From a virus, in IMG/VR virus record IMGVR_UViG_3300017708_000520, positions 1-47,516 of that record: a DNA stretch of 47,516 nt, one strand, 5' to 3'. This document shows, one piece after another, positions 1 to 47,516 of the stretch. The position numbers were made by a program, and so were the translations under genes. The first letter of the stretch is position 1; each line of letters begins with the position of its first letter. The notes beneath the pieces are model-generated. The model did no database searches and was not told the origin of the DNA. It saw only the letters and a list, made by a program, of their open reading frames with translations.

Positions 1-558
1 AGGCACTTTGTATTTGTTGCGGAAAGCCTTGATTACCGCTGTTGCCTCTGGCACATCAAACCAATCTGGAAATGTGCCATCGCCTTGAAGTATTTTCTCG
101 GCGGTATCAATTGCATCACCAAGCTTTTCGATTGCAGCCTTGACTACTTTTGGCTCGCGGGTATCGGGCGTGTTAGCAGCCTCACGCTTGGCTAGACCGT
201 CGTGAAAGTCGCCAAGTCTTGCGCCAATTTGTTGCTGCCAGTATCGCTTGTTAGCCTTGTCGATATCTTCTAACGACTTAGTAGGCTTGTCTAACAATTG
301 CTGTACAGCCTTGGTAAATCCCGCGACTACCGCACCGCGTGCCTTGTTATAGTCATCTTTGGTGGCAGTCGATACCTTGCCATCTTTGCGCACCTTTTTA
401 CTATCAGGTGATATGAAGTCAGTAGACAATGCACCATTTGCAGCAAGCGCATCAATGCAGCTCTCAAGTTTACTATCAGCAGTACGACGCGCTACAACAG
501 CAGCAGTGATTGCAGTAAGTGAGGCTTCAACAGCCCAAGTAGAAGTATTGTTTGTCAT
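1..558 (-). CDS. Unknown early-region protein, C-terminus missing
   Basis: The reverse strand is open for 186 codons from an ATG at 558-556 to the window edge, with no stop, so the C-terminus is missing. An AAAGG-type ribosome site lies about 8 bases upstream of the ATG. The protein is mostly helix-forming, rich in Ala, Lys and Asp, and begins MTNNTSTWAVEASLTAITAA. It has no membrane segment, cysteine cluster or nucleotide-binding motif. I do not recognise the family. It is transcribed away from the late genes across a divergent control region, in the same direction as the primase-like gene at the other end, so it probably belongs to the early or replication programme. That role is inferred from position only. 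Confidence 0.75.
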   Translation of the reverse strand, partial: MTNNTSTWAVEASLTAITAAVVARRTADSKLESCIDALAANGALSTDFISPDSKKVRKDGKVSTATKDDYNKARGAVVAGFTKAVQQLLDKPTKSLEDIDKANKRYWQQQIGARLGDFHDGLAKREAANTPDTREPKVVKAAIEKLGDAIDTAEKILQGDGTFPDWFDVPEATAVIKAFRNKYKVP

Positions 559-623
559 GGTATAAACCTTTCATATGACGTTATATCGGTCTTATTTGTT
601 TGCCGATAAACAACTTATGTCAT

Positions 624-640
624 GTTAGTGCGGCACTAAC
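624..640. promoter_or_regulatory. Operator-like palindrome 1
   Basis: GTTAGTGC-G-GCACTAAC is a perfect inverted repeat with 8-base arms around one central base. It is the typical shape of a site for a dimeric helix-turn-helix repressor. It differs from the second palindrome only at its centre. It lies about 65 bases upstream of the leftward gene start. Confidence 0.6.
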
Positions 641-666
641 AATAGATAATGCCCAGATAATAATAC

Positions 667-693
667 TTGATAGTACTTGTCACTATCTACAAT
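667..693 (+). promoter_or_regulatory. Possible sigma70-type promoter between the palindromes
   Basis: TTGATA at 667-672 and TACAAT at 688-693 resemble -35 and -10 boxes, but the spacer is only 15 bases, shorter than the usual 16-18. It sits exactly between the two palindromes and overlaps a weaker inverted repeat, GATAGT/ACTATC (669-674 and 682-687). If real, it would drive the late operon with a leader of roughly 320 bases. The call rests on pattern alone. Confidence 0.25.
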
Positions 694-696
694 TCT

Positions 697-713
697 GTTA
701 GTGGGCCACTAAC
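697..713. promoter_or_regulatory. Operator-like palindrome 2
   Basis: GTTAGTGG-G-CCACTAAC is a perfect inverted repeat with 8-base arms. Its outer seven bases on each side match palindrome 1. The two centres (632 and 705) are 73 bases apart, close to seven helical turns, so bound dimers would sit on the same face of the DNA. It starts just downstream of a possible -10 box, where a repressor would cover the transcription start. Confidence 0.6.
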
Positions 714-1022
714 AAAAATCCTGTAACGCTACTCATACCCCACCCCCACCCCGCCTTTGACTGTTTAGGATTCCACACTTCCTTATGTATTACTAATTCA
801 CACAAATAAATCGCATCTCGCCACGTCAGCCCAATAAAAAACTAAATAAAATCAAAGGCTTAGCATTTTATCGCCGATCCACCTCCGGCGGCGTACACAG
901 GAACACCCCCCGTCTTAAAAATAAGTACCCACCTAAAAAATTTTTTGCTACGCTACTGAGTCTTGCGAAATTATATTTTAAGAAGTAAGGTCGTGACATC
1001 GGCAACTAGCCTGCGATAAGAG

Positions 1023-1616
1023 ATGACGCTACATATAACACCAGAAACTGGGGTGCCAGTTGACAAACGAGCGCCAAAAATAGATTTAAAGGACCGCGCT
1101 GCAGCGTGTGCCAAGACTATTTCGCTTCTTTCAGTCCATGGGTTGGACGTAAATACTACCGACGAAGACCGAGATACCGCCGCTGCACTAGCTGTGTCCT
1201 ATGCTGCTGATCCTGATAAGACATCTAAAGCTGTTACAGATAAACGTGCAGCCAGACTTACCCCGGCAGTGATACAGCAGACACATGGTATCTTAGATGA
1301 GTTTGGTCGGAGCGTCGTCGATTCTGCTGTGACTGTAAGGCATCTAGTTACAAACAAACTTATACTGGAGACAGAGAACCCTGACCCGCGAGTACGAATA
1401 AAAGCGTTGGAGTTGTTGGGTAAGATAAGTGATGTGGGGCTGTTTGCAGAGAAAAGCGAAGTTACAATTACGCATCAGACGACAGATGATCTGAAAGAGA
1501 AGCTACGAAAGAAGTTACAAAAGTTAACCGAACCTATAGAACATGTAGAAGATGCGGTGGTGATAGATGCAGACTTTATAGATGTGGATAAGGAACTAGG
1601 GTTAGTAGATGAATAA
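1023..1616 (+). CDS. Putative terminase small subunit
   Basis: This 197-residue protein is the first rightward gene and overlaps the large terminase start by 8 bases, the usual place for a small terminase subunit, which recognises phage DNA for packaging. The sequence is helical. A middle part with RVRIKALELLGKISDVGLF resembles the oligomerisation region of small terminases, and it is followed by a charged stretch (DDLKEKLRKKLQKL) and an acidic tail. I cannot see a clear helix-turn-helix. The ribosome site is weak (GATAAGAG directly before the ATG). The identification leans on gene order. Confidence 0.6.
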   Translation: MTLHITPETGVPVDKRAPKIDLKDRAAACAKTISLLSVHGLDVNTTDEDRDTAAALAVSYAADPDKTSKAVTDKRAARLTPAVIQQTHGILDEFGRSVVDSAVTVRHLVTNKLILETENPDPRVRIKALELLGKISDVGLFAEKSEVTITHQTTDDLKEKLRKKLQKLTEPIEHVEDAVVIDADFIDVDKELGLVDE

Positions 1617-3159
1617 GGTGTTGGACTTTACTGAGGAAGAAATTGAGCACATGCTCAGTAACCTCGACGCGTTCACGCCAGAAGAAGTGGCTGAGATAGA
1701 CCGCATGGTTGATGAGCTTGCCGCGCGAAATGCAAACCAAGCGTCTTATGATGACTTGTTAGCGTTCTGTAAGAAGATGGACTCTAACTATATTGTAGGT
1801 AGGCACCACAGATTGCTAGCAAACATGCTCATGGACATTGAGCGAGGTATGAAAGACCGGATCTGTGTTAACATGCCACCACGTCATGGTAAGTCACAGT
1901 TGGTCTCTATCTTCTATCCAGCTTGGTTTCTTGGTCGAAACCCCGACAAGAAGGTCATGATGGTGTCACACACTACTGATCTGGCGGTGGATTTTGGGCG
2001 GAAGGTTAGAAACCTGATTGCAACAGATGCGTATAAAGAAGTATTTCCTACAGTCTCGCTAGCTATTGATAGTAAGTCTGCGGGGAGGTGGAACACAAAC
2101 CACAAGGGAGAATATTTTGCTTGTGGTATTGGTAGTTCCATTGCGGGTCGAGGTGCTGACCTCCTCCTAGTGGATGACCCTCATTCAGAGCAAGATGTGT
2201 TGAACGGTAACTTCGAAGTGTTTGATCGCGCATATGAGTGGTTTACGTTCGGCGCTCGGACACGTCTTATGCCGGGTGGACGGGTTGCGATCATCCAGAC
2301 ACGTTGGCACCTCGACGACCTTACGGGTCGTGTAACAAGGGACATGGCAAAGAATGATAAGGCTGACCAGTACGATGTGGTTGAGTTTCCTGCTATACTA
2401 GACGTTACAAACAAGAAGACTAAGAAGGTAGAGTATAAGCCGTTATGGCCTGAGTTCTTTGATATGGAGGCACTTGAGCGTACAAAAGCTTCTATGCCTG
2501 TGTTTCAGTGGAACGCTCAGTATCAACAGCAGCCTACCGCCGAAGAAGCTGCGCTCATTAAACGTGAGTGGTGGCAGATATGGGAGAAGGATGACCCTCC
2601 CACATGTGAATATGTTATTATGTCGTTGGACGCAGCGGCAGAAACACACAACCGCGCTGACTTTACTGCTATAACAACTTGGGGTGTGTTCCTCAACGAA
2701 GAGACCGGGGCACATAATATAATATTGTTAAATAGTATAAAAGAGCGTATGGAATTTCCTGAGCTTAAACGTGTTGCAATGGACTCTTACGACGAATGGG
2801 AGCCAGATGCGTTTATTGTGGAGAAGAAGAGTGCGGGTACCGCGCTTTATCAGGAGATGCGCCGCATGGGTATACCCGTACAAGAGTTTACACCGCACCG
2901 TGGTTCGGGAGATAAGCTTGCACGGTTAAACTCAGTGGCAGACATTGTGGCGTCAGAAATATGTTGGGTTCCAGAGACCCGATGGGCTGAAGAGGTCGTA
3001 GAGGAGATAGCGGGGTTTCCTTTTATGTCGCATGATGACTTAGTTGATGCTACAGTGATGGCATTGATGCGTTTTCGCAATGGAGGGTTTATCCGCCTGC
3101 CCACCGACGAACCAGAGGAAATGCAATATTTTAAACAGCGCCGGGGCGGCTATTATTAA
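1609..3159 (+). CDS. terL: Terminase large subunit
   Basis: This is the ATP-driven DNA-packaging motor and headful/cos nuclease that docks on the portal. Residues 89-97 (MPPRHGKSQ) are the Walker A loop, LLLVDD at 185-190 is Walker B with its acidic pair, and IIQTRWH at 228-234 is the coupling motif. The C-terminal half carries an RNase H-like nuclease: SLDAA with D341, a second acidic cluster near IVEKKSAG (residue 405 onward), and HDDLVD at 475-480. At 516 residues it has the normal full length. It is translationally coupled to the upstream gene, and the portal gene follows after 10 bases. Confidence 0.95.
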   Translation: MNKVLDFTEEEIEHMLSNLDAFTPEEVAEIDRMVDELAARNANQASYDDLLAFCKKMDSNYIVGRHHRLLANMLMDIERGMKDRICVNMPPRHGKSQLVSIFYPAWFLGRNPDKKVMMVSHTTDLAVDFGRKVRNLIATDAYKEVFPTVSLAIDSKSAGRWNTNHKGEYFACGIGSSIAGRGADLLLVDDPHSEQDVLNGNFEVFDRAYEWFTFGARTRLMPGGRVAIIQTRWHLDDLTGRVTRDMAKNDKADQYDVVEFPAILDVTNKKTKKVEYKPLWPEFFDMEALERTKASMPVFQWNAQYQQQPTAEEAALIKREWWQIWEKDDPPTCEYVIMSLDAAAETHNRADFTAITTWGVFLNEETGAHNIILLNSIKERMEFPELKRVAMDSYDEWEPDAFIVEKKSAGTALYQEMRRMGIPVQEFTPHRGSGDKLARLNSVADIVASEICWVPETRWAEEVVEEIAGFPFMSHDDLVDATVMALMRFRNGGFIRLPTDEPEEMQYFKQRRGGYY

Positions 3160-3169
3160 GAGGTAAGCT

Positions 3170-5629
3170 ATGGCTATTGAAAAAGGAATATTTTCTCCTC
3201 CGCTCGGGATGGACGAAGAAATGGAAAGCGGTCAGGAAGTTGATCTAGATATTGAGATTGTTGACCCCGAAGCAGTCACACTAAGCGATGGAAGCATGGA
3301 AGTTACTTTAATTCCTGACGCCGGAATCGCTGATATGGCAGATTTTAATGCCAACCTCGCAGATTTTATGGAAGATAGCGACCTCCGCGAGCTGTCAGAT
3401 GATCTAGTTGGGCTAGTTGAAGCTGATATGGACAGTCGGAAAGACTGGGTAGAGGCGTATGTACAAGGTTTAGACGTGCTAGGCTTCAAATATGAGGAGC
3501 GAACTCAGCCTTGGGATGGCGCGTGTGGTGTGTTTTCTACAATTCTTGCTGAAGCAGCCATAAGATTCCAAGCAGAAACCATGTCTGAGACGTTTCCAGC
3601 CGCTGGACCTGTGAAAGTTAAGATACTTGGAGACGAAACTAAGGATAAAACTGAAGCTGCCGAGCGTGTAAAGGCAGATATGAACTACGAAATCACTGAA
3701 CGGATGGTTGAGTACCGTTCAGAACACGAAAGAATGCTCTATAGCCTTGGTCTAGCAGGGTCTGCGTTCAAAAAAGTGTACTTCGACCCTAATATGGGGC
3801 GACAAGTATCTGTGTATATACCAGCAGAAGACGTAATTGTGCCTTATGGAGCAAGTCATTTAGAGACAGCCGAGCGAGTTACGCACGTTATGCGTAAAAC
3901 TAAGAACGAAATGATGAAACTTCAGGCTGGTGGGTTCTATAAAGAGACAGAATTAGGCGAACCACAACCGTATCACTCTGATATTGAAGAGAAAAAGGCT
4001 GAAGAAGGTGGATATAGCCTTACTGATGACAGTAGGTATGCGTTATACGAGTGTCATGTTGAGATGAACGTGCCGGGAATTGACGATGAAGAGGACATAC
4101 CCAAGCCATACGTTGTAACTATCGAACGTGGGTCGGGAGAAGTCTTAGCGGTACGTAGAAATTACGAAGAAAACGACACATTAACCTTAAAAAATCAATT
4201 TTTTGTACATTATCCGTATGTTCCGGGGTTTGGGTTCTATGGGTTAGGATTAATTCACATTATTGGTGGATATTCCCGTGCGGGCACGTCTATAATCCGC
4301 CAGTTGGTGGACGCAGGTACGCTATCTAACCTACCGGGTGGGCTAAAAACGCGTGGCCTGCGTATAAAAGGTGACGATGCGCCTATAGAACCGGGTGAAT
4401 TTAAGGATGTAGACGTACCATCTGGTAGCATTCGTGACAATATTATGACTCTGCCGTATAAAGAGCCATCACAAACACTCCTTACCTTGTTAGACCGTAT
4501 TACTCAAGAAGGGCGCAGGTTAGGGGCCATTTCAGACTTAAACATCTCTGATATGTCCGCAAATGCTCCTGTAGGTACAACATTAGCGCTTTTAGAACGT
4601 ACGTTAAAGCCTATGGCAGCGGTTCAGGCGCGTGTACACTACGCCATGAAACAAGAGTTCAAGCTGCTAAAGACCATTATTTCTGAACATGCACCTACTG
4701 AATACTCTTATCTACCTGAACGAGGAGAAGTAAGCGCACGTCAGATGGATTACATGATGGTGGACGTTATACCCGTCAGTGATCCAAACTCTTCAACAAT
4801 GGCACAGCGTGTTGTTCAGTATCAAGCAGTGCTGCAGATGGCGCAACAAGCGCCTCAGATATATAATCTACCTGTGCTACATAGAGAGATGATGGAGGTT
4901 CTAGGTATAAAGAACGCAGACAAGATTGTGCCTACCAAGGAAGACGCGAAGCCAACTGATCCTGTTAGTGAGAATATGGATGCCTTGATTGGTAAACCTA
5001 TGAAAGCGTTTATCTACCAAGACCACCAATCGCATATCGCCGCGCACATGGCGTTCTTGCAAGATCCAATGATTGCGCAGATGATTGGGCAGAATCCACA
5101 AGCCAAACAAATCCTCGCGTCCTTGCAGGCTCATATCGCCGAACATCTTGGGTTTCAGTATCGTTCACAGATCGAAGAGAAACTGGGTGCTCCGCTACCT
5201 TCTCCAAACGAGGAGATGCCAGAAGAAGTCGAGGTACAACTATCTCGTCTTGTGGCTGATGCAGGCAGGCAGCTTACACAAACACACCAAAAACAGGCTG
5301 CTCAGAAAAAAGCACAAGAGCAAGCGAAAGATCCTGTGTTACAAATGCAACAGGCTGAACTTCAAATTAAAGCACAAGAAGTTGAACGTAAGAAAACCAA
5401 AGATAAGGCAGATGCTGTTATTAGAGCAGAGCAACTCAAACTACAGCAAGCCAAGACCGCAACAGATGCTATGATTAAAGCAGAGGAGCTTAACATAGAC
5501 AAAACAGAACTCGCCATCGACGCTGAAGTAAAAGGTGTGGAGATGGACCGAGCACGCCGTGAAGCGCAGGTTAAAACTGCTGTGGAGATGGCAAAAATAA
5601 CACAACCAAAAAAAGGAGCTAAAGAATAA
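3170..5629 (+). CDS. Portal protein
   Basis: At 819 residues this is a large portal of the type seen in P22-like short-tailed phages. Twelve copies would form the DNA entry vertex. It directly follows the large terminase with a good AGAGGTAA ribosome site. The N-terminus is acidic, and a motif around ERTQPWDGACGVF (near residue 110) is typical, as I recall, of marine-phage portals. The last roughly 150 residues are strongly coiled-coil and rich in Gln, Lys and Ala, consistent with the long helical barrel of P22-type portals. The assignment comes from position, size and this architecture. Confidence 0.85.
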   Translation: MAIEKGIFSPPLGMDEEMESGQEVDLDIEIVDPEAVTLSDGSMEVTLIPDAGIADMADFNANLADFMEDSDLRELSDDLVGLVEADMDSRKDWVEAYVQGLDVLGFKYEERTQPWDGACGVFSTILAEAAIRFQAETMSETFPAAGPVKVKILGDETKDKTEAAERVKADMNYEITERMVEYRSEHERMLYSLGLAGSAFKKVYFDPNMGRQVSVYIPAEDVIVPYGASHLETAERVTHVMRKTKNEMMKLQAGGFYKETELGEPQPYHSDIEEKKAEEGGYSLTDDSRYALYECHVEMNVPGIDDEEDIPKPYVVTIERGSGEVLAVRRNYEENDTLTLKNQFFVHYPYVPGFGFYGLGLIHIIGGYSRAGTSIIRQLVDAGTLSNLPGGLKTRGLRIKGDDAPIEPGEFKDVDVPSGSIRDNIMTLPYKEPSQTLLTLLDRITQEGRRLGAISDLNISDMSANAPVGTTLALLERTLKPMAAVQARVHYAMKQEFKLLKTIISEHAPTEYSYLPERGEVSARQMDYMMVDVIPVSDPNSSTMAQRVVQYQAVLQMAQQAPQIYNLPVLHREMMEVLGIKNADKIVPTKEDAKPTDPVSENMDALIGKPMKAFIYQDHQSHIAAHMAFLQDPMIAQMIGQNPQAKQILASLQAHIAEHLGFQYRSQIEEKLGAPLPSPNEEMPEEVEVQLSRLVADAGRQLTQTHQKQAAQKKAQEQAKDPVLQMQQAELQIKAQEVERKKTKDKADAVIRAEQLKLQQAKTATDAMIKAEELNIDKTELAIDAEVKGVEMDRARREAQVKTAVEMAKITQPKKGAKE

Positions 5630-5632
5630 TTC

Positions 5633-5830
5633 ATGGCAACTACCGTCTTTGACGTGCTTATTAAAAATATCGACGAGGAAATCTCGTCTGCACGCACCTT
5701 TGTATGTGGTGGATCTCCAAAAGAGTATGCCGATTACAGAGAGGTTGTAGGCTTAATCCGAGGTCTTGAAGCCTGCAAACGTTTTGTAGAAGACCTTTCG
5801 CGTAACTATATGGAAAATGATAATGACTGA
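5633..5830 (+). CDS. Small conserved-looking head-operon protein
   Basis: This 65-residue protein starts 3 bases after the portal stop, and its end overlaps the GroES-like gene by 14 bases. It has a helical pattern with DYREVVGLIRGLEACKRFV, a motif style I recall from small proteins beside portal genes in other phages. There is no signal peptide or membrane segment. The function is unknown. Confidence 0.7.
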   Translation: MATTVFDVLIKNIDEEISSARTFVCGGSPKEYADYREVVGLIRGLEACKRFVEDLSRNYMENDND

Positions 5831-6200
5831 AGCAGCAATTAAAATAAATGAAGAGCAGGAGTTTGAGGCACAACTTCCAACCCCTGCAGGGTACAAAGTA
5901 CTTATTGCCTTACCAGAAGCCTCTGACACCTATGAAGGGTCAAGCGTTCTTAAATCAGAAAAGGAAAAAGACTTAGACCACATAATGTCTATTATTGGAC
6001 TTGTTATGGATGTGGGTCCACAGGCATATAATGATAAGGAAAGGTTTCCCAACGGGCCGTGGTGCAAACAAGGTGATTACGTAATGTTCCGTATGAACTC
6101 AGGCACTAGATTTAGACTAGGTGGTATGGAGTACCGTCTAATGAATGATGATAGCATCGAGGCGGTTGTATCTGACCCTCGTGGCATCACACGCGCATAG
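5817..6200 (+). CDS. GroES-like co-chaperonin
   Basis: This 127-residue protein follows the GroES fold from about residue 20. GYKVLIALPEASDTYEGSSV corresponds to the first strands and the mobile loop that contacts GroEL. Then come GLVMDVGPQAY, a GDYVMFRMNSGTRFRLGGMEYRLM core and an IEAVV end, each aligning with the GroES consensus (VxAVG, VGDxVLF, GTxVxxxGxEYLI, ILAVI). T4 gp31 is the classic precedent for a phage co-chaperonin needed to fold the capsid protein. Its place between portal and scaffold fits a role in folding the capsid protein with host GroEL. An alternative ATG lies 6 bases downstream. Confidence 0.85.
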   Translation: MIMTEAAIKINEEQEFEAQLPTPAGYKVLIALPEASDTYEGSSVLKSEKEKDLDHIMSIIGLVMDVGPQAYNDKERFPNGPWCKQGDYVMFRMNSGTRFRLGGMEYRLMNDDSIEAVVSDPRGITRA

Positions 6201-6209
6201 GGGGGTACA

Positions 6210-7259
6210 ATGGCTTTTCAAAAAGTAGAATTTGAATTTCCCGACACAGAAGACGATAAGATTGATGTAGAGCCTTCTAGTGCGGAGAAAATGAACTCCT
6301 CTGGGGATGTAGAAATAGAAGTTGAAGAAGAGAAACCTACAAAACCAGAGAAGGCTAAAGCGCCTGTAAAGGAAGACGACGTTGAAGTTGAGGTTGTAGA
6401 CGATACACCCAAAGCGGATCGCGGGCGCAAGCCAATGAAAGAAGCGCCTGTAGATGTTACTGACGATGAACTCGCAGAATATTCTGAACGCGCTCAAAAC
6501 AGGATTAAACATTTCTCTAAAGGCTATCACGAAGAACGTCGTAGGAAAGAGGAGGCGGAGCGTAGGAGTGTAGAGCTTGAACGTGCTACACAACAGTTGC
6601 TTGAAGAGAATAAGAAGCTAAAGGCGTCTACTAATAAAAGTCAGACAGCACTTATATCTCAGGCTAAGAAAAACGCTGAAACCCAATTAGATGCTGCGAA
6701 AACAGCATACAAAACAGCGTATGATGCTGGTGACTCCGATGCAGTACTAGACGCAAACGATAAGCTATCAGATGCTAAGATTAAACTCGATAAATTAAAC
6801 AATCTTAAAGTACCAGCTTTACAGGAAGAAGAAACACCTGTAGAGTTGTCACCAGAAGTATCTAAACCCGCCCCGGCTCCACAAGTCGATAAGCGAACCT
6901 TAGAATGGAAAGATAGTAATTCTTGGTTTGGTGTGGATGATGAAATGACGAGCTTTGCGCTGGGGTTGCATAACAAGCTCGAAAAAGAGGGTGTTAACCC
7001 TCAAACAGAAGAATACTACGAGAGAATCGACACTCGTATGCGCCAAGTGTTCCCCGATAATTTCGAGGATACTGAAGAAGTCGAGGTAGCCCCGGAGCCG
7101 AAGCGGCAAGCACAGGTTGTGGCACCAGCAACGCGCAGTACTGCGCCGAAGAAGGTGACATTAACTAAAACACAAGTGCAAATCGCCAAGAGGCTTGGTC
7201 TGACCCCGCAACAATACGCCAAACAGGTTGCAATAGATATGAGGAAACAAAATGGCTGA
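6210..7259 (+). CDS. Capsid scaffolding protein
   Basis: This 349-residue protein lies between portal and capsid genes, the standard position for a scaffold that templates the prohead and is then removed. The first 90 residues are highly acidic and low-complexity. A predicted coiled coil follows, from about residue 95 to 200 (ERRRKEEAERRSVELERATQ), then a Pro-rich linker. The C-terminal 40 residues are basic (TKTQVQIAKRLGLTPQQYAK), as in the capsid-binding end of scaffolds such as P22 gp8. A GGGGGT ribosome site precedes the ATG. The next gene overlaps by 8 bases. Confidence 0.8.
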   Translation: MAFQKVEFEFPDTEDDKIDVEPSSAEKMNSSGDVEIEVEEEKPTKPEKAKAPVKEDDVEVEVVDDTPKADRGRKPMKEAPVDVTDDELAEYSERAQNRIKHFSKGYHEERRRKEEAERRSVELERATQQLLEENKKLKASTNKSQTALISQAKKNAETQLDAAKTAYKTAYDAGDSDAVLDANDKLSDAKIKLDKLNNLKVPALQEEETPVELSPEVSKPAPAPQVDKRTLEWKDSNSWFGVDDEMTSFALGLHNKLEKEGVNPQTEEYYERIDTRMRQVFPDNFEDTEEVEVAPEPKRQAQVVAPATRSTAPKKVTLTKTQVQIAKRLGLTPQQYAKQVAIDMRKQNG

Positions 7260-7701
7260 AAACCGAATTGACCGTGAATTACAAGCCCGCGAGAAAACTG
7301 TCCGTAAGAAGTCTTGGCAGCGCCCGGAAACACTTCCATCGCCAACACCTGAAGACGGTTATTCATACCGCTGGATTCGCGTGAGTACGCAAGGTAATAC
7401 TGACGCCACAAACGTTTCTTCAAAAATGCGTGAAGGTTGGGAGCCTGTAAAGGCAGCAGATCATCCAGAAATTACGTTGGTAACTATCGAAAATGAACGA
7501 TTTGCTGACAACGTGGTAATTGGTGGCCTATTGCTTTGTAAAGCTCCAGTAGAACTAGTTCAGGAACGAAATGAGTATTACGATACACAAAGTAAGTCTC
7601 AAATGAACGCTGTAGACAACAACTTCATGCGTGAGAACGATCCTCGTATGCCTCTTTTTAATGAGAGGAAATCGAAGGTCACTTTTGGTAACGGAACTTA
7701 A
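7252..7701 (+). CDS. Unknown head-module protein
   Basis: This 149-residue protein overlaps the scaffold gene by 8 bases and is followed 12 bases later by a decoration-like gene. The N-terminus is basic. The middle has a compact mixed alpha/beta pattern (YRWIRVSTQGNTDATNVSSK, then a GWEPVKAADHPE segment). I recall similar proteins beside scaffolds in uncultured marine phages but know no function. It may be a second assembly factor or a minor head protein. Confidence 0.75.
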   Translation: MAENRIDRELQAREKTVRKKSWQRPETLPSPTPEDGYSYRWIRVSTQGNTDATNVSSKMREGWEPVKAADHPEITLVTIENERFADNVVIGGLLLCKAPVELVQERNEYYDTQSKSQMNAVDNNFMRENDPRMPLFNERKSKVTFGNGT

Positions 7702-7713
7702 TAGGAGCTTAAA

Positions 7714-8307
7714 ATGGCTTATCCTACAGTAAGCGGTCCTTATGGACTCGTTCCGGTAAAATTGTTGAGCGGCTCTCCTTTCGTGGGCGTAACTCGCCAC
7801 TTTAAAATTGCAAGTGGTTATGCTACGGCTATATTCAATGGGGATGCTGTTAAACTAGTTACTGGAGGCACCATTGAGCGTGATACGTTTGATGCTGCTA
7901 TGACACCCGTGGGTGTCTTTCTTGGCTGTTCTTATACAGACCCTAACCTTGGTTACAAGGTATTTCGCCAAAGTTATCCAGCAAGCACTGTTGCTTCGGA
8001 TATAGAAGCGTACGTTGCAGATGCCACTGACCTTTTGTTTAAGGTTGCAGTTGTATCTTCTGGTACAACTATTGGTGATCTTGCACAGACTGATGTTGGT
8101 GCAAACGTCGCGGGTGTAGACAACACTGGTGATTCAGCTTCGGGTAACTCTCGTAGTGCGATCTCAGATACGTCTGCAACTACAAATACTCTTCCTTTCC
8201 GTATTGTCGGCTTGGTTGAGGAAACCAAAAACGCATCTGGTGGTTTTACCGAGGCTTACGTTAAATGGAACGTTGGTCATCAGTATGATACTACCACTGG
8301 CGTATAA
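7714..8307 (+). CDS. Putative head decoration protein
   Basis: This 197-residue protein lies just upstream of the major capsid gene with an AGGAG ribosome site. It is beta-rich and full of Gly, Thr, Ser and Val. The start SGPYGLVPVKLLSGSPF and the GDAVKLVTGGTI segment suggest a compact beta fold. Position and composition fit a capsid-stabilising decoration protein, but no catalytic or binding residue confirms this. A minor capsid or spike protein is the alternative. Confidence 0.65.
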   Translation: MAYPTVSGPYGLVPVKLLSGSPFVGVTRHFKIASGYATAIFNGDAVKLVTGGTIERDTFDAAMTPVGVFLGCSYTDPNLGYKVFRQSYPASTVASDIEAYVADATDLLFKVAVVSSGTTIGDLAQTDVGANVAGVDNTGDSASGNSRSAISDTSATTNTLPFRIVGLVEETKNASGGFTEAYVKWNVGHQYDTTTGV

Positions 8308-8320
8308 GGAGGTATGAGTT

Positions 8321-9229
8321 ATGGCTATATCACGCGCCCAGTTACTTAAAGAACTCTTACCCGGCCTGAACGCCTTGTTCGGGATGGAGTATGCGAAGTA
8401 CGGCGAAGAGCACGCCGAAATTTATGAAACAGAATCTTCAGATCGCTCGTTTGAAGAAGAAACCAAATTATCAGGCTTTTCTGCAGCACCAGTTAAAGAT
8501 GAAGGTTCTGCAATCGAGTATGATAATGCTCAAGAAGCGTGGACTGCACGCTATACACACGAAACCGTCGCAATGGGTTTCTCTATTACTGAGGAAGCTA
8601 TTGAGGATAACTTGTATGACTCCTTGTCTGCACGTTATACAAAAGCGTTGGCTCGTGCTATGGCGTATACCAAGCAGGTTAAAGCTGCTGCAGTTCTTAA
8701 TAACGCTTTTGCCGCTGGTACTACATATGGTGACGGTAAATCCTTGTGTGCTACTGACCACCCATTAGTATCTGGTGGAACTAACTCAAACGAACCAGCA
8801 GTCGCTGCTGACCTTAACGAAACTTCTTTGGAAGCGTCTGTTATTCAAATTGGTCAGTGGACAGATGAGCGTGGGTTGTTGATTGCAGCTATGCCGCGTA
8901 AGTTGATTATTCCATCAAACTTACAATTTGTTGCTACTCGCCTTCTAGAAACAGAAGGTCGTGTTGGAACAGCGGATAATGACATCAACGCACTTCGCAA
9001 CAATGGTTCTGTACCTGAAGGATATTCAGTTAACCATTATCTAACAGATACGGATGCTTGGTTCTTGATGACTGACGTTCCAAACGGCTTGAAGCACTTT
9101 GTTCGTGCACCGATGGCTACATCTATGGATGCAGACTTCGACACAGGCAATAGTCGCTATAAAGCACGTGAGCGTTATTCTTTTGGGGTATCTGATCCCT
9201 TGGGTATCTTCGGGTCACCCGGAGCATAA
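8321..9229 (+). CDS. Major capsid protein
   Basis: This 302-residue protein sits where the major capsid protein is expected, after scaffold and decoration genes and before a strong terminator. The N-terminal part (LLKELLPGLNALFGMEY) and the GFSITEEAIEDNLYDSLSARY segment resemble the Mu gpT-type branch of HK97-fold capsids. A GDGKSLCATDHPLVSGGTNS loop and a PRKLIIPSNLQFVATRLL strand and helix also fit that branch. The AAGGAGGT ribosome site is close to a perfect anti-16S match, as expected for the most abundant virion protein. Confidence 0.88.
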   Translation: MAISRAQLLKELLPGLNALFGMEYAKYGEEHAEIYETESSDRSFEEETKLSGFSAAPVKDEGSAIEYDNAQEAWTARYTHETVAMGFSITEEAIEDNLYDSLSARYTKALARAMAYTKQVKAAAVLNNAFAAGTTYGDGKSLCATDHPLVSGGTNSNEPAVAADLNETSLEASVIQIGQWTDERGLLIAAMPRKLIIPSNLQFVATRLLETEGRVGTADNDINALRNNGSVPEGYSVNHYLTDTDAWFLMTDVPNGLKHFVRAPMATSMDADFDTGNSRYKARERYSFGVSDPLGIFGSPGA

Positions 9230-9236
9230 CCACATT

Positions 9237-9281
9237 AAAAAGGGGGCGATTTACTTTGCCCCCTTTATTTTTATTTTATTT
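9237..9281 (+). terminator. Rho-independent terminator after the capsid gene
   Basis: A 9-bp stem, AAAGGGGGC (9239-9247) paired with GCCCCCTTT (9258-9266), encloses a 10-base loop. It is followed by a T-rich tract (ATTTTTATTTTATTT). It lies 8 bases after the capsid stop and should cut transcription, boosting the head-gene message relative to downstream genes. Confidence 0.92.
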
Positions 9282-9305
9282 GTGATATAAGTAATTAATC
9301 CCTGA

Positions 9306-9324
9306 CAGTCGCATTGGGCGGCTG
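9306..9324 (+). promoter_or_regulatory. Leader hairpin upstream of the next structural gene
   Basis: CAGTCGC (9306-9312) can pair with GCGGCTG (9318-9324) around ATTGG, giving a 7-bp stem with one G-U pair. It sits between the terminator and the ATG at 9350, so it would lie in the leader of a new or read-through transcript. It may be an RNA stability element. No promoter boxes are clear. Confidence 0.35.
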
Positions 9325-9349
9325 ACACTAGCCAAGACAGGAGATTCAC

Positions 9350-9832
9350 ATGGCTAATACAACATTTACCGGCCCAGTAAGGTCGGAAAACGGTTTTCAA
9401 GACATTACTAAAGATGCAACAAGCGGGCTTGTTACTAGCACTATGACGCTTCAGACTTACGAGGCCACGATTACCGTAGCAAACGGTGCTACAACGGGTA
9501 AAGAGGGGGCTGTTGGCATCCCTGCTAATTTTATACCCATGGGTGTAACGATTGCCGTAACCACTGCAGCAGCTAACAATGTAAATCTTGTTGATATCGG
9601 TACAGATGCAGACACAGACGGTTATGTGGATGGTATTTCAGTGGCTTTAAATAGCACTGGGTTCAAAGGTTTCTTTGGGTGTAACGGTATTCTTGGTATG
9701 TCTGGTTTTACCACGGGAGTATCTGGGCTTGTGGGCGATGAGGTTGAGTTAGTTGTCTCAGCCGATCCCGGCGGCGACACTGTAATTGTTCTGAAGTTTT
9801 TTGGTATTTCCAGTTCATCAGACGCATCATAA
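9350..9832 (+). CDS. Beta-rich virion structural protein
   Basis: This 160-residue protein has an AGGAGAT ribosome site and follows the capsid terminator. It is rich in Thr, Val, Gly and Ala with alternating hydrophobic residues, indicating beta sheets. The MANTTFTGPVRSENGFQDIT start resembles a class of small structural proteins I recall from marine phages. It could be a decoration or fibre-base protein. No enzymatic motif is present. Confidence 0.65.
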   Translation: MANTTFTGPVRSENGFQDITKDATSGLVTSTMTLQTYEATITVANGATTGKEGAVGIPANFIPMGVTIAVTTAAANNVNLVDIGTDADTDGYVDGISVALNSTGFKGFFGCNGILGMSGFTTGVSGLVGDEVELVVSADPGGDTVIVLKFFGISSSSDAS

Positions 9833-9845
9833 TTGGAGGTGATAC

Positions 9846-10127
9846 ATGAGTCATTCCTCTGACGTATTAACAAAACGTGTTACTGGAACAGGTTCTTTAG
9901 CGGTTGGTCCCGCACGTATTCGTCAAATACAAGTCTTAACAGATTCTGGCGGTGCGGGCAGGCTAACAATTACTGACGCTAATGGAGGCAGTACAGTGTT
10001 AGATTTGGATTTTAAGGCGTCTGACTCACATTCTGTCAATATTCCTAATGATGGTATTAGATGTGCTTCTGATGTGTATATATCTGCAGCAACAAACATC
10101 ACTGCCATGACAGTGTTCTACAATTAG
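9846..10127 (+). CDS. Small beta-rich virion protein
   Basis: This 93-residue protein follows the previous gene by 13 bases with a GGAGGTGA ribosome site. It is a compact beta pattern (RIRQIQVLTDSGGAGRLTIT, then AATNITAMTVFYN at the end). A single small sandwich domain is likely. Together with its upstream neighbour it could form capsid decoration or head-fibre parts. The exact role is unknown. Confidence 0.65.
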   Translation: MSHSSDVLTKRVTGTGSLAVGPARIRQIQVLTDSGGAGRLTITDANGGSTVLDLDFKASDSHSVNIPNDGIRCASDVYISAATNITAMTVFYN

Positions 10128-10136
10128 GGTGCTTAC

Positions 10137-10445
10137 ATGCGGGTTTATTATAAAAAAGGCGGGGGCGTAAAATCCCCTGCTTGGCAACGTAAAGAAGGCA
10201 AAAGTAAGTCTGGTGGACTTAATTCTAAAGGTGTTGCTAGCTACCGCAAAGCTAACCCCGGCAGCAAGTTAAAAACTGCTGTCACCACAAAACCTAGCAA
10301 ACTTAAAAAAGGTTCTAAAGCTGCTAAACGGCGTAAGTCTTTTTGCGCTCGTATGAAGGGCATGAAAAAAAGCCGTACAAGCGCAAAAACAGCTAATGAT
10401 CCAAATAGTCGTATCAATAAAAGTCTACGGAAGTGGAATTGCTAA
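10137..10445 (+). CDS. Lysine-rich conserved small protein (FCARMKGMKK type)
   Basis: This 102-residue, very basic protein ends in a dense block: RRKSFCARMKGMKK, then KTANDPNSRINKSLRKWNC at the terminus. I recall this signature from many marine cyanophage and pelagic phage proteins of unknown function. The N-terminus has a YYKKGGGVKSPAW motif like those of the neighbouring small genes. The charge suggests DNA or RNA binding, perhaps DNA packed in the virion, but no fold is evident. Its TAA overlaps the next ATG. Confidence 0.7.
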   Translation: MRVYYKKGGGVKSPAWQRKEGKSKSGGLNSKGVASYRKANPGSKLKTAVTTKPSKLKKGSKAAKRRKSFCARMKGMKKSRTSAKTANDPNSRINKSLRKWNC

Positions 10446-10570
10446 TGGCTATTAGTCGTGCAAATATGAAAAAACAAATACAAACGCCACCTTCTAAACT
10501 GTCTCAACAGCGTAAGAAAGCTGCAGCTAAAAAACGTAAAAAGGAAATTAATGCCGTATCTACAAAGTAG
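10445..10570 (+). CDS. 41-residue basic peptide gene
   Basis: The ATG shares a base with the previous stop (TAATG), and the frame runs 41 codons (MAISRANMKKQIQTPPSK, then KKAAAKKRKKEINAV) to a TAG. Its end overlaps the next gene's start by 20 bases. It is lysine-rich like its neighbours. The coupled start and the basic composition in this run of tiny genes support a real gene. Function unknown. Confidence 0.6.
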   Translation: MAISRANMKKQIQTPPSKLSQQRKKAAAKKRKKEINAVSTK

Positions 10571-11234
10571 TATTCCGTACTTTAAGGCATGGGTACGAAG
10601 AGAATACACAAAAAATTTAGAAGACTATCACGGAGAGTTTTTACACGCCATGGTTGTTGCAGTAACCACAATGCCAAATAGAACACTTAGTTTCCAAGTG
10701 ATTTTTACTGGCTGCGAATCTGACGATACAGATGATCCGAATGTTCATGGCGGAGCTATGTGGGCACGTATGCCACTCACTGCCCTCGTTGCGGATACTC
10801 CGTTAGAAGAATGGCCTACGGAACTGCCTCCGTATATGGCACAACCTTGGGATTGTATGTCCCATACTCATTCAGTTTACAAAATAGAACGCGCATCTCC
10901 TGCACCATGGATAGCTAAAGTTGATGGCGAGTTTTATCCTGCAAAATACTATTTTACTGTTGATTATACTGATAGTGAAGTTGCAGATGATCCCGCACAA
11001 CACAAACAAAGTCATGTACTCGAGTTGTTAGACGCTGGAGAATATACTGGAAATATGGTGGCATTACCAAATAATCGGGTTCGTGTTACGCACCCTGCGT
11101 GGTTTGAAACAGGGCAAGGTGCTCCAGACTTCAAACCGAATCAACATTCCTACGGTTCAAAAGAAGATGTAGATTACGTTTGGGATACAGATAGAGTATT
11201 TAACAATTTGTATAAGGAGACTGACGATGACTAG
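10551..11234 (+). CDS. Conserved-looking protein of unknown function
   Basis: This 227-residue protein begins MPYLQSSIPYFKAWVRREYT and is rich in aromatic and acidic residues. It shows a two-part pattern: a beta-rich segment with FQVIFTGCESDD and ARMPLTAL, then WDCMSHTHSVYKIER and a YYFTVDYTDS segment before an RVTHPAWF motif. I recall close-looking proteins in many marine phages, always without a known role. There is no signal peptide or catalytic triad. It is embedded among structural genes and overlaps the next gene by 8 bases, so a virion or assembly role is likely. Confidence 0.7.
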   Translation: MPYLQSSIPYFKAWVRREYTKNLEDYHGEFLHAMVVAVTTMPNRTLSFQVIFTGCESDDTDDPNVHGGAMWARMPLTALVADTPLEEWPTELPPYMAQPWDCMSHTHSVYKIERASPAPWIAKVDGEFYPAKYYFTVDYTDSEVADDPAQHKQSHVLELLDAGEYTGNMVALPNNRVRVTHPAWFETGQGAPDFKPNQHSYGSKEDVDYVWDTDRVFNNLYKETDDD

Positions 11235-11754
11235 AAAAAAAGGTGATAGAGCAGGAGTTACTGCTAAGAAGAAAACAGGAATGGCATCCTCATTGCGTCC
11301 AAAGAAGAGACCTATGACATCCTCCTTACGTCCAAAACTCCGTCCTGTAGACGATGGCGGCGCTGTAGCACGAGGAAATCGTGCGGCTATGCGAGAGGCT
11401 ACAGACGCAGCTACACTTACTATGCCAGAAGGACAAAATATGAAAGCTGGTGGTATGGCTAAGAAAGGCTTCAAAGCTGGCGGCACCCCATACACCAAAA
11501 CGAAAAAAGGCTTTAAAGCTGGCGGCAAAATGAAAAAAGGCTTCAAAGCTGGCGGTAAGTTAGAAATGGTTAAAAACAAACAGGGCAATACGGTTCCTTT
11601 TTACGCTGCTGACGGCAAAGGTAAAATGAAAGCTGGCGGTAAAGTTAAAAAAGGTTATGCCGCAGGTGGTAAAGCTAAAGGTGCAGCTAAAGGCGGTAAA
11701 GTAAGAGGGGCGGGCATTGCTCGTAAAGGTGTACGCCCTGCCAAGATGCTATGA
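11227..11754 (+). CDS. Lys/Gly repeat protein (KKGFKAGG repeats)
   Basis: This 175-residue, strongly basic protein has an N-terminal part with two copies of a SSLRPK segment (near residues 20-37). The C-terminal half contains about six degenerate KKGFKAGGK-type repeats. It ends VRGAGIARKGVRPAKML, a terminal signature shared with other small genes here. The repeats look suited to nucleic-acid or envelope binding, but that is inference. It overlaps both neighbours by a few bases. Low-complexity composition makes homology calls unsafe. Confidence 0.7.
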   Translation: MTRKKGDRAGVTAKKKTGMASSLRPKKRPMTSSLRPKLRPVDDGGAVARGNRAAMREATDAATLTMPEGQNMKAGGMAKKGFKAGGTPYTKTKKGFKAGGKMKKGFKAGGKLEMVKNKQGNTVPFYAADGKGKMKAGGKVKKGYAAGGKAKGAAKGGKVRGAGIARKGVRPAKML

Positions 11755-11951
11755 ACAAGAATCGTTCTGCACAATTAAGAGACCAGCTAGCGGGGTTGTC
11801 ACCTGATGACGACATGTACCAAGTGTTGTTAGACGAGATAATGATGTTAGAAGGTAAAGGACCGTACGCCAAACCTAGAAAGTTTGGAGGCGGTGGTAAA
11901 GTTCGTGGGTATGGTAAAGCTCGCGGTGCTAAACCCTGTAAGATGAGGTGA
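11751..11951 (+). CDS. Small basic protein with GGGGKVRG tail
   Basis: This 66-residue protein starts inside the stop of the previous gene (ATGA overlap). The first 35 residues are an acidic helical part (LRDQLAGLSPDDDMYQVLLD). The tail is Gly/Lys/Arg-rich (FGGGGKVRGYGKARGAKPCK) and resembles the ends of the 11227 and 14331 genes. Function unknown. Confidence 0.65.
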   Translation: MNKNRSAQLRDQLAGLSPDDDMYQVLLDEIMMLEGKGPYAKPRKFGGGGKVRGYGKARGAKPCKMR

Positions 11952-11957
11952 TAGTTC

Positions 11958-12116
11958 ATGCGTAGATATTATAAATCAGGCGGAAAGATTTGTGCAAAGG
12001 GTAAATCATGGGCAAAACGTACTTTTGATACGTATCCTTCCGCGTATGCAAACATGGCAGCGTCTAAATACTGTAAAGATCCTAAGTATGGCAAAGGCAA
12101 AAAGGCGAAAAAGTAA
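11958..12116 (+). CDS. 52-residue basic protein (GGKICAKG type)
   Basis: An ATG at 11958 opens a 52-codon frame ending with the TAA whose final A is the first base of the next gene's ATG (TAATG). The sequence starts MRRYYKSGGKICAKGKSWAK and continues RTFDTYPSAYANMAASKYCK before a lysine tail. I recall the same motif in many marine phages. It shares the YYKxGG start with the gene at 10137. Two cysteines are present but no full metal site. Likely virion-associated, function unknown. Confidence 0.75.
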   Translation: MRRYYKSGGKICAKGKSWAKRTFDTYPSAYANMAASKYCKDPKYGKGKKAKK

Positions 12117-12445
12117 TGGGCGAGCTAAAGAAATGGCGAGACCAGCAATGGGTAAGGATTGGAACCGATGGTAAAGTCAAAGGCCCGTGCGGCACTTCAA
12201 AAGATAAAAAGAACCCTGACAGGTGTCTTCCAAAAGCTAAAGCAAATAGTCTTTCGAAAGACGAAAAAAGAAAAACCGCGCAAAAGAAAAAACGCGAAGG
12301 GAAAAAAGGCAAAACAGTAGTAAAGAATACAAAAGCTGCTACAGTAAAATTGTCCAATGGTGGATTAGCACGCCGTAAACGCTCTATTGCAAGAGGTTGT
12401 GGCGCGGTTATGGAGAATAAAAGAAAACAAACATTATATACGTAA
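12116..12445 (+). CDS. Basic conserved protein (GPCGTSKDKKNPDRC type)
   Basis: This 109-residue protein is coupled to the previous gene by TAATG. It starts MGELKKWRDQQWVRIGTDG and contains GPCGTSKDKKNPDRCLPKAK, then a lysine-rich helix. I recall this arrangement as a domain of unknown function widespread in marine T4-like and other phages. The tail adds an NGGLARRKRSIARGCGAVME segment, another version of the Gly-rich signature found across this region. No function is established to my knowledge. Confidence 0.75.
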   Translation: MGELKKWRDQQWVRIGTDGKVKGPCGTSKDKKNPDRCLPKAKANSLSKDEKRKTAQKKKREGKKGKTVVKNTKAATVKLSNGGLARRKRSIARGCGAVMENKRKQTLYT

Positions 12446-12454
12446 GGGTAGGAT

Positions 12455-12775
12455 ATGGAAATTTTTCAAAATGGCAGGTTCTCTACGGGTGAACCAGTGT
12501 ATCAAATTGGCACAAAGAATGCTGATGGTACATATGAAGTAAAAGTTTTTGACTTGATGACAAAAGCACAAGCTGAAGCTAAAATGAAATCTATGGGTGT
12601 TAAAGTAGAAACGCCCAAACCTGCGGCCCCCACTAAAAAATCAAAACCCAAATACGATAATATGTCTAAACTAGAACTTGAGGCACTTATGCGAAAAGAA
12701 GGAATTGAGTTAGACCGTCGTGAATCTAAAGCTAAACTTCTTGCGGAAGTAAAGGCACACTTTAAAGGTAAATAA
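12455..12775 (+). CDS. Small protein with HeH/SAP-like C-terminal domain
   Basis: This 106-residue protein has an N-terminal beta part (residues 1-50, FQNGRFSTGEPVYQIGTKN), a Pro/Lys linker, and a C-terminal segment from about residue 68. That segment (MSKLELEALMRKEGIELDRR, then ESKAKLLAEVKAHF) fits a helix-extended-helix fold of the HeH/LEM/SAP group. In phages such domains occur in small head-tail proteins and can bind DNA. A GTAGGAT ribosome site precedes the ATG. The DNA-binding idea is inference. Confidence 0.7.
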   Translation: MEIFQNGRFSTGEPVYQIGTKNADGTYEVKVFDLMTKAQAEAKMKSMGVKVETPKPAAPTKKSKPKYDNMSKLELEALMRKEGIELDRRESKAKLLAEVKAHFKGK

Positions 12776-12777
12776 AT

Positions 12778-13458
12778 ATGGCTACGTCGGGCACCACAGC
12801 GTTCAATATGGACTTTACGGAGATTGCTGAAGAAGCATGGGAACGTGCGGGTCGAGAAATGCGGTCTGGGTACGACCTTCGTACTGCTAGACGTTCTATG
12901 AATCTAATGACGATTGAATGGCAAAACCGTGGGATAAACTTGTGGACTATTGATGAAGGCACTGTAAGCCTTACAAAAGATACTGCTACTTATAATTTAC
13001 CCGCTGATACTATTGATTTGCTTGAGCAGGTTGTGCGTACAGGAAGTGGTACTTCACAACAAGATCTCACAGTGTCACGTATTAGTGTAAGTACCTTTGC
13101 TACTATTCCCAATAAAACTGATACTGGTAGGCCGATTCAAGTGTTTATTGAACGCTTGCGAGATCAACCACGTATTACTGTATGGCCTGTCCCTAACTCT
13201 AACGATTATACGTTTGTATATTGGCGGTTGCGCAGGATTGAAGACGCTGGCTCTGGTACTCAAACAGCGGATATGAATTTCCGCTTCCTCCCGTGTTTAG
13301 TAGCGGGGCTGGCGTACCATATTGCCATGAAAGTACCTGATTTAGCGCCTCGTGTGGATATGTTAAAGGCAGAGTACGAAGCTCAATTTGTTTTAGCGGC
13401 GGGAGAGGACCGAGAAAAAACTCCGTTTCGATTTGTGCCTAATGTGATGAGGCCGTAA
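12778..13458 (+). CDS. Head-tail adaptor (P22 gp4/T7 gp11-type)
   Basis: This 226-residue protein starts with helices (FTEIAEEAWERAGREMRSGY, then MNLMTIEWQNRGINLW). A beta region follows with YNLPADTIDLLE and the PRITVWPVPN and YTFVYWRLRRI strands, then a long C-terminal helical pair. This helix-sheet-helix order, the Y-x-LP-x-D motif and the length fit the portal-bound adaptor ring of short-tailed phages. The ring closes the filled head and connects the nozzle. The next gene starts in its stop (TAATG). Confidence 0.7.
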   Translation: MATSGTTAFNMDFTEIAEEAWERAGREMRSGYDLRTARRSMNLMTIEWQNRGINLWTIDEGTVSLTKDTATYNLPADTIDLLEQVVRTGSGTSQQDLTVSRISVSTFATIPNKTDTGRPIQVFIERLRDQPRITVWPVPNSNDYTFVYWRLRRIEDAGSGTQTADMNFRFLPCLVAGLAYHIAMKVPDLAPRVDMLKAEYEAQFVLAAGEDREKTPFRFVPNVMRP

Positions 13459-14264
13459 TGGACCGTTTTGCGTCTGCACGAAAAGCATTAGCGATATGTG
13501 ATGTTTGTGGGTTTTCCTACAAACTAAAAGAGTTACGCCCACTGTATGTAAAAGGAAACAATACAAATACGCTTGCGTGTCCTACGTGTTGGAACCCAGA
13601 CCATCCGCAACTTAGTTTAGGAGAATTTCCTGTAAATGATCCACAAGCACTTCGTAATCCTCGTCCAGATACCGCTGAATTAGCACCTTCTAGGAATAAT
13701 CAATATGGTTTTAATCCCGTCGGTTTAAATGATCCATTTAATTTACAAGATAATAACCTAATAGCGAGATCAAGTGTGGGGGCTGTTGTAGTAACAGCTA
13801 CTTCTGGTACAAGCAGTACAATTAATGTTACAGGTGTCGCTGCTACAGGTGGGGTGGGTACTGTTACAGTATCTCCCGAAGTAGATGTATCAATTACTCT
13901 CACAGGTGTGGCTAGCACTTCAGGTATTGGCGCTCCAACAATAAGTGTAAATACAGGATACACAGTAACTGTGGCTAACCCCGGTTCGGGGAATAGATAC
14001 TATATTAACGGTGCGTTGCAGCCAACACTTACTCTTTCAGAAGGTAGTACGTATGTATTTAATTGGTCTGCTGCCACGGGACATCCTTTTCGTTTTTCAA
14101 CTACTTCTGATGGGACGCATGGAGGGGGGTCTGAATATACAACAGGAGTGACAATAGACACATCTGCATATACTTCAACTATAACCGTCGCTTCTGGTGC
14201 GCCAACACTTTATTACTATTGTCAATTTCACAGTGCTATGGGGGGGCAACTTAATACAACATAA
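13458..14264 (+). CDS. Virion protein: zinc ribbon, GV-repeat linker, cupredoxin-like domain
   Basis: This 268-residue protein has three parts. Residues 14-44 hold C14-x2-C17 and C41-x2-C44, a zinc ribbon. Residues about 115-168 are two or three GVxxTGxxG repeats like those of the gene at 17382. Residues about 172-268 have a beta-sandwich pattern with TYVFNWSAATGHPF and LYYYCQFHSAMGG. H209, C255, H258 and M261 match the His-Cys-His-Met set of type 1 copper proteins such as plastocyanin, although the Cys-to-Met loop is short (C-x2-H-x2-M). I recall similar YYC..H..MGG ends in marine-phage virion proteins. Copper binding is plausible but unproven. Confidence 0.75.
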   Translation: MDRFASARKALAICDVCGFSYKLKELRPLYVKGNNTNTLACPTCWNPDHPQLSLGEFPVNDPQALRNPRPDTAELAPSRNNQYGFNPVGLNDPFNLQDNNLIARSSVGAVVVTATSGTSSTINVTGVAATGGVGTVTVSPEVDVSITLTGVASTSGIGAPTISVNTGYTVTVANPGSGNRYYINGALQPTLTLSEGSTYVFNWSAATGHPFRFSTTSDGTHGGGSEYTTGVTIDTSAYTSTITVASGAPTLYYYCQFHSAMGGQLNTT

Positions 14265-14330
14265 TATAATATTGCGAGTTTCACTGGATTTGTCAGTTGA
14301 GTTATTGTAACAATGATGTAGGAGATTACT

Positions 14331-14474
14331 ATGATGAAAAAAAGTTACAAAAAAGGCGGTAAGGTAAGTAAACCTGTTAAAACTGCAAAAACCCCTAAAA
14401 AAACTAATGGGGTAAAGGTTCGCGGCACAGGCGCTGCCACAAAAGGTCTATTTGCAAGAGGGCCAATGGCGTAG
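14331..14474 (+). CDS. 47-residue basic Gly/Lys peptide gene
   Basis: A TAGGAGATT ribosome site precedes an ATG at 14331. The frame encodes MMKKSYKKGGKVSKPVKTAK, then a KVRGTGAATKGLFARG ending. It combines the KKGGK start and RGxGxAxxG end found in other small genes here (10137, 11227, 11751). A second ATG lies at 14334. The AT-rich gap before it (14265-14330) may hold a promoter, but none is clear. Function unknown. Confidence 0.7.
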   Translation: MMKKSYKKGGKVSKPVKTAKTPKKTNGVKVRGTGAATKGLFARGPMA

Positions 14475-14477
14475 CGC

Positions 14478-15107
14478 ATGAATTATACTGAGTTAAAAAC
14501 TAACATAGAAGACATCTGTGAGAATACATTTACAGATGACCAGTTAGCTATGTTTACTCAGCAAGCAGAACAGAAAATATACAACTCTGTACAAATACCA
14601 GCGTTACGTAAAAATGTAATCGCTACGTTAACCGCTAATAATAAATACTTAGCGTTACCTTCAGATTATCTGTACACGTATAGTTTAGCGATTGTTGACG
14701 GTTCTAGTAACTATATTTATTTGTTAGACAAAGATGTCAATTTTATTCGAGAAGCGTACCCAAATCAAACTACCACAGGTGTGCCCGTGCATTACGCAAA
14801 TTTTGATGATGATGCGTTTATTTTAGGCCCAACACCAGACACAGCGTATGAAACAGAGTTACACTATGGGTACTACCCACAATCAATTGTAACTGCGAAC
14901 ACTACATGGCTGGGGGAAGAATTTGATTCTGCATTACTTAATGGCGCATTAGTTGAGGCAATTCGATTTATGAAAGGTGAGCAGGACATGGTAGAAATGT
15001 ACAATAAAATGTTCGCTCTTTCTATGGGGCTTCTCAAAAATCTTGGAGATGGTAAGTTAAGAGGAGATACTTATCGTTCTGGACAACCAAGAAACCCAGT
15101 TAGTTAG
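14478..15107 (+). CDS. Second adaptor-type head-tail connector protein
   Basis: This 209-residue protein begins with helices (MNYTELKTNIEDICENTFTD, then QLAMFTQQAEQKIYNSV). It continues with KYLALPSDYLYTYSLAIVDG, a beta stretch with DAFILGPTPD and ETELHYGYYP, and a C-terminal helical pair. This matches the layout I know for the phage adaptor family exemplified by SU10. It starts 3 bases after the previous small gene. With the protein at 12778, two adaptor-like proteins are present, perhaps two stacked rings between portal and nozzle. Confidence 0.7.
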   Translation: MNYTELKTNIEDICENTFTDDQLAMFTQQAEQKIYNSVQIPALRKNVIATLTANNKYLALPSDYLYTYSLAIVDGSSNYIYLLDKDVNFIREAYPNQTTTGVPVHYANFDDDAFILGPTPDTAYETELHYGYYPQSIVTANTTWLGEEFDSALLNGALVEAIRFMKGEQDMVEMYNKMFALSMGLLKNLGDGKLRGDTYRSGQPRNPVS

Positions 15108-15115
15108 GATATTTA

Positions 15116-15412
15116 ATGTTTAAAATAGATGTAAGTGTACCACAATATGACAGTGTAGTAGGTGTTAATACTACAGAAAATCGTGGTTTTACCCCAGATG
15201 AACTTGCGGAACAGTGTGTCCAAAAGATCATATCGGTCTCCGATAATACGCATCCCGGTGTAAGAGACCAAGCTCGTGCTTTTTCTAAGCACATTGAAAC
15301 GCTTGTTGCGAGTTATATGCGACAGGCTATTCGTAGTGACCGAACAACTGTGTGTAATGCGCTTGTTGATGCAGGTCATCCCCAACTGGCTGAACTTATA
15401 AGGAGACTTTAA
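15116..15412 (+). CDS. Small helical head-tail region protein
   Basis: This 98-residue protein has a GFTPDELAEQCVQKIISVSD segment and a helical C-terminus (RQAIRSDRTTVCNALVDAGH, then PQLAELIRRL). I recall the family from uncultured marine phages between adaptor and fibre genes. No function is known. A TTAGGAT ribosome site lies upstream, and the next gene begins 1 base after the stop. A connector or assembly role is possible from position. Confidence 0.7.
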   Translation: MFKIDVSVPQYDSVVGVNTTENRGFTPDELAEQCVQKIISVSDNTHPGVRDQARAFSKHIETLVASYMRQAIRSDRTTVCNALVDAGHPQLAELIRRL

Positions 15413-15413
15413 C

Positions 15414-15863
15414 ATGGCCTTTAACGGAAACTTTATGTGTACTTCTTTCAAGAAAGAGCTTCTTGAGGGCGGTCACGATTTTAAAAACAGCGGTGGAGAT
15501 ACTTTCAAAATCGCATTATATGACAACAGTGCTACATTTACTGCGGCAACCACAGCCTACACAACTTCAAACGAAGTGAGTAACTCTGGTTCTTATTCCG
15601 CAGGCGGTGGCACCTTAACTCGTGTTGACCCAACTACTTCAGGTACAACTGCGCTTACAGATTTTGCAGACATTACATTTACATCTGCAACTATTACGGC
15701 TCGCGGTGCATTGATTTATAATACAACTGAAGGTGGTGGATCAGGCACAGCTAACACTGTTGTTGTCTTGGATTTTGGCGCAAATAAAACATCTACGGCA
15801 GGCGACTTTCAAATTGCTTTTCCAACAGCGGATGCTTCAAACGCAATTATAAGAATCGCCTAA
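15414..15863 (+). CDS. Beta-rich structural protein
   Basis: This 149-residue protein has an AAGGAGACT ribosome site. The start MAFNGNFMCTSFKKELLEGG is followed by FKIALYDNSATFTAAT and a long Thr/Ser/Gly-rich beta region. It resembles single-domain structural proteins I recall beside fibre genes in marine phages. Likely a fibre-base or decoration protein. No motif defines it further. Confidence 0.65.
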   Translation: MAFNGNFMCTSFKKELLEGGHDFKNSGGDTFKIALYDNSATFTAATTAYTTSNEVSNSGSYSAGGGTLTRVDPTTSGTTALTDFADITFTSATITARGALIYNTTEGGGSGTANTVVVLDFGANKTSTAGDFQIAFPTADASNAIIRIA

Positions 15864-15889
15864 ACGGTACTAGATAGGAGATTGTTGCG

Positions 15890-17377
15890 ATGGCACTTGT
15901 TGTAAAAGATAGGGTAAAAGAAACTACCTCTACCACTGGTACTTCAACTTTAACATTAGGTGGGGCTGTTGCAGGATTTCAAACATTTACTTCTGTTCTG
16001 TCTAATGGTGATACCACGTATTACGCCATATTTGAAAGTAGTACAGGGCAATTTGAGGTTGGACTTGGTACGTTTACTTCGTCTGGAACAACACTCGCCA
16101 GAACAACCGTTCTTGAGAGTTCTAATTCTGGGAATGCTATAAACTTAACGGCAGGCGCTGCGGATGTATTTATTACGCAACCTGCCGAAAAAGCCGTATA
16201 CCTTGATGCGAGTGGTTATATTGCAACGTCGGATGGGCGTAATGTGACTAACGTAGCTGCATCTACAGCGGCTACTTTAGCAACGGCTAGAAATATAGGC
16301 GGTGTATCTTTCGATGGTTCTGCAAACATAAACCTACCCGGCGTTAATACATCAGGTAATCAGGATACATCTGGTAATGCTGCTACTGCTACTCAAGCTA
16401 CAAATGCTGATACTGTTGACAGCCTACATGCAAGCAGCTTCTTGCGTAGTGATGCTGCTGACAGTGCATCAGGAACTATAACTGTAGCTACTGGCACTGA
16501 TCCTGCAATTATTGCCAAGTCTGATGATTGGGGTGAACAGCTAGAGATAATACGTAACCACGCAACAAACTGGCCTAGTGTTAAATTTAGCACTACGGCG
16601 GGAGAAAAAGGCAAAGTATTTGTTGATACAAGCAACAATTACTTAATGTATGTTAAGGGTGGTACAAGCAACTACGAAACTGTTTGGACAAGTTTAACAG
16701 ATGGTTCTGGCTCTGGCCTAGATGCTGACCTATTAGATGGTGTACAAGGCTCTAGCTATCTACGCAGTGATACAGACGATACATTTACTGGAACACTAAC
16801 ACTTAGTGGTAATTTAGATGCGAGTAGTCACGTAGTTACTGGAAGTATAGTAAATGGTAATTCTTACGTTTATACTCCTAACATTTATCTTACCGATACT
16901 ATTTATCATAGTGGCGATGGTGACACTTATATAAATTTCCAAACTGATGAAATCCGTCTCACGGCAGGTGGATCACAAGAGGTTACAGTCAACACCACAG
17001 GTGTACGTTTAGGCGACACAGGCAACGGCTACTTCCAACCTGTCTCTGGTGACTACGGCTCTATTCAAATTGATGGTGGGGCGCATAATAGTTACGAAGG
17101 TTACAGCATCGGTGGTCGGGTTGTGTTTATGCACAACAACAGTGATACAACTTATCTTTTCAATGATGTAGACAACGAAGCCTTTATTCGGATGTATAAT
17201 AATGGCGGAGTTGCTTTGTATTTTAACGGATCAGTCGCACTGGAAACTTCGAGCACTGGAGTTAACGTAACAGGTACGGCAGAAGTTGATACTTTAAAGT
17301 TCTCAGATAACTCTACGCAAACGTCCGCAGGCGCATCTACGGGTAAGGCAATCGCAATGGCAATCGTGTTTGGATAA
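15890..17377 (+). CDS. Tail fibre protein
   Basis: This 495-residue protein has a TAGGAGATTG ribosome site. Residues about 1-105 form a beta-rich attachment domain. Residues about 125-200 hold the fibre shaft motif LATARNIGGVSFDGSANINL and a SGNAATATQATNADTVD repeat, both typical of trimeric phage tail fibres. The rest is Gly/Ser/Asn-rich beta. LDGVQGSSYLRSD near residue 283 partly repeats VDSLHASSFLRSD near 175. It ends in GKAIAMAIVFG, which resembles the end of the fibre at 18220. It probably binds the host surface. Confidence 0.8.
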   Translation: MALVVKDRVKETTSTTGTSTLTLGGAVAGFQTFTSVLSNGDTTYYAIFESSTGQFEVGLGTFTSSGTTLARTTVLESSNSGNAINLTAGAADVFITQPAEKAVYLDASGYIATSDGRNVTNVAASTAATLATARNIGGVSFDGSANINLPGVNTSGNQDTSGNAATATQATNADTVDSLHASSFLRSDAADSASGTITVATGTDPAIIAKSDDWGEQLEIIRNHATNWPSVKFSTTAGEKGKVFVDTSNNYLMYVKGGTSNYETVWTSLTDGSGSGLDADLLDGVQGSSYLRSDTDDTFTGTLTLSGNLDASSHVVTGSIVNGNSYVYTPNIYLTDTIYHSGDGDTYINFQTDEIRLTAGGSQEVTVNTTGVRLGDTGNGYFQPVSGDYGSIQIDGGAHNSYEGYSIGGRVVFMHNNSDTTYLFNDVDNEAFIRMYNNGGVALYFNGSVALETSSTGVNVTGTAEVDTLKFSDNSTQTSAGASTGKAIAMAIVFG

Positions 17378-17381
17378 CTAG

Positions 17382-18209
17382 ATGTTTGGCTTCACACCCT
17401 TTTCTGAAACTACCTACGGGGATAGCGGTGTTACTGATATATCTCCGGGTATTACGGGTTTAGTTGCTGCGAGTGGTGTAGGGTCTGTCACTGCTACAGG
17501 TGAAGCAAACTTTTCCATCACAGGTGTTGCAGGTACAGGGCAAGTTGGAGAGGTTGACGCTAAAAATGTAATTATTGTTTCTCCAACTGGCATTGAGGGA
17601 CAAGGTCGTGTAGGCAGTATGTCTACTGGTGGTAATGCTTTCGTAGTACCAACAGGAATAGAAGCCGTTGGAGAAGTTGGTAGTGCTTCTCATGTTTCTA
17701 ATGTTACAGTTATACCAACAGGAGTTTCTGGCACAGGTGAGATAGGCTCTCCAACACCTGCTGCTGGGGCAGTAGTATCTCCAACTGGGGTATCTGGTAC
17801 GGGCGGAGTAGGGTCGGTCACGGTAACTCCACGTATTGTCGTAATTCCAACAGGCGTATCTGGTACGGGTGGCATAGGAAGCCCCACAATTACAGGAGAC
17901 GCAAATATCGTGTCCGCTGGATTAGAGGCTACGGGTGGAGTAGGGTCAGTAACAATCTCTGCTGATGCAACAGTTTCTCCAGTTGGGCTTAGTGGCACGG
18001 GTGAAGTTAACTCAGTTACTGCCACAGGAGCCGCACCAGTTGCATTAGTTGGTGTTGAAGCTACAGGAGGTGTTGGAAGCGTTACTATTACAACTGGAGC
18101 AGTGGTCTCTCCAACTGGAGTTTCCGCAACTGGTGAAGTGACATCTCCAATTGTTTGGGGTAGAATAGTTCCAGATCCGGGTACAATATGGACAGAAATA
18201 GCGGCGTAG
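17382..18209 (+). CDS. Gly/Val tandem-repeat fibre-like protein
   Basis: About ten copies of a roughly 22-residue repeat fill most of this 275-residue protein. The core is PTGVSGTGGVGSVT, followed by a variable strand. The regular spacing predicts a beta-solenoid or fibrous rod. Two to three copies of the same repeat link the two domains of the protein at 13458. The C-terminus IVPDPGTIWTEIAA lies outside the repeats and may be an attachment tip. The upstream ribosome site is weak. Confidence 0.7.
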   Translation: MFGFTPFSETTYGDSGVTDISPGITGLVAASGVGSVTATGEANFSITGVAGTGQVGEVDAKNVIIVSPTGIEGQGRVGSMSTGGNAFVVPTGIEAVGEVGSASHVSNVTVIPTGVSGTGEIGSPTPAAGAVVSPTGVSGTGGVGSVTVTPRIVVIPTGVSGTGGIGSPTITGDANIVSAGLEATGGVGSVTISADATVSPVGLSGTGEVNSVTATGAAPVALVGVEATGGVGSVTITTGAVVSPTGVSATGEVTSPIVWGRIVPDPGTIWTEIAA

Positions 18210-18219
18210 GAGATATTAT

Positions 18220-18912
18220 ATGGCAAGCACATACACAACAAACGGCGGTATAGAAAAGATAGAACCGGGAACACAATCCGGTGCGTGGGGGGCGACTACA
18301 AATACTAATTTTGATATTATTGACCGTATTACAAACGGGGTAGGTACAATTGATTTATCTAGCTCTGGCGCGGCGCATACATTAACCACGTCAGATGGAT
18401 CTCTATCAAACGGTATGTATAAAGTTCTTGTCCTAAGTGGCGCGACAGAAGCCTGTACCATTACAGTAGCTCCAAACGATGCACAAAAGTTATACTTTGT
18501 AGATAATAATTCTGGGCAAGCTTGCACTTTTTCTCAAGGTTCAGGAGCAAATGTTGCGGTGGCAAATGGAGGCTCTGCTATAATTTACTGTGACGGGGCG
18601 GGGTCTGGTGCCGCAGTAGTTGATCTTACAACAACTTTTTCTGGGTTGTTAGCCGCAAATAATCTTTCAGATGTTGCAGATGCGTCAACTTCTAGAACAA
18701 ATTTAGGTCTTGCCATCGGAACAAACGTTCTTGCTTATGACGCTAATCTTCAAGCGTTTGTAACAGCGTTTACTTTACCTACGTCCGATGGTAGTAGTAA
18801 TCAGGTGCTTTCGACCAATGGGTCTGGAACTATAGGTTTTTCAGACTCCGGGGCAACTGTAGCACAAGCTAAGGGATTTGCCATAGCTTTTTCAATTGTT
18901 TTCGGAAGCTAA
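18220..18912 (+). CDS. Short tail fibre / collar-type protein
   Basis: This 230-residue protein has a TAGGAGATA ribosome site. The N-terminus IEKIEPGTQSGAWGATTNTN followed by FDIIDR is a familiar phage fibre adapter motif. The NNLSDVADASTSRTNLGLA segment near residue 145 is a classic tail-fibre repeat. The end AKGFAIAFSIVFGS matches that of the 15890 fibre, suggesting a shared tip or assembly signal. It is likely a second host-contact fibre or a fibre anchor. Confidence 0.75.
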   Translation: MASTYTTNGGIEKIEPGTQSGAWGATTNTNFDIIDRITNGVGTIDLSSSGAAHTLTTSDGSLSNGMYKVLVLSGATEACTITVAPNDAQKLYFVDNNSGQACTFSQGSGANVAVANGGSAIIYCDGAGSGAAVVDLTTTFSGLLAANNLSDVADASTSRTNLGLAIGTNVLAYDANLQAFVTAFTLPTSDGSSNQVLSTNGSGTIGFSDSGATVAQAKGFAIAFSIVFGS

Positions 18913-18924
18913 AGGAGATTAAAC

Positions 18925-19299
18925 ATGTCAGCACCGAATATAGTAAATGTCGCTACCATTACGGGGAAGACGGCAAAAATTGCTTTATCAAGCACTTCAG
19001 CAACATCATTAGTTAGCAATGCGGCTTCAAGCAATAAAGTTTTTAAAATCAACATGATTCAAGTCGCAAATGTAGATGGCTCTAACGCTTGCGATGTTAC
19101 CGTAGATGTACACAGTGCAGCTTCTGGTGGCGGTACAGCATACTCACTAGCAAACACAATATCTGTTCCCGCTGATGCGTCTCTTGTTGTTTTAGATAAA
19201 AACACTGCGATTTATTTAGAAGAGAACACATCTATAACTGCAACAGCAGGCACAGCGAATGATTTAGAAGTTCTGGTGAGCTACGAAGAAATCTCGTAA
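18925..19299 (+). CDS. Small beta-rich structural protein
   Basis: This 124-residue protein has an AAAGGAGATT ribosome site. It is a single beta-sandwich-like sequence (VFKINMIQVANVDGSNACDV, then SLVVLDKNTAIYLEENTS) ending LEVLVSYEEIS. I recall this type as recurrent in marine phage fibre modules. The role is unknown, perhaps an appendage-base protein. Confidence 0.65.
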   Translation: MSAPNIVNVATITGKTAKIALSSTSATSLVSNAASSNKVFKINMIQVANVDGSNACDVTVDVHSAASGGGTAYSLANTISVPADASLVVLDKNTAIYLEENTSITATAGTANDLEVLVSYEEIS

Positions 19300-19310
19300 G
19301 GGGATATAAC

Positions 19311-20504
19311 ATGGCTAAAGGTAGAGGCGGCTTTATAGGCCAAGACGGAGTTAATGCACCTGACAGCCCTACGGGTGTTAGTGCTTCGTCGGGAGATGCA
19401 CAGGCAACGGTTAGCTTTACTGCGCCAACAAATGTTGGTGGATCAGCTATCACTGGATTTAGAGCGCAGTCAAATACTGGGGTGGGTGTTTCAGGATCTT
19501 CTTCTCCAATTACTGTCACTGGTTTATCTAACGGCACTGCTTATACTTTTAACGTATGGGCGATTAATGCGTTTGGGTATTCTGCACCTAGTGATGCGAG
19601 TGAAAGTGTTAGTCCTATTGCGGACCTTGCGGTGTTTATAGGGGGCAATTGGTTTGGTACAAACTATGACACAAATGTAATGGACTATGTGTCTATAGCA
19701 TCAACAGGTAATGCTAGTGATTGGGGTGATCTACAAACACCTAGAGGAGGCGGCGCTCCTATGTCTAACGGAACTCGTGGGCTTATTGGGGGTGGCGGTA
19801 ATCCTTTTACAACAGAAATTAGGAATAGAATAGATTACATTACTTTTGCTTCTACTGGGAACTCTTCATATTTTGGGACGCTCACTTCAGCCAGATATTA
19901 TAGAGTAGGGGGTGTTTCAAATGACACTCGTGGAGTAGCTGTAAGTGGACGAGATAATCAGTATCAAGGTACAAACACAATGGATTATGTCACTATTGCT
20001 AGTACTGGCAACGCCACGGACTTTGGTGACTATTCTCTTACTTTACGATTCGGTCCATCGGGGTGTGGTTCTACAACACGAGGTATTCTTAGCGGGGGGC
20101 AAAACGAGAGCAGCACGTCCTATGACAGCATCAAGTATATTACGATTGCAAGTACTGGCAACTCTTCAACCTTCGGTGATCTCTCTCTCGGCGCAAGTTA
20201 TCGACACGGTTCTGCGGCAAGCAGTACAAGGGCGCTTTTCTCTGGTGTATCAGGAAACTCAATTGAGTATGTAACTATTGCGTCTACTGGAAATTCAACT
20301 AGTTTTGGTAATCTGACAGTAAGTGAAAATTATAAAGAAGGGGCTAGTAACAAAACTCGTGGACTTTGTTCTTCTTCAGACGGTTATAGCACAACTATTG
20401 ATTATGTGACCATCGCAAACACAGGCAACGCCACGGACTTTGGTGATCTCACCCTTGGCAGATATGCGGTTGCGGCTGTTTCAAATAATCACGGAGGGAT
20501 CTAA
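19311..20504 (+). CDS. Adhesin with FN3 domain and six kelch-like repeats
   Basis: This is the first of three tandem paralogues (397 residues). Residues about 16-105 form a fibronectin type III domain (DSPTGVSASSGDAQATVSFT, then a YTFNVWAINAFGYSAPSDAS strand pair). Residues about 120-397 contain six repeats of about 45-50 residues, each with a RG...GG doublet and then a DYVTIASTGNATDFGDL-type line. This resembles kelch motifs, so a six-bladed beta-propeller is likely. It ends SNNHGGI. The probable role is host receptor binding, perhaps of glycans, with the FN3 domain as spacer. Repeat DNA is locally near-identical, favouring recombination. Confidence 0.75.
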   Translation: MAKGRGGFIGQDGVNAPDSPTGVSASSGDAQATVSFTAPTNVGGSAITGFRAQSNTGVGVSGSSSPITVTGLSNGTAYTFNVWAINAFGYSAPSDASESVSPIADLAVFIGGNWFGTNYDTNVMDYVSIASTGNASDWGDLQTPRGGGAPMSNGTRGLIGGGGNPFTTEIRNRIDYITFASTGNSSYFGTLTSARYYRVGGVSNDTRGVAVSGRDNQYQGTNTMDYVTIASTGNATDFGDYSLTLRFGPSGCGSTTRGILSGGQNESSTSYDSIKYITIASTGNSSTFGDLSLGASYRHGSAASSTRALFSGVSGNSIEYVTIASTGNSTSFGNLTVSENYKEGASNKTRGLCSSSDGYSTTIDYVTIANTGNATDFGDLTLGRYAVAAVSNNHGGI

Positions 20505-20506
20505 TA

Positions 20507-21466
20507 ATGCCCAATTATCAAGGTGTATGGAGCCTCTCAACGCAGTATCAGAATGCTAGTGGTTGGCCCCTTCCGCCACTGGCGGGCGATATAGCTTTGT
20601 TTGGTGTAGCGTCTAATAGTGTTCCTTTAGACGCCATACAAATCTCTACTACGGGGAACAGCGTAACATGGGGAACTCTTGGTGTAAACCACACTTACGG
20701 AGGAGCGACTGGAAGCTCCACGCGGGGAGTTATTTTTGGGGGAAATAGCGCGGGGCAAACCATCACCTACGTTACCACTGCGAACCAAGGCTCATATGGG
20801 GACTTTGGCGACACCGTAGTTGCGCAGACCTTCTACAACTCAAACGCCCATGCTTCTGATACGCGGGGTTTGTTTTTTGGACCTTACTCTGACCCTGACA
20901 GCATCGAGTATGTTACTATTGCCTCCACTGGCAACGCTACAAACTTTGGTAATATGTTTGCTAATCGTAACTACGGCGCAGGAACAGGGTCAAGCACACG
21001 GGCGGTGATTGCGGGTGGTTACTTACCAGACGGCGGTGGTTACAGTAACACTATGGACTACGTTACTATTGCCTCTACTGGAAATTCTTCGGACTTTGGC
21101 GATTTATTGAATACATCAGGGGGCAACTCAGCTTGTAGCAGTAGTACGAGAAGCCTGTTTGCAGGAGGTGTCATCAGCGGCGGAACACGCTCAAATACAA
21201 TAGCGTATATCACCACGGCTTCTACTGGCAACGCTACAGACTTTGGTGACTTGACTACAAATAACGGCAACTATAATGACGGCGATTGGTCTACATCTAA
21301 CAAAACTAGAGGGCTGTTTTTCAACCATCAAAACACGGCTGCGGACGTTCAATACGTTACAATAGCCAGTACAGGCAACACGTCTTCATTCGGGGATCTA
21401 ACAAACAACAGTTCAACCACTACATATGGGTTTTCATTGTCTAACTCTCACGGAGGACTTTCATAA
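20507..21466 (+). CDS. Second kelch-like propeller adhesin
   Basis: This 319-residue paralogue lacks the FN3 domain. A short N-terminal part, YQGVWSLSTQYQNASGWPLP, corresponds to a GVWSLS...WP segment in the third copy. Six repeats follow, the first two diverged (DAIQISTTGNSVTWGTL and TYVTTANQGSYGDFGDT) and the rest canonical. It ends LSNSHGGLS. The start is 2 bases after the previous stop. The third copy begins in its stop codon (TAATG), so the copies are co-translated. Confidence 0.75.
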   Translation: MPNYQGVWSLSTQYQNASGWPLPPLAGDIALFGVASNSVPLDAIQISTTGNSVTWGTLGVNHTYGGATGSSTRGVIFGGNSAGQTITYVTTANQGSYGDFGDTVVAQTFYNSNAHASDTRGLFFGPYSDPDSIEYVTIASTGNATNFGNMFANRNYGAGTGSSTRAVIAGGYLPDGGGYSNTMDYVTIASTGNSSDFGDLLNTSGGNSACSSSTRSLFAGGVISGGTRSNTIAYITTASTGNATDFGDLTTNNGNYNDGDWSTSNKTRGLFFNHQNTAADVQYVTIASTGNTSSFGDLTNNSSTTTYGFSLSNSHGGLS

Positions 21467-22515
21467 TGCCTAAACGTTATCTAGGAAACATTATAACGGA
21501 TACTCCTGCGAGTCCGCCATCAAACAATTACGAGGACACGTCTGTCCCTGGTGTATGGTCTCTTTCAGAAGCAAAGGCATACACAGCGGCGGGGGTGTGG
21601 CCTACATCGGGAAATGTTTCACCGCGAGCTTTATTTATGGGGGGTGAGTATGGTGGTGGTACACGTGTAAACACAGTAGACTCCATTCAAATAGCCACAA
21701 CAGGTAACGCCACAGACTTTGGAGATTTATCTGGAATTGGTAGTTTTGGCGCAGGAGTATCATCATCGACTAGAGGAATTATGTATGCAGGGGGTCAGAA
21801 TGGAAGTAACGAGATTCAATATTTCACCATAGCTTCGTCGGGTAATTCTACGGATTTTGGTGACGCCACAAATACTATTACTGGTAATGGTGGGATAAGT
21901 AATGAAACTCGTGGCATCTCTTACGCAGGAAATTATGGCGGTGGTATATACAATCGTATTGAATATATAACAATCGCAAGCACTGGGAATGCTAGTAATT
22001 TTGGTAACGATTTGACTTTATACGCGTCAGAGCGTGAAGGTTGCGGTAACGCTACTCGCGGCATAGCAGCAGGTGGTTACGGGCAAAGTACTTATAGAAA
22101 TCAGATTGCTTACATTACTATTGCATCTACAGGAAACGCCACAGACTTTGGAGATTTGGGGGCAGCTCGCAGAGCATTGGGTGCTATGTCTACGGATACT
22201 CGTGCTGTTTCTTATGCAGGATATAATGGGAGTTATCAAAACTATTGTGAGTATATTACAATTGCGTCCACAGGCAATGCTACGTTTTTTGGTAGGTCTG
22301 TTTCGTATCTTGCAAGTTATGAATGTACTTCGGGAGGCACGAGGGGCGTTGCTGTGGGAGGAAGTAAAGCTGTAACAGGACAAACTCCAGGATCTTCCAC
22401 TACAATAGAGTATAATACAATCACAACTTTAGGTAATTCTTTAGACTTTGGTGATTTAACACAATCAAGGACTAGGATAGCTGGTTGTTCAAATAGTCAT
22501 GGGGGGCTTCAATAA
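21466..22515 (+). CDS. Third kelch-like propeller adhesin
   Basis: This 349-residue paralogue begins with a 20-residue lead, then VPGVWSLSEAKAYTAAGVWP and six repeats (first DSIQIATTGNATDFGDL, last EYNTITTLGNSLDFGDL). It ends CSNSHGGLQ. The conserved GG doublet and FGD position in each repeat fit a propeller blade. Variation lies in the loops between repeats, where binding specificity would sit. It is coupled to both neighbours by TAATG. Confidence 0.75.
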   Translation: MPKRYLGNIITDTPASPPSNNYEDTSVPGVWSLSEAKAYTAAGVWPTSGNVSPRALFMGGEYGGGTRVNTVDSIQIATTGNATDFGDLSGIGSFGAGVSSSTRGIMYAGGQNGSNEIQYFTIASSGNSTDFGDATNTITGNGGISNETRGISYAGNYGGGIYNRIEYITIASTGNASNFGNDLTLYASEREGCGNATRGIAAGGYGQSTYRNQIAYITIASTGNATDFGDLGAARRALGAMSTDTRAVSYAGYNGSYQNYCEYITIASTGNATFFGRSVSYLASYECTSGGTRGVAVGGSKAVTGQTPGSSTTIEYNTITTLGNSLDFGDLTQSRTRIAGCSNSHGGLQ

Positions 22516-23381
22516 TGCCAAAAGATACAGCAAACGAATTAGTTTTAACAACACCAGATATTAACATTCAGCTTCCAAGCGCGAAGCCTGAGTACAAATC
22601 TATGCTAGCTAACATTGCGGAAAAAGCACCTGCAATCGCACAGGCGTCTAGCAACTTCTACAAGTCGCACTCACAGATGATGAGCGTAACTCTAGATGTT
22701 ACTGCAATCACGCCTATTCGTTCTGTGAAGCACACACTTGCTGAGATTGACAAGACTAAAGAGGCTTTGCAAGAGGGTTACTTCCGCATGAAAAAGGAAG
22801 AAGTCAAGCTCAAGAAGCTAGAGCGTAAGCTTGAGTCTGAGACAGATGATCTAGAACGTGAAATGCTTGAGATTAAAATTAATCAAAAACAAGCACAGGC
22901 GGCAAGCTCTCGTAATTACGTTGAAGCTGCTGTCCGAAAGTTAAACTTCTTTAGCAATCAGTACGAGAACCTGATGAAAAAGTTAGGTAAGGACGAGCTT
23001 ACTGAAGAAGACTATGAGCTAGAAGAAGTTAAGTACCACATTATGACGAATATGAAACAGGGGTTAAACGCGGCTCGTTCTCGTAATGGTCAAATTGATG
23101 AAGGGAATTTAATCTACTTGTTTGATCTAGGTATTAACGCAGCACAGGCACAAGCGGAGGTTTATTCATACCTTCAATGGGAAAATGAATTAATGAAAGA
23201 AGGTAAAGCGCCAGAGCATTTTCATACGGTGCAGTGGCTAGAAGCGTGTGCAGAAAAATGGAAACATTGCCCAAGAGACTTTGCGGCAAACCGTGGTTTT
23301 GATATACTTGATAGAACATCTTTAACGAATACCCCACAAATAGAGGATAAGGCAGATGGCTCACAAAGTTGTAAAATATAG
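22515..23381 (+). CDS. Coiled-coil protein of the fibre module
   Basis: This 288-residue protein follows the third adhesin by TAATG coupling. Residues about 75-155 form a long charged coiled coil (RMKKEEVKLKKLERKLESET). The C-terminal third is a helical globular part with FHTVQWLEACAEKWKHCPRD. No fold is recognised. It could be a fibre assembly chaperone or a fibre-base protein. The next gene starts 26 bases before its end. Confidence 0.65.
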   Translation: MPKDTANELVLTTPDINIQLPSAKPEYKSMLANIAEKAPAIAQASSNFYKSHSQMMSVTLDVTAITPIRSVKHTLAEIDKTKEALQEGYFRMKKEEVKLKKLERKLESETDDLEREMLEIKINQKQAQAASSRNYVEAAVRKLNFFSNQYENLMKKLGKDELTEEDYELEEVKYHIMTNMKQGLNAARSRNGQIDEGNLIYLFDLGINAAQAQAEVYSYLQWENELMKEGKAPEHFHTVQWLEACAEKWKHCPRDFAANRGFDILDRTSLTNTPQIEDKADGSQSCKI

Positions 23382-23709
23382 ATTAGAAAGTGATGGCACG
23401 ATACCAACTTGGTTAAAGTTTGGTGTGTCCCAATCAACAGGGGGCATGTACGCGGTTGCAGATAGCGGCACAGCTAGCCCACAAGATTGGATTATGATTG
23501 GCATTTCTGATGATGGCGCAGACGTATCTGGCGCGATTGAAGAGGTCACATCTAAAGATAATCTACAGACTTACCTTGCGGCACAGGCTTCGGCAAACAG
23601 TTGGAAAGACCCTGCGCCAACAGATGAAGATCCACATGCAACAACAGCGTTTGACGCGGCTGCACATGCTCAACGTGTTTGGGATGATTTAACAGCTTTA
23701 AATTCGTAG
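23356..23709 (+). CDS. Small unknown protein, possible fibre accessory
   Basis: This 117-residue protein has a GAGGATAAGG ribosome site inside the preceding gene. It begins with beta strands (KVVKYRLESDGTIPTWLKFG) and ends with an Ala-rich helix (FDAAAHAQRVWDDLTALNS). The size and place at the end of the fibre cluster fit a fibre-assembly or tip-associated protein, but there is no motif. Function unknown. Confidence 0.6.
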   Translation: MAHKVVKYRLESDGTIPTWLKFGVSQSTGGMYAVADSGTASPQDWIMIGISDDGADVSGAIEEVTSKDNLQTYLAAQASANSWKDPAPTDEDPHATTAFDAAAHAQRVWDDLTALNS

Positions 23710-23716
23710 GTTTATC

Positions 23717-23908
23717 ATGGACAAGCGTACAGTATCATCAGCGCATGAGCGCATTGACGAACTGCAAATACAAGTTGCAGAGATCAAGACTGAAATGAAA
23801 ATACAGTTTAAGGATTTGTATAATCGTATCAAACGTCTTGAAGCTATTATGATTGGTATTAGCGGTGCAAGTTTGTTGTTACTTCTTCGTATGACGTTTA
23901 TGAGTTAG
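23717..23908 (+). CDS. XhlA-like lysis accessory protein
   Basis: This 63-residue protein consists of a coiled coil (residues about 10-45, RIDELQIQVAEIKTEMKIQF) and one C-terminal membrane helix (AIMIGISGASLLLLLRMTF). That is the layout of the haemolysin XhlA family of phage lysis proteins, which act at the inner membrane with a holin. It opens the lysis module. The role is inferred from architecture. Confidence 0.75.
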   Translation: MDKRTVSSAHERIDELQIQVAEIKTEMKIQFKDLYNRIKRLEAIMIGISGASLLLLLRMTFMS

Positions 23909-23911
23909 GAT

Positions 23912-24388
23912 ATGGACCCCGTTAGTTGCGTAGCTTTAGCGACAGGGGCGTACAAAACGCTCAAAGCCGCTATAAGCACGGGCAAGGATTTACAAGACAT
24001 GACGGGAACTTTGTCCCAGTGGGGCAAGGCTTTCTCTGATTTTACGAACATTGAAGAACGAGAAAAGAACCCTCCGTTTTGGAAGAAAACATTTAAGGGA
24101 TCGGATGAAGAAACTGCTTTAGAAATCTTTGCAAACAAAAAGAAAATGGAACAGATGAGGGCAGAGATTAAAGATCATATCTCTTGGAACTACGGACCAA
24201 GTGCGTGGAAAGAAGTGCTTGCTATTGAAGCACAGATGCGTAGGAAAAGAAAACAAGAGTTATACAAGAAGCAAGAACAGATAGATGCGGCTATTAACTT
24301 TGCTATCGGTGCTTTTATCTTTGTTATTAGTGGTGGCCTTTTGTTTATTCTTTTCTATTTTATTGGTAAGTGGCAAGGTAGGTGGTAA
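23912..24388 (+). CDS. Membrane protein of the lysis region
   Basis: This 158-residue protein has a helical N-terminal part (DPVSCVALATGAYKTLKAAI), a charged central coil (residues about 100-125) and one or two C-terminal membrane-spanning stretches (FAIGAFIFVISGGLLFILFY). I recall this family from cyanophages and other marine phages, annotated only as hypothetical or structural. Its position suggests an accessory to holin function. A TAGGATATG ribosome site and start are present. Confidence 0.7.
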   Translation: MDPVSCVALATGAYKTLKAAISTGKDLQDMTGTLSQWGKAFSDFTNIEEREKNPPFWKKTFKGSDEETALEIFANKKKMEQMRAEIKDHISWNYGPSAWKEVLAIEAQMRRKRKQELYKKQEQIDAAINFAIGAFIFVISGGLLFILFYFIGKWQGRW

Positions 24389-24550
24389 ATGTGGGTTTTG
24401 CTTTGGTTACAATTAGTTAGTGGCACATTTGACCATTATCATGTTGGCAGTCATTCAAGTGAAGAAGCATGTAAAACCGCACTTTCAAAAGCTAAAGTGT
24501 TAGTAACAAACAATAATTCTAAAGTGGTGTGTATTAAAATAGAACGGTGA
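24389..24550 (+). CDS. 53-residue protein with hydrophobic N-terminus
   Basis: The ATG follows immediately after the preceding stop. The frame encodes MWVLLWLQLVSGTFDHYHVG, a short hydrophobic lead that could be a signal or membrane anchor. A region with two cysteines follows (EEACKTALSKAKV and VVCIKI), which could form a disulfide in the periplasm. This fits a small exported lysis accessory. The role is inferred. Confidence 0.6.
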   Translation: MWVLLWLQLVSGTFDHYHVGSHSSEEACKTALSKAKVLVTNNNSKVVCIKIER

Positions 24551-24669
24551 TACTCAAGGAATGGCGTGGGAAATACATAATATATGACAAACGAGGAAAA
24601 GTTGTTATAATCACTCGTGATAAGAAAGTAGCGATTGCGTATACGAGGTCAAAAAATGACAGAGTTTGA
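24547..24669 (+). CDS. Possible 40-residue gene with GTG start
   Basis: A GTG overlapping the previous stop opens a frame, VILKEWRGKYIIYDKRGKVV, then ITRDKKVAIAYTRSKNDRV, to a TGA. The sequence makes a plausible small beta domain and fills the gap between two genes. The ribosome site is weak and the start is non-ATG. It could be chance, though I recall similar peptides in related phages. Confidence 0.4.
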   Translation: MILKEWRGKYIIYDKRGKVVIITRDKKVAIAYTRSKNDRV

Positions 24670-25003
24670 AAAAGCAGATACCAATAACAATGGCGTTATA
24701 GAGAAAGCAGAGTGGAATAAAATTGCTCTGGAGGATAGACGACTTGAGATGATTGACCGTGATCTCAAACGTAACGCAGAGCGACGTTTTACAGGTTTTG
24801 CTTTAATGGGAATGTTAATCTACCCGTTTATAATATTACTTGCTTCAGTGCTTGGATTTGACAAGGCCGCAAGTTTAATTACAGATATTGCTAGTGTGTA
24901 TGTAATTGCAGCTTCTGGTGTGGTCGCAGCTTTTATGGGTTTTAATGCGTATAGCGCAAAGGCCGAAAGTAAGAAGACTAGCATTAAGATGGAGGAAGAA
25001 TAA
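24656..25003 (+). CDS. Membrane protein with an EF-hand motif
   Basis: I chose the ATG at 24656 because an ACGAGG ribosome site lies upstream. A TTG at 24635 is possible but less likely. The 115-residue product has an EF-hand loop at residues 8-19, DTNNNGVIEKAE, with D8, N10, N12, G13, I15 and E19 at canonical calcium positions. After a charged helix come two membrane segments (GFALMGMLIYPFIILLASVL and VYVIAASGVVAAFMGFNAY). It sits between lysis genes, so calcium might affect lysis timing or membrane insertion. That is speculation. Confidence 0.75.
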   Translation: MTEFEKADTNNNGVIEKAEWNKIALEDRRLEMIDRDLKRNAERRFTGFALMGMLIYPFIILLASVLGFDKAASLITDIASVYVIAASGVVAAFMGFNAYSAKAESKKTSIKMEEE

Positions 25004-25383
25004 TGCTACAGTCATTGATAGGACCAATAGCTAATTTAGCAGGAAGTTGGTTCGATGCAAAGTCACAGGCACAAGCTGCAAGTGCAAAGCTAAAGCTAAC
25101 AGAGGCGGAAGCGAAAGCCAAAATAATGATGAGCAAGGAAACCTCAGTTGCAGACTGGGAGCGCATCATGGCACAAGGTTCTCAATCGAGTTGGAAGGAC
25201 GAATATTTTGTAATTATTTTAAGTATTCCATTGATTTTATGTTGGATTCCGGGTGCAGAGGGTTGGGTTGATCGCGGTTTTGAACAACTCTCCAAAGCAC
25301 CAGACTGGTATTTTTACAGTTTAGGTATCGCCATATCAGCGAGCTTCGGTGTGCGTGGGATACAAAAGTTTTTCAAGAGGTAA
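25003..25383 (+). CDS. Holin, three-helix GTA-type
   Basis: This 126-residue protein starts in the previous stop (TAATG). LIGPIANLAGSWFDAKSQAQ is followed by a Lys/Ala-rich helix, then TSVADWERIMAQGSQSSWKD. Hydrophobic segments follow (FVIILSIPLILCWIP and WYFYSLGIAISASFGVRGI). This order matches the three-segment holin family named for gene-transfer-agent release. It would form inner-membrane holes that let the endopeptidase reach the cell wall. Confidence 0.8.
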   Translation: MLQSLIGPIANLAGSWFDAKSQAQAASAKLKLTEAEAKAKIMMSKETSVADWERIMAQGSQSSWKDEYFVIILSIPLILCWIPGAEGWVDRGFEQLSKAPDWYFYSLGIAISASFGVRGIQKFFKR

Positions 25384-25385
25384 AC

Positions 25386-25652
25386 ATGAGTGATTTAAAG
25401 ATACCAGTTGCTTTAGTTTTTGCCATGGCGATGCAGTTGATAGCATTAGTATGGTATATTTCTGGGATGGTTCACGACATTGAACATCTTGAAGGGACAG
25501 TATCTGCGCAACAAGATATTATTGAAGTTTTATCTTTAGATGTAAACGACTTGTGGCATTTCTGTACCTTCACGGAAAACAAATGGTTTGAGAGTTATAC
25601 ATCTGATATGGTGTATGAAAGAGTTTGTGGAACAAAGGAGCCAGTAGAATAA
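25386..25652 (+). CDS. Single-pass membrane protein, possible spanin-like accessory
   Basis: This 88-residue protein has one N-terminal membrane helix (VALVFAMAMQLIALVWYISG) followed by a coiled coil (HDIEHLEGTVSAQQDIIEVL) and a C-terminal part with two cysteines. The N-in membrane anchor plus periplasmic coil resembles an inner-membrane spanin, but no outer-membrane lipoprotein partner is visible nearby. It lies between holin and endopeptidase. A role in lysis is likely, the type is uncertain. Confidence 0.6.
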   Translation: MSDLKIPVALVFAMAMQLIALVWYISGMVHDIEHLEGTVSAQQDIIEVLSLDVNDLWHFCTFTENKWFESYTSDMVYERVCGTKEPVE

Positions 25653-26104
25653 TGACTTATAGACTTGGGAAACGTAGCCTCGAGAAGTTAGAGGGTGTAG
25701 ATGAACGCATGGTTGCGGTTGTAAAACATGCTATTGGTGCAACAAAACAAGACTTTTCTGTTATCTGTGGTCTTAGGACTATAGAAGAACAAAAAGCTTT
25801 GGTTGCCAAAGGCGCAAGCCAAACAATGAAAAGTAAACACATTGATGGCCTAGCAGTTGACCTTATGGCTTACGTAGATGGCGGCAGGTGGGAGTTAAAT
25901 CTATATGATGAGATTGCCGATGCCATGGCGGAAGGTGCTCGTGCGTGTGATGTTCCTATTAGGTGGGGCGCTGCATGGACTATACCAAACATAGCTCATT
26001 GGGACGGTGTTATGGAGGCAGCTATGAATGACTACATAGACACTCGTAGAGGACAGGGACGTAGACCTTTTATTGACGCGCCACATTTTGAGTTGGTGGT
26101 GTAG
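25652..26104 (+). CDS. M15-type endolysin (L-alanyl-D-glutamate peptidase)
   Basis: I chose the ATG at 25652, which overlaps the upstream stop by one base and has an AAAGGAG site 12 bases ahead. An alternative start at 25625 lacks this. The 150-residue product has the zinc motif SKHIDGLAVDL with H63 and D70, and H145 in HFELV near the end, the ligand set of M15-family peptidases such as T5 endolysin. These cut peptidoglycan cross-bridges. There is no signal peptide, so export relies on the neighbouring holin. Confidence 0.88.
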   Translation: MTYRLGKRSLEKLEGVDERMVAVVKHAIGATKQDFSVICGLRTIEEQKALVAKGASQTMKSKHIDGLAVDLMAYVDGGRWELNLYDEIADAMAEGARACDVPIRWGAAWTIPNIAHWDGVMEAAMNDYIDTRRGQGRRPFIDAPHFELVV

Positions 26105-26106
26105 AT

Positions 26107-26316
26107 ATGAAAACAACTTACGAAGCAGAAACTCTTAGTGATGGTGTTGTGCGTAGCGCACATGAAGTAGAGATAGTGTGCCGTAACTGTGGGTACGATC
26201 TAGATGAAGCCGAATTATCAGCAGATACTTGCGGTGATTGTGGAGCATCGCTCCAATTAAAACAAAGCGTTAAAATTTCTGTAACTTCTGTGCCACTATC
26301 TGGCTCTTCTATGTAG
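26107..26316 (+). CDS. Small zinc-ribbon protein
   Basis: This 69-residue protein has C25-x2-C28 (CRNCGYDL) and C42-x2-C45 (CGDCGASL), a zinc-ribbon knuckle pair, flanked by short beta segments. It lies between endolysin and nozzle genes. A structural zinc site in a small virion or regulatory protein is likely. No further function is visible. Confidence 0.7.
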   Translation: MKTTYEAETLSDGVVRSAHEVEIVCRNCGYDLDEAELSADTCGDCGASLQLKQSVKISVTSVPLSGSSM

Positions 26317-26325
26317 GATATCATA

Positions 26326-28206
26326 ATGCCACTGCAGCAACTAAAATTCAAACCGGGGATAGATAAAGAAGCTACTATATACAGCAATGAAGGTGGCTGG
26401 TATGAAATGGATAAGGTACGCTTTCGAGCGGGTTACCCGGAAAAGATTGGTGGTTGGTCTAAATTATCTAACAATACTTTTATAGGTGTATGTAGATCGT
26501 TATTTAGTTGGGTAAATTTATCTCAAGAGCTTTTTACTTCTGTTGGCACTAATATAAAATATTACATAGAGCAGGGAGGTATTTATTATGATGTTACCCC
26601 GCTCCGTGCTACTACAGCCGCTGGAGATGTTACGTTTGCCGCAGTGAATGGGGCTACTACAATAACTGTTACAGATACAAATCACGGAGCGGCAGTAGGG
26701 GATTATGTTACTTTTAGCGGCGCTGCTTCTCTTGGTGGTAATATAACTGCTGATGTGCTTAATAAAGAGTATGTAGTTGTAACGGCACCTACAGCCAATA
26801 CTTTTACTATTATTGCTACGACTGCAGCAAATTCTTCAGATACAGGCAATGGAGGTTCTTCTACGGTTGGTAAATATCAGATATCAACTGGCCCATCAGT
26901 AGCAGTTCCCGTTTCTGGTTGGGGTGCGGGTTCATGGGGCACAGGCGTATGGGGTACGGGTACAATAAATACAGCCGATTTAGAGGGTATTAGATTGTGG
27001 AGCCAAAACACATTTGGGGAAGATTTAGTATTTGGCCCTCGTGGGGGAGGGCTATATTATTTTGATAGCTCTGTGGGAGTAGGCACTCGTGGGGTGTTAG
27101 TGTCTTCACTTGGTGGGGCTTCCAATGTACCAACTATACAAAATTACATATTAGTTTCAGATTCTAGCCGATTTACTTTTTGTTTTGGGGCAAACACTCT
27201 AGGTACTTCTACACAAGATCCTTTACTTATACGTTGGTCTGACCAAGAAGATGTCACAAATTGGACTCCTTCTGATATTAATCAGGCGGGTGACGTTCGG
27301 TTGTCAAAAGGTAGTGAAATAATTACTGCTAAACAATCTCGACAAGAAATTCTAGTTTGGACTGATTCGGCTTTGTACTCTATGCAATATGTAGGGTTTG
27401 GTAGTGGGATATGGAGCACACAGTTAGTTGGAGACAATATATCTATAGCGTCTCAAAATGCGGTTGCTTATTCTGCGGGTATATCTTTTTGGATGGGACT
27501 CGGTAAGTTTTATATGTATGATGGTAGAGTGCAGCCTTTGCCCTGTTCAGTTAAACGGTATATATTTAATGATATAAACGAAGAACAGTACCAACAAGTA
27601 CACGCGGGCACAAATGAACAATACAATGAAGTTTGGTGGTTTTATTGTTCCTCTGGTTCAGAACAAATTGATCGTTATGTTGTCTACAATTACGTGCAAA
27701 ATATATGGTATTACGGAACTATGGGGCGCACAGCTTGGCTTGACTCTGAAGTGCGCATTAACCCTATAGCAGCAACGTACAATAACAAATTAGTGTTACA
27801 TGAGTCTGGAGTGGACGACGCAGAGGCATCTAATCCTGTAGCAATTGACTCGTATATATCTTCCTCTCAGTTTGATATAGATACTGGGGATAGGTTTTCT
27901 TTTGTTTGGCGAGTGCTCCCTGACGTTACTTTTACAGGATCTACATCAGATACACCTAGTGCTACGATGACCTTACTACCACTTGCCTCTTCTGGTTCTG
28001 GGTATAACAACCCTACTTCAGAAGGAGGTGTAAATAATGCAGCAGTGGCTCGTTCTGCTACCTTACCGATTGAACAATATACGGGGCAAATAAATACTCG
28101 AGTGCGTGGACGACAAATGGCGTTTAAAATTCAATCTACTGATTTGGGAGTACAGTGGCAGTTGGGAGTTCCAAGGATTGATATTCGTCCTGATGGGAGA
28201 CGGTAA
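26326..28206 (+). CDS. Tail nozzle protein (P22 gp10/T7 gp12-type)
   Basis: This 626-residue protein begins LKFKPGIDKEATIYSNEGGW, then DKVRFRAGYPEKIGGWSKLS, the typical opening of short-tail nozzle proteins. The rest is aromatic- and Gly-rich beta sequence (for example the WSDQEDVTNWTPSDINQAGD region near residue 305), fitting beta-propeller blades. A Thr/Ala-rich inserted domain spans about residues 95-185. In P22 and T7 the equivalent protein forms the lower tail tube through which DNA leaves. It has a TAGGATATC ribosome site, and the next gene is coupled by TAATG. Confidence 0.8.
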   Translation: MPLQQLKFKPGIDKEATIYSNEGGWYEMDKVRFRAGYPEKIGGWSKLSNNTFIGVCRSLFSWVNLSQELFTSVGTNIKYYIEQGGIYYDVTPLRATTAAGDVTFAAVNGATTITVTDTNHGAAVGDYVTFSGAASLGGNITADVLNKEYVVVTAPTANTFTIIATTAANSSDTGNGGSSTVGKYQISTGPSVAVPVSGWGAGSWGTGVWGTGTINTADLEGIRLWSQNTFGEDLVFGPRGGGLYYFDSSVGVGTRGVLVSSLGGASNVPTIQNYILVSDSSRFTFCFGANTLGTSTQDPLLIRWSDQEDVTNWTPSDINQAGDVRLSKGSEIITAKQSRQEILVWTDSALYSMQYVGFGSGIWSTQLVGDNISIASQNAVAYSAGISFWMGLGKFYMYDGRVQPLPCSVKRYIFNDINEEQYQQVHAGTNEQYNEVWWFYCSSGSEQIDRYVVYNYVQNIWYYGTMGRTAWLDSEVRINPIAATYNNKLVLHESGVDDAEASNPVAIDSYISSSQFDIDTGDRFSFVWRVLPDVTFTGSTSDTPSATMTLLPLASSGSGYNNPTSEGGVNNAAVARSATLPIEQYTGQINTRVRGRQMAFKIQSTDLGVQWQLGVPRIDIRPDGRR

Positions 28207-28823
28207 TGGCTAATGAACTAGATCGCCCTGAAGCACCTGCAATACCTCTTGCCCCAGCAGAATATAATCGCCCGTATAACGACCAAAAAGATAATGTATT
28301 TCGTTTGTTTTTTAACAGACTTAATTCTGTTTTATCTGCGGTGCTTACAACCGATAACGGTGGTAGATTTATTTACACCCCACGAGCCGCTTTTTACAGC
28401 ACGGCTGACCAAACAGCAACATCTATAAATACAGGATATGCTGTTACTTTTAATCAAACAACATATGCTAGTGGTATAACTCTTTCCAATAATAGTCGCT
28501 TAAATGTAACACATCCCGGCACATATCATTTTGACGCTACATTGCAGTTAGAGCACAACAATTCTAGCGCAACATCTGTAACAGTGTGGGTGCAGAAAAA
28601 TGGCGCTGCTGTAGCTTACTCTGGGCATAGATTTAATGTAAAAGGTAATGATGACGACATAATTCATTGGGGTTTTTCGGCGGATCTTGTGGGTAGCGAT
28701 TACATTGAAATATATTGGGCTACTGGAGATACACAGCTTAACTTACACACAGAAGCTGCTAGCTCGCCTCACCCCGGGTTACCTTCAGCTTCAGTAGAAA
28801 TACAATATGTGAGTAATTCTTAA
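28206..28823 (+). CDS. Virion protein with jelly-roll-like (C1q-like) domain
   Basis: This 205-residue protein has a Pro-rich N-terminal tail (APAIPLAPAEYNRPYNDQKD) and a helix with FRLFFNRLNSVLSAVL, then a beta-rich domain. The SRLNVTHPGTYHFDATLQLE, VTVWVQKNGAAVAYSGHRF and GSDYIEIYWATGD strands resemble the C1q/TNF-type jelly roll found in fibre and spike tips. It is coupled to the nozzle gene upstream and to the acyl carrier gene downstream. A nozzle-attached fibre or plug is likely. Confidence 0.65.
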   Translation: MANELDRPEAPAIPLAPAEYNRPYNDQKDNVFRLFFNRLNSVLSAVLTTDNGGRFIYTPRAAFYSTADQTATSINTGYAVTFNQTTYASGITLSNNSRLNVTHPGTYHFDATLQLEHNNSSATSVTVWVQKNGAAVAYSGHRFNVKGNDDDIIHWGFSADLVGSDYIEIYWATGDTQLNLHTEAASSPHPGLPSASVEIQYVSNS

Positions 28824-29104
28824 TGGATTTTTTAGAAGTATTTAACATTGTAATAAAACATACAACCTCACGTGCCGATAATGCTAGGGATGCAACTAGT
28901 TTTAATGACGATATGCCTGATTTAGGGTTAGATAGTCTAGATATGGTTATGATAGTAGCAGTTCTAACCGACGCGTATGGGATTCCTCAAGACATGCGAT
29001 TTGACGATGTGAGTAAAGTAACTGTAGGAACAATTCAAAACTATATAAATGACAACAAAACAAGAGAACCAGATTCAGTTGAACACTTATTGGAGTACAC
29101 CTAA
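28823..29104 (+). CDS. Acyl carrier protein
   Basis: This 93-residue protein matches the acyl carrier protein fold. DLGLDSLDMVMIVAVLTDAY contains the DSL phosphopantetheine site (S38), then IPQDMRFDDVSKVTVGTIQN and YIND align with helices III and IV of bacterial ACP. Such proteins carry acyl groups on a 4'-phosphopantetheine arm added by a host or phage transferase. Helix II has fewer acidic residues than E. coli ACP, which may change which enzymes recognise it. The start and stop share bases with both neighbours (TAATG on each side), so it is co-translated with virion genes. Its role in the phage is unknown to me. Confidence 0.85.
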   Translation: MDFLEVFNIVIKHTTSRADNARDATSFNDDMPDLGLDSLDMVMIVAVLTDAYGIPQDMRFDDVSKVTVGTIQNYINDNKTREPDSVEHLLEYT

Positions 29105-29577
29105 TGGTTACGGTTGTAGATAGTAAACAACGGCCTCTTCAAGCTCCTGAAATTATGATGACGGCTGCGTCTGAATTAAACAATACAGGAAAACCCGTGG
29201 GTAATGTTATTGCAGCACTTGCAGAAGAGTTAGCACGTCCTAACACAGACCAGATACAAATCGGCAACACAGTATTTATTGGACACCGTGGCACAGGTAA
29301 ATATAAACGCAATATGTTAGGGCGAGCAATGAACCTAGATACTGCGCAGAATTTTGTGCGTAACGGTTTAAAATACCTAGCGTACTTACAAAAGAAGAAT
29401 ATTGAGCTATACCGAACAGATTTTGACGCAAAAGAATATTTATCTGCGTTCAAAGTGTGGTATAACAAAACTAAAGATACTGACACTGATATAGACGTGG
29501 TGCAGTTAGACTCCGGTGGTTACCGTGCGTATATAAAAATTGGTAAAGACTCATTAGCTGAGTTTCGGAGGCTATAG
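29104..29577 (+). CDS. Unknown protein coupled to the acyl carrier gene
   Basis: This 157-residue protein begins in the stop of the acyl carrier gene (TAATG). It has a mixed alpha/beta pattern: helices around PEIMMTAASELNNTGKPVGN, a short TVFIGHRGTGKYKRN stretch that is not a proper Walker A, then a helix with FVRNGLKYLAYLQKKNIELY. I compared it mentally with HlyC-type and GNAT acyltransferases and saw no convincing match. Direct coupling suggests a partner of the carrier protein or a virion component. Function unknown. Confidence 0.65.
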   Translation: MVTVVDSKQRPLQAPEIMMTAASELNNTGKPVGNVIAALAEELARPNTDQIQIGNTVFIGHRGTGKYKRNMLGRAMNLDTAQNFVRNGLKYLAYLQKKNIELYRTDFDAKEYLSAFKVWYNKTKDTDTDIDVVQLDSGGYRAYIKIGKDSLAEFRRL

Positions 29578-32500
29578 TGGCAATATTAATAGTACCTTTA
29601 CTCGCAGGAGGAACAGCGGCAGCGGTAGGGGCAAGCCTCACCACATCTATTTTAATTGGGGGAGGTACAGCAGTTGCGCTTGCTGCTACGGGAGCAGATG
29701 ATTGGATAGACGATAACATACTAAAACCCATAGCTGATGCGGCTGGAAATGTATTAAAGTCAAATTTAGGACAAGCAGTATTAAAAGTAGCGGCACTGTC
29801 GGTAGGCGCACCTCCGTGGGTTGTACCCTTAATCAGCGGTGCAGGAGCGTTAGCCGAAGGAGGTGATTTTGGAGACGCCTTAAAGGCTGCGGCTATATCA
29901 TATGTTGCAGCATCAGCGAGTGAAGTTGTTGGAGAAATCGCAGGGGATGCTGTTGCAAACGCTACAAGCAACGCTACAGTAGCAGCTTTTCTTGGTGCAG
30001 GTGGCGGCGCGGCTGCTCGGGCTATTGTTTATGGGCAAGACCCTGTACAAGCATTTTTAACAGGCGGTATATCTACAGCGTTACCTGCGATAAATGGATT
30101 TATAGACGAACAAACTAATGGACTGTATGCTGCGCTACCTGAAGTAGCTCAAAATGTATTATCTACCACTTTAAGTAAAGCGCTATCAGGTCAAGATATC
30201 GGTCCAGAAGCTATAATGAACGCTGTTCTATCTGCTGAAGCTGTCACAAATACGGTTAGTGGGTTCCTTGGTGATAATACGGGCTATTCAGAGGCTCAAA
30301 TTGCTGCAATTACTTCTGCAGTGCAGCGTACAACTAGCGCCGCTTTCGGTGGAGGTGACATTGAAGCCACACTCGCTAATGAGTTGAACACGTACGCGGA
30401 CAAAGAATTTAAAGATTGGTTTAACACTACCGCAGCAGGGGTACAAGTCACTCAAACTATGGACAAGTTAACGGGTGACTACCAACGTGTGCAAGCTAAA
30501 TCAGACGAAATGAACGCTAAAAGCGCAGAATATATGGCGTTAGAAGCAAAATATGTAGAGATTGTGGCTGGTCTTGGCGAAGATGGAGAAACACTCAACG
30601 CGTTGGCAGCTACACATCAACAAGCTATTGCTGATTTTGATGCGGGGCTTATTAGTTCTGCCGAACTTAATAACTCGCTAGCCGCGTACAATGACTTCTT
30701 AGGCACATTTGATACTAAATATCCTGAACTTAAAGCAGAAATGGATAAAATTGCTCTGGATCTACCTGTATTGGAATCTGATTTTGCAATACTTGGCGAA
30801 GAATATGACGCATTAGTTGACGATCTAACCACTGCTATCGAGCTAGCTGATGACGATTTAAAACCTTTGTACAAAGAGTTAGATAAAACTTTTGTACAGT
30901 TTATGGACCCAAATTTTAATGAGGATCAATATGCAGGCATTGCGGGGTTAGAAGACGGAGAAGACGCATACTATCATTGGCTAACAGAGGGTAAAGCACA
31001 AAATCTCCCAACCAACATGGAGATGTATAACGACGAGTACGCCGCGCTTACTACAACGATAGCCAACAATGTAATGGACTATCTTGCGCCGGGAACCGCG
31101 AATGTTTTTAGTCCACAGGCAAAGAAAGAATTAATAGCTCTTATATCTGCACAAGGAACAGATATTACCGCTTTACGCGCTCTTGGCACTGATTCTGTGT
31201 CTCTTGCAGAAGAGTTTGCACGCACAGGGGCAGGGGGGCAGGCACTAGATCTTGGCATATTAGTTAGTTTATCAGAAGAGTTTAAAACTAATTCAGAGAT
31301 ACCGATTGATGATAATATTCGCGCGTTCTTAACTAAGTATGGCGTTGACCTTACTGGTGTTATGAATGGGGAGTATATAACAGCAGAAGATTTAATTACA
31401 GTTGGCAATTCTATTTCTGAAATAAAACAAACTCCACCTACTAAAGCAGAAGGAGTTACAGACGAAGACATTGCTAATGGCAATGCAACATTAAAAATTA
31501 AAGAAGACGGTTTATTAGAATGGGATAACTTACAACTAAATCTGCCTTATTGGAGCGAGGAGTTTGGCAGGCTTGTTAAACGAGATTACTATACCAGCGG
31601 GCCTTTAGCAGGCAGCTTCCGTATATTAGATGCGCTTACTGAAAGAAATATAGGTGGCAATGCGCTTAGACTTGAAATAACGCCCGGTGTTGTATCTAAT
31701 AGTAAAGATTATGCCGCGCTTAAAGCCACTGATCCGGGGTTATGGGCACAGATTGGTGCAGGGTTAGACGCAGCAGGGCAAGCAATTCTCGCTACTGATA
31801 TTGGGCAAGATGCCGTTGATTTTATTAATAAATGGGACGAAGCAGGTAAGTTTGATGACGCACGTGATTATGGTGGACTGGTAGCCAAAGCAGGTGGTGA
31901 ACTACTCGGCACTATGTCTATGTTCGTAGATGTTATCCTCGGCTTTGATCCTGCAAGTAACCCTGTAGGAAAATTTGCTGACAATATTGTTAGTTTTGGT
32001 GAGGGGCTGCAGACTAACGAATGGAAAGAAACCTACGAAGAAATAAACAACAAACTTGCAGAAGGCGAAGGTTGGGAACGAATAGGTAACATATTCGGTA
32101 CCCCTAGTGACTGGAGCAAAGGAGAGTTCGGTGCTTTAGGTATTAGCCCCGAGGTATTTATTGCTGAAATAATTGGTTCAGAAATTATACAAGAATTACC
32201 TTGGTTACTTATAGCAAAAACTACCAGTGGCGGTGCTAAACAAGCATTTGAAGCTATGGGTCAAGAGTTATCAAAACAAGCACAAAATAAGATTGCTATA
32301 GGCACTGCAGCATCATTAGACGTAGCCGAATCTTTCGGTGGGGCAGCTAGTTCGGCGTATGATGAGGCGCTAGCAACGTACTTAAAAGTTGGTATGTCGG
32401 AAGAAGAAGCCAAGGTTGCCGCTATGGAGGTAGCTCAAGATGCAGGATTAATTAGTGCTGTAACAACATTGGCTAGTTTCGGTATAGGCGGTAACGCATT

Positions 32501-34643
32501 TGAGAAATCAATACTAGCTAAAGACGATACAGGTATAACAGCAACAGCTTTTGATTGGTTGGCGGATAAGATTTCCACAGGTGCCACTGTAACTGTTGCA
32601 GAAGGTGTACAGGAAGCAATAGAAGAGGGGCTACCTACATACTATGTAGAAATGGTTCTTGCACAAGTAGACCCTGACCGTGATGTGTCAGGTAATGTTG
32701 CGATGGCGGCTGCGCTTGGGTCTATTGCAGGATCAGGTACTGCAGGAGGTATTTATACTGGTGATACGCTTGCTGACCTTGTTATTCGTACTAGCCCCGA
32801 AGCGAATACAATTTTAGATAACGTAAAGAATGGCACTATAACTTCTGATGTAGCAACTACACAGTTAGCGGGGCTAGGTATAGATTCAGAGGTGTCTGTT
32901 AACAACTTATTAAGCACTGTAGACACTAACTACAACAGCACTGGTGCTGTGCTAAACGCCCTTGCTACGCACCCCGGTTTTGCTACGACAGATGAGGAGC
33001 TTCTTAACCTTACGCTTAACAGCGCGGGAGAAGACGTTGTAACATATGTTAATACTTATGTAGGCTCTCGTTATATAAGCCCCACCGAAGTTAAAGCGTA
33101 TGCAGAAGCTGAAGGGTTAACTCTCACTGACGAAGAACTTATGGAACAAGTGGGGCGCGTTGAAGATAAAACCGCCGCCGCTGAGTATATGGTGTTGCAG
33201 TTTGACAACATGAACGTAACGAGCGATGAAGCTAAGTCAGCCTTTACTAACCTTGGGTACGATCCAACTGATAACGAGGTAGATCAATTTACTGGACGCC
33301 GTGATGAGACAGCTCTCGTAGAAGATCTTACTACCTACACCAATCCGTATTTAAACACTGATGCCGAAATAGAGGCACTTTTTGATTCATTAGGATATAC
33401 CGCTAACGCAGATGAAATCGCGCAGTTCACAGGGCAAGTGGATCTTGATACCGAGAACACCGTTAACGCAGACATACTAGGGTACGTAGATGCGAATACG
33501 ATCAGCCTTGAAGAGGCAAAAGAATATCTAAACGAAAATAACTTTACTGACTATAACGAAGATTCTCTAGCAGAATTTATTGGGCAAAAAGAAGAGATAA
33601 CAGGACTTGAGTCCATGTTAGCGGAACTTGAATCGCAGCAACCTGCAACTAATATTACAGATATAACCGGGGATGACATAACTGGAGACGATATAACCGG
33701 AGATGATATAACTGGAGACGATATAACCGGGGATGACATAACTGGGGATGATATAACCGGGGATGACATAACTGGGGATGATATAACTGGAGACGATATA
33801 ACCACTGACACAGAATACAATGAAGTTGAAAAAATTCTTATGGACACATACGGGTGGACAGGAAATCCAGACGGTACTGTTACACACAAGGAGGGTGCAG
33901 TAGCTAATTTTGTTAAAGATGAACAGGGTGCGTGGGTAAATGAATTAGCGCCTGACACTGATACAACCACAGACACAGACACAGACACAGACACAGATAC
34001 TGATACTGATACAGATACAGATACTGATACAGATACAGATACAGATACAGATACAGATACAGATACAGACACAGACACAGACACAGATACAGATACAGAT
34101 ACAGATACAGATACAGATACTGATACTGATACAGATACAGATACAGATACAGATACAGATACAGATACAGATACAGATACAGATACAGATACAGATACAG
34201 ATACAGATACAGATACGGATACAGATACAGATACTGATACAGATACAGACACAGACACAGACACAGACACAGACACAGATACTGATACAGATACAGATAC
34301 TGATACAGAAGTAGATCCGTATGCAGAAGTCCTCGCAGAAATTGCTCAAAATCAACAGGCTATACAGAATCAACAAGCGCAACAACAAGCGCAAATTCAA
34401 ACGCAAATTGAGAACCAAAAGAAAGCGTCATACCGTGATTTATTACTACGACAACCTGATTTATTTGGGCAACAAGTAGACGTTGAAACGCCTGAACCGG
34501 GAGAAATTGAATACTTTTATGACTTTGACACTATCTTTGCTACACCCGAACAAGCAAAGAAATACCCTAGTCCGTTCGCAAAGGGTGGACAAGTAGGGGA
34601 CTTAACTGATAAAATATTACTTATTATCGGAGATAACCAATGA
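29577..34643 (+). CDS. Giant repeat-bearing internal/ejection-type virion protein
   Basis: A GTG overlapping the previous TAG starts this 1688-residue protein. Residues 1-200 are Ala/Gly-rich with several hydrophobic stretches (VPLLAGGTAAAVGASLTTSI) that could insert in membranes. Charged helices follow. Residues about 1170-1350 hold several copies of a roughly 60-residue repeat ending in a QFTGQ/EFIGQ signature (SLGYTANADEIAQFTGQ and relatives). Then come nine ITGDD units, a short linker, about 59 Asp-Thr units, a Gln-rich coil and a C-terminus with FAKGGQVGDL. Size, composition and place among late genes suggest a protein packed in the head and ejected with DNA. No enzyme motif is clear. 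Confidence 0.75.
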   Translation: MAILIVPLLAGGTAAAVGASLTTSILIGGGTAVALAATGADDWIDDNILKPIADAAGNVLKSNLGQAVLKVAALSVGAPPWVVPLISGAGALAEGGDFGDALKAAAISYVAASASEVVGEIAGDAVANATSNATVAAFLGAGGGAAARAIVYGQDPVQAFLTGGISTALPAINGFIDEQTNGLYAALPEVAQNVLSTTLSKALSGQDIGPEAIMNAVLSAEAVTNTVSGFLGDNTGYSEAQIAAITSAVQRTTSAAFGGGDIEATLANELNTYADKEFKDWFNTTAAGVQVTQTMDKLTGDYQRVQAKSDEMNAKSAEYMALEAKYVEIVAGLGEDGETLNALAATHQQAIADFDAGLISSAELNNSLAAYNDFLGTFDTKYPELKAEMDKIALDLPVLESDFAILGEEYDALVDDLTTAIELADDDLKPLYKELDKTFVQFMDPNFNEDQYAGIAGLEDGEDAYYHWLTEGKAQNLPTNMEMYNDEYAALTTTIANNVMDYLAPGTANVFSPQAKKELIALISAQGTDITALRALGTDSVSLAEEFARTGAGGQALDLGILVSLSEEFKTNSEIPIDDNIRAFLTKYGVDLTGVMNGEYITAEDLITVGNSISEIKQTPPTKAEGVTDEDIANGNATLKIKEDGLLEWDNLQLNLPYWSEEFGRLVKRDYYTSGPLAGSFRILDALTERNIGGNALRLEITPGVVSNSKDYAALKATDPGLWAQIGAGLDAAGQAILATDIGQDAVDFINKWDEAGKFDDARDYGGLVAKAGGELLGTMSMFVDVILGFDPASNPVGKFADNIVSFGEGLQTNEWKETYEEINNKLAEGEGWERIGNIFGTPSDWSKGEFGALGISPEVFIAEIIGSEIIQELPWLLIAKTTSGGAKQAFEAMGQELSKQAQNKIAIGTAASLDVAESFGGAASSAYDEALATYLKVGMSEEEAKVAAMEVAQDAGLISAVTTLASFGIGGNAFEKSILAKDDTGITATAFDWLADKISTGATVTVAEGVQEAIEEGLPTYYVEMVLAQVDPDRDVSGNVAMAAALGSIAGSGTAGGIYTGDTLADLVIRTSPEANTILDNVKNGTITSDVATTQLAGLGIDSEVSVNNLLSTVDTNYNSTGAVLNALATHPGFATTDEELLNLTLNSAGEDVVTYVNTYVGSRYISPTEVKAYAEAEGLTLTDEELMEQVGRVEDKTAAAEYMVLQFDNMNVTSDEAKSAFTNLGYDPTDNEVDQFTGRRDETALVEDLTTYTNPYLNTDAEIEALFDSLGYTANADEIAQFTGQVDLDTENTVNADILGYVDANTISLEEAKEYLNENNFTDYNEDSLAEFIGQKEEITGLESMLAELESQQPATNITDITGDDITGDDITGDDITGDDITGDDITGDDITGDDITGDDITGDDITTDTEYNEVEKILMDTYGWTGNPDGTVTHKEGAVANFVKDEQGAWVNELAPDTDTTTDTDTDTDTDTDTDTDTDTDTDTDTDTDTDTDTDTDTDTDTDTDTDTDTDTDTDTDTDTDTDTDTDTDTDTDTDTDTDTDTDTDTDTDTDTDTDTDTDTDTDTDTDTDTDTDTEVDPYAEVLAEIAQNQQAIQNQQAQQQAQIQTQIENQKKASYRDLLLRQPDLFGQQVDVETPEPGEIEYFYDFDTIFATPEQAKKYPSPFAKGGQVGDLTDKILLIIGDNQ
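33663..33797 (+). repeat. 15-bp tandem repeat, nine units (ITGDD)
   Basis: Nine in-frame copies of a 15-base unit, ATAACYGGRGAYGAY, encode ITGDD. Copies differ only at third-codon positions and alternate in pattern, suggesting past slippage or duplication of two-unit blocks. The acidic repeat could bind divalent cations. Confidence 0.9.
33954..34307 (+). repeat. Hexanucleotide repeat, about 59 units (Asp-Thr)
   Basis: A 354-base run of GAYACN units encodes alternating Asp-Thr, with one unit changed to Thr-Thr near its start. GATACA dominates and GACACA, GATACT and GATACG occur in patches. Because the unit is 6 bases, slippage changes length without breaking the frame. The reverse strand is also open through it as Val-Ser repeats, a by-product of the repeat. 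Confidence 0.95.
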
Positions 34644-35521
34644 GTTTTTGGAGCAAAACAATAGATTTTTTTACAGGTGACGCTAGCCTTAAAGAAGTTG
34701 CAGACACCGTGAATTGGGGTGGAGTTGCTAATGTTGCAGGTAGTTACTTCCTAAATCGCGCGTTTGATAGCGGTGGGCCAGACGCAGGTGGCGGATACCA
34801 AGGGGATATTCCTGATTACACTGCCGTGCGTAGTCGTGTAGCAAACACCTATGATCCTAATAGACGCCCCGGTAGCGGCGGACAGCGTTATTTCTCTGAT
34901 ATGCAATACGTTGAGCCGTATGCACCCACCACTCCTGAGATAGATCAGGCAGCAACAGATGCAGGCACTGAAGACACAGCTCCTAGTACAGAGGGGCTTG
35001 CAGCACTAGATGTAGTACGTCAGATCGCAGACAAACAAGCAAAATTTTTGGAAGAACAAAATGTTGCTAACCCTGCGTATGAGGCAAAACCTGCCGCACT
35101 AAATATTAACCCAACAGGTGCTACGGGTATCCAAGCATTACAGGCTAAAAATGCTGCAACTGCGGGATCAGGGGTTAATTCGTTGCTTCCTGTGCCACAG
35201 TATGATGATAAAGGTAATGTTATAAGCATGGCAAAAGGAGGTATCGCTAGGTTTGCTGTGGGAGGTAGATACCTTGGTGGTATGACAGATGGTATGGCAG
35301 ATGAAGTACCTGCAAGTATAGATGGAAAACAACCTGCGGCTTTAAGTGATGGTGAGTTTGTTGTCCCCGCAGATGTGGTAAGCCATCTTGGAAATGGTAA
35401 CTCTAATGCAGGAGCCAAAGCATTGCATGATATGATGGCAAACGTACGCCAAGACCGCACAGGTAATTCAGAACAAGGCAAAGAAATTAACGCAACAAAT
35501 TATCTTCCGAAAGTGGGGTAA
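34640..35521 (+). CDS. Internal virion protein with DGEFVVPADVVSHLG motif
   Basis: This 293-residue protein overlaps the previous stop by 4 bases. The N-terminus has an amphipathic/hydrophobic segment. The middle is Ala/Pro-rich and helical. Near residue 195 is MAKGGIARFAVGGRYLGGMT, followed by DGMADEVPASIDGKQPAALS and DGEFVVPADVVSHLG. I recall this C-terminal arrangement from many uncultured marine phages. It is likely an ejection or core protein, judging by neighbours. No catalytic residues are evident. Confidence 0.7.
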   Translation: MSFWSKTIDFFTGDASLKEVADTVNWGGVANVAGSYFLNRAFDSGGPDAGGGYQGDIPDYTAVRSRVANTYDPNRRPGSGGQRYFSDMQYVEPYAPTTPEIDQAATDAGTEDTAPSTEGLAALDVVRQIADKQAKFLEEQNVANPAYEAKPAALNINPTGATGIQALQAKNAATAGSGVNSLLPVPQYDDKGNVISMAKGGIARFAVGGRYLGGMTDGMADEVPASIDGKQPAALSDGEFVVPADVVSHLGNGNSNAGAKALHDMMANVRQDRTGNSEQGKEINATNYLPKVG

Positions 35522-35524
35522 GTT

Positions 35525-36352
35525 ATGGCAAATGAAGACGATAGTGATTTAAAAGTAGACGACCCACTAGCAGGGAAAGCAACTGGTGTAAGTTCTTCTC
35601 TTTCAGATTACGCAGGAGAATACGTTACTGACATGTTGGGCAAAGGCGCGGCACTCGCAGATTTGCCATATGAAACCTACACAGGGCCACTTACTGCAGG
35701 CGAGTCAGAATTACAAACCAAAGCGTTTGAAGGGCTAGCAGGGCTTACTATTCCTACTGACGCAATGGGTGTATTTACCCCAGATACTTTTAGTGCTGAA
35801 TATGCGCAACAGTATATGAACCCGTATCTGCAATCTGCGTTAGACCCACAAATTGCGGAAGCTCGTCGTCAAGCACAAATTACTCGTTTGAAAGATGCAA
35901 GCAGGTTGACACAAGGCAGTGCATATGGTGGGTCACGCCAAGCTGTACTAGAAGCTATGGGTAACCGTGACTTAGGACAAAACCTTGCGGCTATTACTGG
36001 CGAAGGCTATCGCACTGCGTATGACAAAGCCTTAGATCAGTTTAACGTAGAGCAAGGGCGCGGTATGGAAGCGCAAGAAGCTGCTAATGTTTATGGGCTA
36101 TCTGCGTTGCAAAAAATTGCTGACCTTGGCGCAGAACAACGCGGGATTGAAGCTGAAGGTATTGCAGCAGACAAAACAGCATTTGAAGAGGAACGTGATT
36201 TTCCATACAAAGCAGTGCAGTTTCAACAGTCTTTGCTTCAAGGGTTGCCATTAGAGACAAAAGATTATTCATACATGCAGCCTAGTGAGCTTTCTGAACT
36301 TCTTGGCGGTGCAGGTGGTATAGATAAACTTTACGATTTGTTGTTTAAATAG
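35525..36352 (+). CDS. Helical internal virion protein
   Basis: This 275-residue, mostly helical protein contains PYETYTGPLTAGESELQTKA, a coil with DPQIAEARRQAQITRLKDAS and an Ala/Glu/Gln-rich C-terminal half. The pattern is typical of phage core/ejection proteins that line the portal or cross the envelope. It follows the 34640 gene after 3 bases and precedes another large helical protein. No specific motif is recognised. Confidence 0.65.
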   Translation: MANEDDSDLKVDDPLAGKATGVSSSLSDYAGEYVTDMLGKGAALADLPYETYTGPLTAGESELQTKAFEGLAGLTIPTDAMGVFTPDTFSAEYAQQYMNPYLQSALDPQIAEARRQAQITRLKDASRLTQGSAYGGSRQAVLEAMGNRDLGQNLAAITGEGYRTAYDKALDQFNVEQGRGMEAQEAANVYGLSALQKIADLGAEQRGIEAEGIAADKTAFEEERDFPYKAVQFQQSLLQGLPLETKDYSYMQPSELSELLGGAGGIDKLYDLLFK

Positions 36353-36361
36353 GGGATTGAT

Positions 36362-38425
36362 ATGGCTTTAGAACAGGGGATAGACACACAAGTCCAAGAT
36401 AAAATGGACGCTTATCGTAGTAATCCACAACAACTAATGAAGATGTACCAGACAAACAAACAGCTTGTTGATTTACTTGCGTTACAGAAATTAAAGTCTG
36501 AAAAAGAAGCCGCTGCACGCGATATAAAACTGCAAATGGAACAAGCACCGGGCACTATAAAACAACAGCGTGAGCAAGAGCTTATGCAGATGACAAAGGA
36601 CGAGCTTGCTAAACAAACACAAGGCGTACTACAACAAAAACAACGAAAACAACAATCCAACCTGCAGCGTATAGCTAAAGGTAAAAGCGGGCTTGGTGCT
36701 CTAGCACAGAATCGACCCGCCTCAGTGCAAACTCAAACTCCTAAATCTATGTTAGCAGGTGGTGGTATTGTTGCGTTTCAAGAAGGTGGTTCAGCGTTTG
36801 GCGATTCAGCGGCTGGTCTTAAAGGTTATACTACTCTAGGGGAACGCGAAGGGGCAGGATCAAAAGTAAAAGAATATTTAGCAGATTACGGCATTACAAA
36901 CTTTGATGAATGGCAACGAACACCACAAGACGAGAAAGATCGTATTTTATCTGCAGTAAAAGCTAAAGCTGCTATTGGACGAACTGCTGGTTTTACTAAT
37001 TCACAGCTTGCAGAATTAAACGATTTTTTATTAGATCCGTTAAAAGTAATAGCTAATCTTGGTATAGCTGCGTCTAATACATCCGTAGGGAGCGGGTTAG
37101 GACTTTCTGACCCTAGAAATCTTAATGTGCCATATCAATATAATACAAACAGAGATAAGATACAGCAGCAAATAGCCGAAAATTTAGTAGCTCCCGATTC
37201 TATGCTATTGCCTAAAGGACCAGCACAGACAATACAAAAAGATCCTGACGCTGTTCCGGTTTTAAATAGCTCATCACCGACTAACGTGACTAATTCACAG
37301 GCTAAATTATTAGCTAAAATACTTAGTTATCCTGATGCAACTCCTGTTACGCCAACCGATTCGTCGGGCGGTATCGGTGGCATTGATATGGAGACAGGTA
37401 TTGCTGCGCTAAACGTGCCTCCTTCAGACAATAATAAAATGGCAAATACCGCTGTTGATACATCTATGACAGATGTAAATAGTCAAATGGCGGGGATCAA
37501 TGCGATAAGTGGTGGTAACATGGGCGGTGCTGAAGATGCCTTAAAACGAGGCGTAGGCATTGGCGAAGATGTGCTTGGGCGTGGTGACAAAGCCGCTAAG
37601 TATGCAGGTTTAGAAGCTGACCTAGCCGCGTTTGATGAGGCTACGTATGATCCAGAAGAAGATAGACGTAGGCAACTTCAAGCATTTTTGATTGGTTCAG
37701 CAGGTAAAACTAGTGTTGGGACAACCCTAGCAGGAGGTGCAGCCGCTGCGCTAAATGAAGAATCAAGGCAGAAAATAAATTCTAGAAAACGTATGATAGA
37801 CCGTATTAATTTGTCTAAAGATGCTATGACTTCAGACACTGATCTTGGTAAGTCTGCGTTATCGCTTGGTAATCAAATGTTTGCCGATTACAACGCTAAT
37901 CAACGTACCGCAATGTCCGCCGCTGCCACGCTCGGTGCGTCTAAGTTAAGAGCTACAGTAGATATGGCAAAGCTAGATTTTGAAAGAGACAGAGAAGAGA
38001 ATACTAAAGAGTATAGGCTTAAAGAGTTAGAGATTCGTGAGATAGAAGCAGATGCAAAAATTGCTACCAACAATGAGATATCAGCTACGCGACGTAACAA
38101 TGCTATTCTTAGCGCAACAGCTAAAAGTCAAGAACTATCACTTAAAATTGACCAAGAAGCAGCCGCACGATACGGATTAGAAGATGCACAAGAGAGTCTG
38201 GACCTCGCACGTGTTGGAGGTGATGAAGAAGCCATACGGCGTGCTACAGAAGCATTTAATATGGCTAATGCCGAGGCTACTGCATGGGCAGAAACGTATA
38301 AAGACAGTATAGGAATTACTGACAGGTTAAGTTCTTTAGAAGCATTGTATTATGAGTTAAATGGCATCGACAATATGCCGGGGATAAACGTTGACGACAT
38401 CAAGAAGATTGAACCAAAAAGGTAA
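36362..38425 (+). CDS. Large helical internal virion protein
   Basis: This 687-residue protein has a Gln/Lys-rich coiled coil (residues about 45-115), then SMLAGGGIVAFQEGGSAFGD at about 130-149, another copy of the Gly-rich GGI-x-x-F signature. A Pro/Ser/Thr linker follows. From about residue 400 there are helices with an Ala/Gly-rich patch (GSAGKTSVGTTLAGGAAAAL), then a long coiled coil to the end. GSAGKTS resembles a P-loop but lacks the usual surrounding strand pattern. Likely an ejection or core protein. Confidence 0.68.
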   Translation: MALEQGIDTQVQDKMDAYRSNPQQLMKMYQTNKQLVDLLALQKLKSEKEAAARDIKLQMEQAPGTIKQQREQELMQMTKDELAKQTQGVLQQKQRKQQSNLQRIAKGKSGLGALAQNRPASVQTQTPKSMLAGGGIVAFQEGGSAFGDSAAGLKGYTTLGEREGAGSKVKEYLADYGITNFDEWQRTPQDEKDRILSAVKAKAAIGRTAGFTNSQLAELNDFLLDPLKVIANLGIAASNTSVGSGLGLSDPRNLNVPYQYNTNRDKIQQQIAENLVAPDSMLLPKGPAQTIQKDPDAVPVLNSSSPTNVTNSQAKLLAKILSYPDATPVTPTDSSGGIGGIDMETGIAALNVPPSDNNKMANTAVDTSMTDVNSQMAGINAISGGNMGGAEDALKRGVGIGEDVLGRGDKAAKYAGLEADLAAFDEATYDPEEDRRRQLQAFLIGSAGKTSVGTTLAGGAAAALNEESRQKINSRKRMIDRINLSKDAMTSDTDLGKSALSLGNQMFADYNANQRTAMSAAATLGASKLRATVDMAKLDFERDREENTKEYRLKELEIREIEADAKIATNNEISATRRNNAILSATAKSQELSLKIDQEAAARYGLEDAQESLDLARVGGDEEAIRRATEAFNMANAEATAWAETYKDSIGITDRLSSLEALYYELNGIDNMPGINVDDIKKIEPKR

Positions 38426-38434
38426 CAGAACCAC

Positions 38435-41400
38435 ATGCTATATACTCTTACGCTACGAGATGGTTCTACTTTAGACGTTGAAGCGCCAGAGGGTGCATCA
38501 AAAAAAGAAATAGCCCAAGCCGCTTCACAACAGAAACGCTCACAACAATATGAAGACACACCGTATGGTGCAGTATTAGATGCGCGTCAGGAGCGTATAC
38601 GTAAACGTGAAGAAGACTTAGCTAAACAACGAGAGGCTTACTTAGCAGGGTTAGATCGCCCCGAAGAACTTGGTTTACTTGGCAACTTGCGCACTGGATT
38701 CGGTGCAGGGTTTGTCGATGTTGGTGAATCAGCCACACTTGGTGCTCTTTCGGTATTAGATGAAGAGAACGAGTTAGCCGCACGAAAACGCGTACAAGGT
38801 TTTGCGGAAACGCTACGCCCTGATAGGGGTGACCCTAACGACTTATCATATAAAATAGGTCAAACCTTTGGGTCTATTGCAGGTATTGCTGTGCCCGCAG
38901 CCGCCGCCGTATACGCAGGTGCACCCGCCCTTGCTGGTACAGGTATTGCAGCCTTACTTGGTACTGCCGCCGGAGCAGGAGAAGCTAGTGAGCGTGCGCG
39001 AGCCGCAGATGCCACAGAAGAAGAACGAAATATAGCCACTCGATACGGTGCCCTAATTGGCTCTACAGAGGCGTTTCCCCTTACTCGTATCTTCAAACGA
39101 CTATCTAACGACCTTGGTGAAGAAGTTGTTGAAGGTATTGGCGATAGAATTAAACGCGCTGCTAGGACTGGTGGAGAAGAAGCTGCGCAAGAAGCTGCAG
39201 CAAACATATTACAGAATCTCAATGAGCGTGGGTATAACGCAGATCAAGCAATACTTGAAGGATCAGGAGAGGCAGCGGGGCTAGGTGGTTTTGCAGGTGG
39301 CACCATACAATTACTTGTTGATGCCGTTGTTGGCGGGCGTCGTGGTGGTAGAACACCTCCTCCTGAAGGAGATACCACGCCTGTCGATCCTACATTACCC
39401 CCACCTGAGAAGCGTTTGGCTTTACCTGCACCAACACCTGATCCTCGTGATGAGATGGCGGTTACTCCTGAAGGGCAGGCTCTTACAAGAGAACAACGAA
39501 TTGCAGTAGAAGAACAACGCGCACAAGCTGATGCACGTGAAAGAGAGGGGCTACGTGCTGCCGAACTTGGTGACGTAGAGGCATTTGAGCAGCCTGACTT
39601 GTTTGCACTACAACAAGAACAAGACCGCAGACGCCTTGGACCTACGCCCCCTAAAGTTGAAGAACCTATAGGAGCACCTGCAACTGTACGTGAACGTGAC
39701 CTTGTAGACCGCGCACAGGAAGAAACAGATTTGTCAGACCAAATTGCTGCGATTGAGGCTGAAGATGCTGCAAAAGAAGCTACTCGTGCGGAGTCAGATG
39801 CTGCAAAAGAAGCTATTCGGGCGGAGTCAGATTTAGAAACTATAGCGGGCCAGCAAAAAACAAAACAGCGTAAAGCTACTGAGTCTAGAAGAAATAAAAT
39901 ATTACAAGACACAATTGAAAAGACACCAAGCCGAAACTACAACCGTGTAGGCCGTGCGTTTAGTGATGCACTGCAAAAACAAGGTATAACAAACAGCCAA
40001 CCAACTGACGCAGAGTTGCAGACTATTCAGCGTGCGGTAAACATTCAACGTGCTGAACGACCTGCGCCACCAGAGCCAAAGCCAATACCTGCACCACCAG
40101 AGGCTACTCAACTAGAAGAGATGGAAGCTCGCATACCAGAAGAAGGCACACAGAGTGTACCGATTCAGCCAGCACTGCCGGGGCTTGGGCGTAAACAGAA
40201 TTTAGGACAGGCACCTACACCTGACGCAGAACCTACGCCCGAAGCGAATACTATAACTACGGAAATGTTAGACCAGATGGGCATTTCGGCTAAGTCACCA
40301 ATTCGACAACGTGTGCTTGGTAAGGACTTAAATGATCCTATAGCTCGTAAGATTTTATCTTCTTTCGCAGTCAAACCGCGAACATCTCAGGCTGCGGAGC
40401 TAGGCATTAGTCGCACACTTGAGGGCGTACCTACAGATCAACCAGACTTATTTACACCGCAAAGAAGACAACCTGCACCGCAGGAGGATATAAAAGAGAA
40501 TGTAAAAGAGGATGTAAAAGAGGATGTAAAAGTCAAAGATGAAGGAGGTGCCGATGTTACAGGAACTGACGCAGCAAGAATTAGAACTCGCGTTTCAAGT
40601 GATAGACAAGGCGTGGGAGACAAGCGTCCCCGCGATAGAGGTAAGAGTACCACCAAAACTACAACATCTAAAGATGAAGGATTGGGAGCACGTAACAAAG
40701 CTGTTGATGATGCTGCAACATCAACAAGCGATAAGTCCTCATCACTAAAACGCCTTGTGTTTCCTGTTTTAGAGAAACGTAAAACAACAAAAGCATTAGC
40801 TCCAGAACGTCCAAAAACTAAAACTACTACTCGTGCAGGCGTAACAAAGGCAGGGGTAGAAGCCCGACTGCTCGACGCGTACGATGCAAATACAAGCACA
40901 GACCATAAACGTTTTGTAAAATCTATGTCGGTAGAGGCTGTTTCTGACCCGATGACAGTAGAAGACAAAGAGAGCGTGTTAAAACTTGTTAACACTAAAT
41001 CAAACAAACAAAACAAAAGCACAGTTGGCGCAGCGAAAAAATACCTTGGTGCGTACGAAGATCCGATCCTTGGGTTACAAGACGCTATTGATGATGTAGT
41101 ATCAGGAACGACTAACTTTCGTGCCGCAGAAGGTATGACTGCAACAGAAGTTGCCTTCTTTGGTCCGGATGGTTCACGGTATCTACCCGCACGGGGTAAG
41201 AACTCAGCACAAGCCACACTAGATTGGGCTGCAGCTAACCTATCACCACAAACTAAAAGGTGGATGCAGACTGCAATTCGTGACGCAAAGGTTATGAATA
41301 CTAATGTAGCAGCTTTTCAATCTACTGATCTGGTTGCCAAACGCCGCGAACTTGAAACCCTGTTCAAGGATGGTTTTGATATAAATAACGAACCAGACGC

Positions 41401-44400
41401 GCTTGCCCTAGAAAAAGTTATGGACAAACTAGGCATCACCGAAAGTGATCCGATGCTGCGTAGTATGATGTACAAGGGCAGCATGTTTAACCTAGAGGCA
41501 TCTCCGTCCTCCACCCCACTATCAAACGTAGTCAAATCTTTACTGCGTGGTGGGGATCTTCAAGGTGCATTACGTGCCGTAGCAGCCACAACAAGTGATC
41601 CCGAAGTTCGTGACGTAGCAAGCAAACTAGCGAAAAACGTAGGTGATACTAAGATTAAGGTCGTTAAGTTGATTGACGCTATGGAGGGTGTTGCAGGTAG
41701 CTTTACCGAAGCAGACAACACTATTCAGTTAGCTGAATTTGCAGGGTTTAAAGACGGAGATCAAGTGAATGGTCTCAACGTGCATACCCTACTGCATGAA
41801 ATGACCCATGCTGCAACTGTCGCTACGCTACAGAAAAAGAACCACCCTCTTACTCGCAAGTTGCAAAAGATATTTGATGAAACAAAAGAGCATATGCCTA
41901 CCGCGTATGGCTCAACTAACTTAACTGAATTTGTAGCAGAAGCATTTAGTAACCCTGAGTTCCAACGTATGCTGGCGGGCCTCAAGGTTGAGGGTGACCC
42001 TCTAACTCCTTTTGCTAAGTTTAAAGCTGCGATATCTAACTTCTTACGTACATTAATCGGTAAGAAACCTGCACCAGTAGAGTCAGCGTTAGATCAAACT
42101 ACAAGCATTATTGATAACATTCTTGCACCACAACCAAATCAAACAGGTAACGGAGAGTTCTTTATGCTTTCTCCAACTGCCGCAGGTAAACGTGTTGCCG
42201 ATATGATTGGTGGGGTACAGAAATCTATCAAACCTGTGACTCCAAAATTTGCGCAAGAGTTTGCAGATAAGACAATGGAGTTTATAAAAAGTGATAAGAA
42301 ACTTCGTATACTCATGGGGTTCGCTCCTTCACAAGCTGTGGCTGATGTGGCGGAAAAAAGTGGTATTACGGGCGCAATGGACCTGCATGTGCTCATGGAA
42401 GAGCAACGCGGTGCTGTTAACAAGTCAGACCAAGAAGTTGAAGCTGTCCTGAAAAACGTCACCGATTGGGAAAAGAAAAATAAAGGCCAAGTAGATGCTT
42501 TGAATCGTGTGGTTTACACAAGCACTATTGAACAGGTAGATCCAAGCAAACCAGTAAGTGCGTACAGAGATAACCCTGAAAAAATAAAAGCATGGAAGTC
42601 CATGCGTGCCGATTGGCGTGCGCTATCGAACACTGGCGGTGACAAAATATACGCACAAATGCGTGACACGTATAAGAGACAATATCAAAAGATGAAGGAT
42701 GTTATCTTTGGTAAAATCGACGAGAGCATAACAGATGAGGCGGATCGCAATAAATTAAAAAGTGAAGTGTACTCTCGTTTGTTTGACACAGGTGCGATTG
42801 AACCGTATTTCCCACTAACACGTTCGGGTAACTATTGGTTGTCTTACGATGCTGAAGGTGAGTTCAATGTTGAAGCGTTTGAAACACTGGCAGAACGTGA
42901 TCGCGCTATAAAAGATTTAAAAGAAGATAAAGCAGTAACTAACATAGATAAGTTTGTTAACATCGCCCAAGCTAAGTTTAAAAACGCACCCCCAACTTCT
43001 TTCGTAGGGGAAACCATGAGGGTTCTTGAGGCTAATATAAAAGGTAAGTCTGCGAAAGAGCGACAGGCTGCGGAAGCTGCTAAAACTGAGATAATGCGGT
43101 TGTTTATTGAATCACTGCCTGAGACATCATTTGCTAAATCATTACAACGTCGAAAGGGCACCCCGGGGTATAAGGAAGATGCTATCAACGCATTACGTAC
43201 CAAAGCATACGATCTTGGACGCCAAGTAGAGCGATTACGTTATAGTGCAAAAATTAGATCCTTAATGGATAAAATTATAGAAGATAATAAACCCAACATA
43301 ACCGATGAAAATAAGTATATTATTGACGAATTAGATGCACGTGCAGACTTTGCACGTAATCCACCTAAAGACAGTATAGCTCAAGCAGCCAACCGTGCGG
43401 CATTTGTATGGACAATCGGATTTAACGCTTCTTCTGCTGTTGTAAACTTGTCTCAGCTACCCATGTTTGTATACCCAATGTTGTCAGGTAAGTATGGGTA
43501 TGGAGCCACTGGACGCGCCATCAAGAACGCATCTAAACTTGTTACAAGCAGTGGGTTTAATCGTAAAAGTGACATGATAGCTCCGTACGGAGATGAAAAG
43601 AACATAAAAGTTCGTTCAATGCCAAGCCTTGATAACTATTTTGAGCTTGATGCAAACGGTGACTATGTGGTGCGCAAGGACATAGATTTGGATGACGCAG
43701 TCCGCGCAGAATTGCTTGAAGCCAAACCACTTATAGAAATGATGGCAGCGCGAGGTCAGCTAAACCGTTCGTTGTTCGCGGACAACTTGGGTGTAGATAG
43801 TTCGGGGCGCAAACGTAGCGTTGTGGAAACAGTTTCGGCTGCGTCTGCGTTTATGTTTCACAATGTCGAGGTGTATAACCGTCAAGTTACTGCGCTTACA
43901 GCATATCAGCTTGAACTAAATCGCCTCAAAGAAGCAGAACCTACCTTATCTACAGCCGAGCGCCAAGAAAAGGCTGCGGTACAAGCACTCTACGACACTC
44001 AGATGACTAACGGTGGATCAGTATTAGAAACAGCGCCACGCTTTGGGCAACAAAGTATTGGACGCGTCGCACTTATGTATAAAACGTATGGTCTTCAGAT
44101 GTATTATACCATGATTAAAACTGTACGTGACGGAATAGATGCGCATCATGCAGGAGATAAAGCAGCAAGAGATCAAGCCTTCCGTCAGTTTGCGGGGGTA
44201 ACAGGTGCATCCTTTTTATTAGCAGGTGCAGTGGGTATGCCGTTGGCACGTGAGCTTATGCAGTTACTTAACTTATTCCGTGACGATGAAGAAGATGATA
44301 TCGAAACTGTTGTGCGCAAAGCGATAGGCGAAGGCTTCTATAAAGGACCACTAACTGCGGCTCTTGGTGTTGACTTGTCAAGCCGTATTGGTCTATCGGG

Positions 44401-45025
44401 TCTCATCCTTCAGGCAAATAGATTTAACCATGACGCGTCTTTGGAAGAGACTGCGTTTCATTATTTTGGTGGACCTGCATGGAGCACTATCACTAGATTT
44501 GAACGTGCGTACAAAGATGTGATGCAGGGTGAGATGCAAAGAGGTGTTGAGTCACTGCTGCCCGGGGGCGTAAGTAATGTATATAAAACTGTGTTCCGTT
44601 ATAGTGATGAAGGCATCTTAACACGTAGGAAAGATCCGATCATGGATGACTTATCCATGGGGCAGCTTGCAGCGCAAGCAATTGGATTTGCCCCCGCCGA
44701 GTATACGCGAACCCAAGAGATGAACCAACAGACCAAACGTATCGAACGTTCAGTAAATAACATGCGTACCAAGTTGTTACGCCAATATTATGTGGCTTCT
44801 CGCACAGGTGACTATGACGGACGCCGCGCCTTGATGGAGAAGATATTTAAGTTTAACAAACGCCATCCCACTGCGCGTATCGGTATAGATTCAATTCACA
44901 AGTCTATGCGACAGCATATGGAAACGTCAGCAACCATGTACAATGGCATCAGTATTAGCCCGAATATGCGTCAAACCTTAGAGGAAAGTCGTAGTGAATG
45001 GGATCAGGGTTGGCAACTCTTCTAA
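38435..45025 (+). CDS. Giant polyvalent ejection protein with metallopeptidase motif
   Basis: This is the last rightward gene (2196 residues). The N-terminus LYTLTLRDGSTLDVEAPEGA is a short beta/helix domain common in phage internal proteins. Residues about 130-190 are Ala/Gly-rich with membrane-like stretches (IAGIAVPAAAAVYAGAPALA). A long charged, low-complexity part runs to about residue 800. HEMTH at 1121-1125 with a downstream E1165/E1169 (NLTEFVAEAF) fits a HEXXH zinc peptidase. The C-terminal 600 residues contain helices and hydrophobic segments (SSAVVNLSQLPMFVYPMLSG, TGASFLLAGAVGMPLARELM). Such multidomain polyvalent proteins are known to enter the host with DNA and act early. Its peptidase might open the cell wall or cut host or phage proteins. 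Confidence 0.75.
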   Translation: MLYTLTLRDGSTLDVEAPEGASKKEIAQAASQQKRSQQYEDTPYGAVLDARQERIRKREEDLAKQREAYLAGLDRPEELGLLGNLRTGFGAGFVDVGESATLGALSVLDEENELAARKRVQGFAETLRPDRGDPNDLSYKIGQTFGSIAGIAVPAAAAVYAGAPALAGTGIAALLGTAAGAGEASERARAADATEEERNIATRYGALIGSTEAFPLTRIFKRLSNDLGEEVVEGIGDRIKRAARTGGEEAAQEAAANILQNLNERGYNADQAILEGSGEAAGLGGFAGGTIQLLVDAVVGGRRGGRTPPPEGDTTPVDPTLPPPEKRLALPAPTPDPRDEMAVTPEGQALTREQRIAVEEQRAQADAREREGLRAAELGDVEAFEQPDLFALQQEQDRRRLGPTPPKVEEPIGAPATVRERDLVDRAQEETDLSDQIAAIEAEDAAKEATRAESDAAKEAIRAESDLETIAGQQKTKQRKATESRRNKILQDTIEKTPSRNYNRVGRAFSDALQKQGITNSQPTDAELQTIQRAVNIQRAERPAPPEPKPIPAPPEATQLEEMEARIPEEGTQSVPIQPALPGLGRKQNLGQAPTPDAEPTPEANTITTEMLDQMGISAKSPIRQRVLGKDLNDPIARKILSSFAVKPRTSQAAELGISRTLEGVPTDQPDLFTPQRRQPAPQEDIKENVKEDVKEDVKVKDEGGADVTGTDAARIRTRVSSDRQGVGDKRPRDRGKSTTKTTTSKDEGLGARNKAVDDAATSTSDKSSSLKRLVFPVLEKRKTTKALAPERPKTKTTTRAGVTKAGVEARLLDAYDANTSTDHKRFVKSMSVEAVSDPMTVEDKESVLKLVNTKSNKQNKSTVGAAKKYLGAYEDPILGLQDAIDDVVSGTTNFRAAEGMTATEVAFFGPDGSRYLPARGKNSAQATLDWAAANLSPQTKRWMQTAIRDAKVMNTNVAAFQSTDLVAKRRELETLFKDGFDINNEPDALALEKVMDKLGITESDPMLRSMMYKGSMFNLEASPSSTPLSNVVKSLLRGGDLQGALRAVAATTSDPEVRDVASKLAKNVGDTKIKVVKLIDAMEGVAGSFTEADNTIQLAEFAGFKDGDQVNGLNVHTLLHEMTHAATVATLQKKNHPLTRKLQKIFDETKEHMPTAYGSTNLTEFVAEAFSNPEFQRMLAGLKVEGDPLTPFAKFKAAISNFLRTLIGKKPAPVESALDQTTSIIDNILAPQPNQTGNGEFFMLSPTAAGKRVADMIGGVQKSIKPVTPKFAQEFADKTMEFIKSDKKLRILMGFAPSQAVADVAEKSGITGAMDLHVLMEEQRGAVNKSDQEVEAVLKNVTDWEKKNKGQVDALNRVVYTSTIEQVDPSKPVSAYRDNPEKIKAWKSMRADWRALSNTGGDKIYAQMRDTYKRQYQKMKDVIFGKIDESITDEADRNKLKSEVYSRLFDTGAIEPYFPLTRSGNYWLSYDAEGEFNVEAFETLAERDRAIKDLKEDKAVTNIDKFVNIAQAKFKNAPPTSFVGETMRVLEANIKGKSAKERQAAEAAKTEIMRLFIESLPETSFAKSLQRRKGTPGYKEDAINALRTKAYDLGRQVERLRYSAKIRSLMDKIIEDNKPNITDENKYIIDELDARADFARNPPKDSIAQAANRAAFVWTIGFNASSAVVNLSQLPMFVYPMLSGKYGYGATGRAIKNASKLVTSSGFNRKSDMIAPYGDEKNIKVRSMPSLDNYFELDANGDYVVRKDIDLDDAVRAELLEAKPLIEMMAARGQLNRSLFADNLGVDSSGRKRSVVETVSAASAFMFHNVEVYNRQVTALTAYQLELNRLKEAEPTLSTAERQEKAAVQALYDTQMTNGGSVLETAPRFGQQSIGRVALMYKTYGLQMYYTMIKTVRDGIDAHHAGDKAARDQAFRQFAGVTGASFLLAGAVGMPLARELMQLLNLFRDDEEDDIETVVRKAIGEGFYKGPLTAALGVDLSSRIGLSGLILQANRFNHDASLEETAFHYFGGPAWSTITRFERAYKDVMQGEMQRGVESLLPGGVSNVYKTVFRYSDEGILTRRKDPIMDDLSMGQLAAQAIGFAPAEYTRTQEMNQQTKRIERSVNNMRTKLLRQYYVASRTGDYDGRRALMEKIFKFNKRHPTARIGIDSIHKSMRQHMETSATMYNGISISPNMRQTLEESRSEWDQGWQLF

Positions 45026-45050
45026 AAAAATCCCCCGCGTAAAGCAGGGG
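45024..45050 (-). terminator. Rho-independent terminator for the leftward genes
   Basis: Read on the minus strand, CCCCTGC (45050-45044) pairs with GCGGGGG (45038-45032, one U-G pair) around a short TTTAC loop, followed by A and seven Ts. It lies 42 bases after the stop of the leftward gene ending at 45092. On the plus strand the T-run is missing, so it mainly stops leftward transcription at the convergent junction. Confidence 0.85.
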
Positions 45051-45091
45051 TAGTTTGGAGAACAGTGTGAACATGATATGATTGCACGTTA

Positions 45092-45316
45092 TCACAAAAT
45101 TCTCCACATGCGAACCCCAAATTTATCATCCTCAATCCTAGTGTGAACTTTAACCTGCCACCCTTTGGTATCTGCTATCTTTTCAAACTGTTTCTTTGCT
45201 TCGATTACGTTTACGCAAGGTGTAAAAACTGAAGCTCCTACAGACATTTTACTCCAATCAACTACAATACGTACACCGTCTGGGTGCAAATCATCTGTTT
45301 TAGGTATCGCTTTCAT
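45092..45316 (-). CDS. Small unknown early-region protein
   Basis: This protein is 74 residues if started at the ATG at 45316 (MKAIPKTDDLHPDGVRIVVD). An upstream in-frame ATG at 45328 gives 78 residues. I prefer 45316 because MKAIPKTDDL looks like a natural start and resembles proteins I recall from marine phages. It has a compact alpha/beta pattern, WSKMSVGASVFTPCVNVIEA, then a WQVKVHTRIEDDKFGVRMWR end. It overlaps the primase-like gene's 3' end by 17 bases, so the two are co-expressed. Function unknown. Confidence 0.7.
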   Translation of the reverse strand: MKAIPKTDDLHPDGVRIVVDWSKMSVGASVFTPCVNVIEAKKQFEKIADTKGWQVKVHTRIEDDKFGVRMWRIL

Positions 45317-47516
45317 CCTCAGAACCAATCTCTAATTCAAAGTTAACCTCAATGCAGTCAGTTGCAGGTAGGTTAAGGTTAGTGCCTTTACTAATACGCA
45401 TCTTACGTTTTATTGCGCCTTTTTCTTTTGTTAAATCAGTTACACATGCTGAGTAATCAATCTGTTGTTCAAGGCACCATCTTTTAAAAGGTTTCAATAT
45501 TACAAATGCCTTCTTGGTATCTGTTTCGTACCGAGCAACTAGTTTAGTACGTGGGCTAACTTCGGGTATAACCAAGTCCGCCATACCCTCTGGAACCTTA
45601 CCGCGCATGTCTGTAGTGCTTTTTATAACTAATAGATTGCCATGATGTTCTGCAAAGAAGTCTGCCAATATCTGACTAGATGTAGCAGTCATATCATCGG
45701 TCATACTTTGATTATACTTTACAAGCCTGACAGCAAACTTAAACAACTCATCCATATCATAACTTATTAGTCCAAGTTTACTTGCTATCAATCCGGCAGT
45801 TAGCGTCTTAGTAATATACTCAGACCAGAAACGATTTGCAGAAGTAAGTCCACATTTTTGATCTACGGCTTTGCGTACTTTGTCTTCATAAGCTACAATC
45901 GTGTTCCAATGTTTCATGCAATGCTGTGTAAATATCACACCTGCATGTCCGTAGTGCTCTTGCACTTCTTGCGCAAACGTATCTGTCATAGCTTTGTCGC
46001 CTGTGGTATCGAAAAATGTGTCCACCCGCGCTTCTAAAATTCGCTGCGCTTCTGCTTTAGGCGCATTCTTAAACAAAGATATTTTTTCTATCAGGCTCAT
46101 GTTGCCCGTAGATACAGCAAGAAACTTCCATTCACCGCCACGCGCTCGTTCAATGTTTGCACCCCCTGCCATACGACCACGCTGCATCCCTTCGGTGATT
46201 GCATAAGACATATCTGAAGCGGCTTTTGCGGTCATGTTTGTAATCTCATCAGTGCAAAAGGGTATGTTTTTGTTGACTTCAGCGCGGTTCATACGATGGT
46301 TCATCGTGTCTCGCTCTTTCAGCGTAAGCTGTTTGGGATGCCCCCATGCAGTCATAGCCATATACATTGCAGTAGTTTTACCTAACCCTGAGTCTTTACT
46401 GTGCATATGCAGAAGTGCCCCGTGCATTGGGGAGTTACGCATCAATACACTGCCGAATCCTGCGCATACCACAAATTGGTATAGCTCCATGCCTTTTTTA
46501 TTAAAGAAGTTAGCGTTGCTCTTCCATCCATCCAAGGTACCTTTAGGAGTAAACGAGGGAAACAAAGCAGCCGTTTTTGTTGACGCAGGGTTGAAGTCAA
46601 CACGATCAGGAAATACTTCTCTATCCCCAAGTATGAATGACTTCCCTTTGTCATCTGACCAACCAAATTGAGTGTGTGCCATATCGGCTGCGCTATTATG
46701 TTGCAATTCTTCTATCCACCTTATGCTATATGTCATTAAACTTTCTAATTTTCGCCCCCATGTAGTTACGCCCTTTGCACCTATTGCCTTTCTAAATTCA
46801 TCTTTAGAAGTGACTGCTATTTGTGGTACAGTAAACTCTCTTATTCCGTCTTTTGGCAAGTGCAAACGAAACACTAGGGCATCTTCATCTCCGTCATGCA
46901 CACGTCTCACAACGTATAAATCGTTATGGTATATGCACTCATCTTGTGGTTCGCCTTTGGCGTTCTCACTACGTATATACACACCACCGTTTGCCCCACG
47001 AAAAAATGGGCTTGGGTACTTTGGTATAACGTGAGTTTCTGGTTCCGCATCTGGTTCGGGCGAAAACAACTCGACAACGTTGTCTTCTTCGGTTGCCACC
47101 TTTGTGCGGTTACCGATAGAGATAGGGGATTTAATCTTTCCCCATAACGAACACGATGTGCAAACGTCTGGGCGATACTCGTCAAACGTAGCGCAAAGGT
47201 ACGGACCTTTAATCCTGTCCATTTTATTGAACATCTCATCTGGTGTAAACTCAGGGTGACCTTCTGATATACGCGCCGCAGACTTATCAGCGTCCGCACA
47301 ATGCTTCGCAATCGACAACCCTGCTCGCCACATGGGTTCTGACATTGTAGATTGATTTTTGTAGATGTACCCTAACTGCGCACACCCCTCTCCCTTCCCT
47401 GTCTTAACCATTATATCTTTGAAATAAGATTCACGGTTGCTCAATAAAGCGTTTAAAACCGAGTTACCGCTTCCTGTTGAAGTAAACTTCTTAGGAACTC
47501 CTTCTCTCAGATCGGA
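45300..47516 (-). CDS. Phage primase/helicase-type ATPase, N-terminus missing
   Basis: The frame is open to the right edge (at least 738 codons), so the gene is 5'-truncated. The TTG at 47444 is not a convincing start because coding-like sequence continues upstream (REGVPKKFTSTGSGNS). The part near the edge, EPMWRAGLSIAKHC then a C-rich segment (CATFDEYRPDVCTSCS), resembles the linker after a primase-polymerase domain. The centre is a superfamily-3/DUF927-like ATPase: Walker A SKDSGLGKTTAM around 46365-46410 and Walker B PFCTDEITN around 46245-46270, then a TGNMSLIEKIS segment. It probably unwinds and/or primes DNA at the phage fork. The missing 5' part likely encodes the primase domain. Confidence 0.8.
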   Translation of the reverse strand, partial: SDLREGVPKKFTSTGSGNSVLNALLSNRESYFKDIMVKTGKGEGCAQLGYIYKNQSTMSEPMWRAGLSIAKHCADADKSAARISEGHPEFTPDEMFNKMDRIKGPYLCATFDEYRPDVCTSCSLWGKIKSPISIGNRTKVATEEDNVVELFSPEPDAEPETHVIPKYPSPFFRGANGGVYIRSENAKGEPQDECIYHNDLYVVRRVHDGDEDALVFRLHLPKDGIREFTVPQIAVTSKDEFRKAIGAKGVTTWGRKLESLMTYSIRWIEELQHNSAADMAHTQFGWSDDKGKSFILGDREVFPDRVDFNPASTKTAALFPSFTPKGTLDGWKSNANFFNKKGMELYQFVVCAGFGSVLMRNSPMHGALLHMHSKDSGLGKTTAMYMAMTAWGHPKQLTLKERDTMNHRMNRAEVNKNIPFCTDEITNMTAKAASDMSYAITEGMQRGRMAGGANIERARGGEWKFLAVSTGNMSLIEKISLFKNAPKAEAQRILEARVDTFFDTTGDKAMTDTFAQEVQEHYGHAGVIFTQHCMKHWNTIVAYEDKVRKAVDQKCGLTSANRFWSEYITKTLTAGLIASKLGLISYDMDELFKFAVRLVKYNQSMTDDMTATSSQILADFFAEHHGNLLVIKSTTDMRGKVPEGMADLVIPEVSPRTKLVARYETDTKKAFVILKPFKRWCLEQQIDYSACVTDLTKEKGAIKRKMRISKGTNLNLPATDCIEVNFELEIGSEDESDT

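Follow-up and report, generated by a model that had tools for sequence, protein, structure and literature searches.

Repeated palindromes of lineage-specific sequence in the early region of an uncultured phage family and their candidate repressor c0

In lambdoid phages the type-specific repressors CI and Cro bind 17-bp palindromic operators in a divergent control region; lambda itself has six operators at two promoters, a helix-turn-helix repressor, and lysogeny. In the cluster A mycobacteriophages (L5 gp71 family) a single repressor acts on an operator within the early left promoter; another 20-30 sites are spread over short gaps between genes and run in the direction of transcription. These stoperators block elongation, and their consensus varies from lineage to lineage along with the repressor (PMC6550527, PMC9283540). 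SPbeta has a repeated motif, SPBRE, in many intergenic regions, whose master repressor MrpR was recognised long after the motif (PMC10516654). The locus described here resembles the lambdoid arrangement in having palindromic candidate operators at a divergent control region, with putative type-specific repressors. With SPbeta it shares a repeated intergenic motif that one master repressor may serve.

The window, which is the whole 47,516-bp stretch of DNA analysed (IMG/VR record IMGVR_UViG_3300017708_000520), has two palindromes between the leftward early gene c0, which starts at position 558, and the rightward terminase genes, which start at 1023 and 1609. The late genes begin with terS (1023-1616, plus strand), coding for the terminase small subunit. 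The preliminary description located 17-bp palindromes at 624-640 and 697-713; both are perfect and correctly positioned, and each extends to 19 bp (TGTTAGTGCGGCACTAACA and TGTTAGTGGGCCACTAACA) with the form TGTTAGTG-NNN-CACTAACA, termed type A. The proximal palindrome, a candidate type A operator (TGTTAGTG-CGG-CACTAACA, 623-641), and the distal one (TGTTAGTG-GGC-CACTAACA, 696-714), neither of which has a strand, are the only copies in the window. Their start-to-start distance is indeed 73 bp, corresponding to 6.95 turns at 10.5 bp per turn. The weaker inverted repeat noticed between them (GATAGT-N7-ACTATC, 669-687, no strand) is present but lost in the nearest relative L111, and is thus probably incidental. 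Visual comparison of its gene order with that of G009, a 62-kb relative, indicates that the early region is missing from the window, which is why the palindrome array and its lineage-specific sequences, described below, initially escaped notice.

A pattern scan of IMG/VR identified at least 120 stretches with the motif, many of them multi-copy, and the c0-terS-terL neighbourhood is common to 54 loci among the matches listed. The palindrome is kept at the same divergent junction in relatives, a conservation that had been proposed for checking. In 108 related loci (844 kb) there are 230 exact type A 19-mers and 107 copies with one mismatch, 91 of which differ at the outermost base only. The same 844 kb, once shuffled, yields one match with three mismatches and neither exact nor one-mismatch copies. 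The palindromes are not chance occurrences. The arms of type A sites are separated by 3 nt (326 sites), 4 nt (35) or 5 nt (4), and never by 0-2 or 6-8 nt.

Relatives have 3-14 copies per early region, mostly at gene junctions. The positions include the c0/terS junction, the space between the stop codon and the ribosome site of downstream genes, mid-gene locations and the first codons of two early genes, where the palindrome reads V-S-x-x-L-T. The sites are confined to early DNA: in loci collected by TerL there are 92 sites in 137 kb of early DNA and 0 in 432 kb of late DNA, and types B and C (see below) are likewise absent from this late DNA. A palindrome is also found inside the DNA polymerase gene, invariant where present and with a completely different sequence at that place in other phages. 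In this gene an 18-nt type A palindrome substitutes 18 nt of homologous coding sequence without any indel, all-or-none between phages (present in L012, L017, L041, L050, L052, L053 and L120).

Other elements accompany the array. Copies of the sequence GA[ATG][AG]CCAGTT(CCT..GTCGCG..GAGCC) number 170 on the early sense strand, compared with 6 on the opposite one, and they frequently precede a ribosome site or follow a palindrome directly (L003:2433; L006:10014, in early orientation; L012:162). Iteron-like AATGTTCG repeats follow palindromes in the c0-c14 intergenic region of many genomes (L030, L065, L092), a possible replication origin. A module composed of DUF3150, a MoxR-like ATPase and a DUF2201 metallopeptidase/VWA protein (c14-c17-c13) is conserved throughout the early region of the family (for instance L138:182-1099 and L137:17674-19951).

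Two candidate explanations were discarded. Promoters of a phage RNA polymerase were rejected because sites fall within genes, past the start codon; the large proteins of the window have no RNA polymerase domain. Binding by a host transcription factor was rejected likewise: type A gives 18 scattered matches (17 one-site loci and one three-site locus) across bacterial and archaeal genomes totalling 257 Gb, and this virtual absence means that the array is not a borrowed host regulon.

The pair at 623-714 had been interpreted as a cooperative, perhaps looping, repressor switch setting early against late genes. A near-identical pair about seven turns apart does occur in the window and in L111, L166 and L168, but these belong to the few relatives with two junction copies, while most have a single palindrome there. 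The spacing is 73, 75 or 76 bp, the last arising from a tandem duplication, and there is no site near the terS start. The isolated 73-bp looping pair is therefore rejected as the conserved feature, an essential role of the pairing lacks support and the spacing is not fixed, and we regard a looping switch as very improbable. What survives of the original proposal is that the sites behave like operators of a phage-encoded regulator. Its action on both sides of the junction does not, since the sites follow the leftward early genes only and late DNA has none.

A promoter had also been proposed between the two palindromes; a consensus scan of the region gives 3 matches against 1.6 expected and hence no statistical support for it. 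By eye, the conserved promoter-like element of the leftward gene overlaps the proximal palindrome instead. This putative c0 promoter (614-642, minus strand), delineated from sequence and conserved blocks, has a -35 TTGTTA (642-637), a 17-bp spacer and a -10 CATAAG (619-614), the -35 and most of the spacer being supplied by the palindrome. A consensus scan scores the c0 element no better than shuffles (mean 8.0 vs 7.7), and sigma-70 promoter scans gave nothing clearly exceeding chance. The palindrome coincides with the promoter-like element in the window, L166, L168, L175, L183 and L184; were the promoter real, occupancy of the site would directly repress c0. In most relatives the junction site is found about 50 bp upstream of the presumed -35 rather than on it. 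The position of the distal palindrome is the one conserved family-wide, about 20 bp from a G-rich block situated upstream of it (GGAATCCTAA...GGCGGGGTGGGGGTGGGGTATG, 735-774, minus strand). This block (GGAGTCCCA...GCGGGGGGTGGGGGTAGGGTATGG) is strongly conserved between terS and the distal palindrome in phages of types A, B and C, and is possibly a packaging, G-quadruplex or regulator site.

The sequence of the palindrome changes from lineage to lineage. In a sample of loci collected by TerL only, without use of the motif, all 52 loci with enough upstream DNA carry an array of type A (23 loci), type B (12), type C (16), or B and C together (1). Type B is TTCGGGCA-NN-TGCCCGAA and type C is [GT]TTAGGGA-NN-TCCCTAA[AC]. 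The three types are nearly always at the same place, adjoining the same G-rich block, although the junction site of certain type B phages directly precedes the c0 ribosome site instead. Wider sets, collected by the early genes DUF3150 and DUF2201 and searched locus by locus for repeated palindromes, bring the number of types to about 16. About a dozen are additional to A, B and C, and some are gapless: the palindrome is uninterrupted and its centre conserved (TTTACGGAATTCCGTAAA, TGTATACATATGTATACA, CCTTACAGCTGTAAGG). Among the 169 loci that have three or more sites, 161 carry a single type. When this 1.6 Mb is shuffled, all types taken together match once, compared with more than a thousand matches observed. 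A few genomes have two types; L371 and L376 combine GTTAGTC and GTTATGC in one early region (5 and 4 copies), perhaps reflecting two regulators or a phage in transition.

This diversity bears on the main rival explanation, that the sites act as RNA, forming 7-8-bp stem-loops in early mRNA by which a phage RNA-binding protein or nuclease represses translation or marks the transcript for decay. It was once the leading idea, since type A spacers of 3, 4 and 5 nt are lengths that a hairpin loop allows and the sites have a polarity along early transcription: an A follows the 3' arm in 341 of 345 type A sites, its 5' partner being T in 256 of 345. Types G, I, J and N have a similar polarity, and the location of sites ahead of ribosome sites or in first codons suits such a role. 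The idea was demoted because the gapless types leave no loop. Within a lineage, moreover, the arms display neither compensatory nor G-U changes and the one common variant breaks a pair, types B and C1 have symmetric flanks without polarity, and local A-richness accounts for part of the polarity. One of the window sites also lies in the presumed promoter, outside its transcript. We hold RNA hairpins to be unlikely.

The site type changes together with c0, which makes this protein the likely repressor. Phages with TerL 99-100% identical and different types (L218/L211, L194/L205, L239/L235) have c0 proteins that are unrelated or barely alignable, while DUF3150 and the MoxR-like ATPase are 50-85% identical across types. 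When pairs are matched for DUF3150 similarity, c0 scores are far higher within a type than between types: at a DUF3150 ratio of 0.9 the c0 score is 0.74 for same-type and 0.03 for different-type pairs, the latter value coming from two pairs. The residual c0 difference is 0.077, and the largest of 500 permutations, in which labels were permuted regardless of phylogeny, reaches 0.044. The coupling is particularly clear between L279 (type D) and L311 (type A). Their early regions are largely similar, with many stretches 80-91% identical, yet their c0 proteins are unrelated and different palindromes occupy the identical junction after a TAA codon. L311 retains two relic copies of type D, as expected of a recent type switch. 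Another c0-linked protein could be the binder; the early proteins also include wHTH, HTH-DUF3310 and MerR-like ones.

That no repressor gene is visible in the window, as the preliminary description had it, no longer holds: the best candidate is c0 itself (P0001, 1-558, minus strand), directly downstream of the sites. It is a leftward early gene cut by the window edge, with 186 amino acids remaining; the L111 protein has 200. The structure prediction is a confident all-helical model (pLDDT 87.7, pTM 0.62). Searches gave c0 no significant Pfam match or recognisable DNA-binding domain, no sequence or fold match in the PDB, no match among BFVD viral structures and none by tblastn in an annotated phage collection. 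Conservation among type A c0 proteins peaks at residues 104-125 (KRYWQQQIGARRNDFKR.L.KR), at 0.78 against an average of 0.48. This Q/R/N-rich stretch (KRYWQQQIGARRNDFK) is placed by the model inside a long helix, and the corresponding stretch of type B c0 reads RKxLQDRRTELLKT.

We privilege the hypothesis, which we consider probable, that the palindromes are operators and stoperator-like sites of c0, which would be an early repressor with an all-helical fold and no known relative that can be detected. A phage-encoded and probably dimeric DNA-binding protein, most likely c0, would bind the palindromes. By binding at its own promoter, c0 would autoregulate. By binding the many sites between and inside other early genes, it would reduce initiation and block elongation, so that early transcription would be arrested in a stoperator-like manner once enough c0 has accumulated. 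An elongation block is indicated because sites lie inside operons with no promoter in evidence. The late genes, devoid of sites, would stay on, and each lineage would have its own pair of c0 and site. The sites, their restriction to early DNA, their lineage-specific sequences and the parallel change of c0 are observed here; direct c0 binding, repression, the roadblock and autoregulation are inferred. Several points count against this reading: the lack of a recognisable DNA-binding domain in c0, a c0 promoter recognised by eye that consensus scoring does not single out, type A spacers of 3, 4 and 5 nt, which are unusual for a rigid dimer, the location of the junction site away from the presumed -35 in most relatives, and the few genomes with two types.

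Proteins resembling ParB, too, bind dispersed palindromes. The sites could serve segregation, an origin or recombination, with c0 or a linked protein binding them, and the iteron-like AATGTTCG repeats near some sites would be in line with this. Their placement, however, keeps to the borders and start codons of early genes and to the direction of these genes, and late DNA has none of them. A Pfam scan of 20 proteins from G009 and the window gave no ParB-like protein, and neither an integrase nor a resolvase is found in 9 records. A role in such DNA processes appears still less probable than RNA hairpins.

The simplest reading remains that c0 is an autoregulating early repressor whose sequence family is new, each lineage having its own set of operators. 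It gives an orphan early protein a likely function, and provides a control logic for a large family of uncultured phages, represented by at least several hundred TerL-bearing contigs. The approximately 16 protein-site specificity pairs constitute a natural data set for the DNA recognition code of a protein without detectable relatives. Should the sites prove to be stoperators of phages that lack lysogeny genes, one would have to ask why virulent phages diversify an immunity-like specificity. The pairing of c0 and palindrome appears to be a novel type of self-recognition in phages. We tentatively put forward, as a possible though rather doubtful extension, that these apparently virulent phages carry hypervariable self-recognition, in which c0 produced in the course of infection would silence the early genes of any co-infecting phage that shares its code. 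Such superinfection immunity without lysogeny would have been diversified by balancing selection into 16 or more specificities within one family and altered by c0 recombination followed by site conversion, with L311 caught halfway.

Neither the motif itself nor the repetition of operators in virulent phages yielded anything specific in literature searches. The closest annotated relatives by TerL (45-47%) are the pelagiphages HTVC023P/HTVC027P and phage DSL-LC04, which share genes with the present family, GroES and DNA polymerase A among them; no comparable repeated palindrome is found in the 50 kb examined of each. Unlike lambda, the present phages have many sites through the early operon, an unrelated protein and no lysogeny genes found. 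SPbeta differs in that MrpR, which has the fold of a tyrosine recombinase, serves to maintain lysogeny, and in that its ChAP-seq peaks are in promoter regions. In behaviour the present system resembles cluster A, with one regulator, one operator and many downstream sites: in both, a site recurs in the short gaps between genes, here 3-14 times per early region, and the site consensus covaries between lineages with the repressor, here the candidate c0. Cluster A sites are nevertheless asymmetric and 13-14 bp long, whereas those described here are perfect 16-20-bp palindromes. The cluster A repressor is monomeric with a helix-turn-helix and a stoperator domain, while c0 has no detectable known fold or gp71 homology. 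Cluster A phages are temperate with an integrase or parABS, and here no match to PF00589 (integrase) or PF00239 (resolvase) is found in 9 records of 35-70 kb, which are possibly incomplete. The c0-palindrome system would thus act as the cluster A stoperators do, but it falls outside their family, since its sites are symmetric and its candidate repressor shows no homology.
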